A DNA stretch of 64,000 nt from Leptolyngbya sp. BC1307 (GTDB lineage: Bacteria; Cyanobacteriota; Cyanobacteriia; Phormidesmidales; Phormidesmidaceae). The position numbers and the translations under genes were made by a program. Under the pieces are notes generated by a model. That model was not told the DNA's origin. It worked only from the letters and a program-made list of their open reading frames with translations, and searched no databases. Of this stretch, positions 1-64,000 are shown in pieces. Location: assembly GCF_002286735.1 (NCBI RefSeq), contig NZ_NRTA01000009.1:62001-126000 (forward strand). Reading direction: 5' to 3'. How positions within the stretch are numbered: the first letter of the stretch is position 1; every line of letters begins with the position of its first letter.

Positions 1-898
1 GAGGCTTTCCCCAGCGGTATACATTGTCGGTGCTGGCCCTGGGGATCCTGACTTATTAACAGTAAAGGCGCTGAAATTGATTCAGCAAGCAGATGTTTTG
101 ATCTACGCCAATTCGCTGATCCCTAAACAGATTCTTTCTGCTATGAGGGCAGACTCAGAAAAGATAGCGACGGCAAACATGACTTTAGAAGAGATTGTGC
201 CGCTGATGGTTGATCGAGTGCGATCTGGGCAGTCGGTGGTGCGCTTACAGTCAGGCGACCCTAGTTTGTATAGCGCTATTCATGAGCAGATGCGGCAACT
301 GAGTGAAGCCGCCGTGCCGTTTGAGGTGGTGCCGGGTATCAGTGCTTTTCAGGCTGCTGCTGCCAAGCTTCAGGTGGAGCTGACAATCCCGGGGCTGGTG
401 CAGAGCATTATCTTGACGCGCATCAGTGGCCGCACTCAGGTGCCCCCAGCTGAAGAATTGGCCGGTCTCGCAGCACATCAGGCGAGCCTGTGCCTTTACC
501 TGAGTGCCCGCCACGTGGAGGAATCTCAGACCCAACTGCTTGCTCACTATCCGCCGGAGACGCCGGTCGCTATCTGCTTTCGGGTAGGGTGGCCCGATGA
601 ACAAATTTTGGTAGTACCGCTCGCCCAAATGGCGCAAACTAGCGAGGCTGAGAACCTGGTGCGGACTACGCTATACATCATCTCACCGGCATTGGCTGCA
701 GACGGCGGGCGATCGCGCCTCTATAACCCCGCCCACACCCACCTATTTAGGCCGAAAGGCGCAACTGCAAATTCTTTAGAATCGTTACCGGCAGCAGCTA
801 CGCCGGGCGATGCGCAGGATACTGCAAAGACGATACCCTCAACAGCGGGGCAAACGACCAGTCAACTTAAGCAAGAACGGGAGCAGGCCAGAAGATGA
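1..898 (+). CDS. cobM: Precorrin-4 C11-methyltransferase, 5' truncated by window edge
   Basis: S-adenosylmethionine-dependent methyltransferase of cobalamin (corrin ring) synthesis, cytosolic. The reading frame is open from base 2, where it already encodes the SAM-binding glycine motif VGAGPGDPDLLTVKAL near the family N-terminus, so the true start lies just before the window. The TTG at 77 is internal and not a real start. Further family marks are the SGDPSLY motif and EVVPGISAFQAAAA. The last ~65 residues after the catalytic domain are a low-complexity Ala/Thr/Gln tail not needed by the family. The stop overlaps the next start as ATGA at 895-898, so the two genes are probably translationally coupled. 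Another corrin methyltransferase, cobI, lies at 17.2 kb, so the pathway genes are scattered. Family assignment is secure; choice of cobM over related methyltransferases rests on motif resemblance. Confidence 0.9.
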   Translation, partial: RLSPAVYIVGAGPGDPDLLTVKALKLIQQADVLIYANSLIPKQILSAMRADSEKIATANMTLEEIVPLMVDRVRSGQSVVRLQSGDPSLYSAIHEQMRQLSEAAVPFEVVPGISAFQAAAAKLQVELTIPGLVQSIILTRISGRTQVPPAEELAGLAAHQASLCLYLSARHVEESQTQLLAHYPPETPVAICFRVGWPDEQILVVPLAQMAQTSEAENLVRTTLYIISPALAADGGRSRLYNPAHTHLFRPKGATANSLESLPAAATPGDAQDTAKTIPSTAGQTTSQLKQEREQARR

Positions 899-1407
899 AC
901 TATTTAGTGGCTGTATTGGGCGATCGCATTCAAGCAGAAGAAGTATACTCCGCGCTAGAAGCCGCTAACCTGACAATGGATAAGGTGTCTATATTAGGCA
1001 GGGGCTTCAAATCCGCCGACGAATATGGCCTGATTGACCCTAACGAAGAAGCCTGGAAGCAAATCAAAAGACTGGTCTTTTGGACGATTCCGTTTGGCTT
1101 TGTTGGCGGCTTCGCTTTTAACTTCATTACCGAACTCAACACCTTTCCCTGGGCCGGAACTGTGGGGAACCAGATTATTGGGGGGCTGTTAGGGGCCGGG
1201 GCCGGTGCGATGGGCGGTTTCTTTATCGGCGGTGGCGTAGGTGTGGGTATTGGCAGCGGCGATGCGGTTCCCTATCGCAACCGGCTGAATGACGGCAAAT
1301 ATCTCATTGTTGTCAAAGGGTCAGAAGCCATAATTTCTCAAGCTACCCGAATCATCCGACCGTTTCGCCCCGAAAATATTCAGGGCTATACCGAGCCTCT
1401 CTCTTGA
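895..1407 (+). CDS. Conserved cyanobacterial protein with glycine-zipper membrane segment
   Basis: 170 residues, function unknown. The N-terminal ~60 residues (MNYLVAVLGDRIQAEEVYSAL) and the C-terminal ~40 (GKYLIVVKGSEAIISQATRI) look like two halves of a small ferredoxin-like alpha/beta fold. They flank a hydrophobic, glycine-rich centre (about residues 60-125, with GGLLGAGAGAMGGFFIGGG) typical of glycine-zipper membrane hairpins. This layout resembles the general-stress 17M-like proteins of cyanobacteria, but I cannot assign a function. It overlaps the cobM stop by four bases, so it is likely expressed from the same transcript. Confidence 0.8.
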   Translation: MNYLVAVLGDRIQAEEVYSALEAANLTMDKVSILGRGFKSADEYGLIDPNEEAWKQIKRLVFWTIPFGFVGGFAFNFITELNTFPWAGTVGNQIIGGLLGAGAGAMGGFFIGGGVGVGIGSGDAVPYRNRLNDGKYLIVVKGSEAIISQATRIIRPFRPENIQGYTEPLS

Positions 1408-1598
1408 GCTATCGCTTGATCCGAATGAATTTTTAGGGCTATGCCAGCCAGGGAGACCCCTGTTGAGCAGCCGAGTCTAACTGTTTGAAGCTATGATAAA
1501 TGTCTAACTCATAGTCATTGTGAGTTAGGTGCCAAGCTTGATGTCCGTCAATTGGGCAAGCCGCTTTTCTCTTCACTTTCGCCCCCACAGGTTTATCT

Positions 1599-3743
1599 AT
1601 GAGCGCCATTTCTTCACCTGCTAAAGCCACCCCGATTAGCAATCCTCTACTCATAGGTGACGGCCTGCCGCCCTTTGGCGAGATTGAAGCTACGCATGTG
1701 GTTCCTGGTATTGAGCAACTGCTTAAAGAGCTGTCTCAGGCACTGGCACGGCTAGAAGAAACCCTGGCAGACAAGCTTCAATCCACAACCCCAATCACCT
1801 GGGAAGACACGGTGACGCCGCTGACGGCTATTACTGAGCGGCTGAGCTGGAGCTGGGGCATTGTTGGCCATTTGATGGGGGTAAAAAACAGCGCTGAGCT
1901 GCGATCTGCCTATGAGCGCGTTCAGCCACAGCTAGTTCAGTTTTCTAACCAGGTTGGGCAGAGTCAAACCGTTTATCAGGCGCTAAAGCAGCTACGCTCA
2001 GGCGCTGACTGGTCTCATTTAGCGTCCGCTCAGCAGCGAATTGTCGAAGCGGCGCTGCGAGACGCCGAGCTTTCGGGTGTGGGCCTCTCTGGTGAGCCAA
2101 AAGAAAAGTTCAATCAGATTCAGCAGTCTTTAGCAGAGCTGTCTACCCAGTTTTCTAACCATGTGTTAGATGCGACCAAAGCCTTTAGCCTGATGCTGAC
2201 ACAGCCGGAAGAGATTGCCGGACTGCCGCCGAGTTTGCTCAGCCTGACGGCCCAATCCGCTCGCGATGCGGGTGAACCCAACGCCACGGCTGAGGCTGGC
2301 CCCTGGCGAATCACGCTAGACATGCCGAGCTACGTGCCTTTTTTGCGCCACAGTCAGCGACGCGACCTCAGAGAGCAGCTCTACCGCGCTTCTATTACCC
2401 GCGCTTCGAGCGGAGACCTCGACAATACGCCGCTGATCGAAAAGATTTTAGATTTGCGACAGCAGCAGGCAGTGCTGTTGGGGTTTGAAAACTATGCTGA
2501 GCTGAGCCTAGCTCGCAAGATGGCCCCTTCCGTGGCAGCAGTTGAAGCGCTGATGGAAGAACTGCGCTCGGCCAGCTACGACGCGGCGGTAAGCGAATTG
2601 GAGGAGATCAAAGCCTTTGCCCAGGCGCAGGCCGCTTCAGAAGCGTCAGAAGAGACAGAGATTAAGCAGTGGGATCTGCCCTTCTGGACAGAGCGGATGC
2701 GAGAGACTCAGTTTGACCTGAACGACGAGGCGCTGCGGCCTTATTTTCCGCTGCCTCGGGTGTTAGAAGGACTGTTCGATTTGGCAGAGCGGCTGTTTGG
2801 TGTGAGCATCTCCGCAGCAGATGGTCAGGCTCCGGTTTGGCATGCGGACGTGCGCTACTTTCAGGTGGCCGATGCTGGCGGTGGTCGGGCGATCGCTCAC
2901 TTTTACCTCGATCCCTACAGCCGCCCGGCAGAAAAACGCGGCGGTGCCTGGATGGATGAATGCATCGTCCGCGCCCGAGATGCTGATTCGGTGCGTCTGC
3001 CCGTAGCCTATCTGGTGTGTAATCAGTCGCCCCCGGTGGACGGCAAGCCCAGCCTGATGACCTTCCGTGAGGTAGAAACACTCTTTCACGAATTTGGCCA
3101 CGGCTTGCAGCACATGCTCACCCAGGTAGACTACGCTGGCGCGGCTGGCATTAACAACGTGGAATGGGATGCGGTGGAATTGCCCAGTCAGTTTATGGAG
3201 AACTGGTGCTATGACCGTGACACCCTCTTTGGCATCGCCCGGCACTACGAAACTGGTGAGCCTTTGCCAGAAGCAGACTATCAAAAACTGCTGGCTGCCC
3301 GGCACTTTATGACTGGCAGTGCGATCTTGCGTCAGGTAAACTTTGGCTCGCTGGACATGGCGCTACATGCTCAATATCAGCCAGGGGGCAGTGAGTCGAT
3401 TTGGGCGATACGCGATCGCATTGCAAAAACGACAGCGGTGATGGAGCCTTTGCCCGAAGACGCGACTCTGTGCAGCTTTGGCCATATTTTTTCAGGCGGC
3501 TACGCAGCGGGCTACTACAGCTACTTTTGGGCAGAGGTGCTCAGCGCCGATGCCTTCTCTGCCTTTGAAGAAGCTGGTCTTGACGACGAAGAAAAGGTAG
3601 CGGCTATCGGTCGCCGCTTTCGAGAGACTGTCCTTGCCCTCGGTGGGAGCCGCCATCCGATGATAGTCTTCAAAGCGTTTAGAGGGCGCGAGCCTAGTAC
3701 GCAAGCCTTGCTACGCCACCGGGGGCTAGTCACAGCGGCTTGA
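1599..3743 (+). CDS. prlC: M3-family oligopeptidase A (zinc metallopeptidase)
   Basis: 714 residues, the usual length of oligopeptidase A (about 680-710). Cytosolic endopeptidase that degrades short peptides, including cleaved signal peptides. The zinc site is seen as HEFGH in VETLFHEFGHGLQHM (about residue 500), with the third ligand expected in the following NNVEWDAVELPSQFMENW stretch. The substrate-binding GHIFSGGYAAGYYSYFW motif is present near residue 630. The ATG at 1599 gives a normal N-terminus (NPLLIGDGLPPFGEIEATHV). The gene stands alone between the zipper protein and mgtE with about 130-190 bp on either side. Confidence 0.95.
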   Translation: MSAISSPAKATPISNPLLIGDGLPPFGEIEATHVVPGIEQLLKELSQALARLEETLADKLQSTTPITWEDTVTPLTAITERLSWSWGIVGHLMGVKNSAELRSAYERVQPQLVQFSNQVGQSQTVYQALKQLRSGADWSHLASAQQRIVEAALRDAELSGVGLSGEPKEKFNQIQQSLAELSTQFSNHVLDATKAFSLMLTQPEEIAGLPPSLLSLTAQSARDAGEPNATAEAGPWRITLDMPSYVPFLRHSQRRDLREQLYRASITRASSGDLDNTPLIEKILDLRQQQAVLLGFENYAELSLARKMAPSVAAVEALMEELRSASYDAAVSELEEIKAFAQAQAASEASEETEIKQWDLPFWTERMRETQFDLNDEALRPYFPLPRVLEGLFDLAERLFGVSISAADGQAPVWHADVRYFQVADAGGGRAIAHFYLDPYSRPAEKRGGAWMDECIVRARDADSVRLPVAYLVCNQSPPVDGKPSLMTFREVETLFHEFGHGLQHMLTQVDYAGAAGINNVEWDAVELPSQFMENWCYDRDTLFGIARHYETGEPLPEADYQKLLAARHFMTGSAILRQVNFGSLDMALHAQYQPGGSESIWAIRDRIAKTTAVMEPLPEDATLCSFGHIFSGGYAAGYYSYFWAEVLSADAFSAFEEAGLDDEEKVAAIGRRFRETVLALGGSRHPMIVFKAFRGREPSTQALLRHRGLVTAA

Positions 3744-3874
3744 TCTTTAGCTGCGTCCTAAATGGGTAGGCGGTCTCGGGTCAGTTAGCCATCTGATGGC
3801 CAGTTAGCCGTTAAGATCGGTAAACTAGGCCGCTGCGCTAGTAGACTGTAAGCGTCGCATGGGGGGATCTAGCT

Positions 3875-5281
3875 TTGCCAAATAGCGAATCTACCGCTAA
3901 GTCTCAGACGGTCTCTCGTCATGAGCTGAGGGAGCTGGTGCGATCGCAGCTACAGGCCCTGCTAGAGCAAGAAAATCTGCGTGGGGCGAAGGCGCTATTG
4001 GTACCGGTGCAGCCCGCCGACATTGCTGAAGCGATTGAGGGACTGCCGGAGACCATGCAGGCGATCGCCTTCCGGCTGCTCTCTAAAAATGAAGCCATCG
4101 AAGTTTATGAAAACCTCGACTCTCCCGTTCAGCAAGCGCTAATTGAAGAATTTAAGCGGCAAGACCTGATCGACATTGTCGATAAAATGTCGCCAGATGA
4201 CCGGGCGCGGCTGTTTGATGAACTACCGGCCAAAATCGTGCGGCGGCTGCTAGAGCAGCTCAGCCTCCAAGAGCGTCAGGCCACTGCCCTGCTGCTGGGC
4301 TACGAAGCGCAGACGGCAGGCCGGATCATGACGCCGGAGTACGTCTCACTTAAAGAAAACTGGACGGTCGCCAGAGCCCTAGAGCATATCCGCGCCCAGG
4401 CTGACCTGAGCGAAACGGTTTACTACCTGTTTGTCACCAACTTTGCCCGCCAGCTAACTGGCATTCTCTCGCTGCGGCAGCTTGTAGTAGGGCAAACTGA
4501 GCAGACCATTGGCGAAATCATGACCCGTGAGGTGGTCTCTGTACAAACCGGCGCAGATCAAGAAGAAGTGGCCCGAATCATCCAGCGCTACGACTTTTTA
4601 GCGGTGCCGGTCGTCGATACCGAAGATCGGCTGGTCGGCATTATCACCGTAGACGATGTGATCGATATTTTAGAAGCTGAAGCTACTGAAGATATCTATA
4701 CGCTGGGCGGGGTACAGTCGGGCGGTGACAGCTACTTTCAGAGCAATCTGCTCGATGTTGCCCGCAAGCGGGTGGTCTGGCTCTCGGTACTGCTGATTAC
4801 CAATACCGTCACCGCCGCTGTGATTACCAGTCAAAAAGACGTGTTAGAAAAGGTAGTAGCGCTGACGGCCTTTATTCCGCTGCTGATTGGCACTGGCGGC
4901 AATGTGGGAGCCCAGTCTTCAACGGTCGTTATTCGCGGGCTGAATACTGACGAGCTGAAGATCAAAAATGCCTTTCGGGTGATTCGGCGAGAGGCGATCG
5001 CTGGCGCATTCTTAGGCATGATGCTGGGCATTGTCGTGACCGTTTGGGCCTACTTTCTACAAGGGGGCTCACCCGCCGATCTGCCGGTAGCGATCACCGT
5101 CGGAATTTCTCTGGTCGGCATCTCAATTTTGGCCTCTAGCGCCGGGGCAGGGCTGCCTTTTTTGTTTCAGTCCTTCGGGTTAGATCCAGCGCTGATGTCA
5201 GCACCCTTTATCACTACGATTGTGGATGTACTGGGCGTTTTGATCTATCTCAACTTAGCCCGGCAGATTTTAAACATCTAA
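3875..5281 (+). CDS. mgtE: Magnesium transporter MgtE
   Basis: 468 residues. Homodimeric Mg2+ channel of the inner membrane. Domains in order: cytosolic MgtE-N superhelix (about 20-135; MSPDDRARLFDELP is typical), two CBS domains (about 140-265; GRIMTPEYVSL and IGEIMTREVVSV open each), the connecting helix, and five membrane helices (about 290-465) with the conserved LIGTGGNVGAQSSTVVIRGL pore segment. The start is TTG at 3875; no in-frame ATG fits better before the conserved region. Activity in the family is gated by Mg2+ binding to the N and CBS domains. No regulatory RNA was recognised in the 131 bp upstream. Confidence 0.95.
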   Translation: MPNSESTAKSQTVSRHELRELVRSQLQALLEQENLRGAKALLVPVQPADIAEAIEGLPETMQAIAFRLLSKNEAIEVYENLDSPVQQALIEEFKRQDLIDIVDKMSPDDRARLFDELPAKIVRRLLEQLSLQERQATALLLGYEAQTAGRIMTPEYVSLKENWTVARALEHIRAQADLSETVYYLFVTNFARQLTGILSLRQLVVGQTEQTIGEIMTREVVSVQTGADQEEVARIIQRYDFLAVPVVDTEDRLVGIITVDDVIDILEAEATEDIYTLGGVQSGGDSYFQSNLLDVARKRVVWLSVLLITNTVTAAVITSQKDVLEKVVALTAFIPLLIGTGGNVGAQSSTVVIRGLNTDELKIKNAFRVIRREAIAGAFLGMMLGIVVTVWAYFLQGGSPADLPVAITVGISLVGISILASSAGAGLPFLFQSFGLDPALMSAPFITTIVDVLGVLIYLNLARQILNI

Positions 5282-5616
5282 GTTTGGCTAGCTTCGGCTG
5301 AGCAGTGTGAAGGCGACAGACTGGATTTGTTAAACTTGATATAATCCCCGTAAAAGCAAGACAAAAGTTAGGGACTGTCACAAGGAGTGTAGAACCCGTC
5401 AATTGCCCAATCTAGCCCGTGAACTGCCCAACGGCTGGCAGGCTGACTGCGTTATAAATCGGCCCTTTATGGTCCTTTAATATAGCTGTCGCTAGAAGCG
5501 AGATCTGCCGCTAGACTGCCGGTAATCCGAAGCCAGGCATACGCGCTTTAGCACAAAGAAATTGTTTAAAATAGACGTTAATCTTAGCCAGTGTCTGTAC
5601 TGGCAAATGGGAGCCT
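5282..5616. other. Gene-free stretch between mgtE and the DUF502 gene
   Basis: 335 bp without a convincing ORF. It contains a perfect extended -10 element at 5337-5345 (listed separately) and a weaker TAAAAT near 5573. No rho-independent terminator was found. It is either the long 5' leader of the DUF502 gene or contains a small RNA. Confidence 0.6.
5337..5345 (+). promoter_or_regulatory. Extended -10 promoter element
   Basis: TGATATAAT matches the extended -10 consensus TGnTATAAT exactly. No good -35 hexamer is present 16-18 bp upstream, as is common for extended -10 promoters. Transcription would begin about 5352, some 265 nt before the GTG of the DUF502 gene. It may drive the DUF502-nusB-ftsY genes or a small RNA. 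Confidence 0.5.
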
Positions 5617-6363
5617 GTGCTGCAAAAATTTAAGCAAGATCTCAAAAACGACTTGATCGCCGGGCTGGTGGTCATCATTCCGCTAGCAACGACTATTTGG
5701 CTAACGCTGAATGTGGCCAACTGGGTAATTCGGTTTCTCACCAAGTTTCCGAAGCAGCTCAACCCCTTTACCGGGTTGAATCCCTTTTTAGTGGCGCTAA
5801 TCAATCTGGGCATCGGCTTTGCCGTGCCGCTGCTGTCGATTCTGCTGATCGGTTTAATGGCTCGCAACATTGCCGGGCGCTGGCTGCTAGATGTGGGTGA
5901 GCGCATCGTCCAGTCGATTCCGCTGGCTGGCTCGGTCTACAAGACGATTCAGCAGCTTTTACAGACTGTTTTTCAAGATTCTAAAACCCGGTTTCGGCGC
6001 GTGGTACTGATCGAATATCCTCGGCGCGGGCTGTGGGCGATCGCCTTTGTCACAGGCGCAGCGGTCACCGGTTCCTCTAACAAAATGCTCAGCGTCTTCA
6101 TTCCTACTACGCCCAACCCAACTAGCGGCTGGTATTCCATCGTTTCTGAAGACGACATTCTCAATCTTTCTATCTCTATTGAAGAAGCCTTTAAGGTGCT
6201 GCTGTCTGGCGGTATTGTCGGCCCTAATCTAGCGGTCGAAATTCCTATGCACAGGGCGGGTAGCGGCTCACTCAAGGCAGGTCAGCCCGGCGAAGAGACC
6301 TATACGCCTTCGGAACTGCCAGCTGATAAGATGGCTGAACCCCACGCTGACGGTATTGCATGA
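5617..6363 (+). CDS. DUF502 family membrane protein
   Basis: 248 residues. Predicted inner-membrane protein with two N-terminal helices (about 12-40 and 60-90; DLIAGLVVIIPLATTIWL and FAVPLLSILLIGLMARNI) followed by the conserved soluble part with SIPLAGSVYKTIQQL and VLIEYPRRGLWAIAFVTG. These motifs define the DUF502 family, found in cyanobacteria, plastids (LCV/COV-like proteins) and other bacteria; biochemical function is unknown. The start is GTG at 5617 behind GGGAG. The stop overlaps the nusB start (ATGA at 6360-6363), so the two are translationally coupled. Confidence 0.9.
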   Translation: MLQKFKQDLKNDLIAGLVVIIPLATTIWLTLNVANWVIRFLTKFPKQLNPFTGLNPFLVALINLGIGFAVPLLSILLIGLMARNIAGRWLLDVGERIVQSIPLAGSVYKTIQQLLQTVFQDSKTRFRRVVLIEYPRRGLWAIAFVTGAAVTGSSNKMLSVFIPTTPNPTSGWYSIVSEDDILNLSISIEEAFKVLLSGGIVGPNLAVEIPMHRAGSGSLKAGQPGEETYTPSELPADKMAEPHADGIA

Positions 6364-7223
6364 AGGCGCGTTCTATTGCCCGCGAATTGGCTCTTTTGGG
6401 CGCTAGCCAGCTCACCGATAGTCTGGATACAAAGACTGCTGCTGAGCGCGAGCCGCTCTCGAATAAACAGCTAGACGCGCTGCTGCTAAAGGCGCTAACG
6501 GCTCTGAGTGCCGATGCGCAAGAATCGATAGAAACCGCTGAGGGCGAACTGCAGCGCGGCGAGCGGCTGATATTAGAAAGTGAAACCCGCACAATTGAAA
6601 CCGATAAGGTGCGATCGCGCATTCAGCTTACTGTGCCGCTCATAGAGACCGCCATCAACCGGGTAGGCAGTAATCTAGAGCTGCTAGTATTCGCCCGACA
6701 AGGCGGGAAAAGATCGGTCATGGCCGCGCAAAATGCCTTAGAATCTGCCGCTAGCCTGTTAGAAAAGGGCGATCAGCTGCTGCTCGACAATGAGCGCCGG
6801 GCGGCTGATATTAGCGAGGCTCGTCAGCAGATTCAGCAGGCGATCGCCGCTGTCAAAACAGCCATTGCCGAATTGAAACAGTCTCTAGAGCCCGCTACCT
6901 TCGCCAAATTTATCAGCCAGACAGACATCCGGGGCTATGCGGGCGATTTGCTGTATAGCTGGACCCGCTACTGGCAAGCAGTCGATGTCCGCCTAGATGA
7001 AGCCATGGAAAAATGGAACATCCGCCGGCTCGCCCGAGTAGACCGCGATATTTTACGGCTGGCGATGATCGAAATTATGCATCTGAGCGTACCCAAGCGG
7101 GTTGCAATTGACGAAGCGATTGAAATGGCTAAGCGCTACAGCGACGAAGAGGGCTATCGCTTTATCAACGGGGTTTTACGCCGCGCGACTGATAAGCTAG
7201 AGTCGACCAGCGCCGAAAACTAA
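6360..7223 (+). CDS. nusB: Transcription antitermination factor NusB with enlarged helical insert
   Basis: 287 residues, against about 140 in E. coli and roughly 210 in other cyanobacteria as I recall them. NusB binds boxA RNA with NusE/S10 in rRNA antitermination. The N-terminal MKARSIARELALLGASQL and the C-terminal core (VDRDILRLAMIEIMHL, KRVAIDEAIEMAKRYSDEEG, FINGVLRRA) are canonical. Between them, about residues 35-175, lie two similar helical modules: AQESIETAEGELQRGERLIL and AQNALESAASLLEKGDQLLL, each followed by a charged helix. The insert therefore appears internally duplicated. It is coupled to the DUF502 gene by a 4-bp overlap and followed 113 bp later by ftsY. Confidence 0.93.
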   Translation: MKARSIARELALLGASQLTDSLDTKTAAEREPLSNKQLDALLLKALTALSADAQESIETAEGELQRGERLILESETRTIETDKVRSRIQLTVPLIETAINRVGSNLELLVFARQGGKRSVMAAQNALESAASLLEKGDQLLLDNERRAADISEARQQIQQAIAAVKTAIAELKQSLEPATFAKFISQTDIRGYAGDLLYSWTRYWQAVDVRLDEAMEKWNIRRLARVDRDILRLAMIEIMHLSVPKRVAIDEAIEMAKRYSDEEGYRFINGVLRRATDKLESTSAEN

Positions 7224-7336
7224 CTCGCTCAGATCTAGCCATTCGCCGTTAGTCACCTTAGTCGTCTGTAGAGTTATCAATAGCCACGCGCTAATCTTTA
7301 TCAAGCAGTGAAGTCGAATCAAGTGAGTTTAGGGTA

Positions 7337-9091
7337 ATGGCATTCAACTGGTTTAAGCGCAGCTATGAGGAGCCTGAAGAACCGGCCAAAGCATCCGAGC
7401 CCGAACAGGCCGAACAGACCGAACAGACCAAAGCTGCACCTGCTAGCTCGGAAGACTACCTGAACTGGGCCAAAGCTGCCTATCAAAACATCCAGGCCCG
7501 CCAGACTGAAGCGCCTGCTGAGATAGCCGATAGTGACGAAACGGTTGATAGTACTGATGCGGTTATTGATGCGGTGGTGGGCGATCGCTCATCAGAATCG
7601 CCAGCATCAGAGCCTGAGGAAGCAGTTGAAGATTTCCCAGCAGTCTCTTCAGAGGAGCTCACCCGCGAGATATCAGATGAAACGTCCGCACCCGAAGCGG
7701 CGCTAGAAACTTCAGAAGACAATGCCGATGTAGCACCAGAAACTATAGAACCAGAAACCGTAGAACCAGAAACTGTAGAAGCGTTACTCACAGAGACAGT
7801 ATCTGACGATGCCGAAGCATCAGCCATCAGTCCTGAGGCAGCGTCTCCTACAGCAGCAGTTCCGCCGGTCGAAGCGGCAGCATCAGCGCCAGATACGGCC
7901 AGCGCCGATGGCAGCCCTGCAGAAACTGTCACAGATAGTCCTGCACCTGCCCAACCTTTCTGGGCTAAAGCGCAAGCAGAGCGAGAAGCGCGTCTAGAGC
8001 GCTTACAGGCCGAGGCCATTCTAGAGCCAGCGCCCGAACCAGAGCCAGCCGCTAGCCAGCCCGAATTTGAGCCGCTAGATATTGACCTGGACGAAGCCTT
8101 TCTCTGGTCGGCGGAAGTACTAGCAGCCCAAGGACGGCGAGCCGACCAAATTTCTCTCGAAGAAATCACTTGGCTCAACAAGCTACGTCAGGGGCTCGAT
8201 AAAACCCGTCGGGGCTTAGTTAATCAACTCAAGGCAATTGTTGGACAGGGACCACTCAATGACGCAGCAGTTGACGAAATCGAAGCGCTCCTGCTCCAGG
8301 CAGATGTAGGCGTCAGCGCTACTGACTACATCATCAGCGCCCTGCAAACCCGACTCACAGAAGAAACACTACCGCCTGAGCAAGCCATTAGCTACCTGAA
8401 ATCGCTGCTGCGTGACATGCTCGACGCGCCGCTTGCAGGCGGGCACAACCTCACCTTCACCCCCGAAAAAGACCGGCTTAGCATTTGGTTGATGACCGGC
8501 GTCAACGGCGCTGGCAAAACGACCACCATTGGCAAAATCGCCCACATTGCCACCAAGTCGGGCTTTAGCTGCCTGATTGGTGCAGCCGATACCTTCCGAG
8601 CTGCCGCTGTCGAGCAGGTGAAGGTATGGGGAGCCCGCAGCGGCGTAGAGGTGATCGCTAACCCCGGTCAAAACACCGACCCAGCGGCAGTTGTTTTTGA
8701 TGCGATTAGCGCTGCGACCTCTCGCAATATAGAGTTGCTGCTGATTGACACAGCTGGCCGCCTGCAAAATAAGAAAAACCTGATGGACGAACTGTCTAAG
8801 GTTCGCCGAATCATCGATAAAAAAGCCCCAGACGCTAGCGTAGAGTCCCTGCTGGTACTCGATGCCACCCTTGGGCAAAACGGCTTGCGTCAAGCGCAGG
8901 TATTTTCTGAAGCCGCTCAGCTCAGCGGCGTGGTACTTACCAAGTTAGACGGTACTGCCCGAGGGGGCGTCGCCCTAGCAGTAGTACAGCAGTTAGGGCT
9001 ACCTATCCGCTTTATCGGCGCGGGCGAAGGTATCGAAGATTTGCGGCCCTTTTCTAGCTACGAATTTGTTGAAGCGTTGCTAAGCGGCTAA
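7337..9091 (+). CDS. ftsY: Signal recognition particle receptor FtsY
   Basis: 584 residues. GTPase receptor that docks SRP-ribosome complexes at the membrane. The N-terminal ~250 residues are a very acidic, Glu/Ala/Pro-rich domain, including a short tandem repeat ETIEPETVEPETVEALL (about residues 135-150). Such an acidic A domain is usual for FtsY but is long here. The NG domain follows: four-helix bundle (about 270-375), then GTPase motifs GVNGAGKTTTIGKIA (G1), DTFRAAA (G2), DTAGR (G3) and TKLDGTARGG (G4). The C-terminus IRFIGAGEGIEDLRPF is standard. Start ATG 7337. Upstream gene is nusB. Confidence 0.97.
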   Translation: MAFNWFKRSYEEPEEPAKASEPEQAEQTEQTKAAPASSEDYLNWAKAAYQNIQARQTEAPAEIADSDETVDSTDAVIDAVVGDRSSESPASEPEEAVEDFPAVSSEELTREISDETSAPEAALETSEDNADVAPETIEPETVEPETVEALLTETVSDDAEASAISPEAASPTAAVPPVEAAASAPDTASADGSPAETVTDSPAPAQPFWAKAQAEREARLERLQAEAILEPAPEPEPAASQPEFEPLDIDLDEAFLWSAEVLAAQGRRADQISLEEITWLNKLRQGLDKTRRGLVNQLKAIVGQGPLNDAAVDEIEALLLQADVGVSATDYIISALQTRLTEETLPPEQAISYLKSLLRDMLDAPLAGGHNLTFTPEKDRLSIWLMTGVNGAGKTTTIGKIAHIATKSGFSCLIGAADTFRAAAVEQVKVWGARSGVEVIANPGQNTDPAAVVFDAISAATSRNIELLLIDTAGRLQNKKNLMDELSKVRRIIDKKAPDASVESLLVLDATLGQNGLRQAQVFSEAAQLSGVVLTKLDGTARGGVALAVVQQLGLPIRFIGAGEGIEDLRPFSSYEFVEALLSG

Positions 9092-9195
9092 AATTCCGGC
9101 TGCTTGTAGGCTTTGTCACTACACAGCCTGGTTGCACAGTCATAACCAAGCTAAAGCCAAATTTTATATCGCTCGAAGGGCCAATTCTGAGGAGC

Positions 9196-9633
9196 TTAAT
9201 CTAAGTAGCCCATCAGTGTAAAGGGCTCTTCGTCAATATCGTTGCTAGCAATTGGGCGATGACCCGGCAGCGTATCGATATCGGAGATTTTCAGCCGACT
9301 GACGGCAACCGGGCGGTGGCCGGGCAGTGAATCAGTTGTCGCAATCTCAAACGAGTTGGACATAATCGGGCGGCGACCGGCTGATGAAAGAGAGTCAACT
9401 ACATCGATATCGCTCAAAGTAATCGGGCGGTGGTTGGGCAATGAGTCCGATTCAAAAACGCGGGTGTGGTCGTGCAGCTCCAAGATTTCGTGTGTAGGTG
9501 CTTTGACCAGTCCACCTTTCGACCCGCTTTTGGAGCCACTTTTTGACTCTGTCGAAGCGGCACTCGCTGCTTTTTTCTGAGACTGAGCGGAGGTAGTGTC
9601 TTTTTCGGTGCCGTTTTCTGCGTTGCTGCTCAT
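9196..9633 (-). CDS. Cyanobacterial repeat protein with four (L/A)P-G-H/R-RP(I/V) motifs
   Basis: 145 residues, no known function. The N-terminal ~60 residues are a Ser/Lys/Gly-rich, low-complexity basic stretch. The rest holds four copies of a ~20-residue unit centred on SLPNHRPI, SAGRRPI, SLPGHRPV and TLPGHRPI, each with a DSL/DTL lead-in and spaced by short beta-like segments (ITLSDIDVV, VAVSRLKIS). It ends FTLMGYLD. No signal peptide or membrane helix is visible. I recall similar ORFs in other cyanobacteria, so I treat it as a real gene. It converges with ftsY and diverges from ssrA. Confidence 0.75.
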   Translation of the reverse strand: MSSNAENGTEKDTTSAQSQKKAASAASTESKSGSKSGSKGGLVKAPTHEILELHDHTRVFESDSLPNHRPITLSDIDVVDSLSSAGRRPIMSNSFEIATTDSLPGHRPVAVSRLKISDIDTLPGHRPIASNDIDEEPFTLMGYLD

Positions 9634-9881
9634 TTACATTAACCTTTTTGCTGTTAGCGGAACCCTGCCGGACCCAGCGTCTGAGGGGTGATTACTGACT
9701 ACAGACGACTGGCTGGCTGATATGCTCGATAGCTCTCGGCTTCCAACCTAAGCTTCTCAGACAAGCGGTCGAAAGACTGAGTCAATCAAAGAATTTTCAA
9801 TAACCTTAAGAAAATATTATAGGTGAAAACCTGTCTGATTCAGTTTACGAAAGGTAATGGCAGTGATAATCCAGACTACTG

Positions 9882-9911
9882 TGTACAGCAGCACAACCTG
9901 AGCGCTATAAT
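9882..9911 (+). promoter_or_regulatory. Probable ssrA promoter
   Basis: A perfect -10 TATAAT at 9906-9911 with TGTACA at 9882-9887 as a 4/6 -35, spacer 18 bp. The mature tmRNA 5' end at 9925 lies 14 nt downstream of the -10, leaving a short leader for RNase P to remove. Confidence 0.6.
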
Positions 9912-9924
9912 AGAAATCGCACAC

Positions 9925-10316
9925 GGGGCTGAAACGGTTTCGACGTTTTGACGAAAGTCGTGTTGTGATTCAGGTCGAGAGTGAGCCACCTCTCGTTAAT
10001 CAAGACTCAAACTAAAGATAGATGCAAACAACATCGTACCTTTTGCTCGTAAGCGCGCTCTTGTAGCTGTCGCCTAACAACCTCTTATAGGTTCGAGCGT
10101 CTGAGCTGTGACTCCGTTAATCAGCCCGGACTAAACCCCCAACGGATGCGCCGACAAACTTTCTTTGATGGGTGCGTTGGCTAAGACTTTCATCAAAGCA
10201 TCCTACTTCCGGGATAATGGAAGATTCCCGCCCTGAGGATTAGAGGGGCTATACCTGTGAACGAACGGCACGTGATTACTTAAAGCGGACACGGGTTCGA
10301 CTCCCGTCAGCTCCAT
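9925..10316 (+). ncRNA. ssrA: Transfer-messenger RNA (tmRNA)
   Basis: One-piece tmRNA, 392 nt, that rescues stalled ribosomes and adds a degradation tag. The acceptor stem is visible: GGGGCTG at 9925-9931 pairs with CAGCTCC at 10309-10315 (one G-U), with A10316 as discriminator; CCA is not encoded. The 5' end GGGGCTGAAACGGTTTCGAC and the T-arm GGTTCGACTCCC are typical. The tag reading frame starts at the resume codon GCA 10024 and ends at TAA 10075-10077, giving ANNIVPFARKRALVAVA, a cyanobacterial-type tag with the small hydrophobic end recognised by Clp proteases. Four pseudoknots are expected for the family but were not folded here. Confidence 0.97.
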
Positions 10317-10328
10317 TAAAACTAACTG

Positions 10329-10354
10329 GGCCTAGCGCATTGCTAGGCCTTTTT
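10329..10354 (+). terminator. Rho-independent terminator of ssrA
   Basis: GGCCTAGC (10329-10336) pairs perfectly with GCTAGGCC (10342-10349) across a 5-nt loop, followed by TTTTT. It lies 12 nt after the tmRNA 3' end. Confidence 0.9.
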
Positions 10355-10540
10355 GCTAGGAAAATTTGTTTGTGATGCTGATTCCCCGGCTGAATTATTG
10401 CAGAACCAGAGGGTGAAGCCTTTATGACGGTTCCCGGATGCACCCGTATGTCGCTATATAGGCAGTCAGACAAAAGGGAAGCGTACTGGGCTCCCCTCTA
10501 TCGATCAAGCTTTTAGTGGCTCTTAAAGCTTCGCAGCTAG

Positions 10541-11635
10541 CTAGTGAATAGTGCTGATGGCAAATGTAACCAGTAGGACACTGACCGCATAAAACACGCC
10601 AACGACCTGAATTTCTGACCAGCCCGACAGCTCAAAATGGTGGTGTAGAGGAGCCATCTTGAAGAGACGTTTGCCTTTGCCGTCTGGGCCTTTGGTCGCT
10701 TTGTAATAACCTACCTGAAGAATCACAGAAAGCGTCTCGGCGAAGAATAATAGCGTGACTACCAGCAGGCCGAAGAGGTTGCCGCTAAGGATACCGGCTG
10801 CTGCAAGTGCGCCGCCCAAAGCCAAAGAACCCGTATCGCCCATGAAGACGTTAGCCGGATTGCGGTTGTGTACCAAAAAGCCCAAGCAGCCACCGCTGAG
10901 CGCTGCGCAAAAGACCATCAAATCGGGGTGGGTCGGTGCAATCAGTACGCCTAAGCCAAAGAGCGCGATCGCCCCAGCTCCGCCCATCAGCCCATCGACG
11001 CCATCGGTCAGGTTGGTTGCATTGCTCTCGGCTACCAAAACAAAGCCCGCTAACGGCCAAAAGAGGAAGCCCAACGGCAGCGTAAAGCCAAAGGGAATGG
11101 CCACTGACGTAATATCTGGCGATTGAGAAGCCATCACCCAAAGGCAAAAAGCGATCGCGCATCCCATTTGCAACATCAGCTTGAGCTTGGGGGAAATCCC
11201 TTTGTTAGAACGACGGCGGATCACCTGCCAATCATCTAGCCAGCCAATCGCCATGTAGGCCAGCGTCAGCAGACTTGCCGCCAGCACCGGAGAGGAAAAC
11301 CCAGTCCAGACGAGGGCAACCAAAACCGCTGCGGGGATAAAGAAGATCCCGCCCATCGTTGGGGTACCTGCTTTTTTGAGATGGGCTCTAGGGCCATCTT
11401 CTCGCACAAACTGAGCAGCCTTAAGCTGATGCAACAGCGGTAGCACGCCGTAGCCCGCTAAAGCCGATAGCAGCGCCCCGACTAGCAGCGGCAGCGTCAG
11501 ATTCACTCCCCAGCCAACACTACGCCCGGCTAGTATATCTAATCCAATGGCAGCGCTTAATAAACCAGCAGCCAATATTACTGAAAGCCTGGTTCCAGAG
11601 AGGCCCACAGACTTTGATGAAAACCTAGCATCCAC
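10541..11635 (-). CDS. mraY: Phospho-N-acetylmuramoyl-pentapeptide-transferase
   Basis: 364 residues. Integral membrane enzyme that makes lipid I from UDP-MurNAc-pentapeptide and undecaprenyl phosphate. About ten membrane helices are apparent. Family motifs: KKAGTPTMGGIFFIP, the Mg2+-binding/catalytic aspartates in GWLDDW and NLTDGVDGL, VFMGDTGSLALGG, and the C-terminal KMAPLHHHFELSGWSE. The start is GTG at 11635 preceded by AAGGA about 9 nt upstream; no ATG in frame fits. A 7-bp inverted repeat (AAGCTTT 10507-10513 / AAAGCTT 10525-10531) lies just past the stop and might aid termination. Not clustered with other mur genes. Confidence 0.96.
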   Translation of the reverse strand: MDARFSSKSVGLSGTRLSVILAAGLLSAAIGLDILAGRSVGWGVNLTLPLLVGALLSALAGYGVLPLLHQLKAAQFVREDGPRAHLKKAGTPTMGGIFFIPAAVLVALVWTGFSSPVLAASLLTLAYMAIGWLDDWQVIRRRSNKGISPKLKLMLQMGCAIAFCLWVMASQSPDITSVAIPFGFTLPLGFLFWPLAGFVLVAESNATNLTDGVDGLMGGAGAIALFGLGVLIAPTHPDLMVFCAALSGGCLGFLVHNRNPANVFMGDTGSLALGGALAAAGILSGNLFGLLVVTLLFFAETLSVILQVGYYKATKGPDGKGKRLFKMAPLHHHFELSGWSEIQVVGVFYAVSVLLVTFAISTIH

Positions 11636-12100
11636 GACATCATTCCTTCACTTCCACACACCTTTCCCATGTTTCACTGAGACCTATGCTACTAGGCAAA
11701 CCGTCTGCCAACCCGGCAATCAGTCAGTGATTTCAGCGCTTCGGCAGGTTGGGAAGCCCAGCCGCACTGTATTCGATTTGCTCAACTCGGCATTTGCTAA
11801 CCCCGATGTTCTCTTAGCAGGTTCAGCACTGGCGCTGAAACCCTGATGAAATCGACTCATCCGACGCCATCCTACGACAGCGGCGGAATATTTGATAGAG
11901 GATTTATCAAGAAAATTAGGTATTTTAGCGCTGCCTGCTCTGAAGCCTGCTAGCTATGCCTAAGACCGACTACAGAGAGACTACAGCTCAAGCGATCGCT
12001 TTTACGCTAAAAAAACAACTGATATAGCGCCTTGCCAGGTCACTTTTCAAACGTCCTCTAAAATAGCCCCTAAAATAAATAAAGGGCGACGGATAGGCAC
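11636..12100. other. Gene-free stretch upstream of mraY
   Basis: 465 bp. I see no conserved coding potential; the open frame at about 11547-11846 mostly reads antisense to mraY and has no family features. Near 12055-12090 there is an AT-rich stretch with two CTAAAATA copies just past the DUF3134 stop. No clear terminator or RNA. Confidence 0.5.
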
Positions 12101-12361
12101 CTAGTCATCGTCATCGTCATCGTCGTCGTCATCCAACGACATATCGTCATCTTCGGCGTCATCATCTTTGTCTGCATTGCCCATGAGGTCGGCGAGTTCT
12201 TCGGGCTCGGGCTCATCGCCGACGCTGTCTATCGGTTCGCGAGGGATCATTCTGCCAGTGCCCTCTAACCAGCCTAAAATTGACGAATCCCGCTGTAGGG
12301 AGATAACGGCAGCAGGCTCACTGCGAGGGATTTGACGAACGGACGGATTGTAGTTGTTCAT
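12101..12361 (-). CDS. DUF3134 family protein with poly-aspartate tail
   Basis: 86 residues. The N-terminal ~45 residues, with VRQIPRSEPAAVISLQRDSS, ILGWLEGTGRMIPRE, match the small cyanobacterial DUF3134 family as I know it; no function is established. The second half is strongly acidic and finishes in ten consecutive aspartates coded by a GAC/GAT microsatellite (12101-12135 on the plus strand). Such a tail can vary in length between strains. Soluble, no signal peptide. Start ATG 12361. Confidence 0.85.
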   Translation of the reverse strand: MNNYNPSVRQIPRSEPAAVISLQRDSSILGWLEGTGRMIPREPIDSVGDEPEPEELADLMGNADKDDDAEDDDMSLDDDDDDDDDD

Positions 12362-12687
12362 TTAAGTTTGGCTGAAAAAGGAACTCGGATTGAGGCTGCT
12401 AGCTGCCTGCTAGGTCTAGTCAGACGGACTGTCAGGGCGGATATACTACTTAATTTTATCCGTATACTTCTTAGTTTTAAGGTCAAGAAAAATACACTCG
12501 AAAACGCTAGGACAGTCAGCCGCTGCGAAATAGATTGGGAGATCTCCGGTAGCAATCTGACCATTGAGCTAGCAGAAGACCTTAATTTACATTACCACCG
12601 CATTACTTACCTCGAATAGTAGATAGTGTCAATCGCTGCCATATATTTCTTATGAAAGATCTCTTCTCGCTCGCCGCCGCCTAACTT
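12362..12687. other. Divergent intergenic region, DUF3134/fibrillin
   Basis: 326 bp AT-rich region between two divergent genes. It should hold both promoters, but I could not fix either. An open frame from 12332 runs through it but has unlikely composition and overlaps the DUF3134 start. Confidence 0.45.
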
Positions 12688-13353
12688 ATGCTAAACAAAA
12701 CCGACTTGCGAAATGCGATCGCCCAGAAAAACCGGGGGCTATCGGCAACCGAAACCGACCGGCAGATGATCGCCAGTGCGATCGCCCAAGTTGAAGATCG
12801 CAATCCTACCCCAGATCCGCTCACAGCTCCTGAGCTTTTAGCTGGCGATTGGCGATTGCTCTACACGACCAGCCAGGATTTATTAGGCATCGACCGGCTG
12901 CCCTTCATTCAGCTTGGCAACGTCTATCAGTGCGTTCGGCCCGACCTATCGCGCATTTACAATATTGCTGAGATTAAGGGCTTGCCTTACTGCGAAGGGC
13001 TAGTGTCAGTGGCCGCTAACTTTGAGCCTGCGCCGTCAGACTACTCTACCCGAGAAGCGAATCAAGTACCGCTCTCAGAATCGCTCAGTCCTTCTGCGCC
13101 ACCGCTGTCTAAACGGTGTGTCAATGTCAGGTTCAACCGAGCGGTATTAGGATTGCAGCGCCTGCTTGACTATCGATCTCCAGCTCAGTTTGTTGACCGG
13201 CTAAATGCCGCTGAAAAGATGAGTCCGCTCCAGGGCATCGATTTTTCTATCGATGCAGATCGTCAGCAGGGTTGGTTAGAAATTACCTATTTAGATCGCG
13301 ACCTGCGGATTGGTCGAGGTAACCGAGGCAGCTTGTTTGTGCTGACAAAATAG
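12688..13353 (+). CDS. PAP/fibrillin (plastid-lipid-associated) family protein
   Basis: 221 residues. The PAP/fibrillin family binds lipids in thylakoid-associated bodies of plastids and cyanobacteria and helps protect photosystems. Diagnostic segments: LLAGDWRLLYTTSQDLLG near residue 50, the VYQCV beta strand, VRFNRAVLGLQ, and the C-terminal LEITYLDRDLRIGRGNRGSL. No transit or signal peptide, as expected in cyanobacteria. Start ATG 12688; a HIP1 site falls inside the first codons. The next gene starts 78 bp downstream on the same strand. Confidence 0.9.
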   Translation: MLNKTDLRNAIAQKNRGLSATETDRQMIASAIAQVEDRNPTPDPLTAPELLAGDWRLLYTTSQDLLGIDRLPFIQLGNVYQCVRPDLSRIYNIAEIKGLPYCEGLVSVAANFEPAPSDYSTREANQVPLSESLSPSAPPLSKRCVNVRFNRAVLGLQRLLDYRSPAQFVDRLNAAEKMSPLQGIDFSIDADRQQGWLEITYLDRDLRIGRGNRGSLFVLTK

Positions 13354-13431
13354 GAGACGGCCTGAGTCGGCCCCCTCTCCGCAAATTGATCCGTTCACTA
13401 CTCGTGCCCACTGTTTGCCCACTGCCTGCAG

Positions 13432-14259
13432 ATGCTGCCTCTCTCCCAAAGCCACCTCACCTTGCTCGATGCCTGCCCGCGCAAATATCAATACGTTTTT
13501 TTTGACGCGCTCTCGGGGCCTTCTACCTATGAGCAGCAGACGACCGCTCAGTGGGGTAGCCAGTTTCATTTGCTCATGCAGCAGCGATCGCTCGATTTGC
13601 CCGTTGAGCTGCTCTCTCAGGCGAATGCGGAAATGGCTGCGAGCATGGCCGCATTGGCGAAGGCTGCGCCAGAGGTGTTTGAACATTTGCCAGCGTCTGG
13701 TGACCCTTCTGAAGCGCTGACCTTTAGCCAGAGTGAGCATCGCCGCACGCTGGCGTTTGGACGCTATCTGCTGACCGTGGTGTATGACTTGGTGGTGCTC
13801 TCTTCTCAGCAGGGCCAGATTTTTGACTGGAAAACTCACCAGCATCCGCCCCGTCAAAGCTGGCTGCAAAATGACTGGCAAACCCGGCTGTATCTATACG
13901 TGCTGTGTGAGACAACCGCGCTGAGCCCAGAGCAGCTCTCAATGACCTACTGGTTTGTCCGGTTGGGCGATGCCCCGCCGTCAGGTCAAGAACCTGGTTT
14001 TTACCGGTTTGGCTATAGCGCAGCGCAGCACCAGCAAACTCAGCGAGATTTGCAGCAGCTAACAGACCGACTGACAAGGATGCAGCAGCAGGCCGATTTT
14101 CCTAAAGTGGCGATTGAGAAAGGGCTGTGCGATCGCTGCCTGTTTAACGTGCGCTGCGATCGCGCTCCCGCCTCTGCGCCTTCACCATCTAGCCCGCAGC
14201 AACTGTTACAAGCAGCCAGCCAGCTTACCGCTGACAGCGTCGAAGAGATTCCGCTATAG
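13432..14259 (+). CDS. PD-(D/E)XK nuclease family protein with predicted Fe-S staple
   Basis: 275 residues, resembling the RecB/AddB/Cas4-type nuclease domain (PDDEXK_1). The N-terminal LSQSHLTLLDACPRKYQY is the family's opening motif. The active-site core is expected around GQIFDWKTHQHPPR (Asp and Lys of D-x-K) with QTRLYLYVLCE as the Q-x-x-Y helix. Four cysteines could bind a 4Fe-4S cluster as in AddB and Cas4: Cys15 and the C-terminal C-x2-C-x5-C in GLCDRCLFNVRCD. No cas genes are nearby and the protein lacks a helicase domain, so a role in housekeeping DNA repair is more likely, but this is inference. Confidence 0.85.
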   Translation: MLPLSQSHLTLLDACPRKYQYVFFDALSGPSTYEQQTTAQWGSQFHLLMQQRSLDLPVELLSQANAEMAASMAALAKAAPEVFEHLPASGDPSEALTFSQSEHRRTLAFGRYLLTVVYDLVVLSSQQGQIFDWKTHQHPPRQSWLQNDWQTRLYLYVLCETTALSPEQLSMTYWFVRLGDAPPSGQEPGFYRFGYSAAQHQQTQRDLQQLTDRLTRMQQQADFPKVAIEKGLCDRCLFNVRCDRAPASAPSPSSPQQLLQAASQLTADSVEEIPL

Positions 14260-14454
14260 TGAGTGCCTTAGTTAAAGTTAAGTGTCTGCTAGCCAGTGGG
14301 TAGCTAGTAAGACCCGCTACAGCTGATTGGGCCCTCAGCATTTTTCGCTTCGCTGTTCGTCCAAAACGCTATGCTGAATGACTCAGCTGGCTCGCTGACA
14401 ATTTATTTCTGCCGGTTGCTACGCCGCCTTTGCTGCCGGTCACCTAATAACTCT

Positions 14455-16404
14455 ATGGAAGCGCCTTTTGAAATTACCCTGCAAATTGTTCTGACTGTCC
14501 TAGCAGGAATTTCTGCTCAGGTCGTAGGGGCCTATCTGAAGCTGCCCAGCATCATTTTGCTGCTGATCTTCGGGATTGCCCTGGGTGCAGACGGGTTGGG
14601 CTGGATAGCGCCTCAGAGCTTGGGTGTAGGGCTAGAAGTAATTGTCTCGCTGTGCGTGGCGCTGATTTTATTTGAGGGTGGCCTCAACCTCGAACTCAAA
14701 GAGATTGGCAAAGTTTCGGGTAGTTTGCGCAATCTGATTACTATTGGCACGTTTATCACGCTAGTGGGTGGCGGCATGGCAGCGCACTGGCTGGGAGAGT
14801 TTCCCTGGTCGATTGCCTTTTTGTATGCCTCGCTAGTCGTCGTCACTGGCCCGACGGTCGTCACCCCTCTATTAAAGCAGGTAGGCGTAGAGCGTAAGGT
14901 GTCTACCCTGCTAGAAGGTGAAGGCGTTTTAATTGACCCGGTGGGGGCGATTTTAGCGGTCGTCGTGCTCGATATTATCCTCAACGGGGATGCTAACCCG
15001 GCTCTTATTCTGGGCGGGCTGCTAGCTCGGCTCGGCATCGGAGTTTTGATTGGCGGCGGCGGCGGTGCGGCGATCGCCCTATTTCTCAAACAAGCCGATT
15101 TTCTCTCAGAGGAGCTGCGCAACCTGGTGGTGTTGGCTGGCATCTGGGGGCTCTATGGCCTGGCGCAGAGCGTCCGGGGTGAATCGGGGCTGATGGCAGC
15201 GGTGGCCGCAGGCATTGTCGTGCGGGCTATTTCTATTCCGGAGGAGCGTTTGCTGCGGCGATTTAAGGGGCAGCTGACTATTTTTTCCGTGTCGGTGCTG
15301 TTTATTTTGCTAGCGGCCGATCTCTCTATTGCCAGTGTGTTTGAGCTAGGGCCAGGCTCGGTGATGACGGTGCTGGTACTGATGCTGGTGGTACGCCCAT
15401 TAAACATCTGGGTCTGTACCTGGAACAGCGACCTCAACTGGCGGCAAAAGATGTTCATGAGCTGGATATCGCCTCGGGGGATTGTATCCGCTTCGGTGGC
15501 GTCTTTATTCGCGATTTTGCTAACCGAGCGGGGCATCAACGGGGGTGACTCGATTAAGGCGCTGGTATTTTTGACCATTATGCTGACAGTGTTTGCCCAA
15601 GGGCTGACCGCGCGGAGTCTGGCTCAGTTACTCAGCGTCACCTCTACGAGTGCGACTGGGGTAGTGATTGTTGGCTGCAATCCTCTGGGGCTGGCAATTG
15701 GTCGCTTGTTTAAGGACCGGGGCGAGTCGGTAGTGATGATCGACACTGACCAGGCAGCCTGTGAAAAAGCGGCGAGCGAAGGATTTGAGACATACGTTGG
15801 CTCGGCGATGAATGGGGAGATTTTAGAAGAGGCGGGTCTAAGCTCTATCGGCACGTTTTTAGCTATTACGAACAATGGCGAAGTCAATTCTGTCATTGCC
15901 GAGCGTGCCCAGGAAGAATTTCAGCCGCCACGGGTATTTGCGGTCATGCCGCGCATTGAAGTGGGTGAACCCGATGCCAAAGTTCGCGGCGATCTGCGCA
16001 CGCCCCGGCTGCAGGTAAAGCAGTGGAATACGTTTATCACTGACGATGCGGTGCAAAAGGGCGTTTACGACTTTACGGCAGAGGCGATCGCTGCCCAGCG
16101 TGACCAGGTCAACAAACTCATCCGCGAAGGCGATATGGTGCCCTTAGTTACCGAGCAAAACGAAAAGTTAGAAGTTGCCCTTGGTGAAACGACCTGGCCG
16201 GTCAACAGCAAGCTGATCTACCTGCTGCATGACCCCACCCCGCAGTTGATCAAGCGTTTGTCAGGGGCACGCAAGCCTTCCAGACAGATTGTGAAACCGA
16301 CTAAAGAAGAGCCCAAAGCCGCGCAGCCTGAGGTCAAACCAGCAGTTGAGACCGGCACGTCACCGGCACCGATGCCAGAAGCGCTGCCTGAGCCAGGCCA
16401 GTAG
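14455..16404 (+). CDS. CPA1-type Na+(K+)/H+ antiporter with C-terminal TrkA-N domain
   Basis: 649 residues from the ATG at 14455, which opens directly on the first membrane helix; an earlier in-frame ATG at 14371 would add 28 residues unlike the family. About 12 membrane helices span residues 1-400 (LFEGGLNLEL, GPTVVTPLL, EGEGVLIDPVGAILAV with the ion-binding ND/DP pair). A Rossmann-type RCK N domain follows (GVVIVGCNPLGLAIGRLF, then MIDTDQ), probably sensing nucleotides. The last ~50 residues are a Pro/Ala/Lys-rich tail. Role: monovalent cation and pH homeostasis at the plasma or thylakoid membrane. The 3' end is convergent with the hydrolase gene over a hairpin. Confidence 0.92.
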   Translation: MEAPFEITLQIVLTVLAGISAQVVGAYLKLPSIILLLIFGIALGADGLGWIAPQSLGVGLEVIVSLCVALILFEGGLNLELKEIGKVSGSLRNLITIGTFITLVGGGMAAHWLGEFPWSIAFLYASLVVVTGPTVVTPLLKQVGVERKVSTLLEGEGVLIDPVGAILAVVVLDIILNGDANPALILGGLLARLGIGVLIGGGGGAAIALFLKQADFLSEELRNLVVLAGIWGLYGLAQSVRGESGLMAAVAAGIVVRAISIPEERLLRRFKGQLTIFSVSVLFILLAADLSIASVFELGPGSVMTVLVLMLVVRPLNIWVCTWNSDLNWRQKMFMSWISPRGIVSASVASLFAILLTERGINGGDSIKALVFLTIMLTVFAQGLTARSLAQLLSVTSTSATGVVIVGCNPLGLAIGRLFKDRGESVVMIDTDQAACEKAASEGFETYVGSAMNGEILEEAGLSSIGTFLAITNNGEVNSVIAERAQEEFQPPRVFAVMPRIEVGEPDAKVRGDLRTPRLQVKQWNTFITDDAVQKGVYDFTAEAIAAQRDQVNKLIREGDMVPLVTEQNEKLEVALGETTWPVNSKLIYLLHDPTPQLIKRLSGARKPSRQIVKPTKEEPKAAQPEVKPAVETGTSPAPMPEALPEPGQ

Positions 16405-16413
16405 CGCCAGGCT

Positions 16414-16430
16414 GTGGTTAAGCTAACCAC
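16414..16430. terminator. Hairpin at convergent gene ends
   Basis: GTGGTTA (16414-16420) and TAACCAC (16424-16430) form a perfect 7-bp stem with a 3-nt loop at the junction of two convergent genes, covering the stop codon of the minus-strand gene. No T-tract follows, so termination is only likely by position. Confidence 0.4.
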
Positions 16431-17113
16431 GAACTCCACTTCTCTACCACAGCTTTAGACCCGTACCAGAGCCGATCAGGTCGCGGCGAGTGAAAAACCT
16501 GATCGAGTACCAGAGGCGTCGCCCCGTTTAGCTGAGCGGCTGAGACGGGCACAATGCCATCGCCCCAGACAAATCCATCGCCCCCGGTGATCTTGTAGCT
16601 GTTAAAGGTAAACCAGTCAGCCTTGTTGCCCTCAATGGCCTTGCCAGCTACGCATACGTAGCTGACATCGTCATAGAATGCCCCTGGATAAGTCTGATTG
16701 ACAAAGTCTAAGTTTTTGCGAGTCCAGCGCTCCTGGCTGGTGTGAGGCGTGCCGAGTGTGACCAGGGTGCTGACGTGAGTTCTCGCAGGTCGGGGGAGGG
16801 TGCGCTGGCGATCGCTCAGATGAACGTCATAAGGCACTTCGCCCAGGTAGATCCGCGCTATCCACCCGCCGGCCGAATGACCCACCAAATTAATGCTGTT
16901 GCAGCCGTGGTCTACCATGGCCCGCTGAGCGGTCGCATCTAGGGCCTGAATGATGCCGGTGACCGAGCGCCCACCGATGGTTGGTAGCCAATCGCGGCGG
17001 CGTAGCGGCACAGTTACCGCTGGGAACCCCTGTGCGGCTAAGGCGTTGACCATCTCCTGGTAAGGCAGTGCACTGGCGAGATATCCCGGTAAGATTACCG
17101 TGGGTAGGGGCAT
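16418..17113 (-). CDS. Alpha/beta hydrolase, lipase/esterase-like
   Basis: 231 residues. The fold is indicated by the early VILPGYLAS strand-turn with the oxyanion region, the nucleophile elbow NLVGHSAGGWIA (Ser about residue 100), the strand TLVTLGTPH, a likely catalytic Asp in WGDGIVPV and a late His in VFHSPRP. This arrangement is like PGAP1/triacylglycerol-lipase relatives. No signal peptide, so it probably acts in the cytosol. Substrate unknown. It diverges from cobI with 85 bp between the starts. Confidence 0.85.
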   Translation of the reverse strand: MPLPTVILPGYLASALPYQEMVNALAAQGFPAVTVPLRRRDWLPTIGGRSVTGIIQALDATAQRAMVDHGCNSINLVGHSAGGWIARIYLGEVPYDVHLSDRQRTLPRPARTHVSTLVTLGTPHTSQERWTRKNLDFVNQTYPGAFYDDVSYVCVAGKAIEGNKADWFTFNSYKITGGDGFVWGDGIVPVSAAQLNGATPLVLDQVFHSPRPDRLWYGSKAVVEKWSSWLA

Positions 17114-17198
17114 AGAGTAAGCGGCAAAAACTTGGGTTGAGGTGAATAGAGCGCGCTGAGCAATAATATTTGTTTACTATCTTAGCCGACTCAAAGTT

Positions 17199-17930
17199 TT
17201 GCAAAAACAATCGTTCCAGCAACCGGACAACCCAACAGGCACGCTCTACGGAATTGGCGTCGGCCCTGGCGATCCGGAGCTGATTACCGTTAAAGCGCTG
17301 AGACATTTGCAAGCAGCGCCAGTCGTTGCTTTTCCCTCGGGGATCAAAGGGCAGCCTGGCGTCGCTGAGCAGATAGTCGCGCCCTGGCTCTCGGCTGACC
17401 AGCAGCGGTTGCCCCTAGCCTTTCCCTATGTGCTAGACGCGCAGCAGCTAGAAGCAGCCTGGCAGAGAGCCGCTGAGAGCGTATGGCCCTATCTGCAAAC
17501 CGGCGACGTTGTGTTTGCCTGCGAAGGAGATATCAGTTTCTACAGCACGTTTAGCTATCTGGCTCAAAGCCTACAGCAGCAGCAGCCGACCGCTAAAATA
17601 GAAGCGATCGCAGGCGTCTCTTCACCCATGGCCGCAGCGGCGGCTTTAGGCATTCCCCTCACCTGTCAGTCTGAGCGTCTGGTCGTCTTACCGGCTCTCT
17701 ACACCGTCAATGAGCTTGCTGCCGCGCTAGATTGGGCAGAGGTTGTGGTGCTGATGAAAGTAGGCAGCGTCTATGCAGAGGTCTGGCAGATTTTGGCACA
17801 GCATCAGCGTCTGGAGCGGAGCTATGTCGTTGAAAATGCGACCAGAGCCAACCAAAAAATCTACGCCGGATTGCAGGATCATCCCCATTTGCAGCTACCC
17901 TATTTCTCCTTACTGATCGTCCAGAGCTAA
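17199..17930 (+). CDS. cobI: Precorrin-2 C20-methyltransferase
   Basis: 243 residues. SAM-dependent methylation of precorrin-2 at C20 in cobalamin synthesis. Signature: GIGVGPGDPELITVKAL at the N-terminus, then VVAFPSG, FACEGDISFYSTFSYL, IAGVSSPMAAAAALGIPL and the late LMKVGS. Start is TTG 17199, 7-15 residues before the conserved core. It pairs functionally with cobM at the window start but is not linked to it in an operon. No cobalamin riboswitch is possible in the short 85-bp upstream gap. Confidence 0.93.
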   Translation: MQKQSFQQPDNPTGTLYGIGVGPGDPELITVKALRHLQAAPVVAFPSGIKGQPGVAEQIVAPWLSADQQRLPLAFPYVLDAQQLEAAWQRAAESVWPYLQTGDVVFACEGDISFYSTFSYLAQSLQQQQPTAKIEAIAGVSSPMAAAAALGIPLTCQSERLVVLPALYTVNELAAALDWAEVVVLMKVGSVYAEVWQILAQHQRLERSYVVENATRANQKIYAGLQDHPHLQLPYFSLLIVQS

Positions 17931-18124
17931 TAGCCACAGTTCTAATAAGTTCAGTTTGTATATGAGCGCCTTGTCCGCCTCAATCACTGGACGACTTAAA
18001 ATTGTCATACAGCATGACCAGCAGTACCTGATCGATGGCCTAAGCTTATGTATTAGCACTTAGCTAACTCAGCCACGCCCATTGCGCCTCACGTTTACTC
18101 TTCTGCAAGCCTCACTACCCCGCT

Positions 18125-19327
18125 ATGGCCCTTTCTCCTCAGGTAAAATCAGCAATTCGCCCCCTCGTCAAGTTGACTAAAGCGATCAGCCCTACCGGCG
18201 TTGGCGTGCTGTTATCGGTTGGTGCCCATGTCGCTTTTTTGACGTTAGGCCCCAAGACCAACCTCTCATTTGCGGCCCTCACCGAAGCCGCTCAGCAGGC
18301 AGACGCGGAAGAGACAATTGTGCCCCTTGTGCAGCTCACGCCCGCCGAGCAAAATCGCCTGCCCGACTTCGACGGTAGCCGCCAATCGCCAGAACTGACC
18401 GGGCTAGGTAGCTTAGCGCTGCCCTCTGGACTCCCTTTTGAGCCCAACACCAGCCTGCCAGAAAGGCGCACAGCAGCGGCTCCCTTTCCCTCAGCAACGC
18501 TGCCCCAGACCACTCAGCAGCGCATTAACTCGATTAATTCGCTATCTTCCGGTCGGCGACCGCTCACTCAGGGAACCAGCATTCCTTTACCGGTCAATCG
18601 TACCCCTACGCAAACGACTGAGCTTGTAGTGCCTCCTGCTGAAGTGCCGTCTTCTCTTCCTGACCTCAGCGACAACAGCGATGAGAGTGGCGATCGCCCT
18701 CCAACTGACTCAAATAGCGACCCAACTGGCACTGCAGACGATTTGCGAACACCAGAAGAGGGGGGGCGATCTCTAGACGAAATTTTAGCGGCAGCGCAAA
18801 GAGCCGGAACCAACGAGCCAGAGACAGACGCTCCGGCAGAGCCAGAATCGGCGGCGGCGGAGCCCACGTCACCCTCAGATGCCCCCACGCCGTCCAGTGC
18901 CCCTGCCGCACAGGGCAATCCCTCCCAATTGAGAGCTAGCCTGACCTATGACAGCACAGGCGTATCGGAAGAAGAGGCAGAAGCTAATACAGAAGCCTGG
19001 CTAGCCGCTATCTCTGAGGAGCAAGGCGAAATGCCGGCTGATACCGCCGAACTCACTATCGACTCTCAGTTCAAAGCCTGCCGAGAAGTGCCGCCAGCTG
19101 ACGCTCTAGTCGGGGTCGTTGTCAATCCTGACGGCACCCAAGAAAATGCCACAATTCTCAAGAGCACTGGCTACGAAGTGCTCAACCGCCAAGCCCTTGA
19201 AGCAGTAGAGAATGCCGACTTTGACCGGCCAGAAGTCGCAACCCGGTATCAGGTTCAGATCGACGTTATTTACAAACCAGCCGGATGCGCGCAATCTCGA
19301 CTGGAAGGAACCCAAGAGCAGGGATAG
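18125..19327 (+). CDS. TonB C-terminal-domain protein, membrane anchored
   Basis: 400 residues. One N-terminal membrane helix (about 25-45; GVGVLLSVGAHVAFLTLG), then a ~270-residue Pro/Ser/Thr/Glu-rich periplasmic stretch, then a TonB-like C-terminal domain (about 310-395) with ADALVGVVVNPDGTQENATI, LKSTGYEVLNRQALEAVENA and YQVQIDVIYKP. TonB proteins couple inner-membrane energy to outer-membrane receptors. The layout fits, but no ExbB/ExbD or TonB-dependent receptor is nearby, and many cyanobacterial members of this type have unknown roles. Start ATG 18125. Confidence 0.82.
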   Translation: MALSPQVKSAIRPLVKLTKAISPTGVGVLLSVGAHVAFLTLGPKTNLSFAALTEAAQQADAEETIVPLVQLTPAEQNRLPDFDGSRQSPELTGLGSLALPSGLPFEPNTSLPERRTAAAPFPSATLPQTTQQRINSINSLSSGRRPLTQGTSIPLPVNRTPTQTTELVVPPAEVPSSLPDLSDNSDESGDRPPTDSNSDPTGTADDLRTPEEGGRSLDEILAAAQRAGTNEPETDAPAEPESAAAEPTSPSDAPTPSSAPAAQGNPSQLRASLTYDSTGVSEEEAEANTEAWLAAISEEQGEMPADTAELTIDSQFKACREVPPADALVGVVVNPDGTQENATILKSTGYEVLNRQALEAVENADFDRPEVATRYQVQIDVIYKPAGCAQSRLEGTQEQG

Positions 19328-19690
19328 GGGCTATGAATGAACAGCGCTACGGATGCGTAGATCTCAACTAAGGCGCTGGCAATCGCCCCGTCGCCAGCGG
19401 GTCGATTTGTGAGAACTGGTTAACGCTTCTGTGTAGTTACGCGAACAAGTCCTCGGCGCAGCTGTGATCATTTGGCGATCCCAACTTGAATCTGTACCTA
19501 CTCTCTACCGAAACAGCTTATAAACAGCTTATTGAGTTAATAGGGCGCTCAAAGCGGCTCGGCTAGTCTCCGTTATCTTTAAGTATCGTTGCTTTTGTTT
19601 ACCAATTGTTCATTAAATGAAAAGCGCGGGGATCACCGCATTACTGTTATGAGGTATACGGTTGTCACGGCTCAATAGCCTGTCTTTACT
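19328..19690. other. Gene-free stretch before the 34-codon ORF
   Basis: 363 bp, no recognised gene. It has several short inverted repeats (CGCTGGCaatcgccccgtCGCCAGCG near 19372-19397 is the strongest) that may terminate the TonB-like gene. A GTTTACCAATTGTTCATTAA stretch near 19596 could be part of a promoter. Confidence 0.4.
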
Positions 19691-19795
19691 ATGAAAGTTT
19701 CACGTAAAGGTCTAGGGCAATCAGTCGGGTTAGGGCTACTCTTCGTAGCCGGATGTGTAGGGCTAATCATGCTGATGACCTCTATGACCATGTAG
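19691..19795 (+). CDS. Possible 34-residue single-pass membrane protein
   Basis: ATG at 19691 to TAG at 19793-19795. The product has a basic start (MKVSRKGLG) and then a hydrophobic run (GLGLLFVAGCVGLIMLM) long enough to cross a membrane, ending MTSMTM. A bidirectional-looking terminator lies 62 nt downstream. No good Shine-Dalgarno is visible. Composition is like small cyanobacterial thylakoid subunits, but it matches none that I know (PetL, PetN, PsbM, Psb30). Could be chance. Confidence 0.4.
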   Translation: MKVSRKGLGQSVGLGLLFVAGCVGLIMLMTSMTM

Positions 19796-19856
19796 CTCCA
19801 GCAATTTAGCTGGGTGCTCACACGCTCTTACTTCCACGGGAATTCGGAGCAAATTC

Positions 19857-19891
19857 AAAAAAGCCGCCAGGTTTTCCCTAGCGGCTTTTTT
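19857..19891. terminator. Bidirectional rho-independent terminator
   Basis: AAAAAAGCCGC (19857-19867) and GCGGCTTTTTT (19881-19891) form an 11-bp arm pair around a 13-nt loop, with A- and T-tracts on both sides. It sits between the 34-codon ORF (plus) and the PHP gene (minus), so it can serve both. Confidence 0.85.
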
Positions 19892-19928
19892 GATCGGCAA
19901 TAGTAGTATCAGTTGCTCCGAAGCTCGA

Positions 19929-20666
19929 TTAGAGGCGTTTAGTTAGGATTTTGCCGTGGGTATCGGTGCCACAACTGCTGAGCAGGCTGTGCTCATGAGC
20001 CAAAGCTTGCACCCGCTCCGTTTTGCCGGGGCTCGGTCGCCAGGTTTTGGGATTGTCGTAGGCATAATACGTCTCGACGCCATCTATCCCTAGCTGAGCC
20101 GCCGCTTGAATTAACGTGACTTCGTCAGTACGATAGCGAACGGGATGCGCCAGTACAGCAATGCCCCCTGCTGTCTGAATCGCCTGAATCACCCGGCTGG
20201 CTTGCCTATCTTCGCCTTTGGGTGCGCTCCCTTGGGTGTAGGGCTTCATGCCTTCGTCAGTAGGCTTAAAGGCGTAGCCTAGTATATGAACGTCAGTATC
20301 AGCGAGAAAAGACGTAATTTCTATGCCCGCCCAGAGCTTGGGCAGTACTTTGGCTCCCTGATTGCGCTTACGACTCCAGCTAGAGGGGTTATGCCAGCGC
20401 CAGTCTTCCATCCATCGGCAGGCTCGGTGATAGCCTTTTACGCTGTGATGGTCGGTGATTGCCATACCGCTCAAGCCAATCTCTACAGCCTGAGCCATCA
20501 GCTCTGTGGGGGTGAGTTTCCCATCAGAGCAGTTGGTGTGCATATGAAAGTTGTAGGTTCTCGGGCAGCTTTGCGCGTTAATACTCTGTAATACTTCTCT
20601 GAGTAGCAAAGAATCCTGCGTCGCCGTCCGATGGGGAATTACCCAATCAGCAGGATTGACAGACAT
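19929..20666 (-). CDS. PHP-domain phosphoesterase (TrpH/RNase AM-like)
   Basis: 245 residues. Metal-dependent phosphoesterase of the PHP fold; relatives hydrolyse 3',5'-bisnucleotides or trim RNA 5' ends. The metal ligands are in NFHMHTNCSDGKLTP, AITDHHSVKGY, the Glu of WAGIEITSF, HILGYAF, VLAHPVRY and CGTDTHGK. Start ATG 20666. The N-terminal ~40 residues precede the first metal motif and are not obviously structured. Standalone, ending at the bidirectional terminator. Confidence 0.9.
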   Translation of the reverse strand: MSVNPADWVIPHRTATQDSLLLREVLQSINAQSCPRTYNFHMHTNCSDGKLTPTELMAQAVEIGLSGMAITDHHSVKGYHRACRWMEDWRWHNPSSWSRKRNQGAKVLPKLWAGIEITSFLADTDVHILGYAFKPTDEGMKPYTQGSAPKGEDRQASRVIQAIQTAGGIAVLAHPVRYRTDEVTLIQAAAQLGIDGVETYYAYDNPKTWRPSPGKTERVQALAHEHSLLSSCGTDTHGKILTKRL

Positions 20667-20892
20667 GGCTGTATAGCACTTATCTTACGACTTAACTTAA
20701 CTATACCCAAACTACCGACCGATGGGGAGCTTTTACGAGCCGGTCGGCTGTAATCCAAGGCTGAGTAATGTCCGTGCTCGCGCTGGCTGGCTGGGCGAGA
20801 GTCAGCTGGGATCATGGCCCTGAGCTAGCCTGATCGATTTAATTAGCCATTTTGCTGAGCTGGTCTAGTGGGTACAGATAAATCAAGTCGTC

Positions 20893-20906
20893 TGTCAAGC
20901 TTGACA
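20893..20906. promoter_or_regulatory. Perfect 14-bp palindrome, possible operator
   Basis: TGTCAAGCTTGACA is its own reverse complement. It carries TTGACA on both strands. It lies downstream of the DUF2811 gene and 227 bp upstream of the PHP gene start, so if it is an operator the PHP gene is the likely target. It does not match cyanobacterial LexA or NtcA consensus. Confidence 0.3.
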
Positions 20907-20933
20907 ATAAGCGGACGGCTATGAGCAGACCGG

Positions 20934-21140
20934 CTAATGAGCGTAGTCAAAGAGCGTGTCTAAATACACTCGTGATGGGGTGCGATCGCCCTGGCTCTGA
21001 CCATTCTGAAGCAAAAATAGTGAAACTGCCGCCGCATAGACACGGTCTTGATCCCAGGCAGGATGAGTTTCGAGAAAGCCTTTCAGAGATTCGTGAAGTT
21101 CTTCAGGTATCTCGGCCAGGATGCTTACGGTTACTTGCAT
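20934..21140 (-). CDS. DUF2811 family protein
   Basis: 68 residues. The sequence VSILAEIPEELHESLKGFL, HPAWDQDRVYAAAVSLFLLQ, and the closing SRVYLDTLF match the small cyanobacterial DUF2811 family closely. Predicted all-helical with a ribbon-helix-helix-like length, but no DNA-binding role is established. Start ATG 21140. Its upstream side faces the DnaA-box-like cluster. Confidence 0.88.
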   Translation of the reverse strand: MQVTVSILAEIPEELHESLKGFLETHPAWDQDRVYAAAVSLFLLQNGQSQGDRTPSRVYLDTLFDYAH

Positions 21141-21808
21141 TTAGAACCTCATAGGTGGTCTCTGCGCTGCTGGCAGGTAGTCCGACTATTTTGAGCAGAT
21201 GGGTAGGGTTTGTCAATGATAAAAAAACTTGGAATGACTATTTTGGGTTAATTGTGAAAAACGATAAATCAGGCTTTCGAGCGCTTTTTTGTTACAAAAA
21301 TATTTATTAATCCCGGCTATTCTCATACTTTTAGAGCCTGCTATACAAAATCCCAAGAAAACCGTGAAGTCACTGACTTTGCGTTAAAACCTGTGGAAAA
21401 CTCTCCTCAACCTGTGGAAAACTTTTGGGAAATCGGTGGATAACCTGTGGAAACTCTCCGAGGAAGATTAGAAAGCAAAAAACCGTCGCGATGTTGGCTA
21501 ACTGATTTTTTGGGTTGCGTCTGTTGACATTTACCGCTATGAGCAATTTCCCAAGCTTATGTTTTCTAAGGGTTTCAGGCTGATACCTAGAAAAGTCATA
21601 GTCCGCAAGTTAACAATGAGCGAATCTGCTCAGGCTCAATTTGGTAGCTGTGGGCGTAAAAATCTGGCTCCGTTTTGAGATTTTGCGCGGCTTCTGGTCC
21701 TGCGTCGGGCTATTGGCATAGCCTGGGGAAAACTTATCCATTCCTCACAGTGAGCGATCGCTGACTACGCAAGCAAAGAATTGACCCTATCGCCCTTAAG
21801 GAGGGTTT
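21141..21808. other. AT-rich gene-free region with DnaA-box-like cluster
   Basis: 668 bp without an ORF. At 21220-21320 it is AT-rich and includes a 15-bp palindrome TTTTTGTTACAAAAA (21286-21300). Immediately after come four same-strand 9-mers in 63 bp: TGTGGAAAA (21392-21400 and 21413-21421), GGTGGATAA (21435-21443) and TGTGGAAAC (21446-21454). The reverse complement TTTTCCACA is the DnaA box reported for cyanobacteria, and TTATCCACA is the E. coli box. A weak TTATCCATT is at 21734. This is the layout of an origin or DnaA-regulated promoter, but no dnaN or dnaA is adjacent. Confidence 0.5.
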
Positions 21809-21844
21809 ATGCAAAAGCCTATTGATGTCTTCTGCAAAAGTTGA
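21809..21844 (+). CDS. 11-codon leader ORF upstream of phnD
   Basis: ATG at 21809 follows AAGGAGGG, a near-perfect Shine-Dalgarno, at the right distance (3-5 nt gap of T's). It encodes MQKPIDVFCKS and stops at TGA 21842, with TAG as the next in-frame codon. The phnD start 40 nt further on has no such ribosome site. Either translation of the leader affects phnD, or the leader is a remnant of an older phnD start now broken by stops; it is in the same reading frame. Confidence 0.45.
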   Translation: MQKPIDVFCKS

Positions 21845-21883
21845 TAGTCTCAGATTCCGCTTCAATTCCGAGCAATTTTTTCA

Positions 21884-22843
21884 ATGGCTAAAACTGTCTT
21901 TCGGAGCCGCCGCTCTGTCGTTGCTGGGCTGTGTGGTCTGCTGCTGTTTGCGGCCGTGGGCTGTGGCGCTCGCGGACCCAGTGAGGCTGACGCAGGTGCA
22001 GGTGATACGGCGGCTTCAACTTCAATAGAGCCTTTGTCTGTAGGCGCGATCCCCGATCAGGATCCGGAGAAGCTACAGCGGCTTTATAGCAAGCTAGCGG
22101 ACTATCTGAGTGCAGAATTGGGGGTACCGGTGGAATATCAGCCAGTGACTGATTACACAGCGGCGGTGACGGCGTTTAAGGTAGGCGATCTGGATTTGGT
22201 GTGGTTTGGCGGGTTGACTGGCGTGCAGGCTAGATTGCAAGTGCCGGATGCGGAGGCGATCGCCCAGCGCGACATTGACGCTGAATTTCACAGCATTTTT
22301 ATCGTCAATACTGCCAGCGGGCTCACCCCAATTGAGAATTTGGACGATTTGGTTAGTCTCAAGGGCAAAACTTTTACTTTCGGTTCAGACTCTTCGACAT
22401 CAGGCCGGTTGATGCCGCAGTATTTTTTATCACAGGCCGGGGTAGAACTGTCAGACTTTAAGGGCGATCCGGGGTTTTCAGACTCGCACGACGCGACGCT
22501 CAAGCTGGTTGAGTCCGGTAGTTACGATGCAGGTGCTCTGAACGAGCAAGTGTGGCTAGACCGGGTAGCTGAGGGCGAGGTGGACGAGAGTAAAGTGCGA
22601 GCCATTTGGCAGACCCCTGCTTACTACGACTATCACTGGGTGGTGAATAGCGATCAGCTCAACGAACAATACGGCGAAGGCTTTACTGCAAAAGTGCAGG
22701 CGGCACTGCTGAAGCTCGATGCGAGCAACCCTGAGCAGGCCGAAATCCTGGAGCTATTTGGGGCTGAAAAGTTTATTGAGACCCAAAATGGCAACTATGC
22801 CCAGATTGAGGCGGTAGGCCGTGAGATCGGCAAGATCAAGTGA
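21884..22843 (+). CDS. phnD: Phosphonate/phosphite-type ABC transporter substrate-binding lipoprotein
   Basis: 319 residues. Periplasmic binding protein of the PhnD/PtxB family. It begins with a lipoprotein signal peptide: basic start MAKTVFRSRRS, hydrophobic core, lipobox AVGC at about residue 27. The mature part has SVGAIPDQDPEKLQRLYSKL, YLSAELGVPVEYQPVTDYTA, LVWFGGLTGVQARL, KGKTFTFGSDSSTSGRLMPQ, all typical. First gene of a three-gene operon; it overlaps phnC by 23 bp. Substrate could be phosphonate, phosphite or a similar oxyanion; no catabolic genes accompany it. Confidence 0.93.
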   Translation: MAKTVFRSRRSVVAGLCGLLLFAAVGCGARGPSEADAGAGDTAASTSIEPLSVGAIPDQDPEKLQRLYSKLADYLSAELGVPVEYQPVTDYTAAVTAFKVGDLDLVWFGGLTGVQARLQVPDAEAIAQRDIDAEFHSIFIVNTASGLTPIENLDDLVSLKGKTFTFGSDSSTSGRLMPQYFLSQAGVELSDFKGDPGFSDSHDATLKLVESGSYDAGALNEQVWLDRVAEGEVDESKVRAIWQTPAYYDYHWVVNSDQLNEQYGEGFTAKVQAALLKLDASNPEQAEILELFGAEKFIETQNGNYAQIEAVGREIGKIK

Positions 22844-23597
22844 ACTAGATAACCCTGTTCTCAGCCTAAATAACGTCACCTGTCGGTTTGGTCAACTGGT
22901 GGCACTGCAGGCGGTGAGTTTGGTGGTCGCCCCCGGTGAGCGCGTTGCTTTAGTGGGGCCTAGCGGGGCCGGCAAAAGTACGCTGCTGAGCTTGCTAAAT
23001 GGGTCATTGAGTCCGACCAGCGGAGAGGTGAGGGTATTGGGGCGATCGCTGCAAAATCTCCACGGTGATCGCCGTCGTCAGGTACAGCGACAGGTCGGCA
23101 TGGTCTATCAGCAGCACCATTTGGTCAGCAATCTGCCGGTGATTCACAACGTCAATGCGGGTCATTTGGGGCGCTGGCCGCTGTGGAAAGCGCTGTGGTC
23201 TCTGGTGTGGCCTCAGCAGGTGAATGTCGCTCAGCAGGCACTGGCTCAGTTGGGGTTAGCCGACAAGCTCTATGCGCGAACAGATCGGCTCTCGGGCGGT
23301 CAGCAGCAGCGGGTGGCGTTGGCGCGTGTGCTTGTGCAAGATCCGGCCATTGTGCTGGCTGATGAGCCGGTGGCTAGCGTAGACCCGGCGCGATCGCACG
23401 ACATGATGAATCTGCTCAGCCAGATCGGTCAAAACAGAACGCTGCTGGTGAGCTTACACGATGTGGATTTGGCGAAGGCTTATTGCGATCGCATTATTGG
23501 TTTGCGGCAGGGACGGCTAGTTTTTGATCGGTCTAGCACGGCAGTCAGCCAACAGGATTTAGCTGAGCTTTATGACTTAAAGGCAGATGCCTTTTAA
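22821..23597 (+). CDS. phnC: Phosphonate-type ABC transporter ATP-binding protein
   Basis: 258 residues. Cytosolic ATPase. Walker A GPSGAGKST, Q-loop region VGMVYQQHHLV, signature LSGGQQQRVALARVL, Walker B IVLADEPVAS, and switch His in LVSLHDVDLAK. The VHN motif in NLPVIHNVNAGHLGR is typical of PhnC. GTG start at 22821 lies inside the end of phnD, and its stop overlaps phnE by 11 bp, so the operon is tightly coupled. Confidence 0.93.
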   Translation: MRSARSSELDNPVLSLNNVTCRFGQLVALQAVSLVVAPGERVALVGPSGAGKSTLLSLLNGSLSPTSGEVRVLGRSLQNLHGDRRRQVQRQVGMVYQQHHLVSNLPVIHNVNAGHLGRWPLWKALWSLVWPQQVNVAQQALAQLGLADKLYARTDRLSGGQQQRVALARVLVQDPAIVLADEPVASVDPARSHDMMNLLSQIGQNRTLLVSLHDVDLAKAYCDRIIGLRQGRLVFDRSSTAVSQQDLAELYDLKADAF

Positions 23598-25266
23598 GCG
23601 ATCAATTTCTCGAAGTCAAGGTGGCTTGCTGCTGTGGATCGGGCTGGTCGTTTGGTCGCTGTGGCTGGCTGGGCTCGGTCGCAGTCCGATCATTAACTGG
23701 GCGGGTCTGCCGATTTTGGGTCAGTTTTGGGCAGCGATGTTTCGTCCTGCTCTGGACGGCGAATTTGTCCGGGTGATTGGCGATGCCACCTTGACGACGC
23801 TGGCTTTTGCGGTTTGCGGCACGGCTTTGAGCTTGGTAATGGGTCTGTTTGGTGGGGTGGCCTGCTCGCAGGTTTGGTGGCAGGTGTGCTGGCCGGGCAC
23901 AGCGGGGCAAAGCCTGTGGATAGCGCTGCGGGGAACGTTGGTAATTCCTCGGGCGATTCATGAGCTGATCTGGGGGCTGCTGCTGCTGAATGTGCTGGGG
24001 CTAGATCCGCTGGTGGGAGTGCTGGCGATCGCCATTCCCTTTGGTGCCATCACCGCCAAGGTTTTTTCCGAAATTTTGGACGAGACGCCAACTGCGCCCT
24101 TGCAGTCTCTAATCAACAGTGGCGTTCGACCAGGCATTGCTTTTGTCTATGGCCATTTGCCTCAGGCCCTGCCCAACCTAATTTCCTATGGGTTCTATCG
24201 GTTTGAATGCTCGCTGCGGTCGGCGGCAGTGCTGGGAGTAATTGGCGCTGGCGGGCTGGGCTATCAGATCTTTTTGAGTCTCAAGTCTTTGCAGTATGCG
24301 CAGCTATGGACGGGGTTTTACGCGCTGATTTTGCTCAATGGGCTGGTGGATGCGTGGAGTGGTTGGTTGCGGCGGCGGATGGGGTTTGTCAGTCGGATGG
24401 ATTTGGTGGGGAGGCAGGATGAGGGAGAGGGGGAGAAGGGAGAAAAGGGGAAAGGGGGAAAGGGTTGGTTTGTGAGGCTTTCGTGGGGGGCGATCGCCGC
24501 AGCCTTCCCGCTGTGTTTGGCCTATTTAGATATCGACTGGAGTCGGTGGGGACGGGCGCGATCGCTTCTCTCAGAACTCGCCGCTCAGGTGACGCCTGCT
24601 CAGGTGCTGCCAGAATTTTCTTTTTCGCTGGTGCCGATGGCGCTGCAAACGGTGGCGATGTCGGTGATCGCCATTACGCTGGCGGGGCTGGGCGGGGTGG
24701 CTTTTTCATTTCCGGCGGCGCAAAACTTTTTTTTGCCGGGGGGGATACTGCGCTCAGCGGGTGAAGGGGGGCGCTGGGGGATGGGGCATTTGGCGCTGCT
24801 GCTCGCTCGATTGCTGCTACTGGGGGCGAGGGCGATTCCGGCTCCGATTTTAGCTTTGGTGATCTTATACGGGATGTTTCCTAGCATTTTGCCGGGGGCG
24901 CTGGCGCTGGGAATTCATAACTTTGGCATTTTGGGGCGGCTAATGGCGGAGGTGAATGAGAACTTGCCGGATGGGCCGGTGCGGGCGCTGCGATCGCTCG
25001 GAGCTTCTAGCGGTGGCCTGGTTTTCTATGGCATTTTGCCTGCGAATCTGGCCCGTTTTTTGGCTTACATTCTCTATCGCTGGGAGGTGTGTCTGCGGGA
25101 GACGGTGATTGTCGGCCTGGTCGGGGCTGGCGGCTTAGGGCGGCTGATGATGGAGCAGCTCAGCAGCTTTGACTACAGCGGACTAGCGGCGACTTTGGGC
25201 GTATTTATTGGCCTGACGATGGGTGTGGATTGTGTCAGCGGCTGGCTGCGTTCGGCGGTGCGCTAA
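23587..25266 (+). CDS. phnE: Fused double permease of the phosphonate-type ABC transporter
   Basis: 559 residues, about twice a normal PhnE (~260). Two complete permease domains are joined head to tail. The first half ends its EAA loop region with SLRSAAVLGVIGAGGLGYQI (about residues 208-228), the second with CLRETVIVGLVGAGGLGRLM (about 500-520). Between them is a hydrophilic Gly/Glu/Lys low-complexity linker (GEGEKGEKGKGGKG, about residues 280-293) coded by purine-rich DNA at 24417-24466. One chain can therefore supply the whole membrane channel. The ATG at 23587 overlaps the phnC end. Confidence 0.92.
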   Translation: MPFKRSISRSQGGLLLWIGLVVWSLWLAGLGRSPIINWAGLPILGQFWAAMFRPALDGEFVRVIGDATLTTLAFAVCGTALSLVMGLFGGVACSQVWWQVCWPGTAGQSLWIALRGTLVIPRAIHELIWGLLLLNVLGLDPLVGVLAIAIPFGAITAKVFSEILDETPTAPLQSLINSGVRPGIAFVYGHLPQALPNLISYGFYRFECSLRSAAVLGVIGAGGLGYQIFLSLKSLQYAQLWTGFYALILLNGLVDAWSGWLRRRMGFVSRMDLVGRQDEGEGEKGEKGKGGKGWFVRLSWGAIAAAFPLCLAYLDIDWSRWGRARSLLSELAAQVTPAQVLPEFSFSLVPMALQTVAMSVIAITLAGLGGVAFSFPAAQNFFLPGGILRSAGEGGRWGMGHLALLLARLLLLGARAIPAPILALVILYGMFPSILPGALALGIHNFGILGRLMAEVNENLPDGPVRALRSLGASSGGLVFYGILPANLARFLAYILYRWEVCLRETVIVGLVGAGGLGRLMMEQLSSFDYSGLAATLGVFIGLTMGVDCVSGWLRSAVR

Positions 25267-25381
25267 ATGAATATAGAGACGCAGGGAGTGATTAAATGAG
25301 GTCTGACTAATTTTAAAAGCTGGAAGGGAGCGCTTCAGGCTTGATTTCAGAAGGTAGCCAGCCGAGCGGAGGTAGGTAGTT

Positions 25382-26980
25382 TTGGGTAAGCGATCGCTAG
25401 CGGGAATTGCGGGAATTGTGGCGGTAGCTACTCTGCTCAGTAAGGTGTTTGGCTTGCTGCGGGAGACGGCGATCGCGGCGGCTTTTGGTACGGGGCCAGT
25501 GACCGATGCTTACAGCGTCTCCTATGTCATTCCTGGCTTTTTGCTGATCTTGCTAGGTGGCATCAATGGCCCTTTTCACAGCGCCATTGTCAGTGCGGTC
25601 TCCAAGCGCAAAAAAGAAGAGATTGCGCCTATTGTCGAAACGGTGACGACCGTTGTAGGGATTGTCTTAGTCATTGCTACGATTGCGCTGGTGATTTTTG
25701 CGGGGCCGGTGATTGATCTGCTCGGGCGAGGCTTTCAATCTACTTCTTTGGGATTGGAGAGTCGGGCGATCGCTATCACTCAGCTACGCATCATGGCCCC
25801 GATCACGGTTTTCGCCTGCTTCATTGGCATTGGCTTTGGCACGCTTAACGCTGCCGATCAGTACTGGCTACCGTCCATTAGTCCGCTGCTTTCGAGTACA
25901 AGCGTAATTGCGGGACTGGGCGTTTTGTGGCTGGTGCTGGGCAGCAATATTAGCGATCCGAGCTATGCCATGGTGGGCGGCATGGTCCTGGCCGGAGGCG
26001 CACTGGTCGGGGCAATTTTGCAATGGCTGGTTCAGGTGCCGGCTTTGTGGAGTTCGGGGTTGGGTCGGCTAAAGCTGCGGTTTAATCTTAGCGATCCGGG
26101 CGTGCGCGATGTGCTCAAGGTGCTGGGGCCAGCGACATTTTCCTCTGGCACCATGCAGATTAATGTATACACCGATCTGTTTTTTGCCGCGTTCGTGCCC
26201 GGTACGCTAGCAGCGCTCAATTTTTCTAACCTGTTGGTACAGACGCCGCTTGGCATTGTCTCCAATATTATTCTGGTGCCGTTTTTTCCGATTTTTTCTC
26301 GGCTGACCGACCCGGAGCAGTGGCCCGAACTCAAGCAGCGCATTCGCCAGAGCCTGATGCTGGTCGCCCTGACGATGCTGCCGATTAGTGCGCTGATTAT
26401 CACCCTGGCTCAGCCGATTGTCACCGTGGTTTACAAGCGCGGTGCCTTTGATGAAGAGGCGGTACGGCTGGTGACGACAATTTTGATTGCCTACGGGGTA
26501 GGTATGTTTGTCTACCTGGCGCGAGATGTGATGGTGCGAGTATTCTACGCTCTGGGCGATGGGCAAACGCCCTTCAAAATCAGCGTAGTGAATATCGCGG
26601 TCAATGCCGTCTTGGACTATTTCTTTTTTAACCTGATGGGACCTGCGGGCCTGGTCGTAGCGACCATTGGCGTCAATGTTGTTTCGCTAGTGGCGATGAC
26701 TGTCTTTCTTAGTCGCAAGCTAGGCGGGTTACCTATTGCCGATTGGGCAGGCACCATTTTTACGCTAACGGCGGCGAGTGCTCTGAGCGGGACCTTTTGC
26801 TGGCTCACCCGCTACGGATTGGCTAGCTGGATAGGGACAGAAGGCTTTTTTATTAACCTTATACAGCTATGCGTAGCGGGCGCGGTGGGCTTAGTGACCT
26901 TTGCATTACTGACTGTAGTTTTGAGAATTCCTGAGGCGGGGCTGCTGGCTCAGCGCATTCGTCAGCGGCTAGGACGTTAG
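25382..26980 (+). CDS. murJ: Lipid II flippase MurJ (MviN family)
   Basis: 532 residues. Moves lipid II across the inner membrane for peptidoglycan synthesis. About 14 membrane helices. MurJ features: SKVFGLLRETAIAAAFGTGP at the N-terminus, AYSVSYVIPGFLLILLGGIN, LNAADQYWLPS, and the late YKRGAFDEEAV. Start is TTG 25382 with GGAGG about 9 nt upstream. It lies 115 bp after phnE on the same strand but is probably separately expressed. It ends convergent with the kinase gene with only 25 bp between. Confidence 0.95.
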   Translation: MGKRSLAGIAGIVAVATLLSKVFGLLRETAIAAAFGTGPVTDAYSVSYVIPGFLLILLGGINGPFHSAIVSAVSKRKKEEIAPIVETVTTVVGIVLVIATIALVIFAGPVIDLLGRGFQSTSLGLESRAIAITQLRIMAPITVFACFIGIGFGTLNAADQYWLPSISPLLSSTSVIAGLGVLWLVLGSNISDPSYAMVGGMVLAGGALVGAILQWLVQVPALWSSGLGRLKLRFNLSDPGVRDVLKVLGPATFSSGTMQINVYTDLFFAAFVPGTLAALNFSNLLVQTPLGIVSNIILVPFFPIFSRLTDPEQWPELKQRIRQSLMLVALTMLPISALIITLAQPIVTVVYKRGAFDEEAVRLVTTILIAYGVGMFVYLARDVMVRVFYALGDGQTPFKISVVNIAVNAVLDYFFFNLMGPAGLVVATIGVNVVSLVAMTVFLSRKLGGLPIADWAGTIFTLTAASALSGTFCWLTRYGLASWIGTEGFFINLIQLCVAGAVGLVTFALLTVVLRIPEAGLLAQRIRQRLGR

Positions 26981-27005
26981 ATATGGCGCTAGAACAGGGC
27001 CGATT

Positions 27006-28952
27006 CTAGACGTGAGCGGCCGGATCTCGCTGCCAGATAGAGATCACTTCATCAGCACTGGCGGTGATCAGGGTTTGGCCATCGGGAGAAAAGGCGATCG
27101 CCACCACACCCCAATCGTGAGCCAGTTTAGCTACGCAGTCCCCCGTCTCTAGTCGCCAAAGCGTGAGCGTTCGATCTTCGCTGCCAACAGCGAGATAGCC
27201 GGTGCTGCTGAGCGCCAGAGCGGTAATTGGGCTGGCGGACTGATAAAACGATGCTGGCGGCGCTGGGTTGAGCTGAGCATCTAAGTCATAGCGCTGCACT
27301 TCATTAGTGCTGGTGGCGACAACTAGCTGTTGATAGGGCCGGTTTTGATGAGGGGTATGGAGGAGAGCGGCGATCGCTCCTTTCCCAGATAGATCAATGG
27401 TTTTGGCAAGCTGAGGGCGGTCTCGCTGATAGCGCCAGAGCTTCACTGTGCCATCGTCACTGGCGCTAGCGAACAGATTGCCTTGAGCGGATAGCGCGAT
27501 CGCATTCACCCGCTGCTGGTGCTGGCTCAGCCGAACGATGGGCATCAGCGTCGCAATATCCCACAGCACTATCTGGCCGTCGCTATTCGGGCTGATTAGC
27601 TGCGTCCCGTCTGGCGTGACTGCTAGCGCTGTGGGTAGCCAGCCAGCAGTGGACAATGTATTCAATAAGCAGCACTCGCCACTGTCCCACTCTTTGATCG
27701 TGCCGTCGGCACTGGCACTATAGAGCGCCCGACCGTCGGGGTGAAACTGCAGTGCCGTCACCTCAGCCGAATGTCCCTCACCGATCAGGCGTCGCCGATG
27801 AAACGTATGAACTAGCTGACCGCTCGGCAAATGCCACAGACGGATGGCTCCATCGGTACCAGCCGTAGCAAAAATAGGGCGCTGGGGGCTTACGGCGATT
27901 GCCCGAATGAGGCCGACCGGCTGTGTCAATCGCTGGCGGCGCTGCCAGGACTGCGGGGCCGTGACCACAACAGGGCGAATCGATGAGTCGGGGCGATCGC
28001 TCTGCAGTACATTTTTAAGTGCAGGCATGGTTTCTTTAGCGCGAGCTAGCAGCTTCTTGGGCGCATAGATCAGCGGATTTTGTGAAAACTGCAAGTCCAG
28101 GGCGACTTGATCCATGCTTTCGTAGCGCTGCTGCAAAGAGCGGACGACCATCTGATCGAGCACTTGTGCAAAGCGAGGCTCTACCGGCTGCGTCAAATAG
28201 TCTTGCCACACCCAGCGATCTTCAGCCGCTGAATAGAGCGAAAACGGATGAATGCCCGTGAGCAGATGCAGACAGGTGAGCCCCAAGCTGTAGATGTCGC
28301 TGGCAAAGGTAGCCTGACCCATCGACTGCTCTGGCGCGGCGTATCCGGCACTGCCAATCACCGTCTTAGCGGGTGTCAGGCGCACCCATTTAGCCGCGCC
28401 GAAATCGACCAGCATAGGCAGATTTTGAGGTTCGCTGCTAGTCAAGCTGCTTTTTAAGACAATATTGGCAGGTTTGATATCGCGATGGATGATGTCAAAC
28501 CCGTGGACGTATTGCAGCACGGGCACAAGGGAGGTGAGCAGCGATCGCACCTTACTTTCTGCCCACGGCCCATCCGCTTCTATCTGCTGTTCTAAGTTTT
28601 CACCCGGCGCAAATTCCTGCACCAAAAACTGCCCCAAATCATTCTCTATTGCCGCGAGCAGCCGAGGAATTTGCGGATGTTCTCCCAACTGACGCAGTCG
28701 CTCAGCCTCGCTGTGAAAGCCCTCCTCAGCCAGAGAATCGCTGTAAATTTGCTTGATGACGCAGCGAGATGGGCTACCACCATCTGCCAGCAGGTCTTCT
28801 GCCAAAAATGTGCGCCCAAAGCCCCCTTTGCCCAGCAGTGATTTCAGTCTATAACGACCTGCCAGCGCTAGCGGTGTGCCGCAGGCCTGACAAAAATTTG
28901 CCGTCAGTGGATTTTGCGGCTGCGGGCAACCTGGATTAAGGCAATAGGCCAT
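27006..28952 (-). CDS. Serine/threonine protein kinase with N-terminal zinc ribbon and C-terminal WD40 propeller
   Basis: 648 residues from the ATG at 28952, which begins directly at the zinc ribbon (MAYCLNPGCPQPQNP; Cys 4, 9, 21, 24); an upstream in-frame start at 28994 would add 14 residues unlike the family. Kinase domain about 30-300: glycine loop GKGGFGRTFLAE, Lys in CVIKQI, catalytic HRDIKPANI, DFGAAKW, and GYAAPEQSMG. Then a ~50-residue linker and about seven WD40 blades (for example LYSASADGTIKEWD, FASASDDGTVKLWR, LITASADEVISIWQ). Hanks-type eukaryotic-like signalling kinase, cytosolic; the propeller likely binds partners. Targets unknown. Confidence 0.95.
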   Translation of the reverse strand: MAYCLNPGCPQPQNPLTANFCQACGTPLALAGRYRLKSLLGKGGFGRTFLAEDLLADGGSPSRCVIKQIYSDSLAEEGFHSEAERLRQLGEHPQIPRLLAAIENDLGQFLVQEFAPGENLEQQIEADGPWAESKVRSLLTSLVPVLQYVHGFDIIHRDIKPANIVLKSSLTSSEPQNLPMLVDFGAAKWVRLTPAKTVIGSAGYAAPEQSMGQATFASDIYSLGLTCLHLLTGIHPFSLYSAAEDRWVWQDYLTQPVEPRFAQVLDQMVVRSLQQRYESMDQVALDLQFSQNPLIYAPKKLLARAKETMPALKNVLQSDRPDSSIRPVVVTAPQSWQRRQRLTQPVGLIRAIAVSPQRPIFATAGTDGAIRLWHLPSGQLVHTFHRRRLIGEGHSAEVTALQFHPDGRALYSASADGTIKEWDSGECCLLNTLSTAGWLPTALAVTPDGTQLISPNSDGQIVLWDIATLMPIVRLSQHQQRVNAIALSAQGNLFASASDDGTVKLWRYQRDRPQLAKTIDLSGKGAIAALLHTPHQNRPYQQLVVATSTNEVQRYDLDAQLNPAPPASFYQSASPITALALSSTGYLAVGSEDRTLTLWRLETGDCVAKLAHDWGVVAIAFSPDGQTLITASADEVISIWQRDPAAHV

Positions 28953-29036
28953 GACCTTTGAGCTGTAGAGAAAGGCCCTCTCGAACTTTAGCACCGTAGA
29001 ACGGCCCTACTCTAAAGTTCGGTTCGGGCTGATGGC

Positions 29037-29318
29037 TCAGGTAGGAACTGCTTCACCGGGCCTTAGCTTTGCCCATTTACCCATTTCTTCAGCAAAGCTG
29101 TTGCAGCCCACCACGTCATATTCAAATCCAAATTCGCTGGACTGCACTATCTTCTGACCGCTGACTTCTACTTTTGGCAAGGAGATGTTTGCATTAATAG
29201 TCGGGTTGTCAGGTTCAAAAACGGGCGCATCGGTCAGATGCGGCTGCTGATGGTTAGTTTCCACTGCATGATAGGTAATGCAGCTATCAACGTAGTGGCA
29301 GTTTACACAAATACACAT
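29037..29318 (-). CDS. ycf34: Ycf34 family protein
   Basis: 93 residues. The opening MCICVNCHYVDSCITYHAVE with conserved cysteines, then HLTDAPVFEPDNPTIN and FGFEYDVVGCNSFAEEMGKW, match Ycf34 of red-algal plastids and cyanobacteria. In Synechocystis it has been reported to bind an Fe-S cluster and to be needed for normal phototrophic growth. Start ATG 29318. An overlapping minus-strand frame just upstream (29303-29515) shows no family features. Confidence 0.92.
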   Translation of the reverse strand: MCICVNCHYVDSCITYHAVETNHQQPHLTDAPVFEPDNPTINANISLPKVEVSGQKIVQSSEFGFEYDVVGCNSFAEEMGKWAKLRPGEAVPT

Positions 29319-29753
29319 GGGCCAAACCTCGGTGTAGGACTACAGCTGAACTGAGGATGTTTGTTTGCTATAGATGGCTTTGCTTTACTGTAGCGTAGGA
29401 TTTTGACAGTGATTTCTTCTCCAAAGGAGAAAACCACGAAATACGCTCGGCAGAGAATTTCATGGTCTTCTTCGGAGAATAGCTGTGATCCCTGTTCGAG
29501 CGAGGGCTGAAGCATTCGCTTCTAGCAGCAAGACTTATACCCCCTTGTGGCTTTGCGCGGAGGCAAAGTCTATAAAATGCACTGAGGAAATATGGTTAGG
29601 AAGATATTTTGAGACTCTGTTCATGAGTCTATTCATCAAGATGGCCGTAACTTTTGTGCGAAAGCTATTGGGATCGTTTGATCTCAGCTGACATGATTCA
29701 GCCGTGGCTTTTGCTTTCTGCCCGCGCCAGTGCGGGCTTATTGATGTCTGCCT
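29319..29753. other. Divergent intergenic region, ycf34/cca
   Basis: 435 bp. Several small open frames on both strands have unlikely composition. A 6-bp perfect stem GCCCGC (29720-29725) / GCGGGC (29732-29737) sits 17 nt before the cca start and may shape that leader. A GAGAAAACCACG stretch near 29428 has a short inverted repeat with TTCTCC just upstream. No RNA gene recognised. Confidence 0.45.
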
Positions 29754-31013
29754 ATGTCTGCTTTTACGCCCGAAACTTGGCCGTTTTCGCTCGATCTGCT
29801 CCCTGATGAAGCTCATATAGTGGGGGGTAGCGTGCGCGATCGCCTACTCCATCGCCAGTCAGCCTACCTCGATCTCGATTTTGTGCTGCCTCAAGACGCG
29901 GTGAAAACAGCGTCGATGATCGCCAGGTCTTGCGATGCAGGGTTTGTCGTGCTGGATCAGGCGCGGCAGATTGCCCGGGTTGTCTTTGAGCAGATGACGG
30001 TAGATTTTGCGCAGCAGCAAGGCGATAGTTTGGAGGCCGATCTGCGGCGGCGAGACTTTACGGTGAATGCGATCGCCTACCACCCCCACAGCCAAACCCT
30101 GGTCGATCCGCTAGAGGGCAAAGCCGATATCGCTAGCAAAACCATTCGCATGGTGAGCTATGAAAACCTGGCCGCCGATCCGCTCAGACTCATGCGCGCC
30201 TACCGCCAGGCCGCTCAACTCGGGTTTACGCTATCGCCCGCTACCCAATCGGCGATCAATCAGTTGTCACCTCATCTAGCCGCTATTTCAATTGAGCGGG
30301 TGCGCCAGGAGCTAGACGCCTTGCTCAGCGTTCCGGCAGGCACCGACCAGCTCACGCCAATTTTGCACAGTCAGCTGCTGCAATTTTGTCTGCCTCATTT
30401 CAATGCCAGCAACATAGAGCAGATAGCGGCGATTGACCAGGCGACAGAGCGACTTACAAAAGACCTTCCTGCTTACGCTAAGAGGCTCAGGGGCTGGCTC
30501 AAGCCCGTACCTGCTGGCTTTTATCGCAGCTGGATTAAGGTGACTAAGCTGAGCCGATTGATCGGGCAAGATGGGGCCACCGCCGAAGCCGACCTAGCAA
30601 CGCTTAAATACAGTCGCACTGAGGCTCAGATTGCGCTGACCCTAGTTCAACTACAGCCCGAGATCGAGATGATGCACCGAGAACCACTGAGCCAGGCGCA
30701 GCAGTTTTTTCTCTTCAAAGCAGCTGGAGAGAGTTTCCCGGCGGTGTCTTTGCTGGGGCTGGCTCAAGGCGTGAGCATGATGGTGCTACAGCCAATGATC
30801 AAGAGGTTTTTAGATCCCAATGATCCGATCGCTCACCCGCAGGTGCTGATTACTGGTCGCGCGCTGATCAAACGTCTGGGCATGAAACCCGGCCCCGAGA
30901 TTGGGAATCTGCTAAAAGCGGTAGAGCTGGCTCAAGCGAGTGGAGAAATTAGCGATCAAGAAGAGGCGATCGCCTGGGTCAAACAGCTCAAACCCTACGA
31001 GTTCAAACCCTAA
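29754..31013 (+). CDS. cca: tRNA nucleotidyltransferase / poly(A) polymerase family (CCA-adding type)
   Basis: 419 residues. Adds or repairs the tRNA 3' CCA. The nucleotidyltransferase motif is IVGGSVRDRLLHRQSAYLD-LDFV, with the catalytic acidic pair in LDLDFV; then LRRRDFTVNAIAY, DPLRLMRAYRQAAQLGF and SIERVRQELDALL mark the class II head and neck. Since the tmRNA here lacks an encoded CCA, such an enzyme is required. C-terminal GRALIKRLGMKPGPEIGNLL is typical. Two-enzyme (CC- and A-adding) division of labour cannot be excluded. Its stop overlaps the convergent gene's stop by 3 bp. Confidence 0.93.
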   Translation: MSAFTPETWPFSLDLLPDEAHIVGGSVRDRLLHRQSAYLDLDFVLPQDAVKTASMIARSCDAGFVVLDQARQIARVVFEQMTVDFAQQQGDSLEADLRRRDFTVNAIAYHPHSQTLVDPLEGKADIASKTIRMVSYENLAADPLRLMRAYRQAAQLGFTLSPATQSAINQLSPHLAAISIERVRQELDALLSVPAGTDQLTPILHSQLLQFCLPHFNASNIEQIAAIDQATERLTKDLPAYAKRLRGWLKPVPAGFYRSWIKVTKLSRLIGQDGATAEADLATLKYSRTEAQIALTLVQLQPEIEMMHREPLSQAQQFFLFKAAGESFPAVSLLGLAQGVSMMVLQPMIKRFLDPNDPIAHPQVLITGRALIKRLGMKPGPEIGNLLKAVELAQASGEISDQEEAIAWVKQLKPYEFKP

Positions 31014-32170
31014 AGCGAAGAGACTGAACGCTGAGGCCGCACGTCCATCTTGTGGGCCAAACTGCCGTCTGTCCAATCGAGAGGATGCGCCTCACTAGCC
31101 GGAACCACACTGACCACCGACTGGCGGCTAACAGCCTGGGCGGCTACTCGTTTGACCGGCTGCGGTCTAGAGACACGGCTAGTCGGTGCCGCCTGCTGAG
31201 CGGTAGATCGGGAAACCAACACGCGGCCAGCAGTAGATTTGGGCGGAGCGGCCATGACTCGCTGCGGACGCGGACGACGCTTTTTAGGCTTGCCCTGGGA
31301 TGCAGGGCTGTGAGCTGCCGGGCGAACGGCTGGTATAGCTGCTGGCTTAGCGATCTTTTGGGCTGCTTTAGTCAATCTAACGGCAGGCGATTGGCTGCCA
31401 CGAGCTTGTGCTGGGTGAGCCGCTGTCCGAGGCGTCGCTGTCTTGACTGACTTGTGAATGGCTCCTTTTTGGGCAGGTTTGTTTGACCGGCCCGGCGCTT
31501 CAGCGTCGAAACGTACTTTACGCACTTGACCGCGCGATTCTCCCCGGGAGACGCTACGCGAACGCGCTGCCGCTAGCCGCACCCGAGCCCGCTGCCTTGA
31601 TATAGCTAGGCAACCAGCTGCGCAAGTCCCTACCAATGCTCCGACAGACCAAGCCGGAAAATTTGAATCGTTCTCAGCATTAGCCACTGTACTGGAGCCC
31701 GCAGCAGATGGGGCCGTCTCGGTATCCGCCGAAGCCATATCGTCAGTGCCCTGTTCGATATTGATAAACGAATCCTTGGCTACTGAAGTGATTTCGGCTT
31801 TAGGTTCAGGCAACTCCATCGTCAGCCTTCTCGGGCTAATCATGCCTTCTAGTGCCACTGCCGCGCCTAGAATAGATACTAGCCACAGGCCAGCTACCAG
31901 CACCCAGGGCCTTACCAACAAAAGGTTAAATGCTATCTGAGTTCCTTTCGACCGCTTTAAATTTGACTGCTTTAAATCTGGCTGCTTTACATCAGCCTGA
32001 GGAATACTGACATTAGGAGCGCTTGCCTGCGGCCTGTTTTTCTGGGGGGGCTTTCCTTGCGGCAGCTTGTTCGATAGTTGCTTGAGAGGATTAATGTTTT
32101 GAAGCTTCAAATGCTTGAGCGAGGCCATAGGCAGCTTCACCTTGCTTAATCTCTCTGACGAACTATTCAT
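31010..32170 (-). CDS. Basic single-pass membrane protein, unknown function
   Basis: 386 residues from ATG 32170; the frame extends 36 codons further upstream but that part lacks a better start. The N-terminal ~90 residues are basic and Gln/Pro/Lys-rich. A single membrane helix follows (about 100-120, VLVAGLWLVSILGAAVALEG), then a ~60-residue acidic stretch, a second hydrophobic segment (AWSVGALVGTCAAGCLAI), and a long Arg/Ala/Pro/Lys-rich tail (SKPKKRRPRPQRV-like). No enzymatic domain. A 30-bp stretch in it matches a cyanobacterial dispersed repeat (31539-31576). I recognise no family. Confidence 0.65.
   Translation of the reverse strand: MNSSSERLSKVKLPMASLKHLKLQNINPLKQLSNKLPQGKPPQKNRPQASAPNVSIPQADVKQPDLKQSNLKRSKGTQIAFNLLLVRPWVLVAGLWLVSILGAAVALEGMISPRRLTMELPEPKAEITSVAKDSFINIEQGTDDMASADTETAPSAAGSSTVANAENDSNFPAWSVGALVGTCAAGCLAISRQRARVRLAAARSRSVSRGESRGQVRKVRFDAEAPGRSNKPAQKGAIHKSVKTATPRTAAHPAQARGSQSPAVRLTKAAQKIAKPAAIPAVRPAAHSPASQGKPKKRRPRPQRVMAAPPKSTAGRVLVSRSTAQQAAPTSRVSRPQPVKRVAAQAVSRQSVVSVVPASEAHPLDWTDGSLAHKMDVRPQRSVSSL
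31539..31576. repeat. Probable cyanobacterial small dispersed repeat inside a gene
   Basis: TCTCCCCGGGAGA hairpin followed by CGCTACGCGAACGCGCTGCC. The string GGAGACGCTACGCGAACG is a very common dispersed repeat in Nostoc-type and related genomes, from my recollection. It is in frame here and codes for Arg/Ser-rich residues (AAARSRSVSRGE). Confidence 0.5.
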
Positions 32171-32400
32171 GTTAAAGGATTCCCCTTGAGAGCCTTTTGT
32201 CCAAAAGATACCGGAATTGTAGAGGCATCTTAAACGATTGGCTAGCTTTAGGCCAGTTTTTCTTTGAGCCTGGTCCACAAACCTACATTTTTTCGTCTTA
32301 TTAGAATCGCTTAAGTCAGTTGCTGAATGCCTCTATCCCTGTATTCATAGTCTGATCTGACCAGCGCTTGGGTAGGTCAATTTAGGTAGGTTACTATCGA

Positions 32401-33288
32401 CTATCGCAGCTCTAGGGCCGGTAAATACTTCCCAGGGTCTTGAGCAACCCAGCCCGCCGCAGAGTTAGTGCGCACCTCAAAATATAAAAATGTGGGTGCA
32501 TCACGCCCCAACCTGCCCACGACTGCCGCCTCCGCTACCGACTGCCCCGCCGATACTGTAACCTCGCTCAAGTTGACATAGCGCGTTTGCAGACCCTGCG
32601 CATGGTTGATCACCACCATCAACCCATAACCGGCTTGCTCACCGGCAAACGCAACTGTGCCACTCTCTACAGCCAGCACCTCGGTAGAGTTAGGAACGGC
32701 AAAGGCAATGCCACTGTTGAAAACCAGCTCGTCTCGGGTGGAGTGGGGCTGCCAACCATAGCTGCTAGCAATGCCTGCAGGCTCAGATAAAGGATAGCCC
32801 GGTAGTGCCGCTGTTTGGGGGCGGCTAGCTACGGTGGTGAGCGCGCCTGGAACAAAGATACGGCCGGGCAATTCGGCAGCGCAGCCATTGACTTCAAATA
32901 GCAAATCGGCGCGACTACTGTATCGCTCAGCCAGCGACTGCCAGCTTTCTCCGGGGCTCACATTGACGACCATGCCATTGAAAGGGGGAATTTGCAGATC
33001 TGTCCCGGGAGAGAGACTGCTGCCAGGGTTGAATCGGGTTAGGGTCGATGGCTGCAGACGATAGGCGATCGCTATGCTATCGAGGCTATCACCTGCGACT
33101 ACTCGATGAGTGCGCATCTGGTCTAGCGCAGCAGAACAGCTAGTGCTGGCTACGGCGGGTTGGTAAATTCCCATCGTGATCGGGGCTATCAGCCCAGCAA
33201 CCATCATTTTTATTACTTTGAAGGGAGCTGCTTTGAAGAGATTTGATGAGGTATCTGCGGTCTGGCTGTGCTGGAAGAAATGTGCCAT
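32401..33288 (-). CDS. LysM protein with catalytically degenerate M23 (LytM) domain
   Basis: 295 residues, secreted: long N-region then hydrophobic MMVAGLIAPITMGIYQPAVA. Two LysM-like segments (HRVVAGDSLDSIAIAYRLQP at about 60-105; VNVSPGESWQSLAERYSSR at about 108-150) bind peptidoglycan. The C-terminal ~120 residues have the M23 fold signature but all zinc ligands are replaced: the usual H-x-G-x-D is NSGIA, the YAH is YVN, and the H-x-H of HLHFE is FLYFE. It should not cleave peptidoglycan. Dead LytM proteins such as EnvC and NlpD activate amidases, which suggests a role as an amidase or division regulator. Confidence 0.88.
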   Translation of the reverse strand: MAHFFQHSQTADTSSNLFKAAPFKVIKMMVAGLIAPITMGIYQPAVASTSCSAALDQMRTHRVVAGDSLDSIAIAYRLQPSTLTRFNPGSSLSPGTDLQIPPFNGMVVNVSPGESWQSLAERYSSRADLLFEVNGCAAELPGRIFVPGALTTVASRPQTAALPGYPLSEPAGIASSYGWQPHSTRDELVFNSGIAFAVPNSTEVLAVESGTVAFAGEQAGYGLMVVINHAQGLQTRYVNLSEVTVSAGQSVAEAAVVGRLGRDAPTFLYFEVRTNSAAGWVAQDPGKYLPALELR

Positions 33289-33671
33289 TGATTATAGATA
33301 AAGATCTGCTAAATTTAGTGCGCCCGGCATTCGCGAAAGGCCCAACCGACCGAGTTAGATAGAATAGAGACCCGGTTAGAGCACTGTTCTACGGATACCA
33401 TCGGCTATCTGGAAATTTTACGCTGCCACTAATTTAGCGAATCGAATGGGCTGAGCGAATCGAGTGAGTCAATTAACTGAGTCAATCGACGGATGAATTG
33501 AACAGGGCAGTCTTTATCTGAGCAAACAATACTAAGAAACTGACCCGGCTGATTGCGACTATCTTTTCAGTGGCTTTTCAGCGGGTAGAGACCGTCAAAG
33601 TAGTGGAAACGTCTCTATACTTTGGGAGGGGAGCTGATTTTTGCGGGTTATTTATAAAAGGACGATGGAAC
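33289..33671. other. Divergent intergenic region, LysM protein/HtrA protease
   Basis: 383 bp. It includes the direct repeat GAGTCAAT (33466 and 33479 area) within a GAATCGA-rich stretch. The frame upstream of the protease start is open but not conserved. No clear promoter pair. Confidence 0.4.
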
Positions 33672-34901
33672 ATGGGGGTTTCTCCTAAATACCTGGGGCT
33701 GGGTGGAGTCATGCTGCTGCTGGGCACGGGGGCCGGCTGGGCCGGGCATACCTATTTTTCTGATCAAGGTGCAACAGCGCTTCGCTCTGAGCAGCTTCTA
33801 CCCGCTGTAATTCCCGCTTCTCAGGAGGCAATAGCCCAGGCAGCGCCACCCCCCCCTAGCCTCCCGGTTGACTCCAATTTTATTGCGACGGCTGCTAACC
33901 GGGTGGGCCCTAGCGTCGTGCGCATTGACGCCTCTCGCGCTGTCAGTGGCTCATCTGACCCGATGGAGCGACGCTTGTTTAAACGATTTTTTGGCGAAGA
34001 CTCGCCGCAGCTGCCAGAGCAACCCGAACTGCCAGAGCACATGGAACGCGGAACAGGGTCTGGGTTTATTCTCAGCTCTGATGGCAAACTGCTCACCAAT
34101 GCCCACGTGATTGAAGGCGCAGATACGGTAGAGGTGACGCTCAAAGATGGCCGTAGCTTTACGGGAGAAGTGATCGGCGCAGATCCGGTGACCGATGTAG
34201 CGGTGATCAAAATTGAAGCAACCGATTTGCCAGTTGCACCGCTGGGTAACACAGCAGATCTCTCACCGGGGCAGTGGGCGATCGCCATTGGCAATCCGCT
34301 CGGGCTAGACAACACGGTCACTGCTGGCATTATCAGCGCCGTAAATCGCTCCAGTACTCAGGTAGGCATTGCCGATAAGCGGGTGCAGTTTATTCAAACC
34401 GACGCGGCAATCAACCCTGGCAACTCTGGCGGGCCACTGCTCAATGCTAGCGGCGAAGTGATTGGTATGAATACAGCCATCCGCGCTAATGCTCAGGGGC
34501 TAGGGTTTGCCATTCCGATTGAGACGGCCAAGCGCATTTCTGATCAGCTGTTTGCAACGGGCGAAGTGCAGCATCCCTATCTGGGGATTCAGATGGTCAA
34601 TCTGGATAAGGAAATCCGCGATCGCATCAATCAAGACGAAGAAATTGGCGTCAAAATCAGCGAAGACCAGGGTGTCGTCATCGTCAGAGTGATGCCGGGT
34701 ACGCCTGCCGAATCTGCTGGCCTACAGCAGGGCGACGTGATTAAGCGGATCAACAACGAGGCAGTCCTCACCGTGACTGACGTGCAGTCTCAAGTCGAAA
34801 ATAGCGGTATTGGCGAAGACCTGCAGGTAGAGGTCATTCGTGCTGGCAAGCTGCAAAAAATTGATGTTCAGCCCACAGCCTTGCCGCCTGAACTCCAGTA
34901 G
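33672..34901 (+). CDS. HtrA/Deg-type serine protease
   Basis: 410 residues from the ATG at 33672 (preceded by AAGGA); the frame is open 34 codons further back but without family sequence. N-terminal anchor or signal (YLGLGGVMLLLGTGAGWAGH). The trypsin-like domain holds His in LLTNAHVIEGADTV, Asp in DVAVIKIEA and Ser in INPGNSGGPLLN. One C-terminal PDZ domain (about 300-400; VVIVRVMPGTPAESAGLQQG). Cyanobacteria have three paralogues (HtrA, HhoA, HhoB) for periplasmic and thylakoid protein quality control; I cannot choose among them. Confidence 0.95.
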   Translation: MGVSPKYLGLGGVMLLLGTGAGWAGHTYFSDQGATALRSEQLLPAVIPASQEAIAQAAPPPPSLPVDSNFIATAANRVGPSVVRIDASRAVSGSSDPMERRLFKRFFGEDSPQLPEQPELPEHMERGTGSGFILSSDGKLLTNAHVIEGADTVEVTLKDGRSFTGEVIGADPVTDVAVIKIEATDLPVAPLGNTADLSPGQWAIAIGNPLGLDNTVTAGIISAVNRSSTQVGIADKRVQFIQTDAAINPGNSGGPLLNASGEVIGMNTAIRANAQGLGFAIPIETAKRISDQLFATGEVQHPYLGIQMVNLDKEIRDRINQDEEIGVKISEDQGVVIVRVMPGTPAESAGLQQGDVIKRINNEAVLTVTDVQSQVENSGIGEDLQVEVIRAGKLQKIDVQPTALPPELQ

Positions 34902-35000
34902 ATCGCAAACGTATAGTTTCCTCCCGCTGAAGGCTAGCAAACCGGGCTTCGTAGCAGGAAGGTAGTGAGTTCGGAGGGCAGCGCCGATGGAGGGCTGCGG

Positions 35001-35360
35001 CTACTCTTCTGTTTTGAGAGAGTCCAGCTCTAGATCGAGCGAACCAGAGAGGTTAGTTTCTAGCTCCATCCGCTGTTCCATCTGCCTGAGAAAGTAGCCG
35101 GTCATCATCGCAGAGGCTAGCAGCCCGGCTAGGTTCTCCCGGTCAGTGCTGATCTGTACATTAAAGCCGTCTGCCGGGAGGACACCGACCAAACCTTGCA
35201 CGTTGTGAGAAATAATCTGCTTAATTTCGCTGCTGACTGATTGCGCCACCCGAGTGAGCACTTCAGGGGGTTGGTGCTGCAAATAGTTCAGAAGCTCGTT
35301 GGATTTGCTGTCCTCTGAATTCAGGCTGATAAAGTCTGCACTTTCAGGATTAAAAACCAT
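35001..35360 (-). CDS. DUF760 family protein
   Basis: 119 residues. Family found in cyanobacteria and plastids. Recognised from ELLNYLQHQPPEVLTRVAQS, IKQIISHNVQGLVGVLP, FNVQISTDRENLAGLLASAM and TGYFLRQMEQRMEL. Predicted helical and soluble, function unknown. The Glu-rich C-terminus is short. It is 172 bp downstream of scpB on the same strand. Confidence 0.9.
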   Translation of the reverse strand: MVFNPESADFISLNSEDSKSNELLNYLQHQPPEVLTRVAQSVSSEIKQIISHNVQGLVGVLPADGFNVQISTDRENLAGLLASAMMTGYFLRQMEQRMELETNLSGSLDLELDSLKTEE

Positions 35361-35532
35361 TAGAGATATCGCATAGCGCCTTTAGCTTGACCGCCAAAAC
35401 CTAGATTGAACGGGATAACTCTCCACCCGTGTGGACCGGCCCGTTCCGTCACAACCTATAGTTTCCAGCGATGGCTAGGGACAGCTTAGCGAATAATTGG
35501 TCAATTCGTCATTTTCTCAAGCTTTAGCAGGA

Positions 35533-36171
35533 CTATTCAGGCGGCAATTGGGGGGCAATCTCGCTCACGTCGCTCTCTGCGGCAGGCGTAGCGACGACCT
35601 CAGGCAAGGCTGCCGCTGGCTCTGCTTCACCGGGCGCTGCGGCAGGCGCTGCGGAGGCTGTGGCTTCGCCATCGGCAATGGGCTGGGGCAGTCTGAGATT
35701 GCTGATTTGCGGCAGCTTGTCAATTTCAAAGTGCTGATAAAACTTTTCGGTGATCTGCAGCCATGAAGATCGCCCATCGGCCTGGCGACGCTTCCGCACA
35801 AAGCCTTGATCGACTAAGTCAGGCACATGCTGGTAGACGCCCGATCCGCGCAGTTCGACCAGATCGCTCTGAGCGATAGGGCCGCGCAGGGCAATGGCTG
35901 CCAGCGTCCGCAGCGCGCCTAGTCCAATATCTAGAGGTACTAAAGTATCGACTAAGGGCTTGTAGATTTCCCGCAGCTGGAGAGCGTAGCCTTCTTCGGT
36001 TTCGGCAATCTCCAGGGCACCTTCTCTATGGGCGTAGTCTCCCATCAGTTCGATTAACCCTTCTTCTGCGGTATCGCGATCGCACCGGGCAAATTCTGCA
36101 ATCTGGCCGATCTTTAAAGGCTGCGCTTTGAGATAGAGAATTGCTTCAATCGTATTGGCCAGCCGAGTCAT
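35533..36171 (-). CDS. scpB: Segregation and condensation protein B
   Basis: 212 residues. Subunit of the SMC-ScpA-ScpB condensin complex. Two winged-helix domains: the first from TIEAILYLKAQPLKIGQIAE, the second around LAAIALRGPIAQSDLVELRG with VPDLVDQGFVRKRRQ. The last ~45 residues are an Ala/Pro/Glu low-complexity tail. It starts 30 bp after the stop of the ABC ATPase gene on the same strand, so it may share its transcript. Confidence 0.92.
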   Translation of the reverse strand: MTRLANTIEAILYLKAQPLKIGQIAEFARCDRDTAEEGLIELMGDYAHREGALEIAETEEGYALQLREIYKPLVDTLVPLDIGLGALRTLAAIALRGPIAQSDLVELRGSGVYQHVPDLVDQGFVRKRRQADGRSSWLQITEKFYQHFEIDKLPQISNLRLPQPIADGEATASAAPAAAPGEAEPAAALPEVVATPAAESDVSEIAPQLPPE

Positions 36172-36201
36172 ATATAGTGTTCCGTTGCTCGTCTATTCCT
36201 C

Positions 36202-37080
36202 TCAATCTAGATTGCGGCCTGTCAGTTCGACAAAGATATCTTCTAGATTGGCCGGTCGCGTCATCATACCGGTTTTGTCTGGCTGCTGATCGAGATACTG
36301 ATTGGCCTCAGCCAGGGTAGGAAAAAAGAGATACTCCCAGCGATTATCTGCTGCCGCGTCGCCAGTAGCGCTCTGCTGCTTCATCACTAGCCCTTCCCCA
36401 TGCTTTTGCCGCAGCTCTGAGAGCGTGCCGCTTTCGATCAGCCGGCCTTGATCCATAATGCCAATGCGATCGCACAAATACTCCACTTCTTCCATATAGT
36501 GAGTCGTCAGCAGCATCGTCATGCCCTGCTCCCGGTTTAGCTCAAGGATAATTTCCCAGAGCCGCCGCCGCGTCTGTGGATCGAGCCCAACGGTCGGTTC
36601 GTCTAAAAATAAGATACTGGGCCGATGCAGCAGTGCCCGCGCAATTTGCAGCCGCCGCTTCATGCCACCAGAGAGGGTTTTGGCCTTGTCTTGAGTGCGA
36701 TCGCTCAAGCCCACGTAGCCCAACCACTGGCGAATATCAGCCTGCCGCTGAGCCGCCGGAATGTGGTGCATACGGCCATGGAACTCCATATTTTCCCAAA
36801 CCGTCAGATCAGCGTCTACACTCACCTGCTGCAGTACTACCCCAATCTTGCTGCGAACCTGCGCTGGCTGCTGAGTGACATCGTAGCCCGCCACTACAAT
36901 ATGGCCCTGAGTCTGCTGCGCTAAAGTGGTCAACATGCGAATCGTGGTAGATTTTCCGGCTCCATTTGGCCCTAAAAGCCCAAAAATCTCACCCGGATGA
37001 ATCGCCAGCGACAGATCGTTGACCACGCAGGTATTGTTATAAACTTTGTGAACGTTTTGCAGAGAAACTGCTGCAACCAT
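36202..37080 (-). CDS. ABC-2-type transporter ATP-binding protein
   Basis: 292 residues. ATPase of the DrrA/YadG type that works with a separate ABC-2 permease. Walker A GPNGAGKSTTIRML, signature LSGGMKRRLQIARALL, Walker B ILFLDEPTVGLDP, and the switch TTHYMEEVEYLCD. The C-terminal ~60 residues carry the NLEDIFVELTGRNL motif of this subfamily. No permease gene is beside it. Substrate unknown. Start ATG 37080. Confidence 0.93.
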   Translation of the reverse strand: MVAAVSLQNVHKVYNNTCVVNDLSLAIHPGEIFGLLGPNGAGKSTTIRMLTTLAQQTQGHIVVAGYDVTQQPAQVRSKIGVVLQQVSVDADLTVWENMEFHGRMHHIPAAQRQADIRQWLGYVGLSDRTQDKAKTLSGGMKRRLQIARALLHRPSILFLDEPTVGLDPQTRRRLWEIILELNREQGMTMLLTTHYMEEVEYLCDRIGIMDQGRLIESGTLSELRQKHGEGLVMKQQSATGDAAADNRWEYLFFPTLAEANQYLDQQPDKTGMMTRPANLEDIFVELTGRNLD

Positions 37081-37161
37081 CGACTTCGCCCCAAACTGCT
37101 GACTCCATCCAGCCTATAGCAATCTCTCCTTTCCTAGACAAGTCCACCCTATAGTTCACCC

Positions 37162-37494
37162 ATGCGCGCCCGAATCGATAACCAGGTCCTGTTCCTTCGC
37201 AATGAAGATGTGCCGCCCTACAAAAAAAAGGGGTCGATTGTTCGCAACAGCTACTTCTGGGCGCTCAAATCGATTGCCGACCGTGCCCCCTTTGAAAAAG
37301 AGTGGGAGTTTGAAGAAAGTGTCTGGATCGCCCTGACGCGGATGCTCACCTCTTTTGCAGAATCAGGCTACCTAGGGCTAAAAGAAACGCAACTAGAATT
37401 TTTGCCTGACGACGAAATTCCACCAAGGCTCAGACCAATGGCGACCTGGTACGACCCGGCAGACTACGATGAAGCGACAGATGACTGGGAATAG
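37162..37494 (+). CDS. Conserved hypothetical protein, 110 aa
   Basis: Not recognised. Sequence is charged and compositionally ordinary, with an Arg/Lys N-terminus (RARIDNQVLFLRNEDVPPYK), an aromatic helical middle (SYFWALKSIADRAPFEKEWE), and an acidic C-terminus (DPADYDEATDDWE). No signal peptide or membrane helix. Start ATG 37162; it diverges from the ABC ATPase gene and ends at a good terminator, which supports it as a real gene. Confidence 0.75.
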   Translation: MRARIDNQVLFLRNEDVPPYKKKGSIVRNSYFWALKSIADRAPFEKEWEFEESVWIALTRMLTSFAESGYLGLKETQLEFLPDDEIPPRLRPMATWYDPADYDEATDDWE

Positions 37495-37540
37495 CGGCTA
37501 CCGGCCAGACAAGCCAGCTTAAAAAAACAGCTAAAAAAAG

Positions 37541-37567
37541 GGCCAGATAAGCGATGCCTGGCCTTTT
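37541..37567. terminator. Terminator between hypothetical gene and hli
   Basis: GGCCAG (37541-37546) pairs with CTGGCC (37558-37563) across an 11-nt loop and is followed by TTTT; an A-tract precedes it (37533-37539), so it can also act on the minus strand for hli. Confidence 0.8.
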
Positions 37568-37632
37568 CATCTAAAAAATGCAACATTCGCTACCACCAAC
37601 TTCGATAGCAAGATATTGGGTTCTTTGGCCGA

Positions 37633-37776
37633 CTACATCAGCCCTAGCTGAGCTAAAACGCCTTGACCAGTTACGTACTCAGTGATCAGAGCGGCTACGA
37701 AGCCAATCATCGCCAATCGTCCGTTCCAGGTCTCAGCAAATTCAGTGAATCCTACCTTGGGAGCGTTGTCGTTCAT
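37633..37776 (-). CDS. hli: High light-inducible protein (HLIP)
   Basis: 47 residues, ATG at 37776 to TAG at 37633-37635. One membrane helix with the chlorophyll-binding LHC motif: [16 protein letters not shown] fits E-x-x-N-x-R-x-A-M-x-G-F. HLIPs (Scps) sit in thylakoids, bind chlorophyll and carotenoid as dimers, quench energy and deliver chlorophyll to photosystem II assembly. Ribosome site GAGG lies about 10 nt upstream. The promoter carries an HLR1 element (listed separately), which fits high-light induction through RpaB. It is adjacent to hemJ and menB, both of pigment/quinone synthesis. Confidence 0.95.
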
Positions 37777-37832
37777 TGTCGGTATCCTCATGGGGTTAAC
37801 ACATAGCCTTTCTACCGGGCACCCTTCGCAAC

Positions 37833-37861
37833 CGTATAAAAACTATGTAAACAAATGTTAA
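37833..37861 (-). promoter_or_regulatory. hli promoter with RpaB-binding HLR1 element
   Basis: Read on the minus strand: -35 TTAACA (37861-37856), a 17-bp spacer, -10 TATACG (37838-37833). The region 37861-37844 reads TTAACATT-TG-TTTACATA, which fits the HLR1 consensus of two (G/T)TTACA(T/A)(T/A) half-sites separated by 2 nt with one mismatch (A for T in the first half-site). RpaB at HLR1 represses under low light when it overlaps the -35. The 5' leader would be about 50 nt. Confidence 0.75.
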
Positions 37862-38043
37862 CTGATCCCAAACAGATGTCCATCTTTTCAGCGCTGTTTG
37901 CCCAAAGATCCGTACAGCGGCAGGCTGTGGGCCGTATTCCTTTACACTTCTAAACCCTAGCGCTCATTTGAGCATCACAGAGTTTCATCAGCTGCTTATC
38001 ATTCAATTCGTCAGAACTTGCCCCCTGCAAACATCACCAGGCA

Positions 38044-38637
38044 CTATGAATTTTGCAGCACTTGGTCGCCTGAGGCGATCGCCTGCCGCTCTTTATCCAG
38101 CCGGCGCTTGCGCGCATATAGCTGAATGGTCACGACAAAAGATAGGACTAACCCGGCCATCAACCAGGTCGTAGCCCCCGTCGGAAAGCTGTTTTGGAAA
38201 ATAACCAGCAGCACGATCGCCACTAGCAGCAGAGTAGGTGCTTCATTTAAAGCCCTCAGCTGCTTTGGCCCCCACTGGCACTCGCCCCGCTCCAGCTTTT
38301 TCATCAGCCGCGAGCAGTAGTGGTGATAGCCCAAAAGCAGCGCCACGAACCCTAGCTTGGCGTGCATCCAGCCTTCGTGCAGCACATCAGGGCGCTGCCA
38401 CAGCAAGCCAGCAGCCATCGCCACAGTCAAAATCATCCCCGGCGTGGTGATAATTCTCAGCAGACGCTTTTCCATCAGGCCGTACTGCTTTTTTAAAATG
38501 CTGCGAGCAGGTTCGGGCTCTTCATCGGCCTCCACATGGTAGATAAACAGGCGCACCAGATAAAACAAGCCTGCAAACCAGACCACCACGCCAATAATGT
38601 GAAACGATTTGAACCAGTAGTAAGCCATCCAATCCAT
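38044..38637 (-). CDS. hemJ: Protoporphyrinogen IX oxidase, HemJ type
   Basis: About 197 residues with four or five membrane helices. Oxidises protoporphyrinogen IX on the way to heme and chlorophyll. Family sequence: YYWFKSFHIIGVVVWFAGLF at the N-terminus with the conserved His, YGLMEKRLLRIITTPGMILT, HEGWMHAKLGFVALLLGYHH, and RALNEAPTLLLVAIV. Start choice: ATG at 38637 or 38628 both sit just before the conserved core; the TTG at 38649 is less likely. It diverges from menB (82-95 bp). Confidence 0.95.
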   Translation of the reverse strand: MDWMAYYWFKSFHIIGVVVWFAGLFYLVRLFIYHVEADEEPEPARSILKKQYGLMEKRLLRIITTPGMILTVAMAAGLLWQRPDVLHEGWMHAKLGFVALLLGYHHYCSRLMKKLERGECQWGPKQLRALNEAPTLLLVAIVLLVIFQNSFPTGATTWLMAGLVLSFVVTIQLYARKRRLDKERQAIASGDQVLQNS

Positions 38638-38731
38638 CGAAAGTAGCAATTACTCTATTTTCCGCTAGCAGCTTATATTTTGATCGCCTAGCTCATAGGT
38701 TCTTAACGTTATTCCTGATCCAGTTGGATCT

Positions 38732-39583
38732 ATGCCCATGTCTATGCCCATGAAAGTCACCTGGCAGCCCGTCAAAGATTACGAAGACATCCTTTATCAC
38801 AAAGCCGACGGCATTGCCAAAGTCACTATCAACCGCCCTCATAAGCGCAATGCCTTTCGGCCTAAAACCGTCTTTGAAATGTATGACGCCTTTTGCGATG
38901 CCCGAGAAGACACGACGATTGGGGTGGTGCTGCTGACCGGCATGGGGCCTCATAGCGATGGTAAGTATGCTTTTTGCTCAGGCGGCGATCAGAGCGTGCG
39001 TGGCGCGGCGGGCTATGTCGGTGACGATGGGGTGCCCCGGCTTAATGTGTTAGATCTGCAGCGGCTGATTCGCTCGATGCCTAAAGTTGTGATTGCCCTG
39101 GTCGCTGGCTATGCCATTGGCGGCGGTCATGTGCTGCATTTGATCTGCGATCTGAGCATTGCTGCCGACAATGCTGTTTTTGGCCAGACCGGTCCTAAGG
39201 TTGGCAGTTTTGACGGTGGATTTGGGGCTAGCTACCTGGCGCGCGTAGTCGGCCAGAAAAAGGCGCGCGAGATCTGGTTTTTGTGTCGCCAGTACGATGC
39301 GCAGCAGGCTCTGGATATGGGGTTAATCAATACTGTAGTGCCGGTTGAGCAGTTGGAGGCTGAGGGCATTGAGTGGGCGCAGGAAATTTTGCAAAAAAGC
39401 CCTATTGCCATTCGCTGTCTCAAGTCAGCTTTTAATGCAGATTGTGATGGGCAAGCGGGGCTACAGGAGCTAGCTGGCAATGCAACTCTGCTCTATTACC
39501 TCAGTGAAGAAGGAGCCGAAGGCAAGCAGGCTTTTTTAGAAAAACGTCAGCCAGACTTTAGGCAATATCCTTGGCTACCTTAA
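38732..39583 (+). CDS. menB: 1,4-Dihydroxy-2-naphthoyl-CoA synthase
   Basis: 283 residues. Crotonase-fold enzyme of phylloquinone synthesis, needed for photosystem I in cyanobacteria. Conserved: [34 protein letters not shown], the oxyanion [32 protein letters not shown], and [18 protein letters not shown]. Four closely spaced in-frame ATGs at 38732-38752 make the exact start uncertain by 6 residues. Standalone gene. Confidence 0.95.
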
Positions 39584-39806
39584 ACAAGTTTTGCAACCGT
39601 GAGGAATGTGCAATACAGATTGATAGAAGGTTGTAGAAGCGATCTTGATCGCTCTCATAAAAATGCAGCACACCAGCACAGTGGCTGGGCAAAGAGTCAG
39701 CGTGTTTCTTGATTTTTGAAGACACTTTTAAACACTTAACCCTGAGGGCGATCGCCAACAGCAACCCTCTTGTGGGATCGTCAACACCGATGCTTTCTAA
39801 GACTGA

Positions 39807-40070
39807 TTAGCGGGCGACCCCTGCTGGGGCTTGAACAGGCGAGGCAAGGGTACTGGTGATATGCGCTGAGGCCGACCATGCCGTGATCCCAGCTATAGGC
39901 TTAAGCGTAAGTTGAGAAGTTTCCTCAAACGGTGAGGCTGCCAGGCAACAAGCTTTCCACTGAGAATTCACAGGTGCACTAAGCTGACTGCACTGGCCAC
40001 CGCGTCGCCCTTCGTGACTATAGAAGCGACAGAGTCCGCAGCGAGATGCTCCACACTTTAAAGCAGTCAT
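39807..40070 (-). CDS. Small cysteine-rich cyanobacterial protein
   Basis: 87 residues, function unknown. The first half has seven cysteines within about 36 residues: MTALKCGASRCGLCRFYSH, GRRGGQCSQLS, WKACCLAASPFE. The pattern C-x4-C-x2-C-x12-C-x14-CC would suit a metal site or Fe-S cluster. The second half is Ser/Ala/Thr-rich and not conserved-looking. I recall similar short ORFs (RRGGxCxQL...WKAC) in other cyanobacteria. No signal peptide. Confidence 0.7.
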   Translation of the reverse strand: MTALKCGASRCGLCRFYSHEGRRGGQCSQLSAPVNSQWKACCLAASPFEETSQLTLKPIAGITAWSASAHITSTLASPVQAPAGVAR

Positions 40071-40472
40071 AATCGGTATTTCTTAATTTCTTAGGTTGCT
40101 TATTCATGATGACTTAACTGAGAAAAACAATTCTGAATGTTACGAAACCTAGATCTATTGGTAGGAAAGGCCGAACAAGAGACATTCACTTGCTCTTGCC
40201 TTCAGGTTTTCTTTAGGTTCTCTTTAAGAAGCGATACACGATGTCTACCAGTGCTTTAGTGAATTTTACTGAAAAGATATGTTTGGGGATCGCTGGTCTA
40301 AAGTCATGTTGTGCTTTTAACTGGCCGCCGCTTGGAAACGATAGATCCGTAATCTTTCGTAGTCGATGAAGATGCCTTTAAAAAGTTTTCTAAAGACAGA
40401 TCTTTGAAACCGCAAATTGAGGTGGCTGCGATCGCACAGATTCTTAGCCCACTGCGCTAGCCACTGCGCTAG
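40071..40472. other. Gene-free stretch before dciA 3' end
   Basis: 402 bp. No coding potential that I trust. It holds the repeat CCACTGCGCTAG twice at 40449-40472, directly beyond the dciA stop. The AT-rich part near 40071-40140 is the likely promoter area of the cysteine-rich gene. Confidence 0.45.
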
Positions 40473-41009
40473 CTAGTGCCACTGCTTGGCCGCACATAGG
40501 GCGCAAACAGCCCAACGACCCAGTTCACCCTCAGGACAGCGGCAGCGACATTGCGGGCATAGCGCCTGAGTAGACTGCATTTGCTGGATGGCGATCGCCC
40601 AGCGCTGAAAGGCGGCATCAGGCGTTTGCGCGATGACCGTAGGCAAACTGGGTACATTACCTACGTAGCTAGGGTGCTGCTGGCTTTCTTTGTCAGCAGT
40701 GATCAAGTTATTAGTTTGCGCCCACTGCGCAGTCGAAAAGCGAATGTTTTTTAGCGGTTGCCGCTGGTAGTGGTTGAGCTTACGCAAAATCTTAAGGCGC
40801 TCATAGGAGAGCGTTTGCGCCCAAACCGCTGTCGCTGTCGCCACATAGAGAACTGAGCGCTGAATGCTAATGGGGCGAGTCTGCCTGGCCACAGCAAATC
40901 CGACCGCGCTCTGCCAGTGCTGTAATACCAGCCGAAACTGTTTCTGTACCTGCCAGCTCTGCTGTCCTTCTAGTCCCTTAATGAGTCCATTGAGGTCTTC
41001 TAATGCCAT
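40473..41009 (-). CDS. dciA: DciA-type (DUF721) helicase loader with zinc ribbon
   Basis: 178 residues. The N-terminal ~95 residues are the DUF721/DciA domain: LQHWQSAVGFAVARQTRPIS, VLYVATATAVWAQTLSYER. DciA loads or supports the replicative helicase DnaB in bacteria without DnaC. The C-terminal ~30 residues form a zinc ribbon, CPQCRCRCPEGELGRWAVC-x2-C, which is often found on cyanobacterial members. Middle ~50 residues are linker. It is 19 kb from the DnaA-box-like cluster. Confidence 0.88.
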   Translation of the reverse strand: MALEDLNGLIKGLEGQQSWQVQKQFRLVLQHWQSAVGFAVARQTRPISIQRSVLYVATATAVWAQTLSYERLKILRKLNHYQRQPLKNIRFSTAQWAQTNNLITADKESQQHPSYVGNVPSLPTVIAQTPDAAFQRWAIAIQQMQSTQALCPQCRCRCPEGELGRWAVCALCAAKQWH

Positions 41010-41177
41010 TTTTCTGTTGCCACGAGCGGTAGTCTGCTGACCTGAATTTTGGGGTTTACGTGTTATCGCGCAGTATATGAACTATTCATGTCGTCATGAC
41101 AACATTCAGTAGTTATCCGTATTGACCTTAGCTATTCTCCCTGATTAACATACTTTGATTCATTTGCTGACCTATCA

Positions 41178-42326
41178 ATGACCCTTACTCAAGCGTCCGT
41201 TATGACACAGCAGCCAGCCTCTAGTAGCCTTTCCCCTCAGCTGCGGGCTGTCTTAGGCAGCCTCACCATCAGCTTAGAAGCTGAGCTTAACCGCTATCGT
41301 CGTAATTGCTTTAAATCGGGCTCAGCTAGCGGTGATTTATTTGCCGATTTAGAAGATGCCGCTTTTGATCGAGATTCGGTTGAGCTGCCTGTCACTGTGC
41401 CCTATATGGCTGCACCCGTTCCTCTGCCAGCACTTCCGCCCAATCGAAGGTTATTGGCAGCGCAGGCTGCTAGCGCTGATTTGTCAGCGCCCATCGTCAA
41501 AGATGAAACCCCTCAAGTGGCTATCACCAGTGCTGCCCTGTCGGGTTCCTTGGTTAAGGCGCTATCAGGGTCTGCTGATGGCCAGGGGCTGATCGAAAAT
41601 GGCGGTGCTACCATCGCCAGCGGCTATATGGTCTCTTCTGAAAAGCTAATTGAGAGCTTAATAGAGGTGCCCGACCTGCCTGAACCAGTCAACCCGGCTA
41701 TCAAACCTAACCGTCAGACGGTTTCACTGTTAGCAGGGGCGGTCTTGGGCTTTTTTGGCTTAATCGCGGGACTTAGTGCCAGCTATCTTATGTCTAACCC
41801 AGCGGTGGCTCAGCAGCTAGCCGATAGACTTCAGGGTCATGAATTGGCGATCGCTACCACCTCTCAGCTAGCCTTCGATCCGCCCGGTCCTGACCTATCA
41901 GCCAGCGAATTTGTCTCTCTCGACCTCGCCAACCTCAGCTCTCTGAAGATGCCTCAAACAGCAGTTGATCCGCAGTCGCTGCCCATTGGCCCATCTGCCA
42001 CTACAGCGCTCCCCCCGATTGCCAGTGAGAGTACCGGTGCCAACACCCCAGGACTCAATTCTGCTAGTGCTGAGCAAAGTGCGTCAGGCCTCCAGGCGTT
42101 GGCGATTCCCGCTGGTGTGACTTATTACGTCACGGTGCCGTTTACAACCGAGCAAGGTCTGCTTGAAATCCGTAAAGCAGTGGATGCTGCCTTTGTCCGC
42201 CAGTTCGCTGATGGCAATCGTATCCAGCTGGCTGCTTTCAATAATCCCGAGTCGGCTCAGCAATTTATTAAAGATATTAAAGCCCGAGGGATTGACGCCC
42301 AGGTCTACGGCCCTACGGCTGAGTAA
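41178..42326 (+). CDS. Membrane-anchored protein with SPOR-like C-terminus
   Basis: 382 residues. An N-terminal cytosolic ~175 residues (with LSPQLRAVLGSLTISLEAEL), one membrane helix (about 178-203, VSLLAGAVLGFFGLIAGLSA), a Ser/Ala/Pro-rich linker, then a C-terminal ~70-residue domain: YYVTVPFTTEQGLLEIRKAV, RIQLAAFNNPESAQQFIKDI, GIDAQVYGP. The last pattern (a paired strand-helix with a quoted length/phase of SPOR domains) suggests peptidoglycan binding, but I call it SPOR-like only. Possible cell-division or envelope role. Start could also be ATG 41202. Confidence 0.7.
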   Translation: MTLTQASVMTQQPASSSLSPQLRAVLGSLTISLEAELNRYRRNCFKSGSASGDLFADLEDAAFDRDSVELPVTVPYMAAPVPLPALPPNRRLLAAQAASADLSAPIVKDETPQVAITSAALSGSLVKALSGSADGQGLIENGGATIASGYMVSSEKLIESLIEVPDLPEPVNPAIKPNRQTVSLLAGAVLGFFGLIAGLSASYLMSNPAVAQQLADRLQGHELAIATTSQLAFDPPGPDLSASEFVSLDLANLSSLKMPQTAVDPQSLPIGPSATTALPPIASESTGANTPGLNSASAEQSASGLQALAIPAGVTYYVTVPFTTEQGLLEIRKAVDAAFVRQFADGNRIQLAAFNNPESAQQFIKDIKARGIDAQVYGPTAE

Positions 42327-42452
42327 GGCGGTTTGTATAGCGGGTCCGCATCCAGGTCTGGGTTCCTAACTAAGCGTAAAGCGGTGAGCCGCCAGTCGCA
42401 TCAGAAGCTTGCTATGCTGCTAGCTAGGTGTTATTAAATCACTCGCTGGCTT

Positions 42453-43130
42453 ATGGGACTGCTAGATCGGATTTCTCGCCTGGTTCGAGCCAATTTTAGC
42501 CAGGCTGTTAGCGGCGCTGAAGACCCCGAAAAAGTCTTGCAGCAGGCGGTGATAGATATGCAAAGTGACCTGGTCTCACTGCGACAGGCGGTAGCTCAGG
42601 CGATCGCCACCCAAAAGCGCACAGAGAGACAGTCTGAGCAGGCCGCTCGCACCGCGCAAGAGTGGTACAACCGCGCCCAAATGGCTCTGCAAAAAGGCGA
42701 CGAGACGATGGCCCGCGACGCCCTGACGCGACGGCAAACCTACGCCCAAAGTGCGCATACGCTGAGCGCCCAGATCGTTGAGCAAAAAGATATTGTTCAA
42801 AGGCTCAAGGCTAATATGAGCACCTTGGAGGGCAAGATCTCCGATGCTCGCACCCGCAAAGATATGTATATCGCCAGAGCCAGGGCCGCTCAGTCAAGCG
42901 CTCGGATTAACGAAATGATTGGTCAGGTAGGGACAGCAGGGGCACTAGGTGCCTTTGAGAAAATGGAGACGCGCGTACTTGATCTAGAAGCCCAGGCTGA
43001 GGCGATGAACGAATTGAACTCAGGTTCAGTAGAAAGTCAGTTCGCTCAGTTAGAAGGCCAAGAAGGTCAGAGCACTATTGACGCTCAGCTAGCCGAAATG
43101 AAAATCAATCTGCTCGAAGATCCCGGTTAA
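42453..43130 (+). CDS. pspA: PspA/IM30 family protein
   Basis: 225 residues. ESCRT-III-like coiled-coil protein that protects membranes. Opens MGLLDRISRLVRANFSQAVS and continues EDPEKVLQQAVIDMQSDLVS, with long coiled coils to residue ~170 and the closing ESQFAQLEGQ. The length and the lack of a C-terminal extension helix fit PspA more than Vipp1 (~260 aa), which cyanobacteria also have. Start ATG 42453. Its 3' end abuts the histidine-kinase remnant. Confidence 0.92.
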   Translation: MGLLDRISRLVRANFSQAVSGAEDPEKVLQQAVIDMQSDLVSLRQAVAQAIATQKRTERQSEQAARTAQEWYNRAQMALQKGDETMARDALTRRQTYAQSAHTLSAQIVEQKDIVQRLKANMSTLEGKISDARTRKDMYIARARAAQSSARINEMIGQVGTAGALGAFEKMETRVLDLEAQAEAMNELNSGSVESQFAQLEGQEGQSTIDAQLAEMKINLLEDPG

Positions 43131-43136
43131 CACCCA

Positions 43137-43263
43137 TTAGCCTCTATAAACCGGCAAAGTAAAGTGGAAACAGCTGCCTTCTCCCTGCTTGGAATCTACC
43201 CATAATTTAGCCGTAATGAGCCCGAACGATGCGCTAACACAGGGTTAGCCTCAAGCCATAGCC
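43137..43263 (-). pseudogene. Remnant of a sensor histidine kinase C-terminus (HATPase_c G2 box)
   Basis: Minus strand, 7 bp after pspA. One frame reads GYGLRLTLC-stop-RIVRAHYG, the HATPase G2 box (normally GxGLGLxLCxRIVxAHGG); the stop is TAG at 43236-43234. A shifted frame then continues KLWVDSKQGEGSCFHFTLPV to YRG and a stop at 43139-43137, as kinases normally end. So there is one nonsense codon and one frameshift. No other part of a kinase is present upstream, so most of the gene has been deleted. Confidence 0.75.
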
Positions 43264-43500
43264 GTCATTCAGCCTCCTGTCAGATAATTTGAAAGTCAAG
43301 TAATCACAGCACCCTTTGACAAATTCTTTGCACAAGCTAGATGCTTTACACAATCTATATTTAGGCGATCTCGTTCTGATTGACCGACGCTGCGACATTC
43401 AGTATCGCGAATTGCCGACGGTGATCAGGTCAGCTTTTAGTATTTTGGGGTTAGGGTTTTCGGTTGCTTATGTGACGGTGCAGCTATCTACGGCAAACGC

Positions 43501-43543
43501 CCACAGCGACTTTGTCCACAGCGACTTTGTCCACAGCGACTTC
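43501..43543. repeat. 15-bp tandem repeat, about 2.9 copies
   Basis: Unit CCACAGCGACTTTGT at 43501-43515, 43516-43530 and a partial copy from 43531. In one frame it codes HSDFV repeated. Confidence 0.9.
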
Positions 43544-43607
43544 AAAGAGCATAGATAGCGTTTGCGATTGGGGTGATCCTCCTTAGCGGCACAACGGCCA
43601 AAATCGT

Positions 43608-43668
43608 CAGCAATCTACCTCAGCAATCTACCGAGATTACCAAACCGACTACCGAGATTACCAAACCG
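43608..43668. repeat. 13-bp and 21-bp tandem repeats
   Basis: CAGCAATCTACC(T/G) occurs twice (43608-43620, 43621-43633). ACCGAGATTACCAAACCG occurs at 43630-43647 and 43651-43668, period 21. Confidence 0.88.
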
Positions 43669-43904
43669 AGCTACTGGCCCCAATGCTCGTCACAGGTTGT
43701 TTGGAAATCTTATTACCATAACTTGAAATGGTCATGCTGTCGCCCTCAACGCGCACTAGAGTTACACACTCTTAAAAGCCTGTTGACTTATAACAAGAGA
43801 TATTAAGGCTTCTTGTGAAGAGGTTTCTTAGCGCTGACTGACCCGCTTACATTGGGTATAGGAGATTTTGGTGGATGGATATTAGAAAATTTGGTGAGCT
43901 GTAG

Positions 43905-43944
43905 TTCTGAGCTTTTAATTCTGAGCTTTTAATTCTGAGCTTTC
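43905..43944. repeat. 14-bp tandem repeat, about 2.8 copies
   Basis: Unit TTCTGAGCTTTTAA at 43905-43918 and 43919-43932, with a third partial copy ending in TTTC at about 43944. Confidence 0.9.
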
Positions 43945-44094
43945 GGTTCCAATCTTCTATTTCTACATCTTATTTTTAATTTGTATCTGGTAATACTAGC
44001 GACCGTTTGTGCCTGTCTCAAAAGCTGGGCAGCATGGCTAGAAGAGCAAACGGTTACCTACTTTGCTTATTTTTAGAGATGAAGGGTTTGATCA

Positions 44095-44913
44095 ATGGTG
44101 GTGTCACTGAAAACGCAAGGCGCAAAGTTAGCGATCGCGCAGCGACTCTCTATACCGACTGAAGCCCCGCAGATCTATATGTTGGGAAATCAGCGCTGTC
44201 GGTGGGGCACCCTTCTGAGCCGGGCGAGTTTGTTAGCGGGGTTGCTAGCTGTACTAACGGGTGTCAGCACGCCTGCTCGGGCGAATGCCGAGGCAGTCAT
44301 CAGCGAATCTGCTGTCGTCTCACCTACCTCACTGCTGACGGCTCTTCAAAAACCAGACTCAGCCGACAAGACTACCGCTCAATTTGAGCAGACTCATTTT
44401 GAGCGAATTAGGCAGCAGGCCACTCAAAGTGAGACAGCCCAGGCTGAACAAGCCCGCATCGAACGGCTTCGGCTTTTACAAGCTCAGGCCAGGCAGTCTA
44501 GAGGTGAATGGCTTCAGCAAGAGGTTGCTCTCCCTGCCACATTACCCTCCTCTGCAGCTCCGCTGACAGCCGATGGGGTTTATCTCTATGGGCAGCAGCC
44601 CATTCGTGACCAGCTAGAAACCGCCTATTTTGTCTTCGAAGCTTTAGCAGGCAACGTGACTGGCGCGTTTTACATGCCCTCCTCCTCTTTTGACTGCGCT
44701 CAGGGCCGTATCAGCAACGAGCAAATAGAGCTAGCGATCACCAACAGTCATTCTCAAGAAACCTACCGCTATGCCCTCGCACTCGATACCTCTGCTGCTA
44801 ATGTGGCCAGCCAGCAAGGAGCAGTGACAGCGCCGCTCGGTATCTCCGGGTTCCATCCGCTGCCGGTGAGTGAGGGCGATCGCGCTATCTTAGCGACCTG
44901 CCAGGCCCTGTAG
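44095..44913 (+). CDS. Secreted conserved cyanobacterial protein
   Basis: 272 residues, function unknown. A hydrophobic signal segment (about 44-62: LLSRASLLAGLLAVLTGVST, then PARANA as a likely cleavage site) follows a 40-residue N-region, so a start at the in-frame ATG of MLGNQRC (codon 28) is also possible. Middle: a helical Gln/Glu/Arg-rich stretch (EQARIERLRLLQAQ). C-terminal ~110 residues look like a conserved domain: GVYLYGQQPIRDQLETAYFV, GAFYMPSSSFDCAQG, and the closing DRAILATCQAL. I recall this domain from other cyanobacterial hypotheticals. Confidence 0.75.
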   Translation: MVVSLKTQGAKLAIAQRLSIPTEAPQIYMLGNQRCRWGTLLSRASLLAGLLAVLTGVSTPARANAEAVISESAVVSPTSLLTALQKPDSADKTTAQFEQTHFERIRQQATQSETAQAEQARIERLRLLQAQARQSRGEWLQQEVALPATLPSSAAPLTADGVYLYGQQPIRDQLETAYFVFEALAGNVTGAFYMPSSSFDCAQGRISNEQIELAITNSHSQETYRYALALDTSAANVASQQGAVTAPLGISGFHPLPVSEGDRAILATCQAL

Positions 44914-45031
44914 CTGCTACAGCGCAGCCCTAACGGCTGAGTACTGGCGGATGTCAGCAGGTTTTGATGAGGACAGGCGTTTCATCAAAATTTGGCCGCT
45001 ACAATAAAAAGGCAGTGCTTGGTGAAGTGGG

Positions 45032-45451
45032 GTGAACGCAGCAGAACAAGCATTAACCATTGAGTTTGCTAGCAAAATTGCGGCAACGGTAGGGCTGTTT
45101 AAGTCTGAACTGCCAGACTTGCGGGCTGACCTGAAGCCCTGGGCAAATGATCCAGAGACCCGAGACCTGATCGATCCTCACTCGGTCGATATCGGGTTTC
45201 ACTTCCCTGGTGTCAGTCGGCTGTTTCAGTGCCGGAGTCTGCTCATTCAGATCCGTTTACATCAAGACAGTGAAACTCAGCAGCGGCGAGCTATCGGTCT
45301 GGAAGTGGCTGGATTCGACCATCGCGGTCAGCAGTGGCGGCTCTCAACTATCGACGATTGGCGCTTTGAAGGCGATATTACGCCCGAACCGACCTCGGGT
45401 GAATCGCTGCGCAGCTGCTGTCGCCGAGTCTTCGAAGTTTTCAACCACTGA
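45032..45451 (+). CDS. Conserved hypothetical protein, 139 aa
   Basis: Not recognised. GTG start at 45032. Sequence looks soluble and globular: TIEFASKIAATVGLFKSELP, DPHSVDIGFHFPGVSRLFQC, RRAIGLEVAGFDHRGQQWRL. Ends CCRRVFEVFNH. It lies 118 bp after the previous gene on the same strand. Normal base composition for the region. Confidence 0.65.
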   Translation: MNAAEQALTIEFASKIAATVGLFKSELPDLRADLKPWANDPETRDLIDPHSVDIGFHFPGVSRLFQCRSLLIQIRLHQDSETQQRRAIGLEVAGFDHRGQQWRLSTIDDWRFEGDITPEPTSGESLRSCCRRVFEVFNH

Positions 45452-45909
45452 AGTTTTTAGCCGCTGAAGGGTTTCACCATTCTGGGGTGGGTCTGAAGCC
45501 CCGGACTTTTAGTCTGCTGCTTCTTCTTGTTGTAATCTTTATATACCAATGGGTCAAGCCTTCCTTTGAGTGTTAAAATAGATGTGGGACGAATACATAA
45601 ACCCCCACCGTACGTTTGCAGTCGATAGGCCCGATAACGGGTTGAAACCGAGCCTGAACTAGAACCGGGAAGCGGCAAGGGCAATGGTCTAAAATCCAAC
45701 CTGGACGCACTTTCAAAAAACTAAATAGATTTGGTTCAATCAGTCGCCGAGGATACTCGGAGACTCTAAACAGACGACGGAGGGCGTGTTAGACATTTCG
45801 ATGCAGTGCCCGTTGATGCGTCTAGCCCATTCAGCGATCCTCCTTCTGGGTGGACGTGGTGAAGAATCCCTGCTGCTTTAGCACGGGGAGCATGTCAATA
45901 CTTACCCTA
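45452..45909. other. Gene-free stretch with probable transposon debris
   Basis: 458 bp. A TAAAAT box lies near 45574 after TTTGAGTG. The last ~120 bp look like the 3' end of an IS200/IS605 element (listed separately). The 80-codon minus-strand frame at 45457-45699 is low in conservation features and probably not a gene. Confidence 0.45.
45780..45898 (+). mobile_element. Possible IS200/IS605 (TnpB) 3' remnant
   Basis: A plus-strand frame ends ...HFDAVPVDASSPFSDPPSGW and TW-stop, in the style of some TnpB tails. It is followed by a hairpin CCCTGCT (45868-45874) / AGCACGGG (45880-45887, one bulge) and, 7 nt on, TCAA at 45895-45898, the form of an IS605-family right end and its cleavage site. 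No zinc-ribbon or RuvC residues remain. Identification is from the overall look only. Confidence 0.35.
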
Positions 45910-47619
45910 TTAGCGCTGAGCTATGCGGGAGGAGTTCATTACTGGCAGCCGCAGCCTAGAGCCGTTGGCCCCGCCCGTGGTAATCGATAGCGTGATAATT
46001 TGTGCATCTATCAGCCGGGTAGCTCCGGGCTGTGCACCAGTGCCTGGATTTACAGGATAGGCCGGAAAGCAGGCGGCGCTGAGGCTAAGACGCAAGGCTT
46101 CACCCGGATCTAAGCTAAAGCAGGTGGGGTGCAGCTTGAGCGAAAAGGTGGGCTGTTCTGTCGTCTCTGCGAATTCACGCTGATCTATCCGATCAAATCG
46201 CCGGTAGCCTTGAGTGAGGTTATAGACTTTGCCATTGCGCACTCGGGAGAGGACAGCGCAAAGGTCGTAGCTAGGAGTAGAAGCCGCGATCGCGCAGTCA
46301 ACTTCTACCACCCCGGCCACTCGTAGCTCCGCTGTCAGAGGCGCAGTGGTATAGGTCAGCACGTCGCCCCGACTATCTACCGCCGTCCGCTCAAAAACGC
46401 CTGCTGGTATAGCGCTATGGCCACCCAGGGCTGGGGCCGGATTCCACGGGTCATGTACAATCATGTCCTGGTTTAGCGCACTCAGCATATTGGCTGTCTC
46501 TACCAATGCGCCGCTATCTTCTCGAATATTGGCTAGGCCGTCGCTCTGCAAAAAGTAAGTCTTCATCAGCGGCTCCGGCCAGTCTGCGAGCTGTCGCCAC
46601 TGGTTACGGCCCATCTCAAACAGACACACTGGCAGATCTATGCCTGGCTCACCACCTATTAAGTCTTCTACCTGCCAGGTTTTTCCCTTGAGTACCCGGT
46701 CAAACCAGCGAATTTGCAGCGAGTCTATCGGACTGATCGCCGCTGGGCCAAAATCCACTGCGCCGACTTTGCGCCCCCAGGGAATATGTCCCCACGGCCC
46801 TATCCAAAGCGGATGCGGGTGCGAGCTGCGAGCGGACATTTCCTGATACAGCCGCAGATCGCCACGCAGGTACGGATCAAACCAGCCGCCAATGTGAAGC
46901 ATGGGTAAATCGACTGGGTCTAGCTGCGGTGTTAGCTGTTGCCAGTAGCTGTCCGGGTGAGGGTGCGCTACCCAGTCATGAAAAAAAGAGTCTATGTCTG
47001 CAAGAATGTCTGGACGGGCGGGCACCGGGTCGGACAGCGGCAAATGGTGGGCGGCGGCAACCAGCTCCTGGTGGGTCGCTGTGGCTGTTTCTAGGCGGGC
47101 GGTCTCAGCCGCAAGCTGCAGTGCCCAGGTAAGCCCGAGCTGCAGGCACAGCGCTCCATTTTCGTAGGCCCAGTCTTCGTAGAGATAGTAGCCAGTCATG
47201 GCTGGGGCAATGGTTTTCAGCGGTTTTGGCTGAGCCTGGGCAGCCTGTAGCTGAGTCATGCCCTGGTAAGAGAAGCCATACATGCCTACTCGTCCGTTGC
47301 TGCCGGGTAGCTGAGCGGCCCACTCAACTGTGTCTTCGCCGTCTTCTACTTCATGGGCAAACAGGTGAAACGTGCCCTCAGAGGTGCCGCGCCCTCGCAC
47401 ATCCTGGATGACAACGATGTAGCCATGGGCCGCATACCAGCGCGGATGAGCGTAGACGACGGTGGAGGCGATCACCCGGCCATAGGGCTGACGCATCAGT
47501 AATACTGGAAAGGATTCTGCGTCTACCGGCCCGGCTGTGGGATAGTACACATCTGCGTCTAGCCGCACCCCATCTCTTGTCCGCATAGAATGGGTTTGCC
47601 GGGTCTGAGGAAAAAGCAT
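45910..47619 (-). CDS. CocE/NonD family alpha/beta hydrolase
   Basis: 569 residues, as in the family (X-Pro dipeptidyl-peptidase/cocaine esterase class). N-terminal hydrolase: MRTRDGVRLDADVYYP, VVIQDVRGRGTSEG, nucleophile motif GMYGFSYQGMTQL (Ser about residue 118), catalytic Asp in LHIGGWFDPYLRGD, His in GPWGHIPWG. The last ~170 residues form the jelly-roll domain (ELRVAGVVEVDCAIAAS). Hydrolyses acyl esters or amides; substrate unknown. Diverges from the next gene with 70 bp between. Confidence 0.92.
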   Translation of the reverse strand: MLFPQTRQTHSMRTRDGVRLDADVYYPTAGPVDAESFPVLLMRQPYGRVIASTVVYAHPRWYAAHGYIVVIQDVRGRGTSEGTFHLFAHEVEDGEDTVEWAAQLPGSNGRVGMYGFSYQGMTQLQAAQAQPKPLKTIAPAMTGYYLYEDWAYENGALCLQLGLTWALQLAAETARLETATATHQELVAAAHHLPLSDPVPARPDILADIDSFFHDWVAHPHPDSYWQQLTPQLDPVDLPMLHIGGWFDPYLRGDLRLYQEMSARSSHPHPLWIGPWGHIPWGRKVGAVDFGPAAISPIDSLQIRWFDRVLKGKTWQVEDLIGGEPGIDLPVCLFEMGRNQWRQLADWPEPLMKTYFLQSDGLANIREDSGALVETANMLSALNQDMIVHDPWNPAPALGGHSAIPAGVFERTAVDSRGDVLTYTTAPLTAELRVAGVVEVDCAIAASTPSYDLCAVLSRVRNGKVYNLTQGYRRFDRIDQREFAETTEQPTFSLKLHPTCFSLDPGEALRLSLSAACFPAYPVNPGTGAQPGATRLIDAQIITLSITTGGANGSRLRLPVMNSSRIAQR

Positions 47620-47689
47620 AGTTGGTTGGAAAAAGTGGCGATTAAATCGGTTGATATTTTAGAGAAGGATTGAGGCAAGGGGCGATCGC

Positions 47690-48460
47690 ATGGAACCCAT
47701 TCTGATTATTAGCAACCTGATGTTAGTCGGTCTAACCGGTGCCTATGCCTGGTTCACCCACAAAAATGTCAAACAGCACCAGCAGCAGAGCGAATACTAT
47801 CGCGGCGTGATCGAGCGGCAGCTACGGCTCACTGCCTTGCCCCATCTCTACTGGGACTTACGCCCGGCTACGGGCAGCGACGGCCTCACCATAGAAGCCT
47901 TTAATATTAGCAATGCGCCAGCTTACGATGTCCATGTCAGTATGATCGGAGCTTATACCGAAGAAGGGTTAGGAATTGCTACCTTCATGCGGACCCATGT
48001 GCAGCCTCGCCACCGTAAGTATCCGCTACAGCCCGATAAAGTCGGCTACTATGGCGTGCGCAACGCCGTCCGCCTTTCGCTATTGCCCACCCAGCAAAAA
48101 ATCGTACTCTCTTTGCCCTTTCCCTTACAGCCGGTCGATGTCTATACCCTGGTGCAGTACCGCGACCTATCGGGCGCAAACTACTATCAAGTATGTTGCT
48201 TCAGCGCCGTTGACGAATCAGGTACTTACCGGGCCAATATTCTTGAGCCTGCTGAAATTCAGACGATGGCACGCCTTCACCTGTTTGATCTAGAAGACTT
48301 TGCGCTACCAGAAGAGCCCTCTGAGGCCGCATCAGACCTGCCTTACTACCTGGCCGATTTTATAGATCTGTGGAATCATTCCATTTCTAGTCGCCTGATT
48401 TTAGACGCACCTGTTCCTTCAGAGACAGAGGTGCCGGTTAAAGCAACCTATGACTTTTAG
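47690..48460 (+). CDS. Membrane-anchored hypothetical protein, partner of the REC-PP2C gene
   Basis: 256 residues. One N-terminal membrane helix (about 5-24, ILIISNLMLVGLTGAYAWFT), then a cytosolic basic coil (KNVKQHQQQSEYYRGVIERQ) and a beta-rich domain of ~130 residues (GLTIEAFNISNAPAYDVHVS). C-terminal ~50 residues are acidic. No family recognised. Its last 11 bp overlap the start of the phosphatase gene, so the two are co-translated and likely work together. Confidence 0.75.
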   Translation: MEPILIISNLMLVGLTGAYAWFTHKNVKQHQQQSEYYRGVIERQLRLTALPHLYWDLRPATGSDGLTIEAFNISNAPAYDVHVSMIGAYTEEGLGIATFMRTHVQPRHRKYPLQPDKVGYYGVRNAVRLSLLPTQQKIVLSLPFPLQPVDVYTLVQYRDLSGANYYQVCCFSAVDESGTYRANILEPAEIQTMARLHLFDLEDFALPEEPSEAASDLPYYLADFIDLWNHSISSRLILDAPVPSETEVPVKATYDF

Positions 48461-49832
48461 ACCCCCCTTTTCGTCGCCATCCCAGCCGCCTGACAAGCAG
48501 CCCAATCAGCAGCTCGGCAGCCTCTGGTCATCGGTTCGCGGTGGCCGCAGTCCAGATGACCAGCCCTCTAGCGTCATCGACATTTTGGTGATTGATGATG
48601 ACCCGATTGTTTTGCAAAGCTTGCAGCGGCTTCTGCAAAAGCGAGGATACCGGGTGGCAACTGCCATTGATGCAGCCGCCGGATTACAGACAGCCATCCG
48701 ACTTACGCCCTCTGTCATTGTCTGTGATTGGCTGCTGCCAGGCGATATGAGCGGCCTGGATATCTGCCATCGGATCAAGCAAGATCCGCAGCTCTCAACC
48801 ACCGCATTTTTGATCATGACCGGTCATACCGAGATTGCTAATCGGGTAGAAGCGCTAGAAGCAGGCGCTGATGATTTGCTGATCAAGCCGGTGGATACCG
48901 CTGAGCTGATTGCCCGAGTCAAGTCCGGGCTACGGCTACATCAGCTCACTCAAGCGCTCAGGGCGCAGACCCGGCGGCTGGAGGCGGAGTTGGCAGAAGC
49001 AGCGACCTATGTGATTTCGCTACTGCCCAAAGATACGCCCAAAGATACGTCTGGAGGGTTATCCGACAGCTACCCCACTACAGATCAGGGTAAAGACACC
49101 ACCGACCTGCAGTCAGAGCAGCCCGTTTCTATCGCCTCCTGCTTTATTTCTTCTCAGGAGCTGGGCGGCGACTGTTTTGATCACTACTGGCTCGACCCGA
49201 ACTATCTGGTGATGTATCTGCTAGATGTTTCTGGCCATGGATTAGGGGCAGCGCTGCTCTCGACTTCGGTGCTGAATGTATTGCGATCGCAGTCTCTCCC
49301 CGGCGCTGACTTTTATCGCCCTGAAACCGTCCTAACCAGTCTCAATGAAGCCTTTCAAATGAACGGCCAAAATGACAAATACTTCACCATTTGGTACGGC
49401 GTCTACAATCGGGAAACCCGCCAACTCGCCTATGCCAGTGCGGGGCATCCCCCGGCCCTGCTGGTCTCGCCAACCGCTATCGCGACCGGCAGCGCGACCG
49501 GCAGCGCCACTATTGAGCGGCTGCGCACCCCCGGTATGCCTGTCGGTATGATGCCCGACGCTGTATACCAATGGCAGCGCTGTAGCATTGCGCCTCACAG
49601 CCGCCTCTATATTTTCAGCGACGGCGTCTATGAGATTCAGCCTGCTGGCAGCACGTCTTATGCCGAAGGCCCACTGCTCGGGCTAGATGGCTTTGTTCAG
49701 CTGCTCACCCGCTTAGAGTCTAATCATCAGCTCAACCTCGATACGCTCATTCAGCAGGTGAGCGCTTTTGGCGGCAGTCGCTTTGAAGACGACCTCTCGC
49801 TATTAGAAATCAACTTTAAAGCCGCGTCTTAA
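48450..49832 (+). CDS. Response regulator with PP2C-type (RsbU/SpoIIE) serine phosphatase
   Basis: 460 residues. REC domain about 43-165: acidic pocket [11 protein letters not shown], phosphoacceptor Asp in [10 protein letters not shown], Lys in [10 protein letters not shown] short coiled linker ([15 protein letters not shown]), then the PP2C phosphatase (about 225-455) with metal ligands in [37 protein letters not shown] and [10 protein letters not shown]. Such proteins dephosphorylate anti-sigma-antagonist (STAS) proteins in partner-switching systems. No STAS or anti-sigma gene is in the window. It overlaps lipB's end convergently by 4 bp. Confidence 0.92.
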
Positions 49833-50581
49833 GACCGACGAGGTGCAAAAGACGCCCATGAATCAGGTAAGGGCCGCTGCGAAAAGGTTAGCTGAAACAC
49901 CTGCTCAAACTGCTCAATCAGTACCTTTTGAACCGCCGCCAGACCGATGCCTGGCAAAAACTCTGCCAGCGAACCGACGGGTTTCCCGACAATGCCGCAG
50001 GGCACGATCTTTTCAAACCCGCTGAGATCTGGGCACACGTTCAAGGCAAAGCCATGCATCGTAATCCAGCGGCTCACCTTAATCCCAATAGCGGCGACCT
50101 TACGCCCTTCTAGCCAAACCCCTGTGAGCCCTTCGACGCGATCGCCCGGCAACCCAAATGCTGCCAGCGTCTGGATCAGCACTTCCTCTAGCGCTCTGAG
50201 ATACCAGTGCAAGTCCAACCGATGATGGTGAAGATTTAAGATCGGGTATCCCACTAGCTGCCCGGGGCAGTGATAGGTCACTTCACCACCGCGTTCTACC
50301 CGGTGAATTTCGGTATCGCTCTGGTCAGGGTCAAACCGCAAAAACTGAGTATCTGCGCCCTGCCCCAGTGTATAGACCGGCGGGTGCTGCAGCAGTAAGA
50401 GGGTATCGCGCGCGCTTGCTGCCGTTGATTCGGCTATAGATAGCTTGGCCTTGTGATGACTGACTAATTGCTGCTGCCACCGCCAGGCAATCTGATAGGG
50501 AACCTCGCCCAGCAGATATAGATCGCTTGCTCTGCCTACAATTGGGCGCGGCGCAGCTGTTTTTAGAGAGAAATTGTCCAT
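49829..50581 (-). CDS. lipB: Octanoyltransferase LipB
   Basis: 250 residues from ATG 50581; a TTG at 50611 would add 10 residues with no family match. Moves octanoyl from ACP to lipoyl domains. Signature: [69 protein letters not shown] and the catalytic Cys in [10 protein letters not shown] with HGFALNV. The usual LipB length is ~210-240. Confidence 0.94.
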
Positions 50582-50708
50582 CAGGTTTAAAGGCAGGTTA
50601 AGAACTGTCAACGGATGCTTAAAATCTTGACAGTTCCCCTGCGGGTAAAAGCCGCAGTGCTAGGCTTGAAGAAGTACGCATACACTAACCGTCTAGGAGG
50701 GCTGCTCT

Positions 50709-51371
50709 ATGAAGCTAGTAATCCAGGGTAAGAATATTGAAATCACAGACGCGATTCGTAGCCATGTACAGCAAAAGATTGAGAAAGCAACCGCTCATTT
50801 CCAGACACTGATCAATAAAGTAGATGTCAATCTATCCGTCGAAAACAACCCTCGGATCGTCCCCAAACAGGCGACAGAAGTCACGCTCTATCTTAACAAC
50901 GCGGTGGTACGCGCTGAGGAAAGCAGCGAAAACCTCTATGCCAGCATCGATATGGTGACAGACAAGATCACTCGTCAGCTGCGCAAGTACAAAGAAAAAC
51001 GTCGTCACCAAGACCACGCCTCGGTTCGCCCCACTGATGTAGACGTATTGAGCGACCCAAATATCGCAACAGTTGAGGGTAGCCCAGATATTTCCGAAGT
51101 CCTCAGCCATCAACCGTCACTGCCTGCTGAGGTCGTCCGTACCAAATATTTTGCGATGCCGCCCATGACAGTCGAACAAGCTTTAGAAAATCTAGAGCTT
51201 GTCGGCCACGACTTCTATATGTTCCGCAACATTGAGACTGGCGAAATCAATGTGATGTACGAACGTAACCACAACGGCTATGGTCTGATACAGCCGCGTA
51301 ACCGCGACCAAACCCATCAGAACGGTCATAAAGAGGGTCATAAAGAGGCCGCTGCGTCGCGAGTTTCGTAG
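50709..51371 (+). CDS. hpf: Long-form ribosome hibernation promoting factor (LrtA)
   Basis: 220 residues. N-terminal HPF/RaiA domain (1-100; MKLVIQGKNIEITDAIRSHV, the beta-alpha fold that fills the mRNA channel), a variable linker, and the C-terminal dimerisation domain (about 140-200; VVRTKYFAMPPMTVEQALEN, ELVGHDFYMFRNIETGEINV). The long form makes 100S ribosome dimers. In cyanobacteria the gene (lrtA) is light-repressed and induced in the dark. Strong ribosome site AGGAGG at 50695-50700. TTGACA at 50627-50632 is a possible -35. Confidence 0.96.
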   Translation: MKLVIQGKNIEITDAIRSHVQQKIEKATAHFQTLINKVDVNLSVENNPRIVPKQATEVTLYLNNAVVRAEESSENLYASIDMVTDKITRQLRKYKEKRRHQDHASVRPTDVDVLSDPNIATVEGSPDISEVLSHQPSLPAEVVRTKYFAMPPMTVEQALENLELVGHDFYMFRNIETGEINVMYERNHNGYGLIQPRNRDQTHQNGHKEGHKEAAASRVS

Positions 51372-51477
51372 GCAGGAGGAGTCAGGCTGCAGATAACAGC
51401 TAGGTTTGCACGGCATTGACCATATCTCACGCAGCTAGCCAAGCGATATGGCCAATGCTATCTAAGCTTGTGAGCAA

Positions 51478-51738
51478 TCAGCTAGCTGCTATGAGCCCGT
51501 CTAGCTTGCCCTGACGGTCTAAATAATGCAGATCGTCACAGCCCCCAACGTGTTCGCCATTGATGAAAATTTGCGGGAGAGAGCGTCTGCCTGCCCGCTC
51601 GGCCATTTTGTCGCGGGCGGCTTCGTCGCCGTCGATGCAATATTCAGTATATTCAGCGTTTTTTTGATCCAGCAGAGACTTTGCTCGAATGCAAAATGGA
51701 CAGCGGCTCCACGTATAGATTTCGATGTTAGGCTGCAT
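51478..51738 (-). CDS. grxC: Glutaredoxin 3
   Basis: 86 residues. Thiol-disulfide oxidoreductase using glutathione. Active site in YTWSRCPFCIRAKSLLD (C-P-F-C), cis-Pro region GRRSLPQIFINGEHVGGCDD. Length and motifs are those of class I glutaredoxins. Strong ribosome site AGGAGGG just upstream of the ATG (on the minus strand). Confidence 0.95.
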   Translation of the reverse strand: MQPNIEIYTWSRCPFCIRAKSLLDQKNAEYTEYCIDGDEAARDKMAERAGRRSLPQIFINGEHVGGCDDLHYLDRQGKLDGLIAAS

Positions 51739-51892
51739 CCTTTCCCTCCTAATGTATTTATGCGGTCTCGGGTAATGAAAGGTCTTCTGGCCCTTTCAGT
51801 TCCTCCACAAGATAGCTCTATGCCTGGTGAGTAGCCACATACTATCGGTATGACTAATCGACACGCAATCGACAAGGGCTAGTCAGGCAGGC

Positions 51893-52108
51893 TTATTCTG
51901 CTTCATCTGTCGGTGAGATTTGCACTGTAAAAGATACTTCATCAACAGTAACGACATCCTGGTCATAGAGCTTGCGGCCTCGCCGAAGTTCCATTTCTCC
52001 GTTGACAGATACTTCGCCACTGCGGATGAGTAGCTTAGCTTCTCCGCCCGACTGTGCAACGTCAGTTACTTTCAAAAACTGATCGAGCTTGATAAATTCT
52101 GCTGTCAT
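51893..52108 (-). CDS. S4-domain RNA-binding protein (YaaA/RlbA-like)
   Basis: 71 residues from the ATG at 52108. A single S4 domain: IKLDQFLKVTDVAQSGGEAK, LIRSGEVSVNGEMELRRGRK, LYDQDVVTVD. Members associate with ribosomes or rRNA; in some bacteria the gene adjoins recF. The C-terminus is acidic. An upstream in-frame TTG adds three residues and is less likely. Confidence 0.9.
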   Translation of the reverse strand: MTAEFIKLDQFLKVTDVAQSGGEAKLLIRSGEVSVNGEMELRRGRKLYDQDVVTVDEVSFTVQISPTDEAE

Positions 52109-52205
52109 AAGCCTCAAACTAGGAAGATATAGTTTCCTAGTTTAGAGCGATCGCCCTGCTCGCATTGCTCACAATCTGAAATAAAGTCAACCCAAGTAAA
52201 ACCGC

Positions 52206-53951
52206 CTATACCGGCAGCGGGCTATTAGCTTCTAACGCGCGGACGATTTGCTGCGCTTCAGCGATCGCTCCCTGCTGCTGCGCCTCAGCTGCCTGAAGCT
52301 GATCTACCACACCAGCTATAGACTCTAGCTTTTGCTGAGCCGTAGCGAGCCACTGATCGACTGACGGCAGGAGCGGTTCGTAAAGGGCGACTTGCCCCTG
52401 AGCGAAGCTGACTAACTGTTGCTGCGCAAGGCAGCTAGCTTCGCTATCACCTACAGCCTGCCGCTGGGTTTCAATCGTCTCTTGCTGCTGCTGCCGGGTC
52501 TGCTTCAGCGCGTCTATCTCAGCTTGCAGGGTTGCGCTCTCGGCTTCCACCTGCTGAATCTGCTCACCGAGCTGAGCCCGCAGCTCGTCGATCTCATTTA
52601 GCACGGGTTCGAGTTCGGCGGCGGCAGCCCCGCTGCCTTCGGTGGCTAGCCCTTGCCTTCTCAGCAGCACAGCCTGATGCTGACTGAGCATTTCCTCACG
52701 CTCTAGCAAGTTGCGGCGCTGACCGACCAGCGTCCGATTGAGCATGACGTGGCGGTCTTTTTCATCGGTGAGTTCTGTCTCTAGCTGCAGTCGGTCATAT
52801 TCACTAGCACCGTCTATTTTTGTCTGCAGCTTATCAATATCTTCTTGCTGTAGACGCAGCTCCTCTTCCTGGTCTTGGACAAACCGGGACATTTTGTTGA
52901 GATCTTGCTCTAACTTGACGACTAGATCCTGCAAATTGTTAACAGGCATTGCCTCTAAAGCAGCAACATCGACCTTTTTACTCAACCGTACCTTGTCACT
53001 GGCGTTGAGCAGCTTGTAAAGATGCTGATGCAGATCGGTCTGATGTTCTAATTGTTCAGTGAGTAACTGGTTTTGGGTTTGCTTCGCGCTGACCCATACC
53101 TGCTGCTGCTGGAGACTGGCCTGAGTTGTGCACAGCGCCGTTTCGGCTTCGGTGAGCGATCGCCTGGCTTCAGTCAGCGCCTCCGTTTGTGCCGACAGCG
53201 CGGTCTGCCCTGCCGCCATCTCAGCCTGCTTCTGCGCTAAGAGCTGCTGGTTCTCCGCCATCTCAGCCTGATACTGAGCAATCAATTCAAAAGCAGTAGT
53301 CAGCTCACCTGCCGCCGTTGCTGCCGTGATACCCGTCTCTAAGAGCTGTGCTAAAGTGCCCCGAAGCTGACTGGCTTGCCCATCGCTCAAACCGCTCTGG
53401 GCCTCACCCTGCTGCTCTTCAAAGCGCTGAGTTTCTCCTTTTAAGTGGGCCCAAGCCCCGGCTAATTCGGCGTTATTTCGCGATAGCTCTGTCTGTAGCT
53501 TTTCAACTTCTACCTGCTGCGTTTCCACCGCCTGACGCTGAGCCTCTATCTTTTCTAGATCTGCTTCAGCCTGCTCAATTTGCTCCTGCCGTGACTCAAT
53601 TTCAATCTCCCGGCGGCTGAGCGCCTGGCTTTGATAGGTCAGCGACTCCTTCCACTGCTCAATCTCCTCACTCTGAGCCTTTGACTTCTTACTGAGGTTA
53701 GAAAAATTCTGTAAGATGCTAACCAGCGCCCGTCCCGCCTCCTGATGACGCTGTATCTGACGGCTGCTGTTCAGCTCAATCATCACCAGCGCGCCTGCTC
53801 CATAGGTCGCGTCGTCGGGCGCGGCGATAACTTCATCGCCCGGTACCCCGCTCCACTCCTGTTCAGAACGCTGGCAGGCGAGCAGCCTAAACTCTGCTTT
53901 ACCGCTGCCTATAAATGCACTCTTCTTTTGTATTTCAGCTAGATAAAGCAC
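52206..53951 (-). CDS. hmpF: Pilus motility/taxis protein HmpF, coiled coil
   Basis: 581 residues. The N-terminal ~90 residues are globular and conserved (MLYLAEIQKKSAFIGSGKAE, FRLLACQRSEQEW, GDEVIAAPDDATYGAGALVM, SILQNFSNLSKKSK). The rest is Gln/Glu/Ala-rich coiled coil up to residue ~570 (REIEIESRQEQIEQAEADLE). In Nostoc punctiforme HmpF is essential for hormogonium pilus-driven gliding and localises to the junctional Hmp system. It diverges from the CheY-CheW-MCP-CheA operon across 448 bp, supporting the assignment. Confidence 0.9.
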   Translation of the reverse strand: MLYLAEIQKKSAFIGSGKAEFRLLACQRSEQEWSGVPGDEVIAAPDDATYGAGALVMIELNSSRQIQRHQEAGRALVSILQNFSNLSKKSKAQSEEIEQWKESLTYQSQALSRREIEIESRQEQIEQAEADLEKIEAQRQAVETQQVEVEKLQTELSRNNAELAGAWAHLKGETQRFEEQQGEAQSGLSDGQASQLRGTLAQLLETGITAATAAGELTTAFELIAQYQAEMAENQQLLAQKQAEMAAGQTALSAQTEALTEARRSLTEAETALCTTQASLQQQQVWVSAKQTQNQLLTEQLEHQTDLHQHLYKLLNASDKVRLSKKVDVAALEAMPVNNLQDLVVKLEQDLNKMSRFVQDQEEELRLQQEDIDKLQTKIDGASEYDRLQLETELTDEKDRHVMLNRTLVGQRRNLLEREEMLSQHQAVLLRRQGLATEGSGAAAAELEPVLNEIDELRAQLGEQIQQVEAESATLQAEIDALKQTRQQQQETIETQRQAVGDSEASCLAQQQLVSFAQGQVALYEPLLPSVDQWLATAQQKLESIAGVVDQLQAAEAQQQGAIAEAQQIVRALEANSPLPV

Positions 53952-54399
53952 GCTGGCAGTCCTCTATTTATGCAGGCCCAGTGGGGCTCTCAGTATGCCC
54001 ATATCTGATCTGATCAGGCCTATGTTTTGATATAAGTCCCACTGGATATATAAATTCCCGCCTGGCCAATAGGGATTAACACCCCAGCAGGATTGCCTGC
54101 GGCATCAGCTCAGACAGAAATCACCGCACAGCTCAGCGCCATCCAGTCAGCAAGCAGCAAAACGAAAGACTTTTGGGAGTATTTACGATAGGTGCTTAAC
54201 AAATAAAACAGGTAAGGGTACTTTGATTACACGGCAGCCATTGCTAACACCCCAGCGATCGCCTTTTATAAAGTGCGCTATTCTCTATTTCTCAGGGAAT
54301 TCTTGACCCAGCTAACCGTCCCCTAACAAATATTCGCTTTTGGTTAAGCCGACCGAGCTGAGCCGATGCAGGCAGGTCTCATGACCACAGGTTTAGATT
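53952..54399. other. Divergent promoter region of the taxis cluster
   Basis: 448 bp between hmpF and the operon. TTGACC (54303-54308) with ACAAAT/AAATAT about 17 bp downstream is a possible promoter for the operon. TAGGT (54189-54193) and GGTAA (54211-54215) resemble the SigF-type pilus promoter TAGGC-N15-GGTAA, but the spacing is 17 and not exact. No RNA gene seen. Confidence 0.4.
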
Positions 54400-54765
54400 A
54401 TGAGTACAGTTTTGGTCGTCGAAGACAGCGTCACCCAGCAAGAGATGATTAAAGACCTGCTCAAAGAGAGTGGCTTAGAGGTCTCCGTTGTTAGTGACGG
54501 TATCGAAGCACTAGATTTCATTCAAGGGAATCCCCCCGATCTGGTCATCCTCGATATAGTGATGCCAAAAATGAATGGATATGAAGTCTGTCGGCAGATC
54601 AAATCCAACCCCACCACTCAAAATCTACCGGTTGTGATGTGTTCCTCCAAAGGGGAAGAATTTGATCGTTACTGGGGAATGAAGCAAGGGGCAGACGCCT
54701 ATATTGCTAAGCCCTTCCAGCCAACAGAACTGGTCGGCACCGTCAAACAACTCTTGAAAGGGTAA
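54400..54765 (+). CDS. hmpB: CheY-like response regulator
   Basis: 121 residues, a single receiver domain. Acidic pair in VLVVEDSVTQQEMI, phosphoacceptor Asp in LVILDIVMPKMNG, and Lys in DAYIAKPFQPTEL. Like PilH/PixH of cyanobacterial taxis operons. First gene of the operon; output would be to pilus motors or partners. Co-directional with CheW 18 bp later. Confidence 0.92.
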   Translation: MSTVLVVEDSVTQQEMIKDLLKESGLEVSVVSDGIEALDFIQGNPPDLVILDIVMPKMNGYEVCRQIKSNPTTQNLPVVMCSSKGEEFDRYWGMKQGADAYIAKPFQPTELVGTVKQLLKG

Positions 54766-54783
54766 TCATTGAGAAGCAACGCC

Positions 54784-55308
54784 ATGGTAGGAAACCCTGA
54801 CTTTCAGACAATATCAGGACAAGATCAAGCCCCTGAGTTTCAGGAAATTGAAACGCCAGAAGGCGAGCTTCACCTGCGATTTTTCATCACCGACGGTGAG
54901 GAGTTTGCCCTACCCGCCACGGGTATCCGCCGCATTATTGAACATGCACCCGATCAAATTACGCCCGTACCGAATGTGTCGCCGCTCTTATTGGGCACGC
55001 TCAATGAACAAGGTCGGGTCATTTGGGTTGCCGATCTGGGGCAGTTTTTAGGATACGCCAAACCAATGAATACTGACCGCGCTGAGATTCCGATCATTGC
55101 GGTAGAGGAGCAGGGCACTATGCTAGGCTTAGCCGTCAATCAGATAGTGGGCACTGATTGGTTAGATATTGACGCGCTCAAGGTCACCGTCGATCCTTCA
55201 GATGCCATGGCTCCTTTTTTAAAGGGGGAATGGCTATTAGAGACCGACAAATCGCTGAGGTTGCTAGATCCGGTCGCGATCTTACGCTCAGCTCGCTGGG
55301 TTGCTTAA
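54784..55308 (+). CDS. hmpC: CheW-like coupling protein
   Basis: 174 residues from ATG 54784; the upstream TTG at 54769 is in frame but less likely. CheW fold: LRFFITDGEEFALPATGIRR, ITPVPNVSPLLLGTLNEQGR, VIWVADLGQFLG, EEQGTMLGLAVNQIVGTDWL. It bridges the MCP and CheA-like kinase. Only 18 bp after the CheY gene and 78 bp before the MCP gene. Confidence 0.92.
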   Translation: MVGNPDFQTISGQDQAPEFQEIETPEGELHLRFFITDGEEFALPATGIRRIIEHAPDQITPVPNVSPLLLGTLNEQGRVIWVADLGQFLGYAKPMNTDRAEIPIIAVEEQGTMLGLAVNQIVGTDWLDIDALKVTVDPSDAMAPFLKGEWLLETDKSLRLLDPVAILRSARWVA

Positions 55309-55386
55309 ATCCCTATTAACATTAAGGGCCTATTGGCCTGATCTCGGTGATAAACGCATAGGACTTTACGGGCAAGAGGAAAGAAA

Positions 55387-58137
55387 ATGGCATCGGGCAC
55401 TGACTACGCACAATCCTATCAGGCCGCAGAGAAAGCCTACATGCAGGGCAGCTACGAGGAGGCTGCCAAGGCGATTGATCTGTTGGCTGACGATTATCCC
55501 ACTGACCCGAGCGTGCTACTGCTGAAAGGGCACATTTACTGCTACGGGCTGCACCAATATGAAGTTGCTCAAAAACAGTATCAATCTGTGTTGCAGCTAT
55601 CCTCTGACCCTGAATTTGTGGACTATGCCAATAATGGGTTGGCCTATACCACTCAGGCTGCGAGCCAAACCACGGATGCCGCATCGCCAATGCCAGATGA
55701 GTTCGACGACGATCTGTCAGACTCAGTCGATGCCTTTGAAGCGGCTGATGAGGCAAAAGCCTCTGTCTGGGCAGCTTCTATGGAAGACGGATACGATAGC
55801 GACTTAGATGCTCTCAGCGGCCTGACCGCAGACAATTTAGCCTCAAACCACTTCACCTCAGATGAACTAGGGGCAGAACGTAGTGCCGATGAGTCCGACA
55901 ATCCCTTTGATCTGGCTGCTGAGCCAGTAGATTTCTCAGCGAACGACAATGACGATGACAACCCCTTCCATGTAGAGAATTTGGCCGTAGGACGGCCTGA
56001 TCGGCAGGAAGACCGCCCTGTAGAGGCCGACCCGTTTAGTTTTAGTGCCACTGAAGAAGCGTTCGATGAAGGACCAGTGACGACTTTCAGCGAGACCACT
56101 GACGATTTTGACATGGCCGAATTTGATGAGGCGTTCGGGGCTGACCATTCGGTGGGCAATTCGGCGGGGGGCGTCCCATCAGGCGGTCAACCTGACAGTC
56201 ATGAGTGGGGAGCAGCGCCAGATGCTGCCGATGATGTAGCCGATAGTGACTTTACGGCCTTTGAGGAGTTGTCTTTTGGGTACGAGGCTGAGACGGAAGA
56301 CAACACCTTCTTCATGACCGAATCTGAGGAGCCAGTGCCGTCTATGGGTGCAGATGAGCTGCAGACTTCAGCCACGCTAGTAGAAAATTCTTTTGTCAGC
56401 GCGTCAACGTCTGAAGGTGAAGCGGCGAGCTTTGAGAGTGAGGATGGCGCCCCGGACAGCGAAGCTGACTCTGACGATCTTGTCGATACTTTTGATGATT
56501 TCGACGATTTTGAGAGTATTCCTGACTTTGAGCTTTCTGATAGCTCTGCTGGCTTTACAAGCCCTTCTATCGGGTCGATGCCCAGCCAGTTTGGTACGAC
56601 TAGGGCGGGCGACTCAGCAACAGGCAGCGGTTTTAGTGAGTCAGAGGCTGCTTCACTGCCAATCTTTAATAAGCAGGTGGTGAGCAATCCAAAGCCAATG
56701 AAGCAAGGTGCGCTGGCCCCTTTAGAAAACGCTTCGATGTCCACTAAGCGGCTGATTTTGGCGGGTTCGGCTGGGGTGCTCTCGGCGATCGCCGTCACCA
56801 TCGTCAGCGCAGTCGTTTCCCCAGCCCCCGCTCAGCCAGACCGGGCCAATTCACCGCTCTACCCCCTGGCCGCTGGTGGCACAGCCGGACTGGTCAGCTT
56901 TGGCAGCGTGCTTGGTTTGGGCTATCTGATGGAGCGGCGCACTCGACAAACTGCCAACGAACTCCAGATTCGCTTCAATCAGGTTTCTAGAGGCGACCTC
57001 AATGCCAGAGCCACTATTTTTACCCGAGATGAATTTGGCCAGCTCGCTGAAAGCTTCAACCAGATGGCAGGCACCATCCTGACGACGACTAGCGAAGCTC
57101 AGCGGAAGGCGCAAGAGCAGGAGCAAGCCAAAGAAGATCTGCAGCGGCAGGTAATTCGGCTGCTCGACGATGTCGAAGGGGCTGCTAGAGGCGATCTGAC
57201 CGTTAAGGCTGAAGTGACTGCAGATGTGCTCGGTGCAGTCGCTGACTCATTTAACTTAACTATTGAAAATCTGCGTGAGATTGTGAAGCAGGTAAGTGTA
57301 GCTGCCCGGCAGGTGAGCCAAGGCTCTACCGAAAATGAGGCATTTGCTAGAGCGCTCTCGGCCGATGCGCTGCGTCAGGCTGAGGAGCTAGCGGTCACGC
57401 TCAACTCTGTGCAGGTGATGACTGACTCTATTCAGCGAGTAGCTGAGAGCGCCCGGGAGGCGGAAGAAGTGGCTCGCTCGGCCTCTGAAACGGCGCTGCG
57501 GGGCGGTGAGGCCGTAGCGCGAACCGTAGCTGGCATCCTTGATATTCGTGAGACGGTGGCTGACACCACCCGAAAAGTTAAGCGCCTGGCCGAATCTTCG
57601 CAAGAGATTTCAAAGATCGTGGCCTTGATCTCGCAGATTGCCTCTCGCACCAATCTGCTGGCTTTGAACGCCAGTATTGAGGCAGCTAGGGCAGGAGAAT
57701 CGGGACGGGGATTTGCCATCGTTGCTGATGAGGTCAGACAGCTAGCTGATCGTGCTGCCAAAGCCTCTAAAGAAATCGAGCAGATCGTCTTGCAGATTCA
57801 AAGTGAGACGGGCGGTGTGATGACGGCTATGGAAGAAGGCACGCAGCAGGTGATTGAGGGCACCCGGCTTGCTGAGCAGGCTAAGCAATCTCTAGAGGAC
57901 ATTATTCAAGTGTCTAATCGAATTAATGTGCTGGTTCGCTCAATTACGGCTGATACCGTAGAGCAAACCGAAACGTCTAGAGCGGTTGCTCAGGTTATGC
58001 AGTCCGTTGAGCTGACGGCTCAAGAGACATCGCAAGAGTCTCAGCGGGTATCGGGCTCACTGCAAAACCTGGTAGGCGTTGCTAAAGACCTATTGACCTC
58101 AGTTGATAAGTTTAAGGTGAGCACCCAAGAGGATTAA
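55387..58137 (+). CDS. hmpD: Methyl-accepting chemotaxis-type transducer with TPR-like N-terminus
   Basis: 916 residues. N-terminal TPR-like helices (about 1-100: [20 protein letters not shown]), a very acidic linker of ~330 residues (Asp/Glu/Ser-rich, with [13 protein letters not shown]), two membrane helices (about 455-477 and 490-515), HAMP domains (about 515-570, and a second around [20 protein letters not shown]), then the MCP signalling hairpin with its tip [20 protein letters not shown]. No GAF/phytochrome domain, so it is PilJ/HmpD-like rather than PixJ. Good ribosome site AGAGGAAAG. Confidence 0.94.
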
Positions 58138-58247
58138 AGGGGTGGTAGGTTCCTTGTCACGCGCAACAGATGCCGGTGATGCCATGAAGACATTTGCACA
58201 TCACATGCCTGATTTAACGTCGGATTGTACTAGGGGAGAACGCGGCT

Positions 58248-61200
58248 ATGCTGCCTGAGCAACAACAGCGCATCATGGGCTACTTCATTGAGGAAGCCAA
58301 AGACCACCTCAACACTATCGAACAGGGGCTGCTCAGCCTTCAGTTGACGATTGAAGATACTGAAAAGGCCAACGAGGTATTTAGGGCGGCTCACTCTGTG
58401 AAAGGGGGGGCGGCGATGCTGGGCTTGGAAAGCATTCAAAAGACGGCTCATCGCTTAGAGGACTACTTTAAGATTCTTAAAGAGTCGCCAGTGCAGGTAG
58501 ACCGCACCCTGGAAACTATGTTTCTGAGGGTCTCTGATGGGCTTAAAGACCTTTTAGAGCAGCTCGAAGGGCCTTTTGGCCTGACGGCAGATAAAGCGCA
58601 CGAGATTATGGCTGGTGTCGAGCCGGTTTTTGATCAGCTAGAGCAACATCTTGATGCGCTCATTGAAGAGAGCGACGTAGACACTGGCGGCGAGATGATA
58701 GCCCCAGTCGCCTTTACCTATGGCGATGTAAGCGCTGCGGATATCTCTCCTGATGACTTTAGCAGCCGCTTTCAGCGAGAGGTGGCCTTGTTGCTACGTC
58801 AGATGCTGACTACGTTTAAGCAGCCTGATACGGCGGCATCTAGAAAAGTATTGCAGGATGTTTGTGCTCATCTGTCTGCGATTGGTGAGCAGTTTGACCT
58901 GCCTGCCTGGTGCGACCTGATTGAGACGGCCCGCCTAGCCGCTGCCAACCTAGACAATGACTATCGCACGCTCGCCCCTGTTCTCATTAAAGACATTAAG
59001 AAATCTCAAGATCTGGTGCTTTCAGGTCAGGCTGCTGAAATAGCGGTCTCTGATACGATGCAGTCTTTGCTGCCAGAAGATGCTTTGTTTGCTGGGCTAG
59101 ATGCCAGTGAGCTAGAGAATGACGATGCGAGCGACGACCTAGACGGCTTGGGCTTTAATATCGCAGATACGGGCAACGCGGATGAGATTACTCAGGAGCT
59201 AGAAGATCTGTCTCTAAACGGGTATTCGTCTGCTGAAGCAGATGTGCCGGTCGCGCTATCGGGGCTAGATGAGGAGCCGCTCGATGCATATTTAGAGGCG
59301 GGTGATGATGCAGAGGATGATTTAGACAGTCTGTTTGATAGAGATTCAGAAGAAGAGAGCTTGTTTGACGATGCTCTAGCAGATTCATCAGATAATGACC
59401 TGGTAGAACTGGCAGACCCTCAGGCGTTGGTCGCGATCGCCCCCGACGCAGAAGCACCCGCTGCCGACGACATTGGCCGCTTGAGCGTAGATTTGGAGTT
59501 TGATGAGGTTCCCTTAGAGCTGTCTACTCTTAACCGTCAGTTTGATAGTGAAGGGAGAGCAGATGAGTCGCTAGATGCCTTAATGGCGACCGTCAATGTG
59601 ACTGGGCCAGATGTCGGCACAGAAGAACTCAACAGCCTGGCCGATTTGTTTGATGGCGATTTAGATGAGCTAGACAACACTCTCGGTGGGCATCCGTTTG
59701 CCACAGTGGAGATGCAGCTCAACCCTGAGAATATTGATCTGGCCGAAGCAGACGATCTGACAGACTTGCTAGCGGGCGACATCCCTGATGATACGGATGA
59801 TATTGCTCGGGAGATAGCCGAATCTGACGAGATAGCAGACGATCTCTTCGGCGGCACGCTCACAGGCGGAGAGTTTGCGACCATGGACGAGAGCGATCTA
59901 GATGACCTAGATGGCTTGGCTGCAGCAGCAGACGAACTTAACGGAGCTACCACTGAAGCAGACCTAGGCGCACTAGCTGACACTTCCCTAGCCGAATCAA
60001 CCAGTGCCCCTACTGAGGCTTCAGTCTTTGATACGCCAATCCCTGATCCGCTAACCTCCGATATGCCAGGGGATATCACCGCTGATATGGCCGCCTTGTC
60101 TGAGGATGTTTGGGCAGATGATATGTTCGACAGCGCTGAGGAGCTGTTTGACAGCGTCGAAGATGATTTGCTTGGGGCCAACGGTTTAGCTGAGACAGTG
60201 GGCTTGGCTGATGTAGCTGCTGAAGATCTCCCTGATCAGCTAGATGAGGCGGGTTTGGGCTTTTCTGAAGTAGAACAGCCGGACGCTGAGCTAGCGGCAG
60301 ACGCTGTAGAAACGCCTGCTGAAGAGAAGCAGATAGTGAGCGATGAGGCGATCGCGCCTGCGCCCACCAGCGCTAACCTGCCAGCAAGAGCCGTCGCTGC
60401 CCCTCGTCAGACTGGTCCCAATTTTCATCTGCTGACCGGAGAAGCCCTACAGGAAGCTGAAAAAGATATCGATAGCTTTTTCTTAGGCGACGCTGCGAGT
60501 AAGGCCGTTGAACGATTGGAGGAGAGACGCTCTGCGCCGCTGGAGGTTGAGCGATCGCGAGATCCAGAAGAACAGCCCGCAGACGATTCCTGGGGTGAGC
60601 TAGCCGCACTCTCAGATGCTGATGAGGAGACCGACGAAGAGATTGATTGGGCCGACTCAACAATAGATGATTTAGATAATCCAGCCCCTGTAGACAACTC
60701 AACAGGAACAGAGGAGGATCTGCTAGATCTGGAAATGTCGTTCGATGAGCAATCGTTCGATGAGCCGCTATCGATAGAAATGGGGTTCACAGATGAAGAC
60801 GCTTCGCTAGATCTGGAGGCTTTGCTAGAGAGCGAGCCGTCAGATGCTGCTTTGGAGGATCTGTTTGATGCACCTACAGACACAGCGGCCTTCTCTGATT
60901 CTAATGACTTATCAGCCGAAGCGACTGACGGCTCCGAAGCTGAGGATTTGTTGGATTTTGGTTCTCTAGAGGGCGATGCAGAAGAGACATCACTAGAAGA
61001 GGCATCACTAGAAGAGACATCATTAGAATCGACAGATGAAAGTAACGCGGATAGTGACGAACTCATTTTAGACTGGGAGACTTCTGAGAGCGACGCTGGT
61101 GAAGATAAACTGTCTGAGATTGAGGGGTTTGAGATTGAAGGGACTGCAGGCGATTTTGCTGAAGAGAGCCTTCGTCATTCCGCTGACGAATCATCAGACG

Positions 61201-64000
61201 ACGCCGTTGAAAATCTTGAATCAATGCTGTTGGAGGAGACAGTAGAGGCGGATGACACCTCTGATGCTGATGAGGAGACCGACGAAGAAATTGATTGGGC
61301 CGACTTAACAATAGGTGATTTAGATAATCCAGCCCCTGTAGACAACTCAACAGGAACAGAGAAGGATCTGCTAGACCTGGAAATGTCGTTTGGTGATGAG
61401 CAAGACGCTTCGCTTGAAGACGCTTCGCTAGATCTGGAGGCTTTGCTAGAGAGCGAGCCGTCAGATGTTGCTTTACTAGAAGAGGCATCACTAGAAGAGA
61501 CATCGTTAGAATCGACAGATGAAAGTCACGCGGATAGTGACGAACTCATTTTAGACTGGGAGACTTCTGAGAGCGACGCTGGTGAAGATGAACTGTCTGA
61601 GATTGAGGGGCTTGAGATTGAAGGGACTGCAGGCGATTTTGCTGAAGAGAGCCTTCGTCATTCCGCTGATGAATCATCAGACGATGTCGCTGAAAATCTC
61701 GAATCAATGCTGCTGGAGGAGACAATAGAGGCGGATGAGACCTCTGACGAAGCTACTGGTGATGACTTTGACGATTTTGCTGAAGAGAGTCTTCATCATT
61801 CTGCTGACGAATCATCAGACGATGACTTTGACGATCTGGACTCGCTGCTGTCTGAAGAGACGTTAGAGGCGGATGGCACCTCTGATGAAGCTACTGGTGA
61901 TGACTTTGACGATCTGGACTTGCTGCTGTCTGAAGAGACGGTAGAAGAGAGTGCGCCTAGCAATGCTGCTGGCCCTCTGCTTACCGCTGATATGGAAACG
62001 CCCACTCTTGGCGGGGCCGTCTCAGCCGATGCCGACGACTTTGGAGACTTGGAGCGGCTTCTAGAAGATCGGGTGGAGGGCAGCGCGTCAGTGTTGCCCC
62101 GGTCCATGCCGCCTCGGCTGGCGCGACGGGGAAGTGGGCTACGCGAGCAAAATATGCGCGTGTCTGTCAATCATTTAGACAACCTGAGCAACTTTGTCGG
62201 AGAGCTGGTAGTCAGCCGCAATACGCTGGAGCGAGACCAAGAGCGGCTGCGGCAGTTTCTTGATAATTTGCTGTTTCAGGTGCAGCAGCTTAACGATGTC
62301 GGTCAAAGAATGCGCGATCTGTACGAGCGATCGCTGCTAGAAAGCTCCCTCATGTCCAATCGCCGCGCCTACTCATCGGCCAATAGCCGAGACAGAGACA
62401 AGGAGAAAGAATCGACGGCTGGCCACGCTACCGGGGCGACCTTCGACGCGCTGGAGATGGATCGCTTCACCGGCTTCCATACGCTTTCGCAAGAGATGAT
62501 CGAGCTGATTGTCAGGGTGCGAGAGTCATCTTCGGATATTGGCTACACGGTGGAATCTTCTGACCAGGTGACGCGCCAGTTTCGGCAAATTACCACTCAG
62601 CTGCAAGAAGGGCTCAATACGGCGCGGATGGTAGCCTTTTCGCAGGCGGCTGACCGGTTGCCTCGGGCGGTGCGGGATATTTCGCTGAAGTGCGGAAAAG
62701 AAGCTCGGCTAGTGGTCGAAGGGCAAGACACGCTGATTGACAAGATGATCGTCGAGCATTTGTACGATCCGCTGACTCACCTGGTGAATAACGCTATCAC
62801 TCACGGCATTGAGACGCCAGCGGCAAGGCGTGCTGCGGGTAAACCCTCTGAAGGGACGATTACGGTACGGGCTTTCTATCAGGGCAACCAGACGGTGATC
62901 TATGTCGCGGACAATGGCGGCGGTATTGATACCGAGCTGGTTAAGCGCAAGGCAATTGAGCAGGCTCTGATCAGCCCAACTGAGGCCGAGGGACTCTCGG
63001 CGATAGAGACTTATGAGCTGCTGTTTCACCCTGGCTTTACTACCCGAGACCAGGCTGACGACTTTGCCGGGCGCGGTGTCGGTATGGATGTGGTCCGCAC
63101 CTCGCTAGCAGAAATTCGCGGTAGTGTCACTATCGACTCGGAGCAGGGCAAAGGTACTAGCTTTACCATTCGCCTACCGCTGACGCTGAGTATCTCTAAG
63201 GCCCTGAGCTGTGTGAGCAACCAGGCCCGCATCGCCTTTCCGATGGACGGGGTGGAAGATATGCTGGATGTGCCGCGCGATCGCATTGTCAAAAATGACC
63301 AGGATCAAGACTGTGTGCGCTGGCGCGACACGCTACTGCCCTTCCAACCCATTACTGATCTGCTGAAGTTTAACCGCACCTTGGGTCGGGGCCGGGTGTA
63401 TGGCGGCGGCCAAGATGAAGATGTGCTCTCAATCATTGTGCTCAGGAGTGCCAATACCTTTGTGGCTGTTCAAGTCGATCAGGTGATTGGCGAGCAGGAG
63501 ATTGTGATTAAACAGCTAGAAGGCCCAGTGCCTAAGCCGCTAGGGATTGCCGGGGCGACGGTGCTAGGCGATGGCCGGGTGATGCCGATTGCCGATGTGC
63601 TAGAGCTAATTGACATTGCAACGGGCCGCATTCGCCGGGAGCCGGCCTCACTGATGTGGGCGCAAGAGCCAGTAACTGAGGCACCTGTGAAGAGAGATCC
63701 GACCGTGCTGATTGTCGATGACTCGATTACAGTGCGCGAACTACTCTCGATGAGCTTTAGCAAAATTGGCTACCGGGTAGAGCAAGCCCGCGATGGTCAA
63801 GAAGCCTGGGATAAGCTGCGCTCCGGACTGCCCTGCGACCTGGTATTTTGCGACATAGAAATGCCGCGCATGGATGGCCTAGAGCTGCTTTCACGGATGC
63901 AAAAAGACGGCCAGCTCAAGCGCATTCCCATTGCGATGCTGACCTCGCGCGGGGCTGACCGGCACCGGCAGATGGCGGTCGATCTAGGAGCCAGCGGCTA
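58248..64000 (+). CDS. hmpE: CheA-like hybrid histidine kinase, 3' truncated by window edge
   Basis: At least 1917 residues. ATG 58248 behind TAGGGGAGAA. Hpt domain (1-110, phospho-His in FRAAHSVKGGAAMLGL) and a second helical Hpt-like segment (about 170-270). Then an acidic Asp/Glu/Ser linker (about 285-1285) with large internal duplications. Next, the dimerisation helix (VSVNHLDNLSNFVGELVVSR), HATPase_c (HLVNNAITHGIETP, ADNGGGIDTEL, GRGVGMDVVR), a CheW-like domain (ISKALSCVSNQARIAFPMDG) and a C-terminal REC (PTVLIVDDSITVRELL, VFCDIEMPRMDG) cut off at the window end. Autophosphorylates and relays to HmpB; large size is due to the linker. Confidence 0.95.
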   Translation, partial: MLPEQQQRIMGYFIEEAKDHLNTIEQGLLSLQLTIEDTEKANEVFRAAHSVKGGAAMLGLESIQKTAHRLEDYFKILKESPVQVDRTLETMFLRVSDGLKDLLEQLEGPFGLTADKAHEIMAGVEPVFDQLEQHLDALIEESDVDTGGEMIAPVAFTYGDVSAADISPDDFSSRFQREVALLLRQMLTTFKQPDTAASRKVLQDVCAHLSAIGEQFDLPAWCDLIETARLAAANLDNDYRTLAPVLIKDIKKSQDLVLSGQAAEIAVSDTMQSLLPEDALFAGLDASELENDDASDDLDGLGFNIADTGNADEITQELEDLSLNGYSSAEADVPVALSGLDEEPLDAYLEAGDDAEDDLDSLFDRDSEEESLFDDALADSSDNDLVELADPQALVAIAPDAEAPAADDIGRLSVDLEFDEVPLELSTLNRQFDSEGRADESLDALMATVNVTGPDVGTEELNSLADLFDGDLDELDNTLGGHPFATVEMQLNPENIDLAEADDLTDLLAGDIPDDTDDIAREIAESDEIADDLFGGTLTGGEFATMDESDLDDLDGLAAAADELNGATTEADLGALADTSLAESTSAPTEASVFDTPIPDPLTSDMPGDITADMAALSEDVWADDMFDSAEELFDSVEDDLLGANGLAETVGLADVAAEDLPDQLDEAGLGFSEVEQPDAELAADAVETPAEEKQIVSDEAIAPAPTSANLPARAVAAPRQTGPNFHLLTGEALQEAEKDIDSFFLGDAASKAVERLEERRSAPLEVERSRDPEEQPADDSWGELAALSDADEETDEEIDWADSTIDDLDNPAPVDNSTGTEEDLLDLEMSFDEQSFDEPLSIEMGFTDEDASLDLEALLESEPSDAALEDLFDAPTDTAAFSDSNDLSAEATDGSEAEDLLDFGSLEGDAEETSLEEASLEETSLESTDESNADSDELILDWETSESDAGEDKLSEIEGFEIEGTAGDFAEESLRHSADESSDDAVENLESMLLEETVEADDTSDADEETDEEIDWADLTIGDLDNPAPVDNSTGTEKDLLDLEMSFGDEQDASLEDASLDLEALLESEPSDVALLEEASLEETSLESTDESHADSDELILDWETSESDAGEDELSEIEGLEIEGTAGDFAEESLRHSADESSDDVAENLESMLLEETIEADETSDEATGDDFDDFAEESLHHSADESSDDDFDDLDSLLSEETLEADGTSDEATGDDFDDLDLLLSEETVEESAPSNAAGPLLTADMETPTLGGAVSADADDFGDLERLLEDRVEGSASVLPRSMPPRLARRGSGLREQNMRVSVNHLDNLSNFVGELVVSRNTLERDQERLRQFLDNLLFQVQQLNDVGQRMRDLYERSLLESSLMSNRRAYSSANSRDRDKEKESTAGHATGATFDALEMDRFTGFHTLSQEMIELIVRVRESSSDIGYTVESSDQVTRQFRQITTQLQEGLNTARMVAFSQAADRLPRAVRDISLKCGKEARLVVEGQDTLIDKMIVEHLYDPLTHLVNNAITHGIETPAARRAAGKPSEGTITVRAFYQGNQTVIYVADNGGGIDTELVKRKAIEQALISPTEAEGLSAIETYELLFHPGFTTRDQADDFAGRGVGMDVVRTSLAEIRGSVTIDSEQGKGTSFTIRLPLTLSISKALSCVSNQARIAFPMDGVEDMLDVPRDRIVKNDQDQDCVRWRDTLLPFQPITDLLKFNRTLGRGRVYGGGQDEDVLSIIVLRSANTFVAVQVDQVIGEQEIVIKQLEGPVPKPLGIAGATVLGDGRVMPIADVLELIDIATGRIRREPASLMWAQEPVTEAPVKRDPTVLIVDDSITVRELLSMSFSKIGYRVEQARDGQEAWDKLRSGLPCDLVFCDIEMPRMDGLELLSRMQKDGQLKRIPIAMLTSRGADRHRQMAVDLGASG
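60612..61945 (+). repeat. In-frame direct duplications in the CheA linker
   Basis: Unit A, about 60612-61259, is copied as unit B, about 61260-61744. The match starts GATGCTGATGAGGAGACC at 60615 and 61263 (offset 648). B lacks 165 bp of A (about 60854-61000 region), so further on the offset is 483. A third partial copy with TGACTTTGACGATCTGGACT runs to about 61945. Identity is high even at silent sites. Confidence 0.9.

Follow-up and report, generated by a model that had tools for sequence, protein, structure and literature searches.

The window is the whole 64-kb stretch analysed here, bases 62001-126000 of contig C9 in a 4.9-Mb genome of 222 contigs. Within it, an array of DnaA-box-like 9-mers lies upstream of a small gene of the DUF2811 family (Table 1). 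The initial annotation had listed four such 9-mers, and all of them are found where it placed them and on one (minus) strand. It had also described AT-rich DNA and the palindrome TTTTTGTTACAAAAA; both are present, and TTTTCCACA, which it took to be the reported cyanobacterial DnaA box, matches the published motif (PMC4674748). Its description of the surroundings as gene-free was right only in part. The DUF2811 open reading frame (20934-21140, minus strand) starts 260 bp beyond the box closest to it, so that 743 bp separate its start from the next gene, which encodes a phosphonate-binding protein (21884). An operon for a phosphonate-type ABC transporter (binding protein, ATPase, permease) runs divergently from DUF2811. 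Further along the window, two copies of TTGTCCACA lie 15 bp apart.

Table 1. Coordinates of the array, its gene and the loci compared with it (window positions unless a contig or locus is given)
Feature	Location	Strand	Remarks
DUF2811 gene	20934-21140	minus	68 aa; PF10929, E 9e-27
Predicted sigma-70-type promoter of DUF2811, TTGACA-17-CAAAAT	21188-21216	minus	TTGACAAACCC conserved there in relatives
Conserved element GTAACAAAAAAGCGCTCGAAAGCCTGATT	21267-21295	minus	overlaps palindrome TTTTTGTTACAAAAA; same element at fixed spacings in relatives
GTAACAAAAA element	21286-21295	minus	overlapped by palindrome TTTTTGTTACAAAAA
Palindrome TTTTTGTTACAAAAA	21286-21300		
DnaA box 1, TTTTCCACA	21392-21400	minus	perfect match; closest to promoter
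DnaA box 2, TTTTCCACA	21413-21421	minus	perfect match; 21 bp from box 1
DnaA box 3, TTATCCACC	21435-21443	minus	differs from TTTTCCACA at two positions and from TTATCCACA at one; 22 bp from box 2; in array register
DnaA box 4, GTTTCCACA	21446-21454	minus	one mismatch to TTTTCCACA; 11 bp from box 3
Phosphonate-type ABC transporter operon	21884-25266		divergent from DUF2811
Two TTGTCCACA	43512-43535	plus	15 bp apart
Paralogue array, CAATTCTTAG	L004:5169-5347 (C10:98168-98346)		boxes at 5192, 5203, 5214, 5236; GTAACAAAAA at 5338
oriC (expected)	C35, between dnaA 36331-37647 and dnaN 38142-39260	both	seven perfect TTTTCCACA
Viral DUF2811 loci	L208:2980-3246; L209:2989-3192; L210:2986-3261		

The start-to-start distances of the four boxes are 21, 22 and 11 bp, and box-to-box spacings at the DUF2811 loci of relatives likewise peak at 11 and 21-22 bp. 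Could such a cluster arise by chance? Neither the window nor the genome holds more single near-matches to TTTTCCACA than expected: one-mismatch sites number 15 across the window against 11.7 expected, and the 31 perfect copies in the whole genome compare with 36 for the reversed pattern. This lack of overall enrichment would suit a chance cluster. Against it, a cluster of the size tested (three boxes inside 63 bp of a single strand, each differing from TTTTCCACA at no more than one position) was never reached in 100 first-order Markov sequences of 64 kb, in which the maximum was one box in 95, two in five and three in none, and the array is conserved over the class. Chance, which the initial annotation had kept as an option, is thus a vanishingly improbable explanation. 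Twelve of the 31 perfect copies fall in just three places, with seven in oriC, three in a 230-bp stretch of contig C10 and two in the window cluster.

The architecture between the boxes and the gene is rigid. At the DUF2811 loci of relatives, the last box lies 102-105 bp from GTAACAAAAA, which in turn lies 78-79 bp from TTGACA, and the boxes stand 181-185, 202-206 and 226-228 bp from TTGACA and onward in steps of ~22 bp. The window carries all three parts, namely the boxes, GTAACAAAAA and the TTGACA promoter; the latter is the only promoter-like site in 21100-21900, an interval in which one is expected by chance. Promoters of the Nostocales align at the boxes, at a block of GTAACAAAAAATaGGCTCAAACCCTGATT and at TTGACAAACCCACCCCC. 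A further element, CAATTCTTAT, precedes the boxes by 22, 44, 66 or 87 bp and occurs with them in 39 loci; the DUF2811 paralogue has it upstream, but the window holds no recognisable copy. A search of Rfam for a conserved RNA gave no matching family. A site for RpaB was also considered. The sequence GTTACATA-AA-TTTACATT before the paralogue fits what we take to be the HLR1 consensus of RpaB, but the elements of the window and of the Nostocales do not, so this reading was dropped.

The association of the array with DUF2811 is seen within the genome itself, where just one more cluster of perfect boxes exists outside the origin (C10:98213-98243, plus near-boxes), and it precedes a second DUF2811 gene by ~330-350 bp in the same orientation. 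The protein encoded in the window belongs to the family by a wide margin (93.6 bits versus a Pfam curated cut-off of 26.6), and DUF2811 is present in 38 of 38 relatives searched and, among 14 control genomes, in Synechococcus elongatus only. We sampled 94 DUF2811 loci from genomes with dnaA, whose presence was checked individually for those within a survey of 386 genomes. A perfect box accompanied by a second box no more than 50 bp away was found at 70 of the 94 loci (0.05 in shuffles) and at all 79 named Nostocales loci, which include Nostoc, Anabaena, Scytonema and Fischerella, although these counts are not independent, since many of the genomes are relatives of one another and family f1 contributes a disproportionate share. 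Perfect boxes in the 600 bp upstream, on the strand of the gene, average 1.40 per locus, compared with 0.009 in shuffles, 0.02 for the reversed pattern and 0.15 downstream. Tandem clusters near DUF2811 number 41 on the gene's strand and none on the opposite strand. The genes upstream of the array belong to 58 unrelated families and lie on the opposite strand in 48 cases and on the same strand in 46, so the array travels with DUF2811. Its conservation spans many families of the class. The strict array is absent at about a quarter of the DUF2811 loci, including those of three f21/g33 genomes that have dnaA; in G051, G105 and G121 of genus g33 (loci L117, L121 and L122), all with dnaA, only one or two near-boxes are left of the decayed array.

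DUF2811 also follows dnaA in evolution. The survey of 386 genomes of the phylum contained 189 of class level, 170 with dnaA and 19 without. DUF2811 was found in all 170 genomes with dnaA (as a weak match only in G133). In the 19 without dnaA, it was absent from 13, carried stop codons in two (G174, G329) and was apparently intact in four (G084, G208, G292, G397), so that every class-level genome without DUF2811 also lacks dnaA (Fisher p ~7e-16, with kinship ignored). Counted by genus and family, there were at least nine losses of dnaA, and in seven of these at least one member has also lost DUF2811 or holds it broken. Both states are found within single genera: in g71, G184 has both genes and G279 and G286 have neither, and in g40, six genomes (G093, G101, G131, G154, G180, G269) have both and two (G176, G182) have neither. 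Rechecking the 19 genomes with full scoring revealed no overlooked dnaA. General gene decay is not supported as the cause by the one control family used, Ycf34, of which 15 of the 19 genomes have an intact copy.

Of the four genomes that keep DUF2811 without dnaA, two have lost the boxes. In G397 the boxes are gone, whereas GTAACAAAAA and TTGACA are kept; in G084 they are gone as well, and three genomes of its genus with dnaA keep two or three perfect boxes. G208 and G292 retain one perfect box each, and a recent loss of dnaA, though unproven, would fit the retention of both gene and box in these two. Members of the phylum outside the class that bear DnaA are without DUF2811, which is therefore not a universal partner of DnaA.

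Because the array is rigidly built, conserved and linked to DUF2811, a gene lost together with dnaA, we consider that the cluster probably (roughly 0.78) serves the DUF2811 gene as a cis-regulatory array that binds DnaA, and that DUF2811 would act in the DnaA pathway. That DnaA occupies the boxes we infer from their motif, a published one to which DnaA binds in vitro on fragments of oriC (PMC4674748), and the disappearance of the boxes from two genomes without dnaA lends indirect support. Binding would be cooperative, to three or four same-facing boxes whose spacings of 11 and 21-22 bp keep them in helical phase, and bound DnaA could then control the sigma-70 promoter of DUF2811 from ~182 bp before TTGACA, across the second conserved element. 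Such control at a distance, of whichever sign, we likewise infer. The label of DnaA-regulated element given by the initial annotation is borne out to the extent that conserved boxes stand at a consistent distance from, and orientation to, a promoter, as in DnaA-regulated promoters.

An origin of replication, the chromosomal one or a second one in an unusual context, was another possibility raised initially. Several DnaA boxes do adjoin AT-rich DNA here, and some cyanobacteria initiate at several sites independently of DnaA (PMC7198777). However, the genome has a canonical oriC on contig C35 with seven perfect boxes between dnaA and dnaN, compared with two in the window; the denser cluster elsewhere that would speak against an origin is thus found, as far as boxes are concerned. 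The window site is not the densest cluster and, as the initial annotation had said of dnaN, has neither dnaA nor dnaN beside it. Moreover, its boxes all face one way at a fixed distance from a promoter, the paralogous DUF2811 gene has an array of its own, and the DUF2811 array is far from dnaA in other complete or near-complete genomes (e.g. G127, G361). The GC skew has no clear turn at the cluster within the 64-kb window, the span over which it was read in this genome of 222 contigs. We therefore regard an origin as highly improbable. What stands of the earlier interpretation is a DnaA-regulated element, rather than an origin or a coincidence.

A locus that titrates DnaA or switches its nucleotide state, like datA or DARS, with DUF2811 nearby by accident, is unlikely but deserves more weight than an origin. 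Good boxes clustered away from oriC would titrate some DnaA, and relatives repeatedly carry further clusters near recJ, guaA and elsewhere. Titration may accompany the array as a side effect, but as its function it leaves unexplained the rigid spacing to the DUF2811 promoter, as well as the co-loss of DUF2811 itself with dnaA; the strict strand bias and the varied neighbours also argue against it. It is more doubtful still that another protein of similar motif binds the array in place of DnaA. Binding by DnaA is predicted, and GTAACAAAAA and CAATTCTTAT suggest that additional factors act at the promoter. The motif is nevertheless that of the cyanobacterial DnaA box, the same word occurs in the genome's own oriC, and the boxes are gone in two genomes without dnaA, one of which keeps the other elements. 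The other recurring clusters (L078, L079, L081, L089, L095, L211-L214, L219-L221) lie beside recJ together with a TPR gene, beside guaA, beside a cation-efflux gene and beside an unnamed family of ~115 aa, and are possibly further DnaA targets or titration sites.

In other bacteria, DnaA is modulated by proteins such as Hda, SeqA, YabA and SirA. DUF2811 appears to be needed only where DnaA is, which would fit either a modulator of DnaA or a DnaA-dependent target, and its co-loss does not tell a regulator from a plain target. Within the DnaA pathway, DUF2811 would most likely be a cyanobacteria-specific modulator of DnaA that forms a feedback loop with it. We propose tentatively, at somewhat less than even odds, that DUF2811 is such a modulator in a loop closed by the array, and that this loop, and not replication, may retain dnaA where replication is DnaA-independent. 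By sequence, the protein gives the impression of a ribbon-helix-helix protein, for which Pfam and PDB searches gave no support; the PDB search returned no solved relative. The AlphaFold2 model is weak (pLDDT 63; helices 13-25, 31-46 and 54-65), and Foldseek with this weak model gave nothing significant. No paper on DUF2811 by name was found in the open-licence literature, though it may be known, for example under locus tags.

Promoters regulated by DnaA are already known, as are DnaA clusters outside the origin. At the E. coli dnaA promoter and in the Bacillus subtilis and Caulobacter regulons, as here, DnaA boxes lie in promoter regions outside oriC and DnaA serves as a transcription factor; the review of these promoters leaves cyanobacteria unmentioned (PMC8203912). 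The DUF2811 array differs from them in its three to four same-strand, helix-phased boxes ~180 bp before the -35 hexamer, its two further fixed elements, its class-wide retention and its DUF target. Clusters away from oriC are also found in intergenic regions of B. subtilis that bind DnaA and affect genes (Ishikawa 2007, as reported in PMC7198777); compared with that report, the DUF2811 array goes with a single gene family and disappears together with dnaA. The E. coli datA, DARS1 and DARS2 are likewise clusters of fixed internal geometry away from oriC, non-coding, which titrate DnaA or act on its nucleotide state (PMC4585315, PMC12371093). Unlike these, the DUF2811 array has its geometry fixed to a promoter, and the gene downstream follows dnaA in evolution. 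As far as the open-licence literature shows, a class-wide rigid array tied to one DUF that follows dnaA is undescribed.

The function of DnaA in cyanobacteria that replicate without it was described as unclear in 2020 (PMC7198777). DUF2811 now provides a named, testable candidate DnaA target kept across the class, and its repeated co-loss ties an uncharacterised protein to DnaA, which offers a way into the replication control of polyploid cyanobacteria. In Nostoc sp. PCC 7120, DnaA is dispensable for replication (PMC7198777), and all the related Nostocales examined have retained the array. Could control of DUF2811 be what DnaA still does there? DUF2811 is also encoded on three viral contigs (L208, L209 and L210), whose DUF2811 loci hold no perfect DnaA box. 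Two of them have phage-type DNA-metabolism genes beside DUF2811, with DNA-repair genes in L208 and primase and PAPS-reductase-like genes in L209, and the presence of DUF2811 on these contigs suggests that phages may act on the same pathway.
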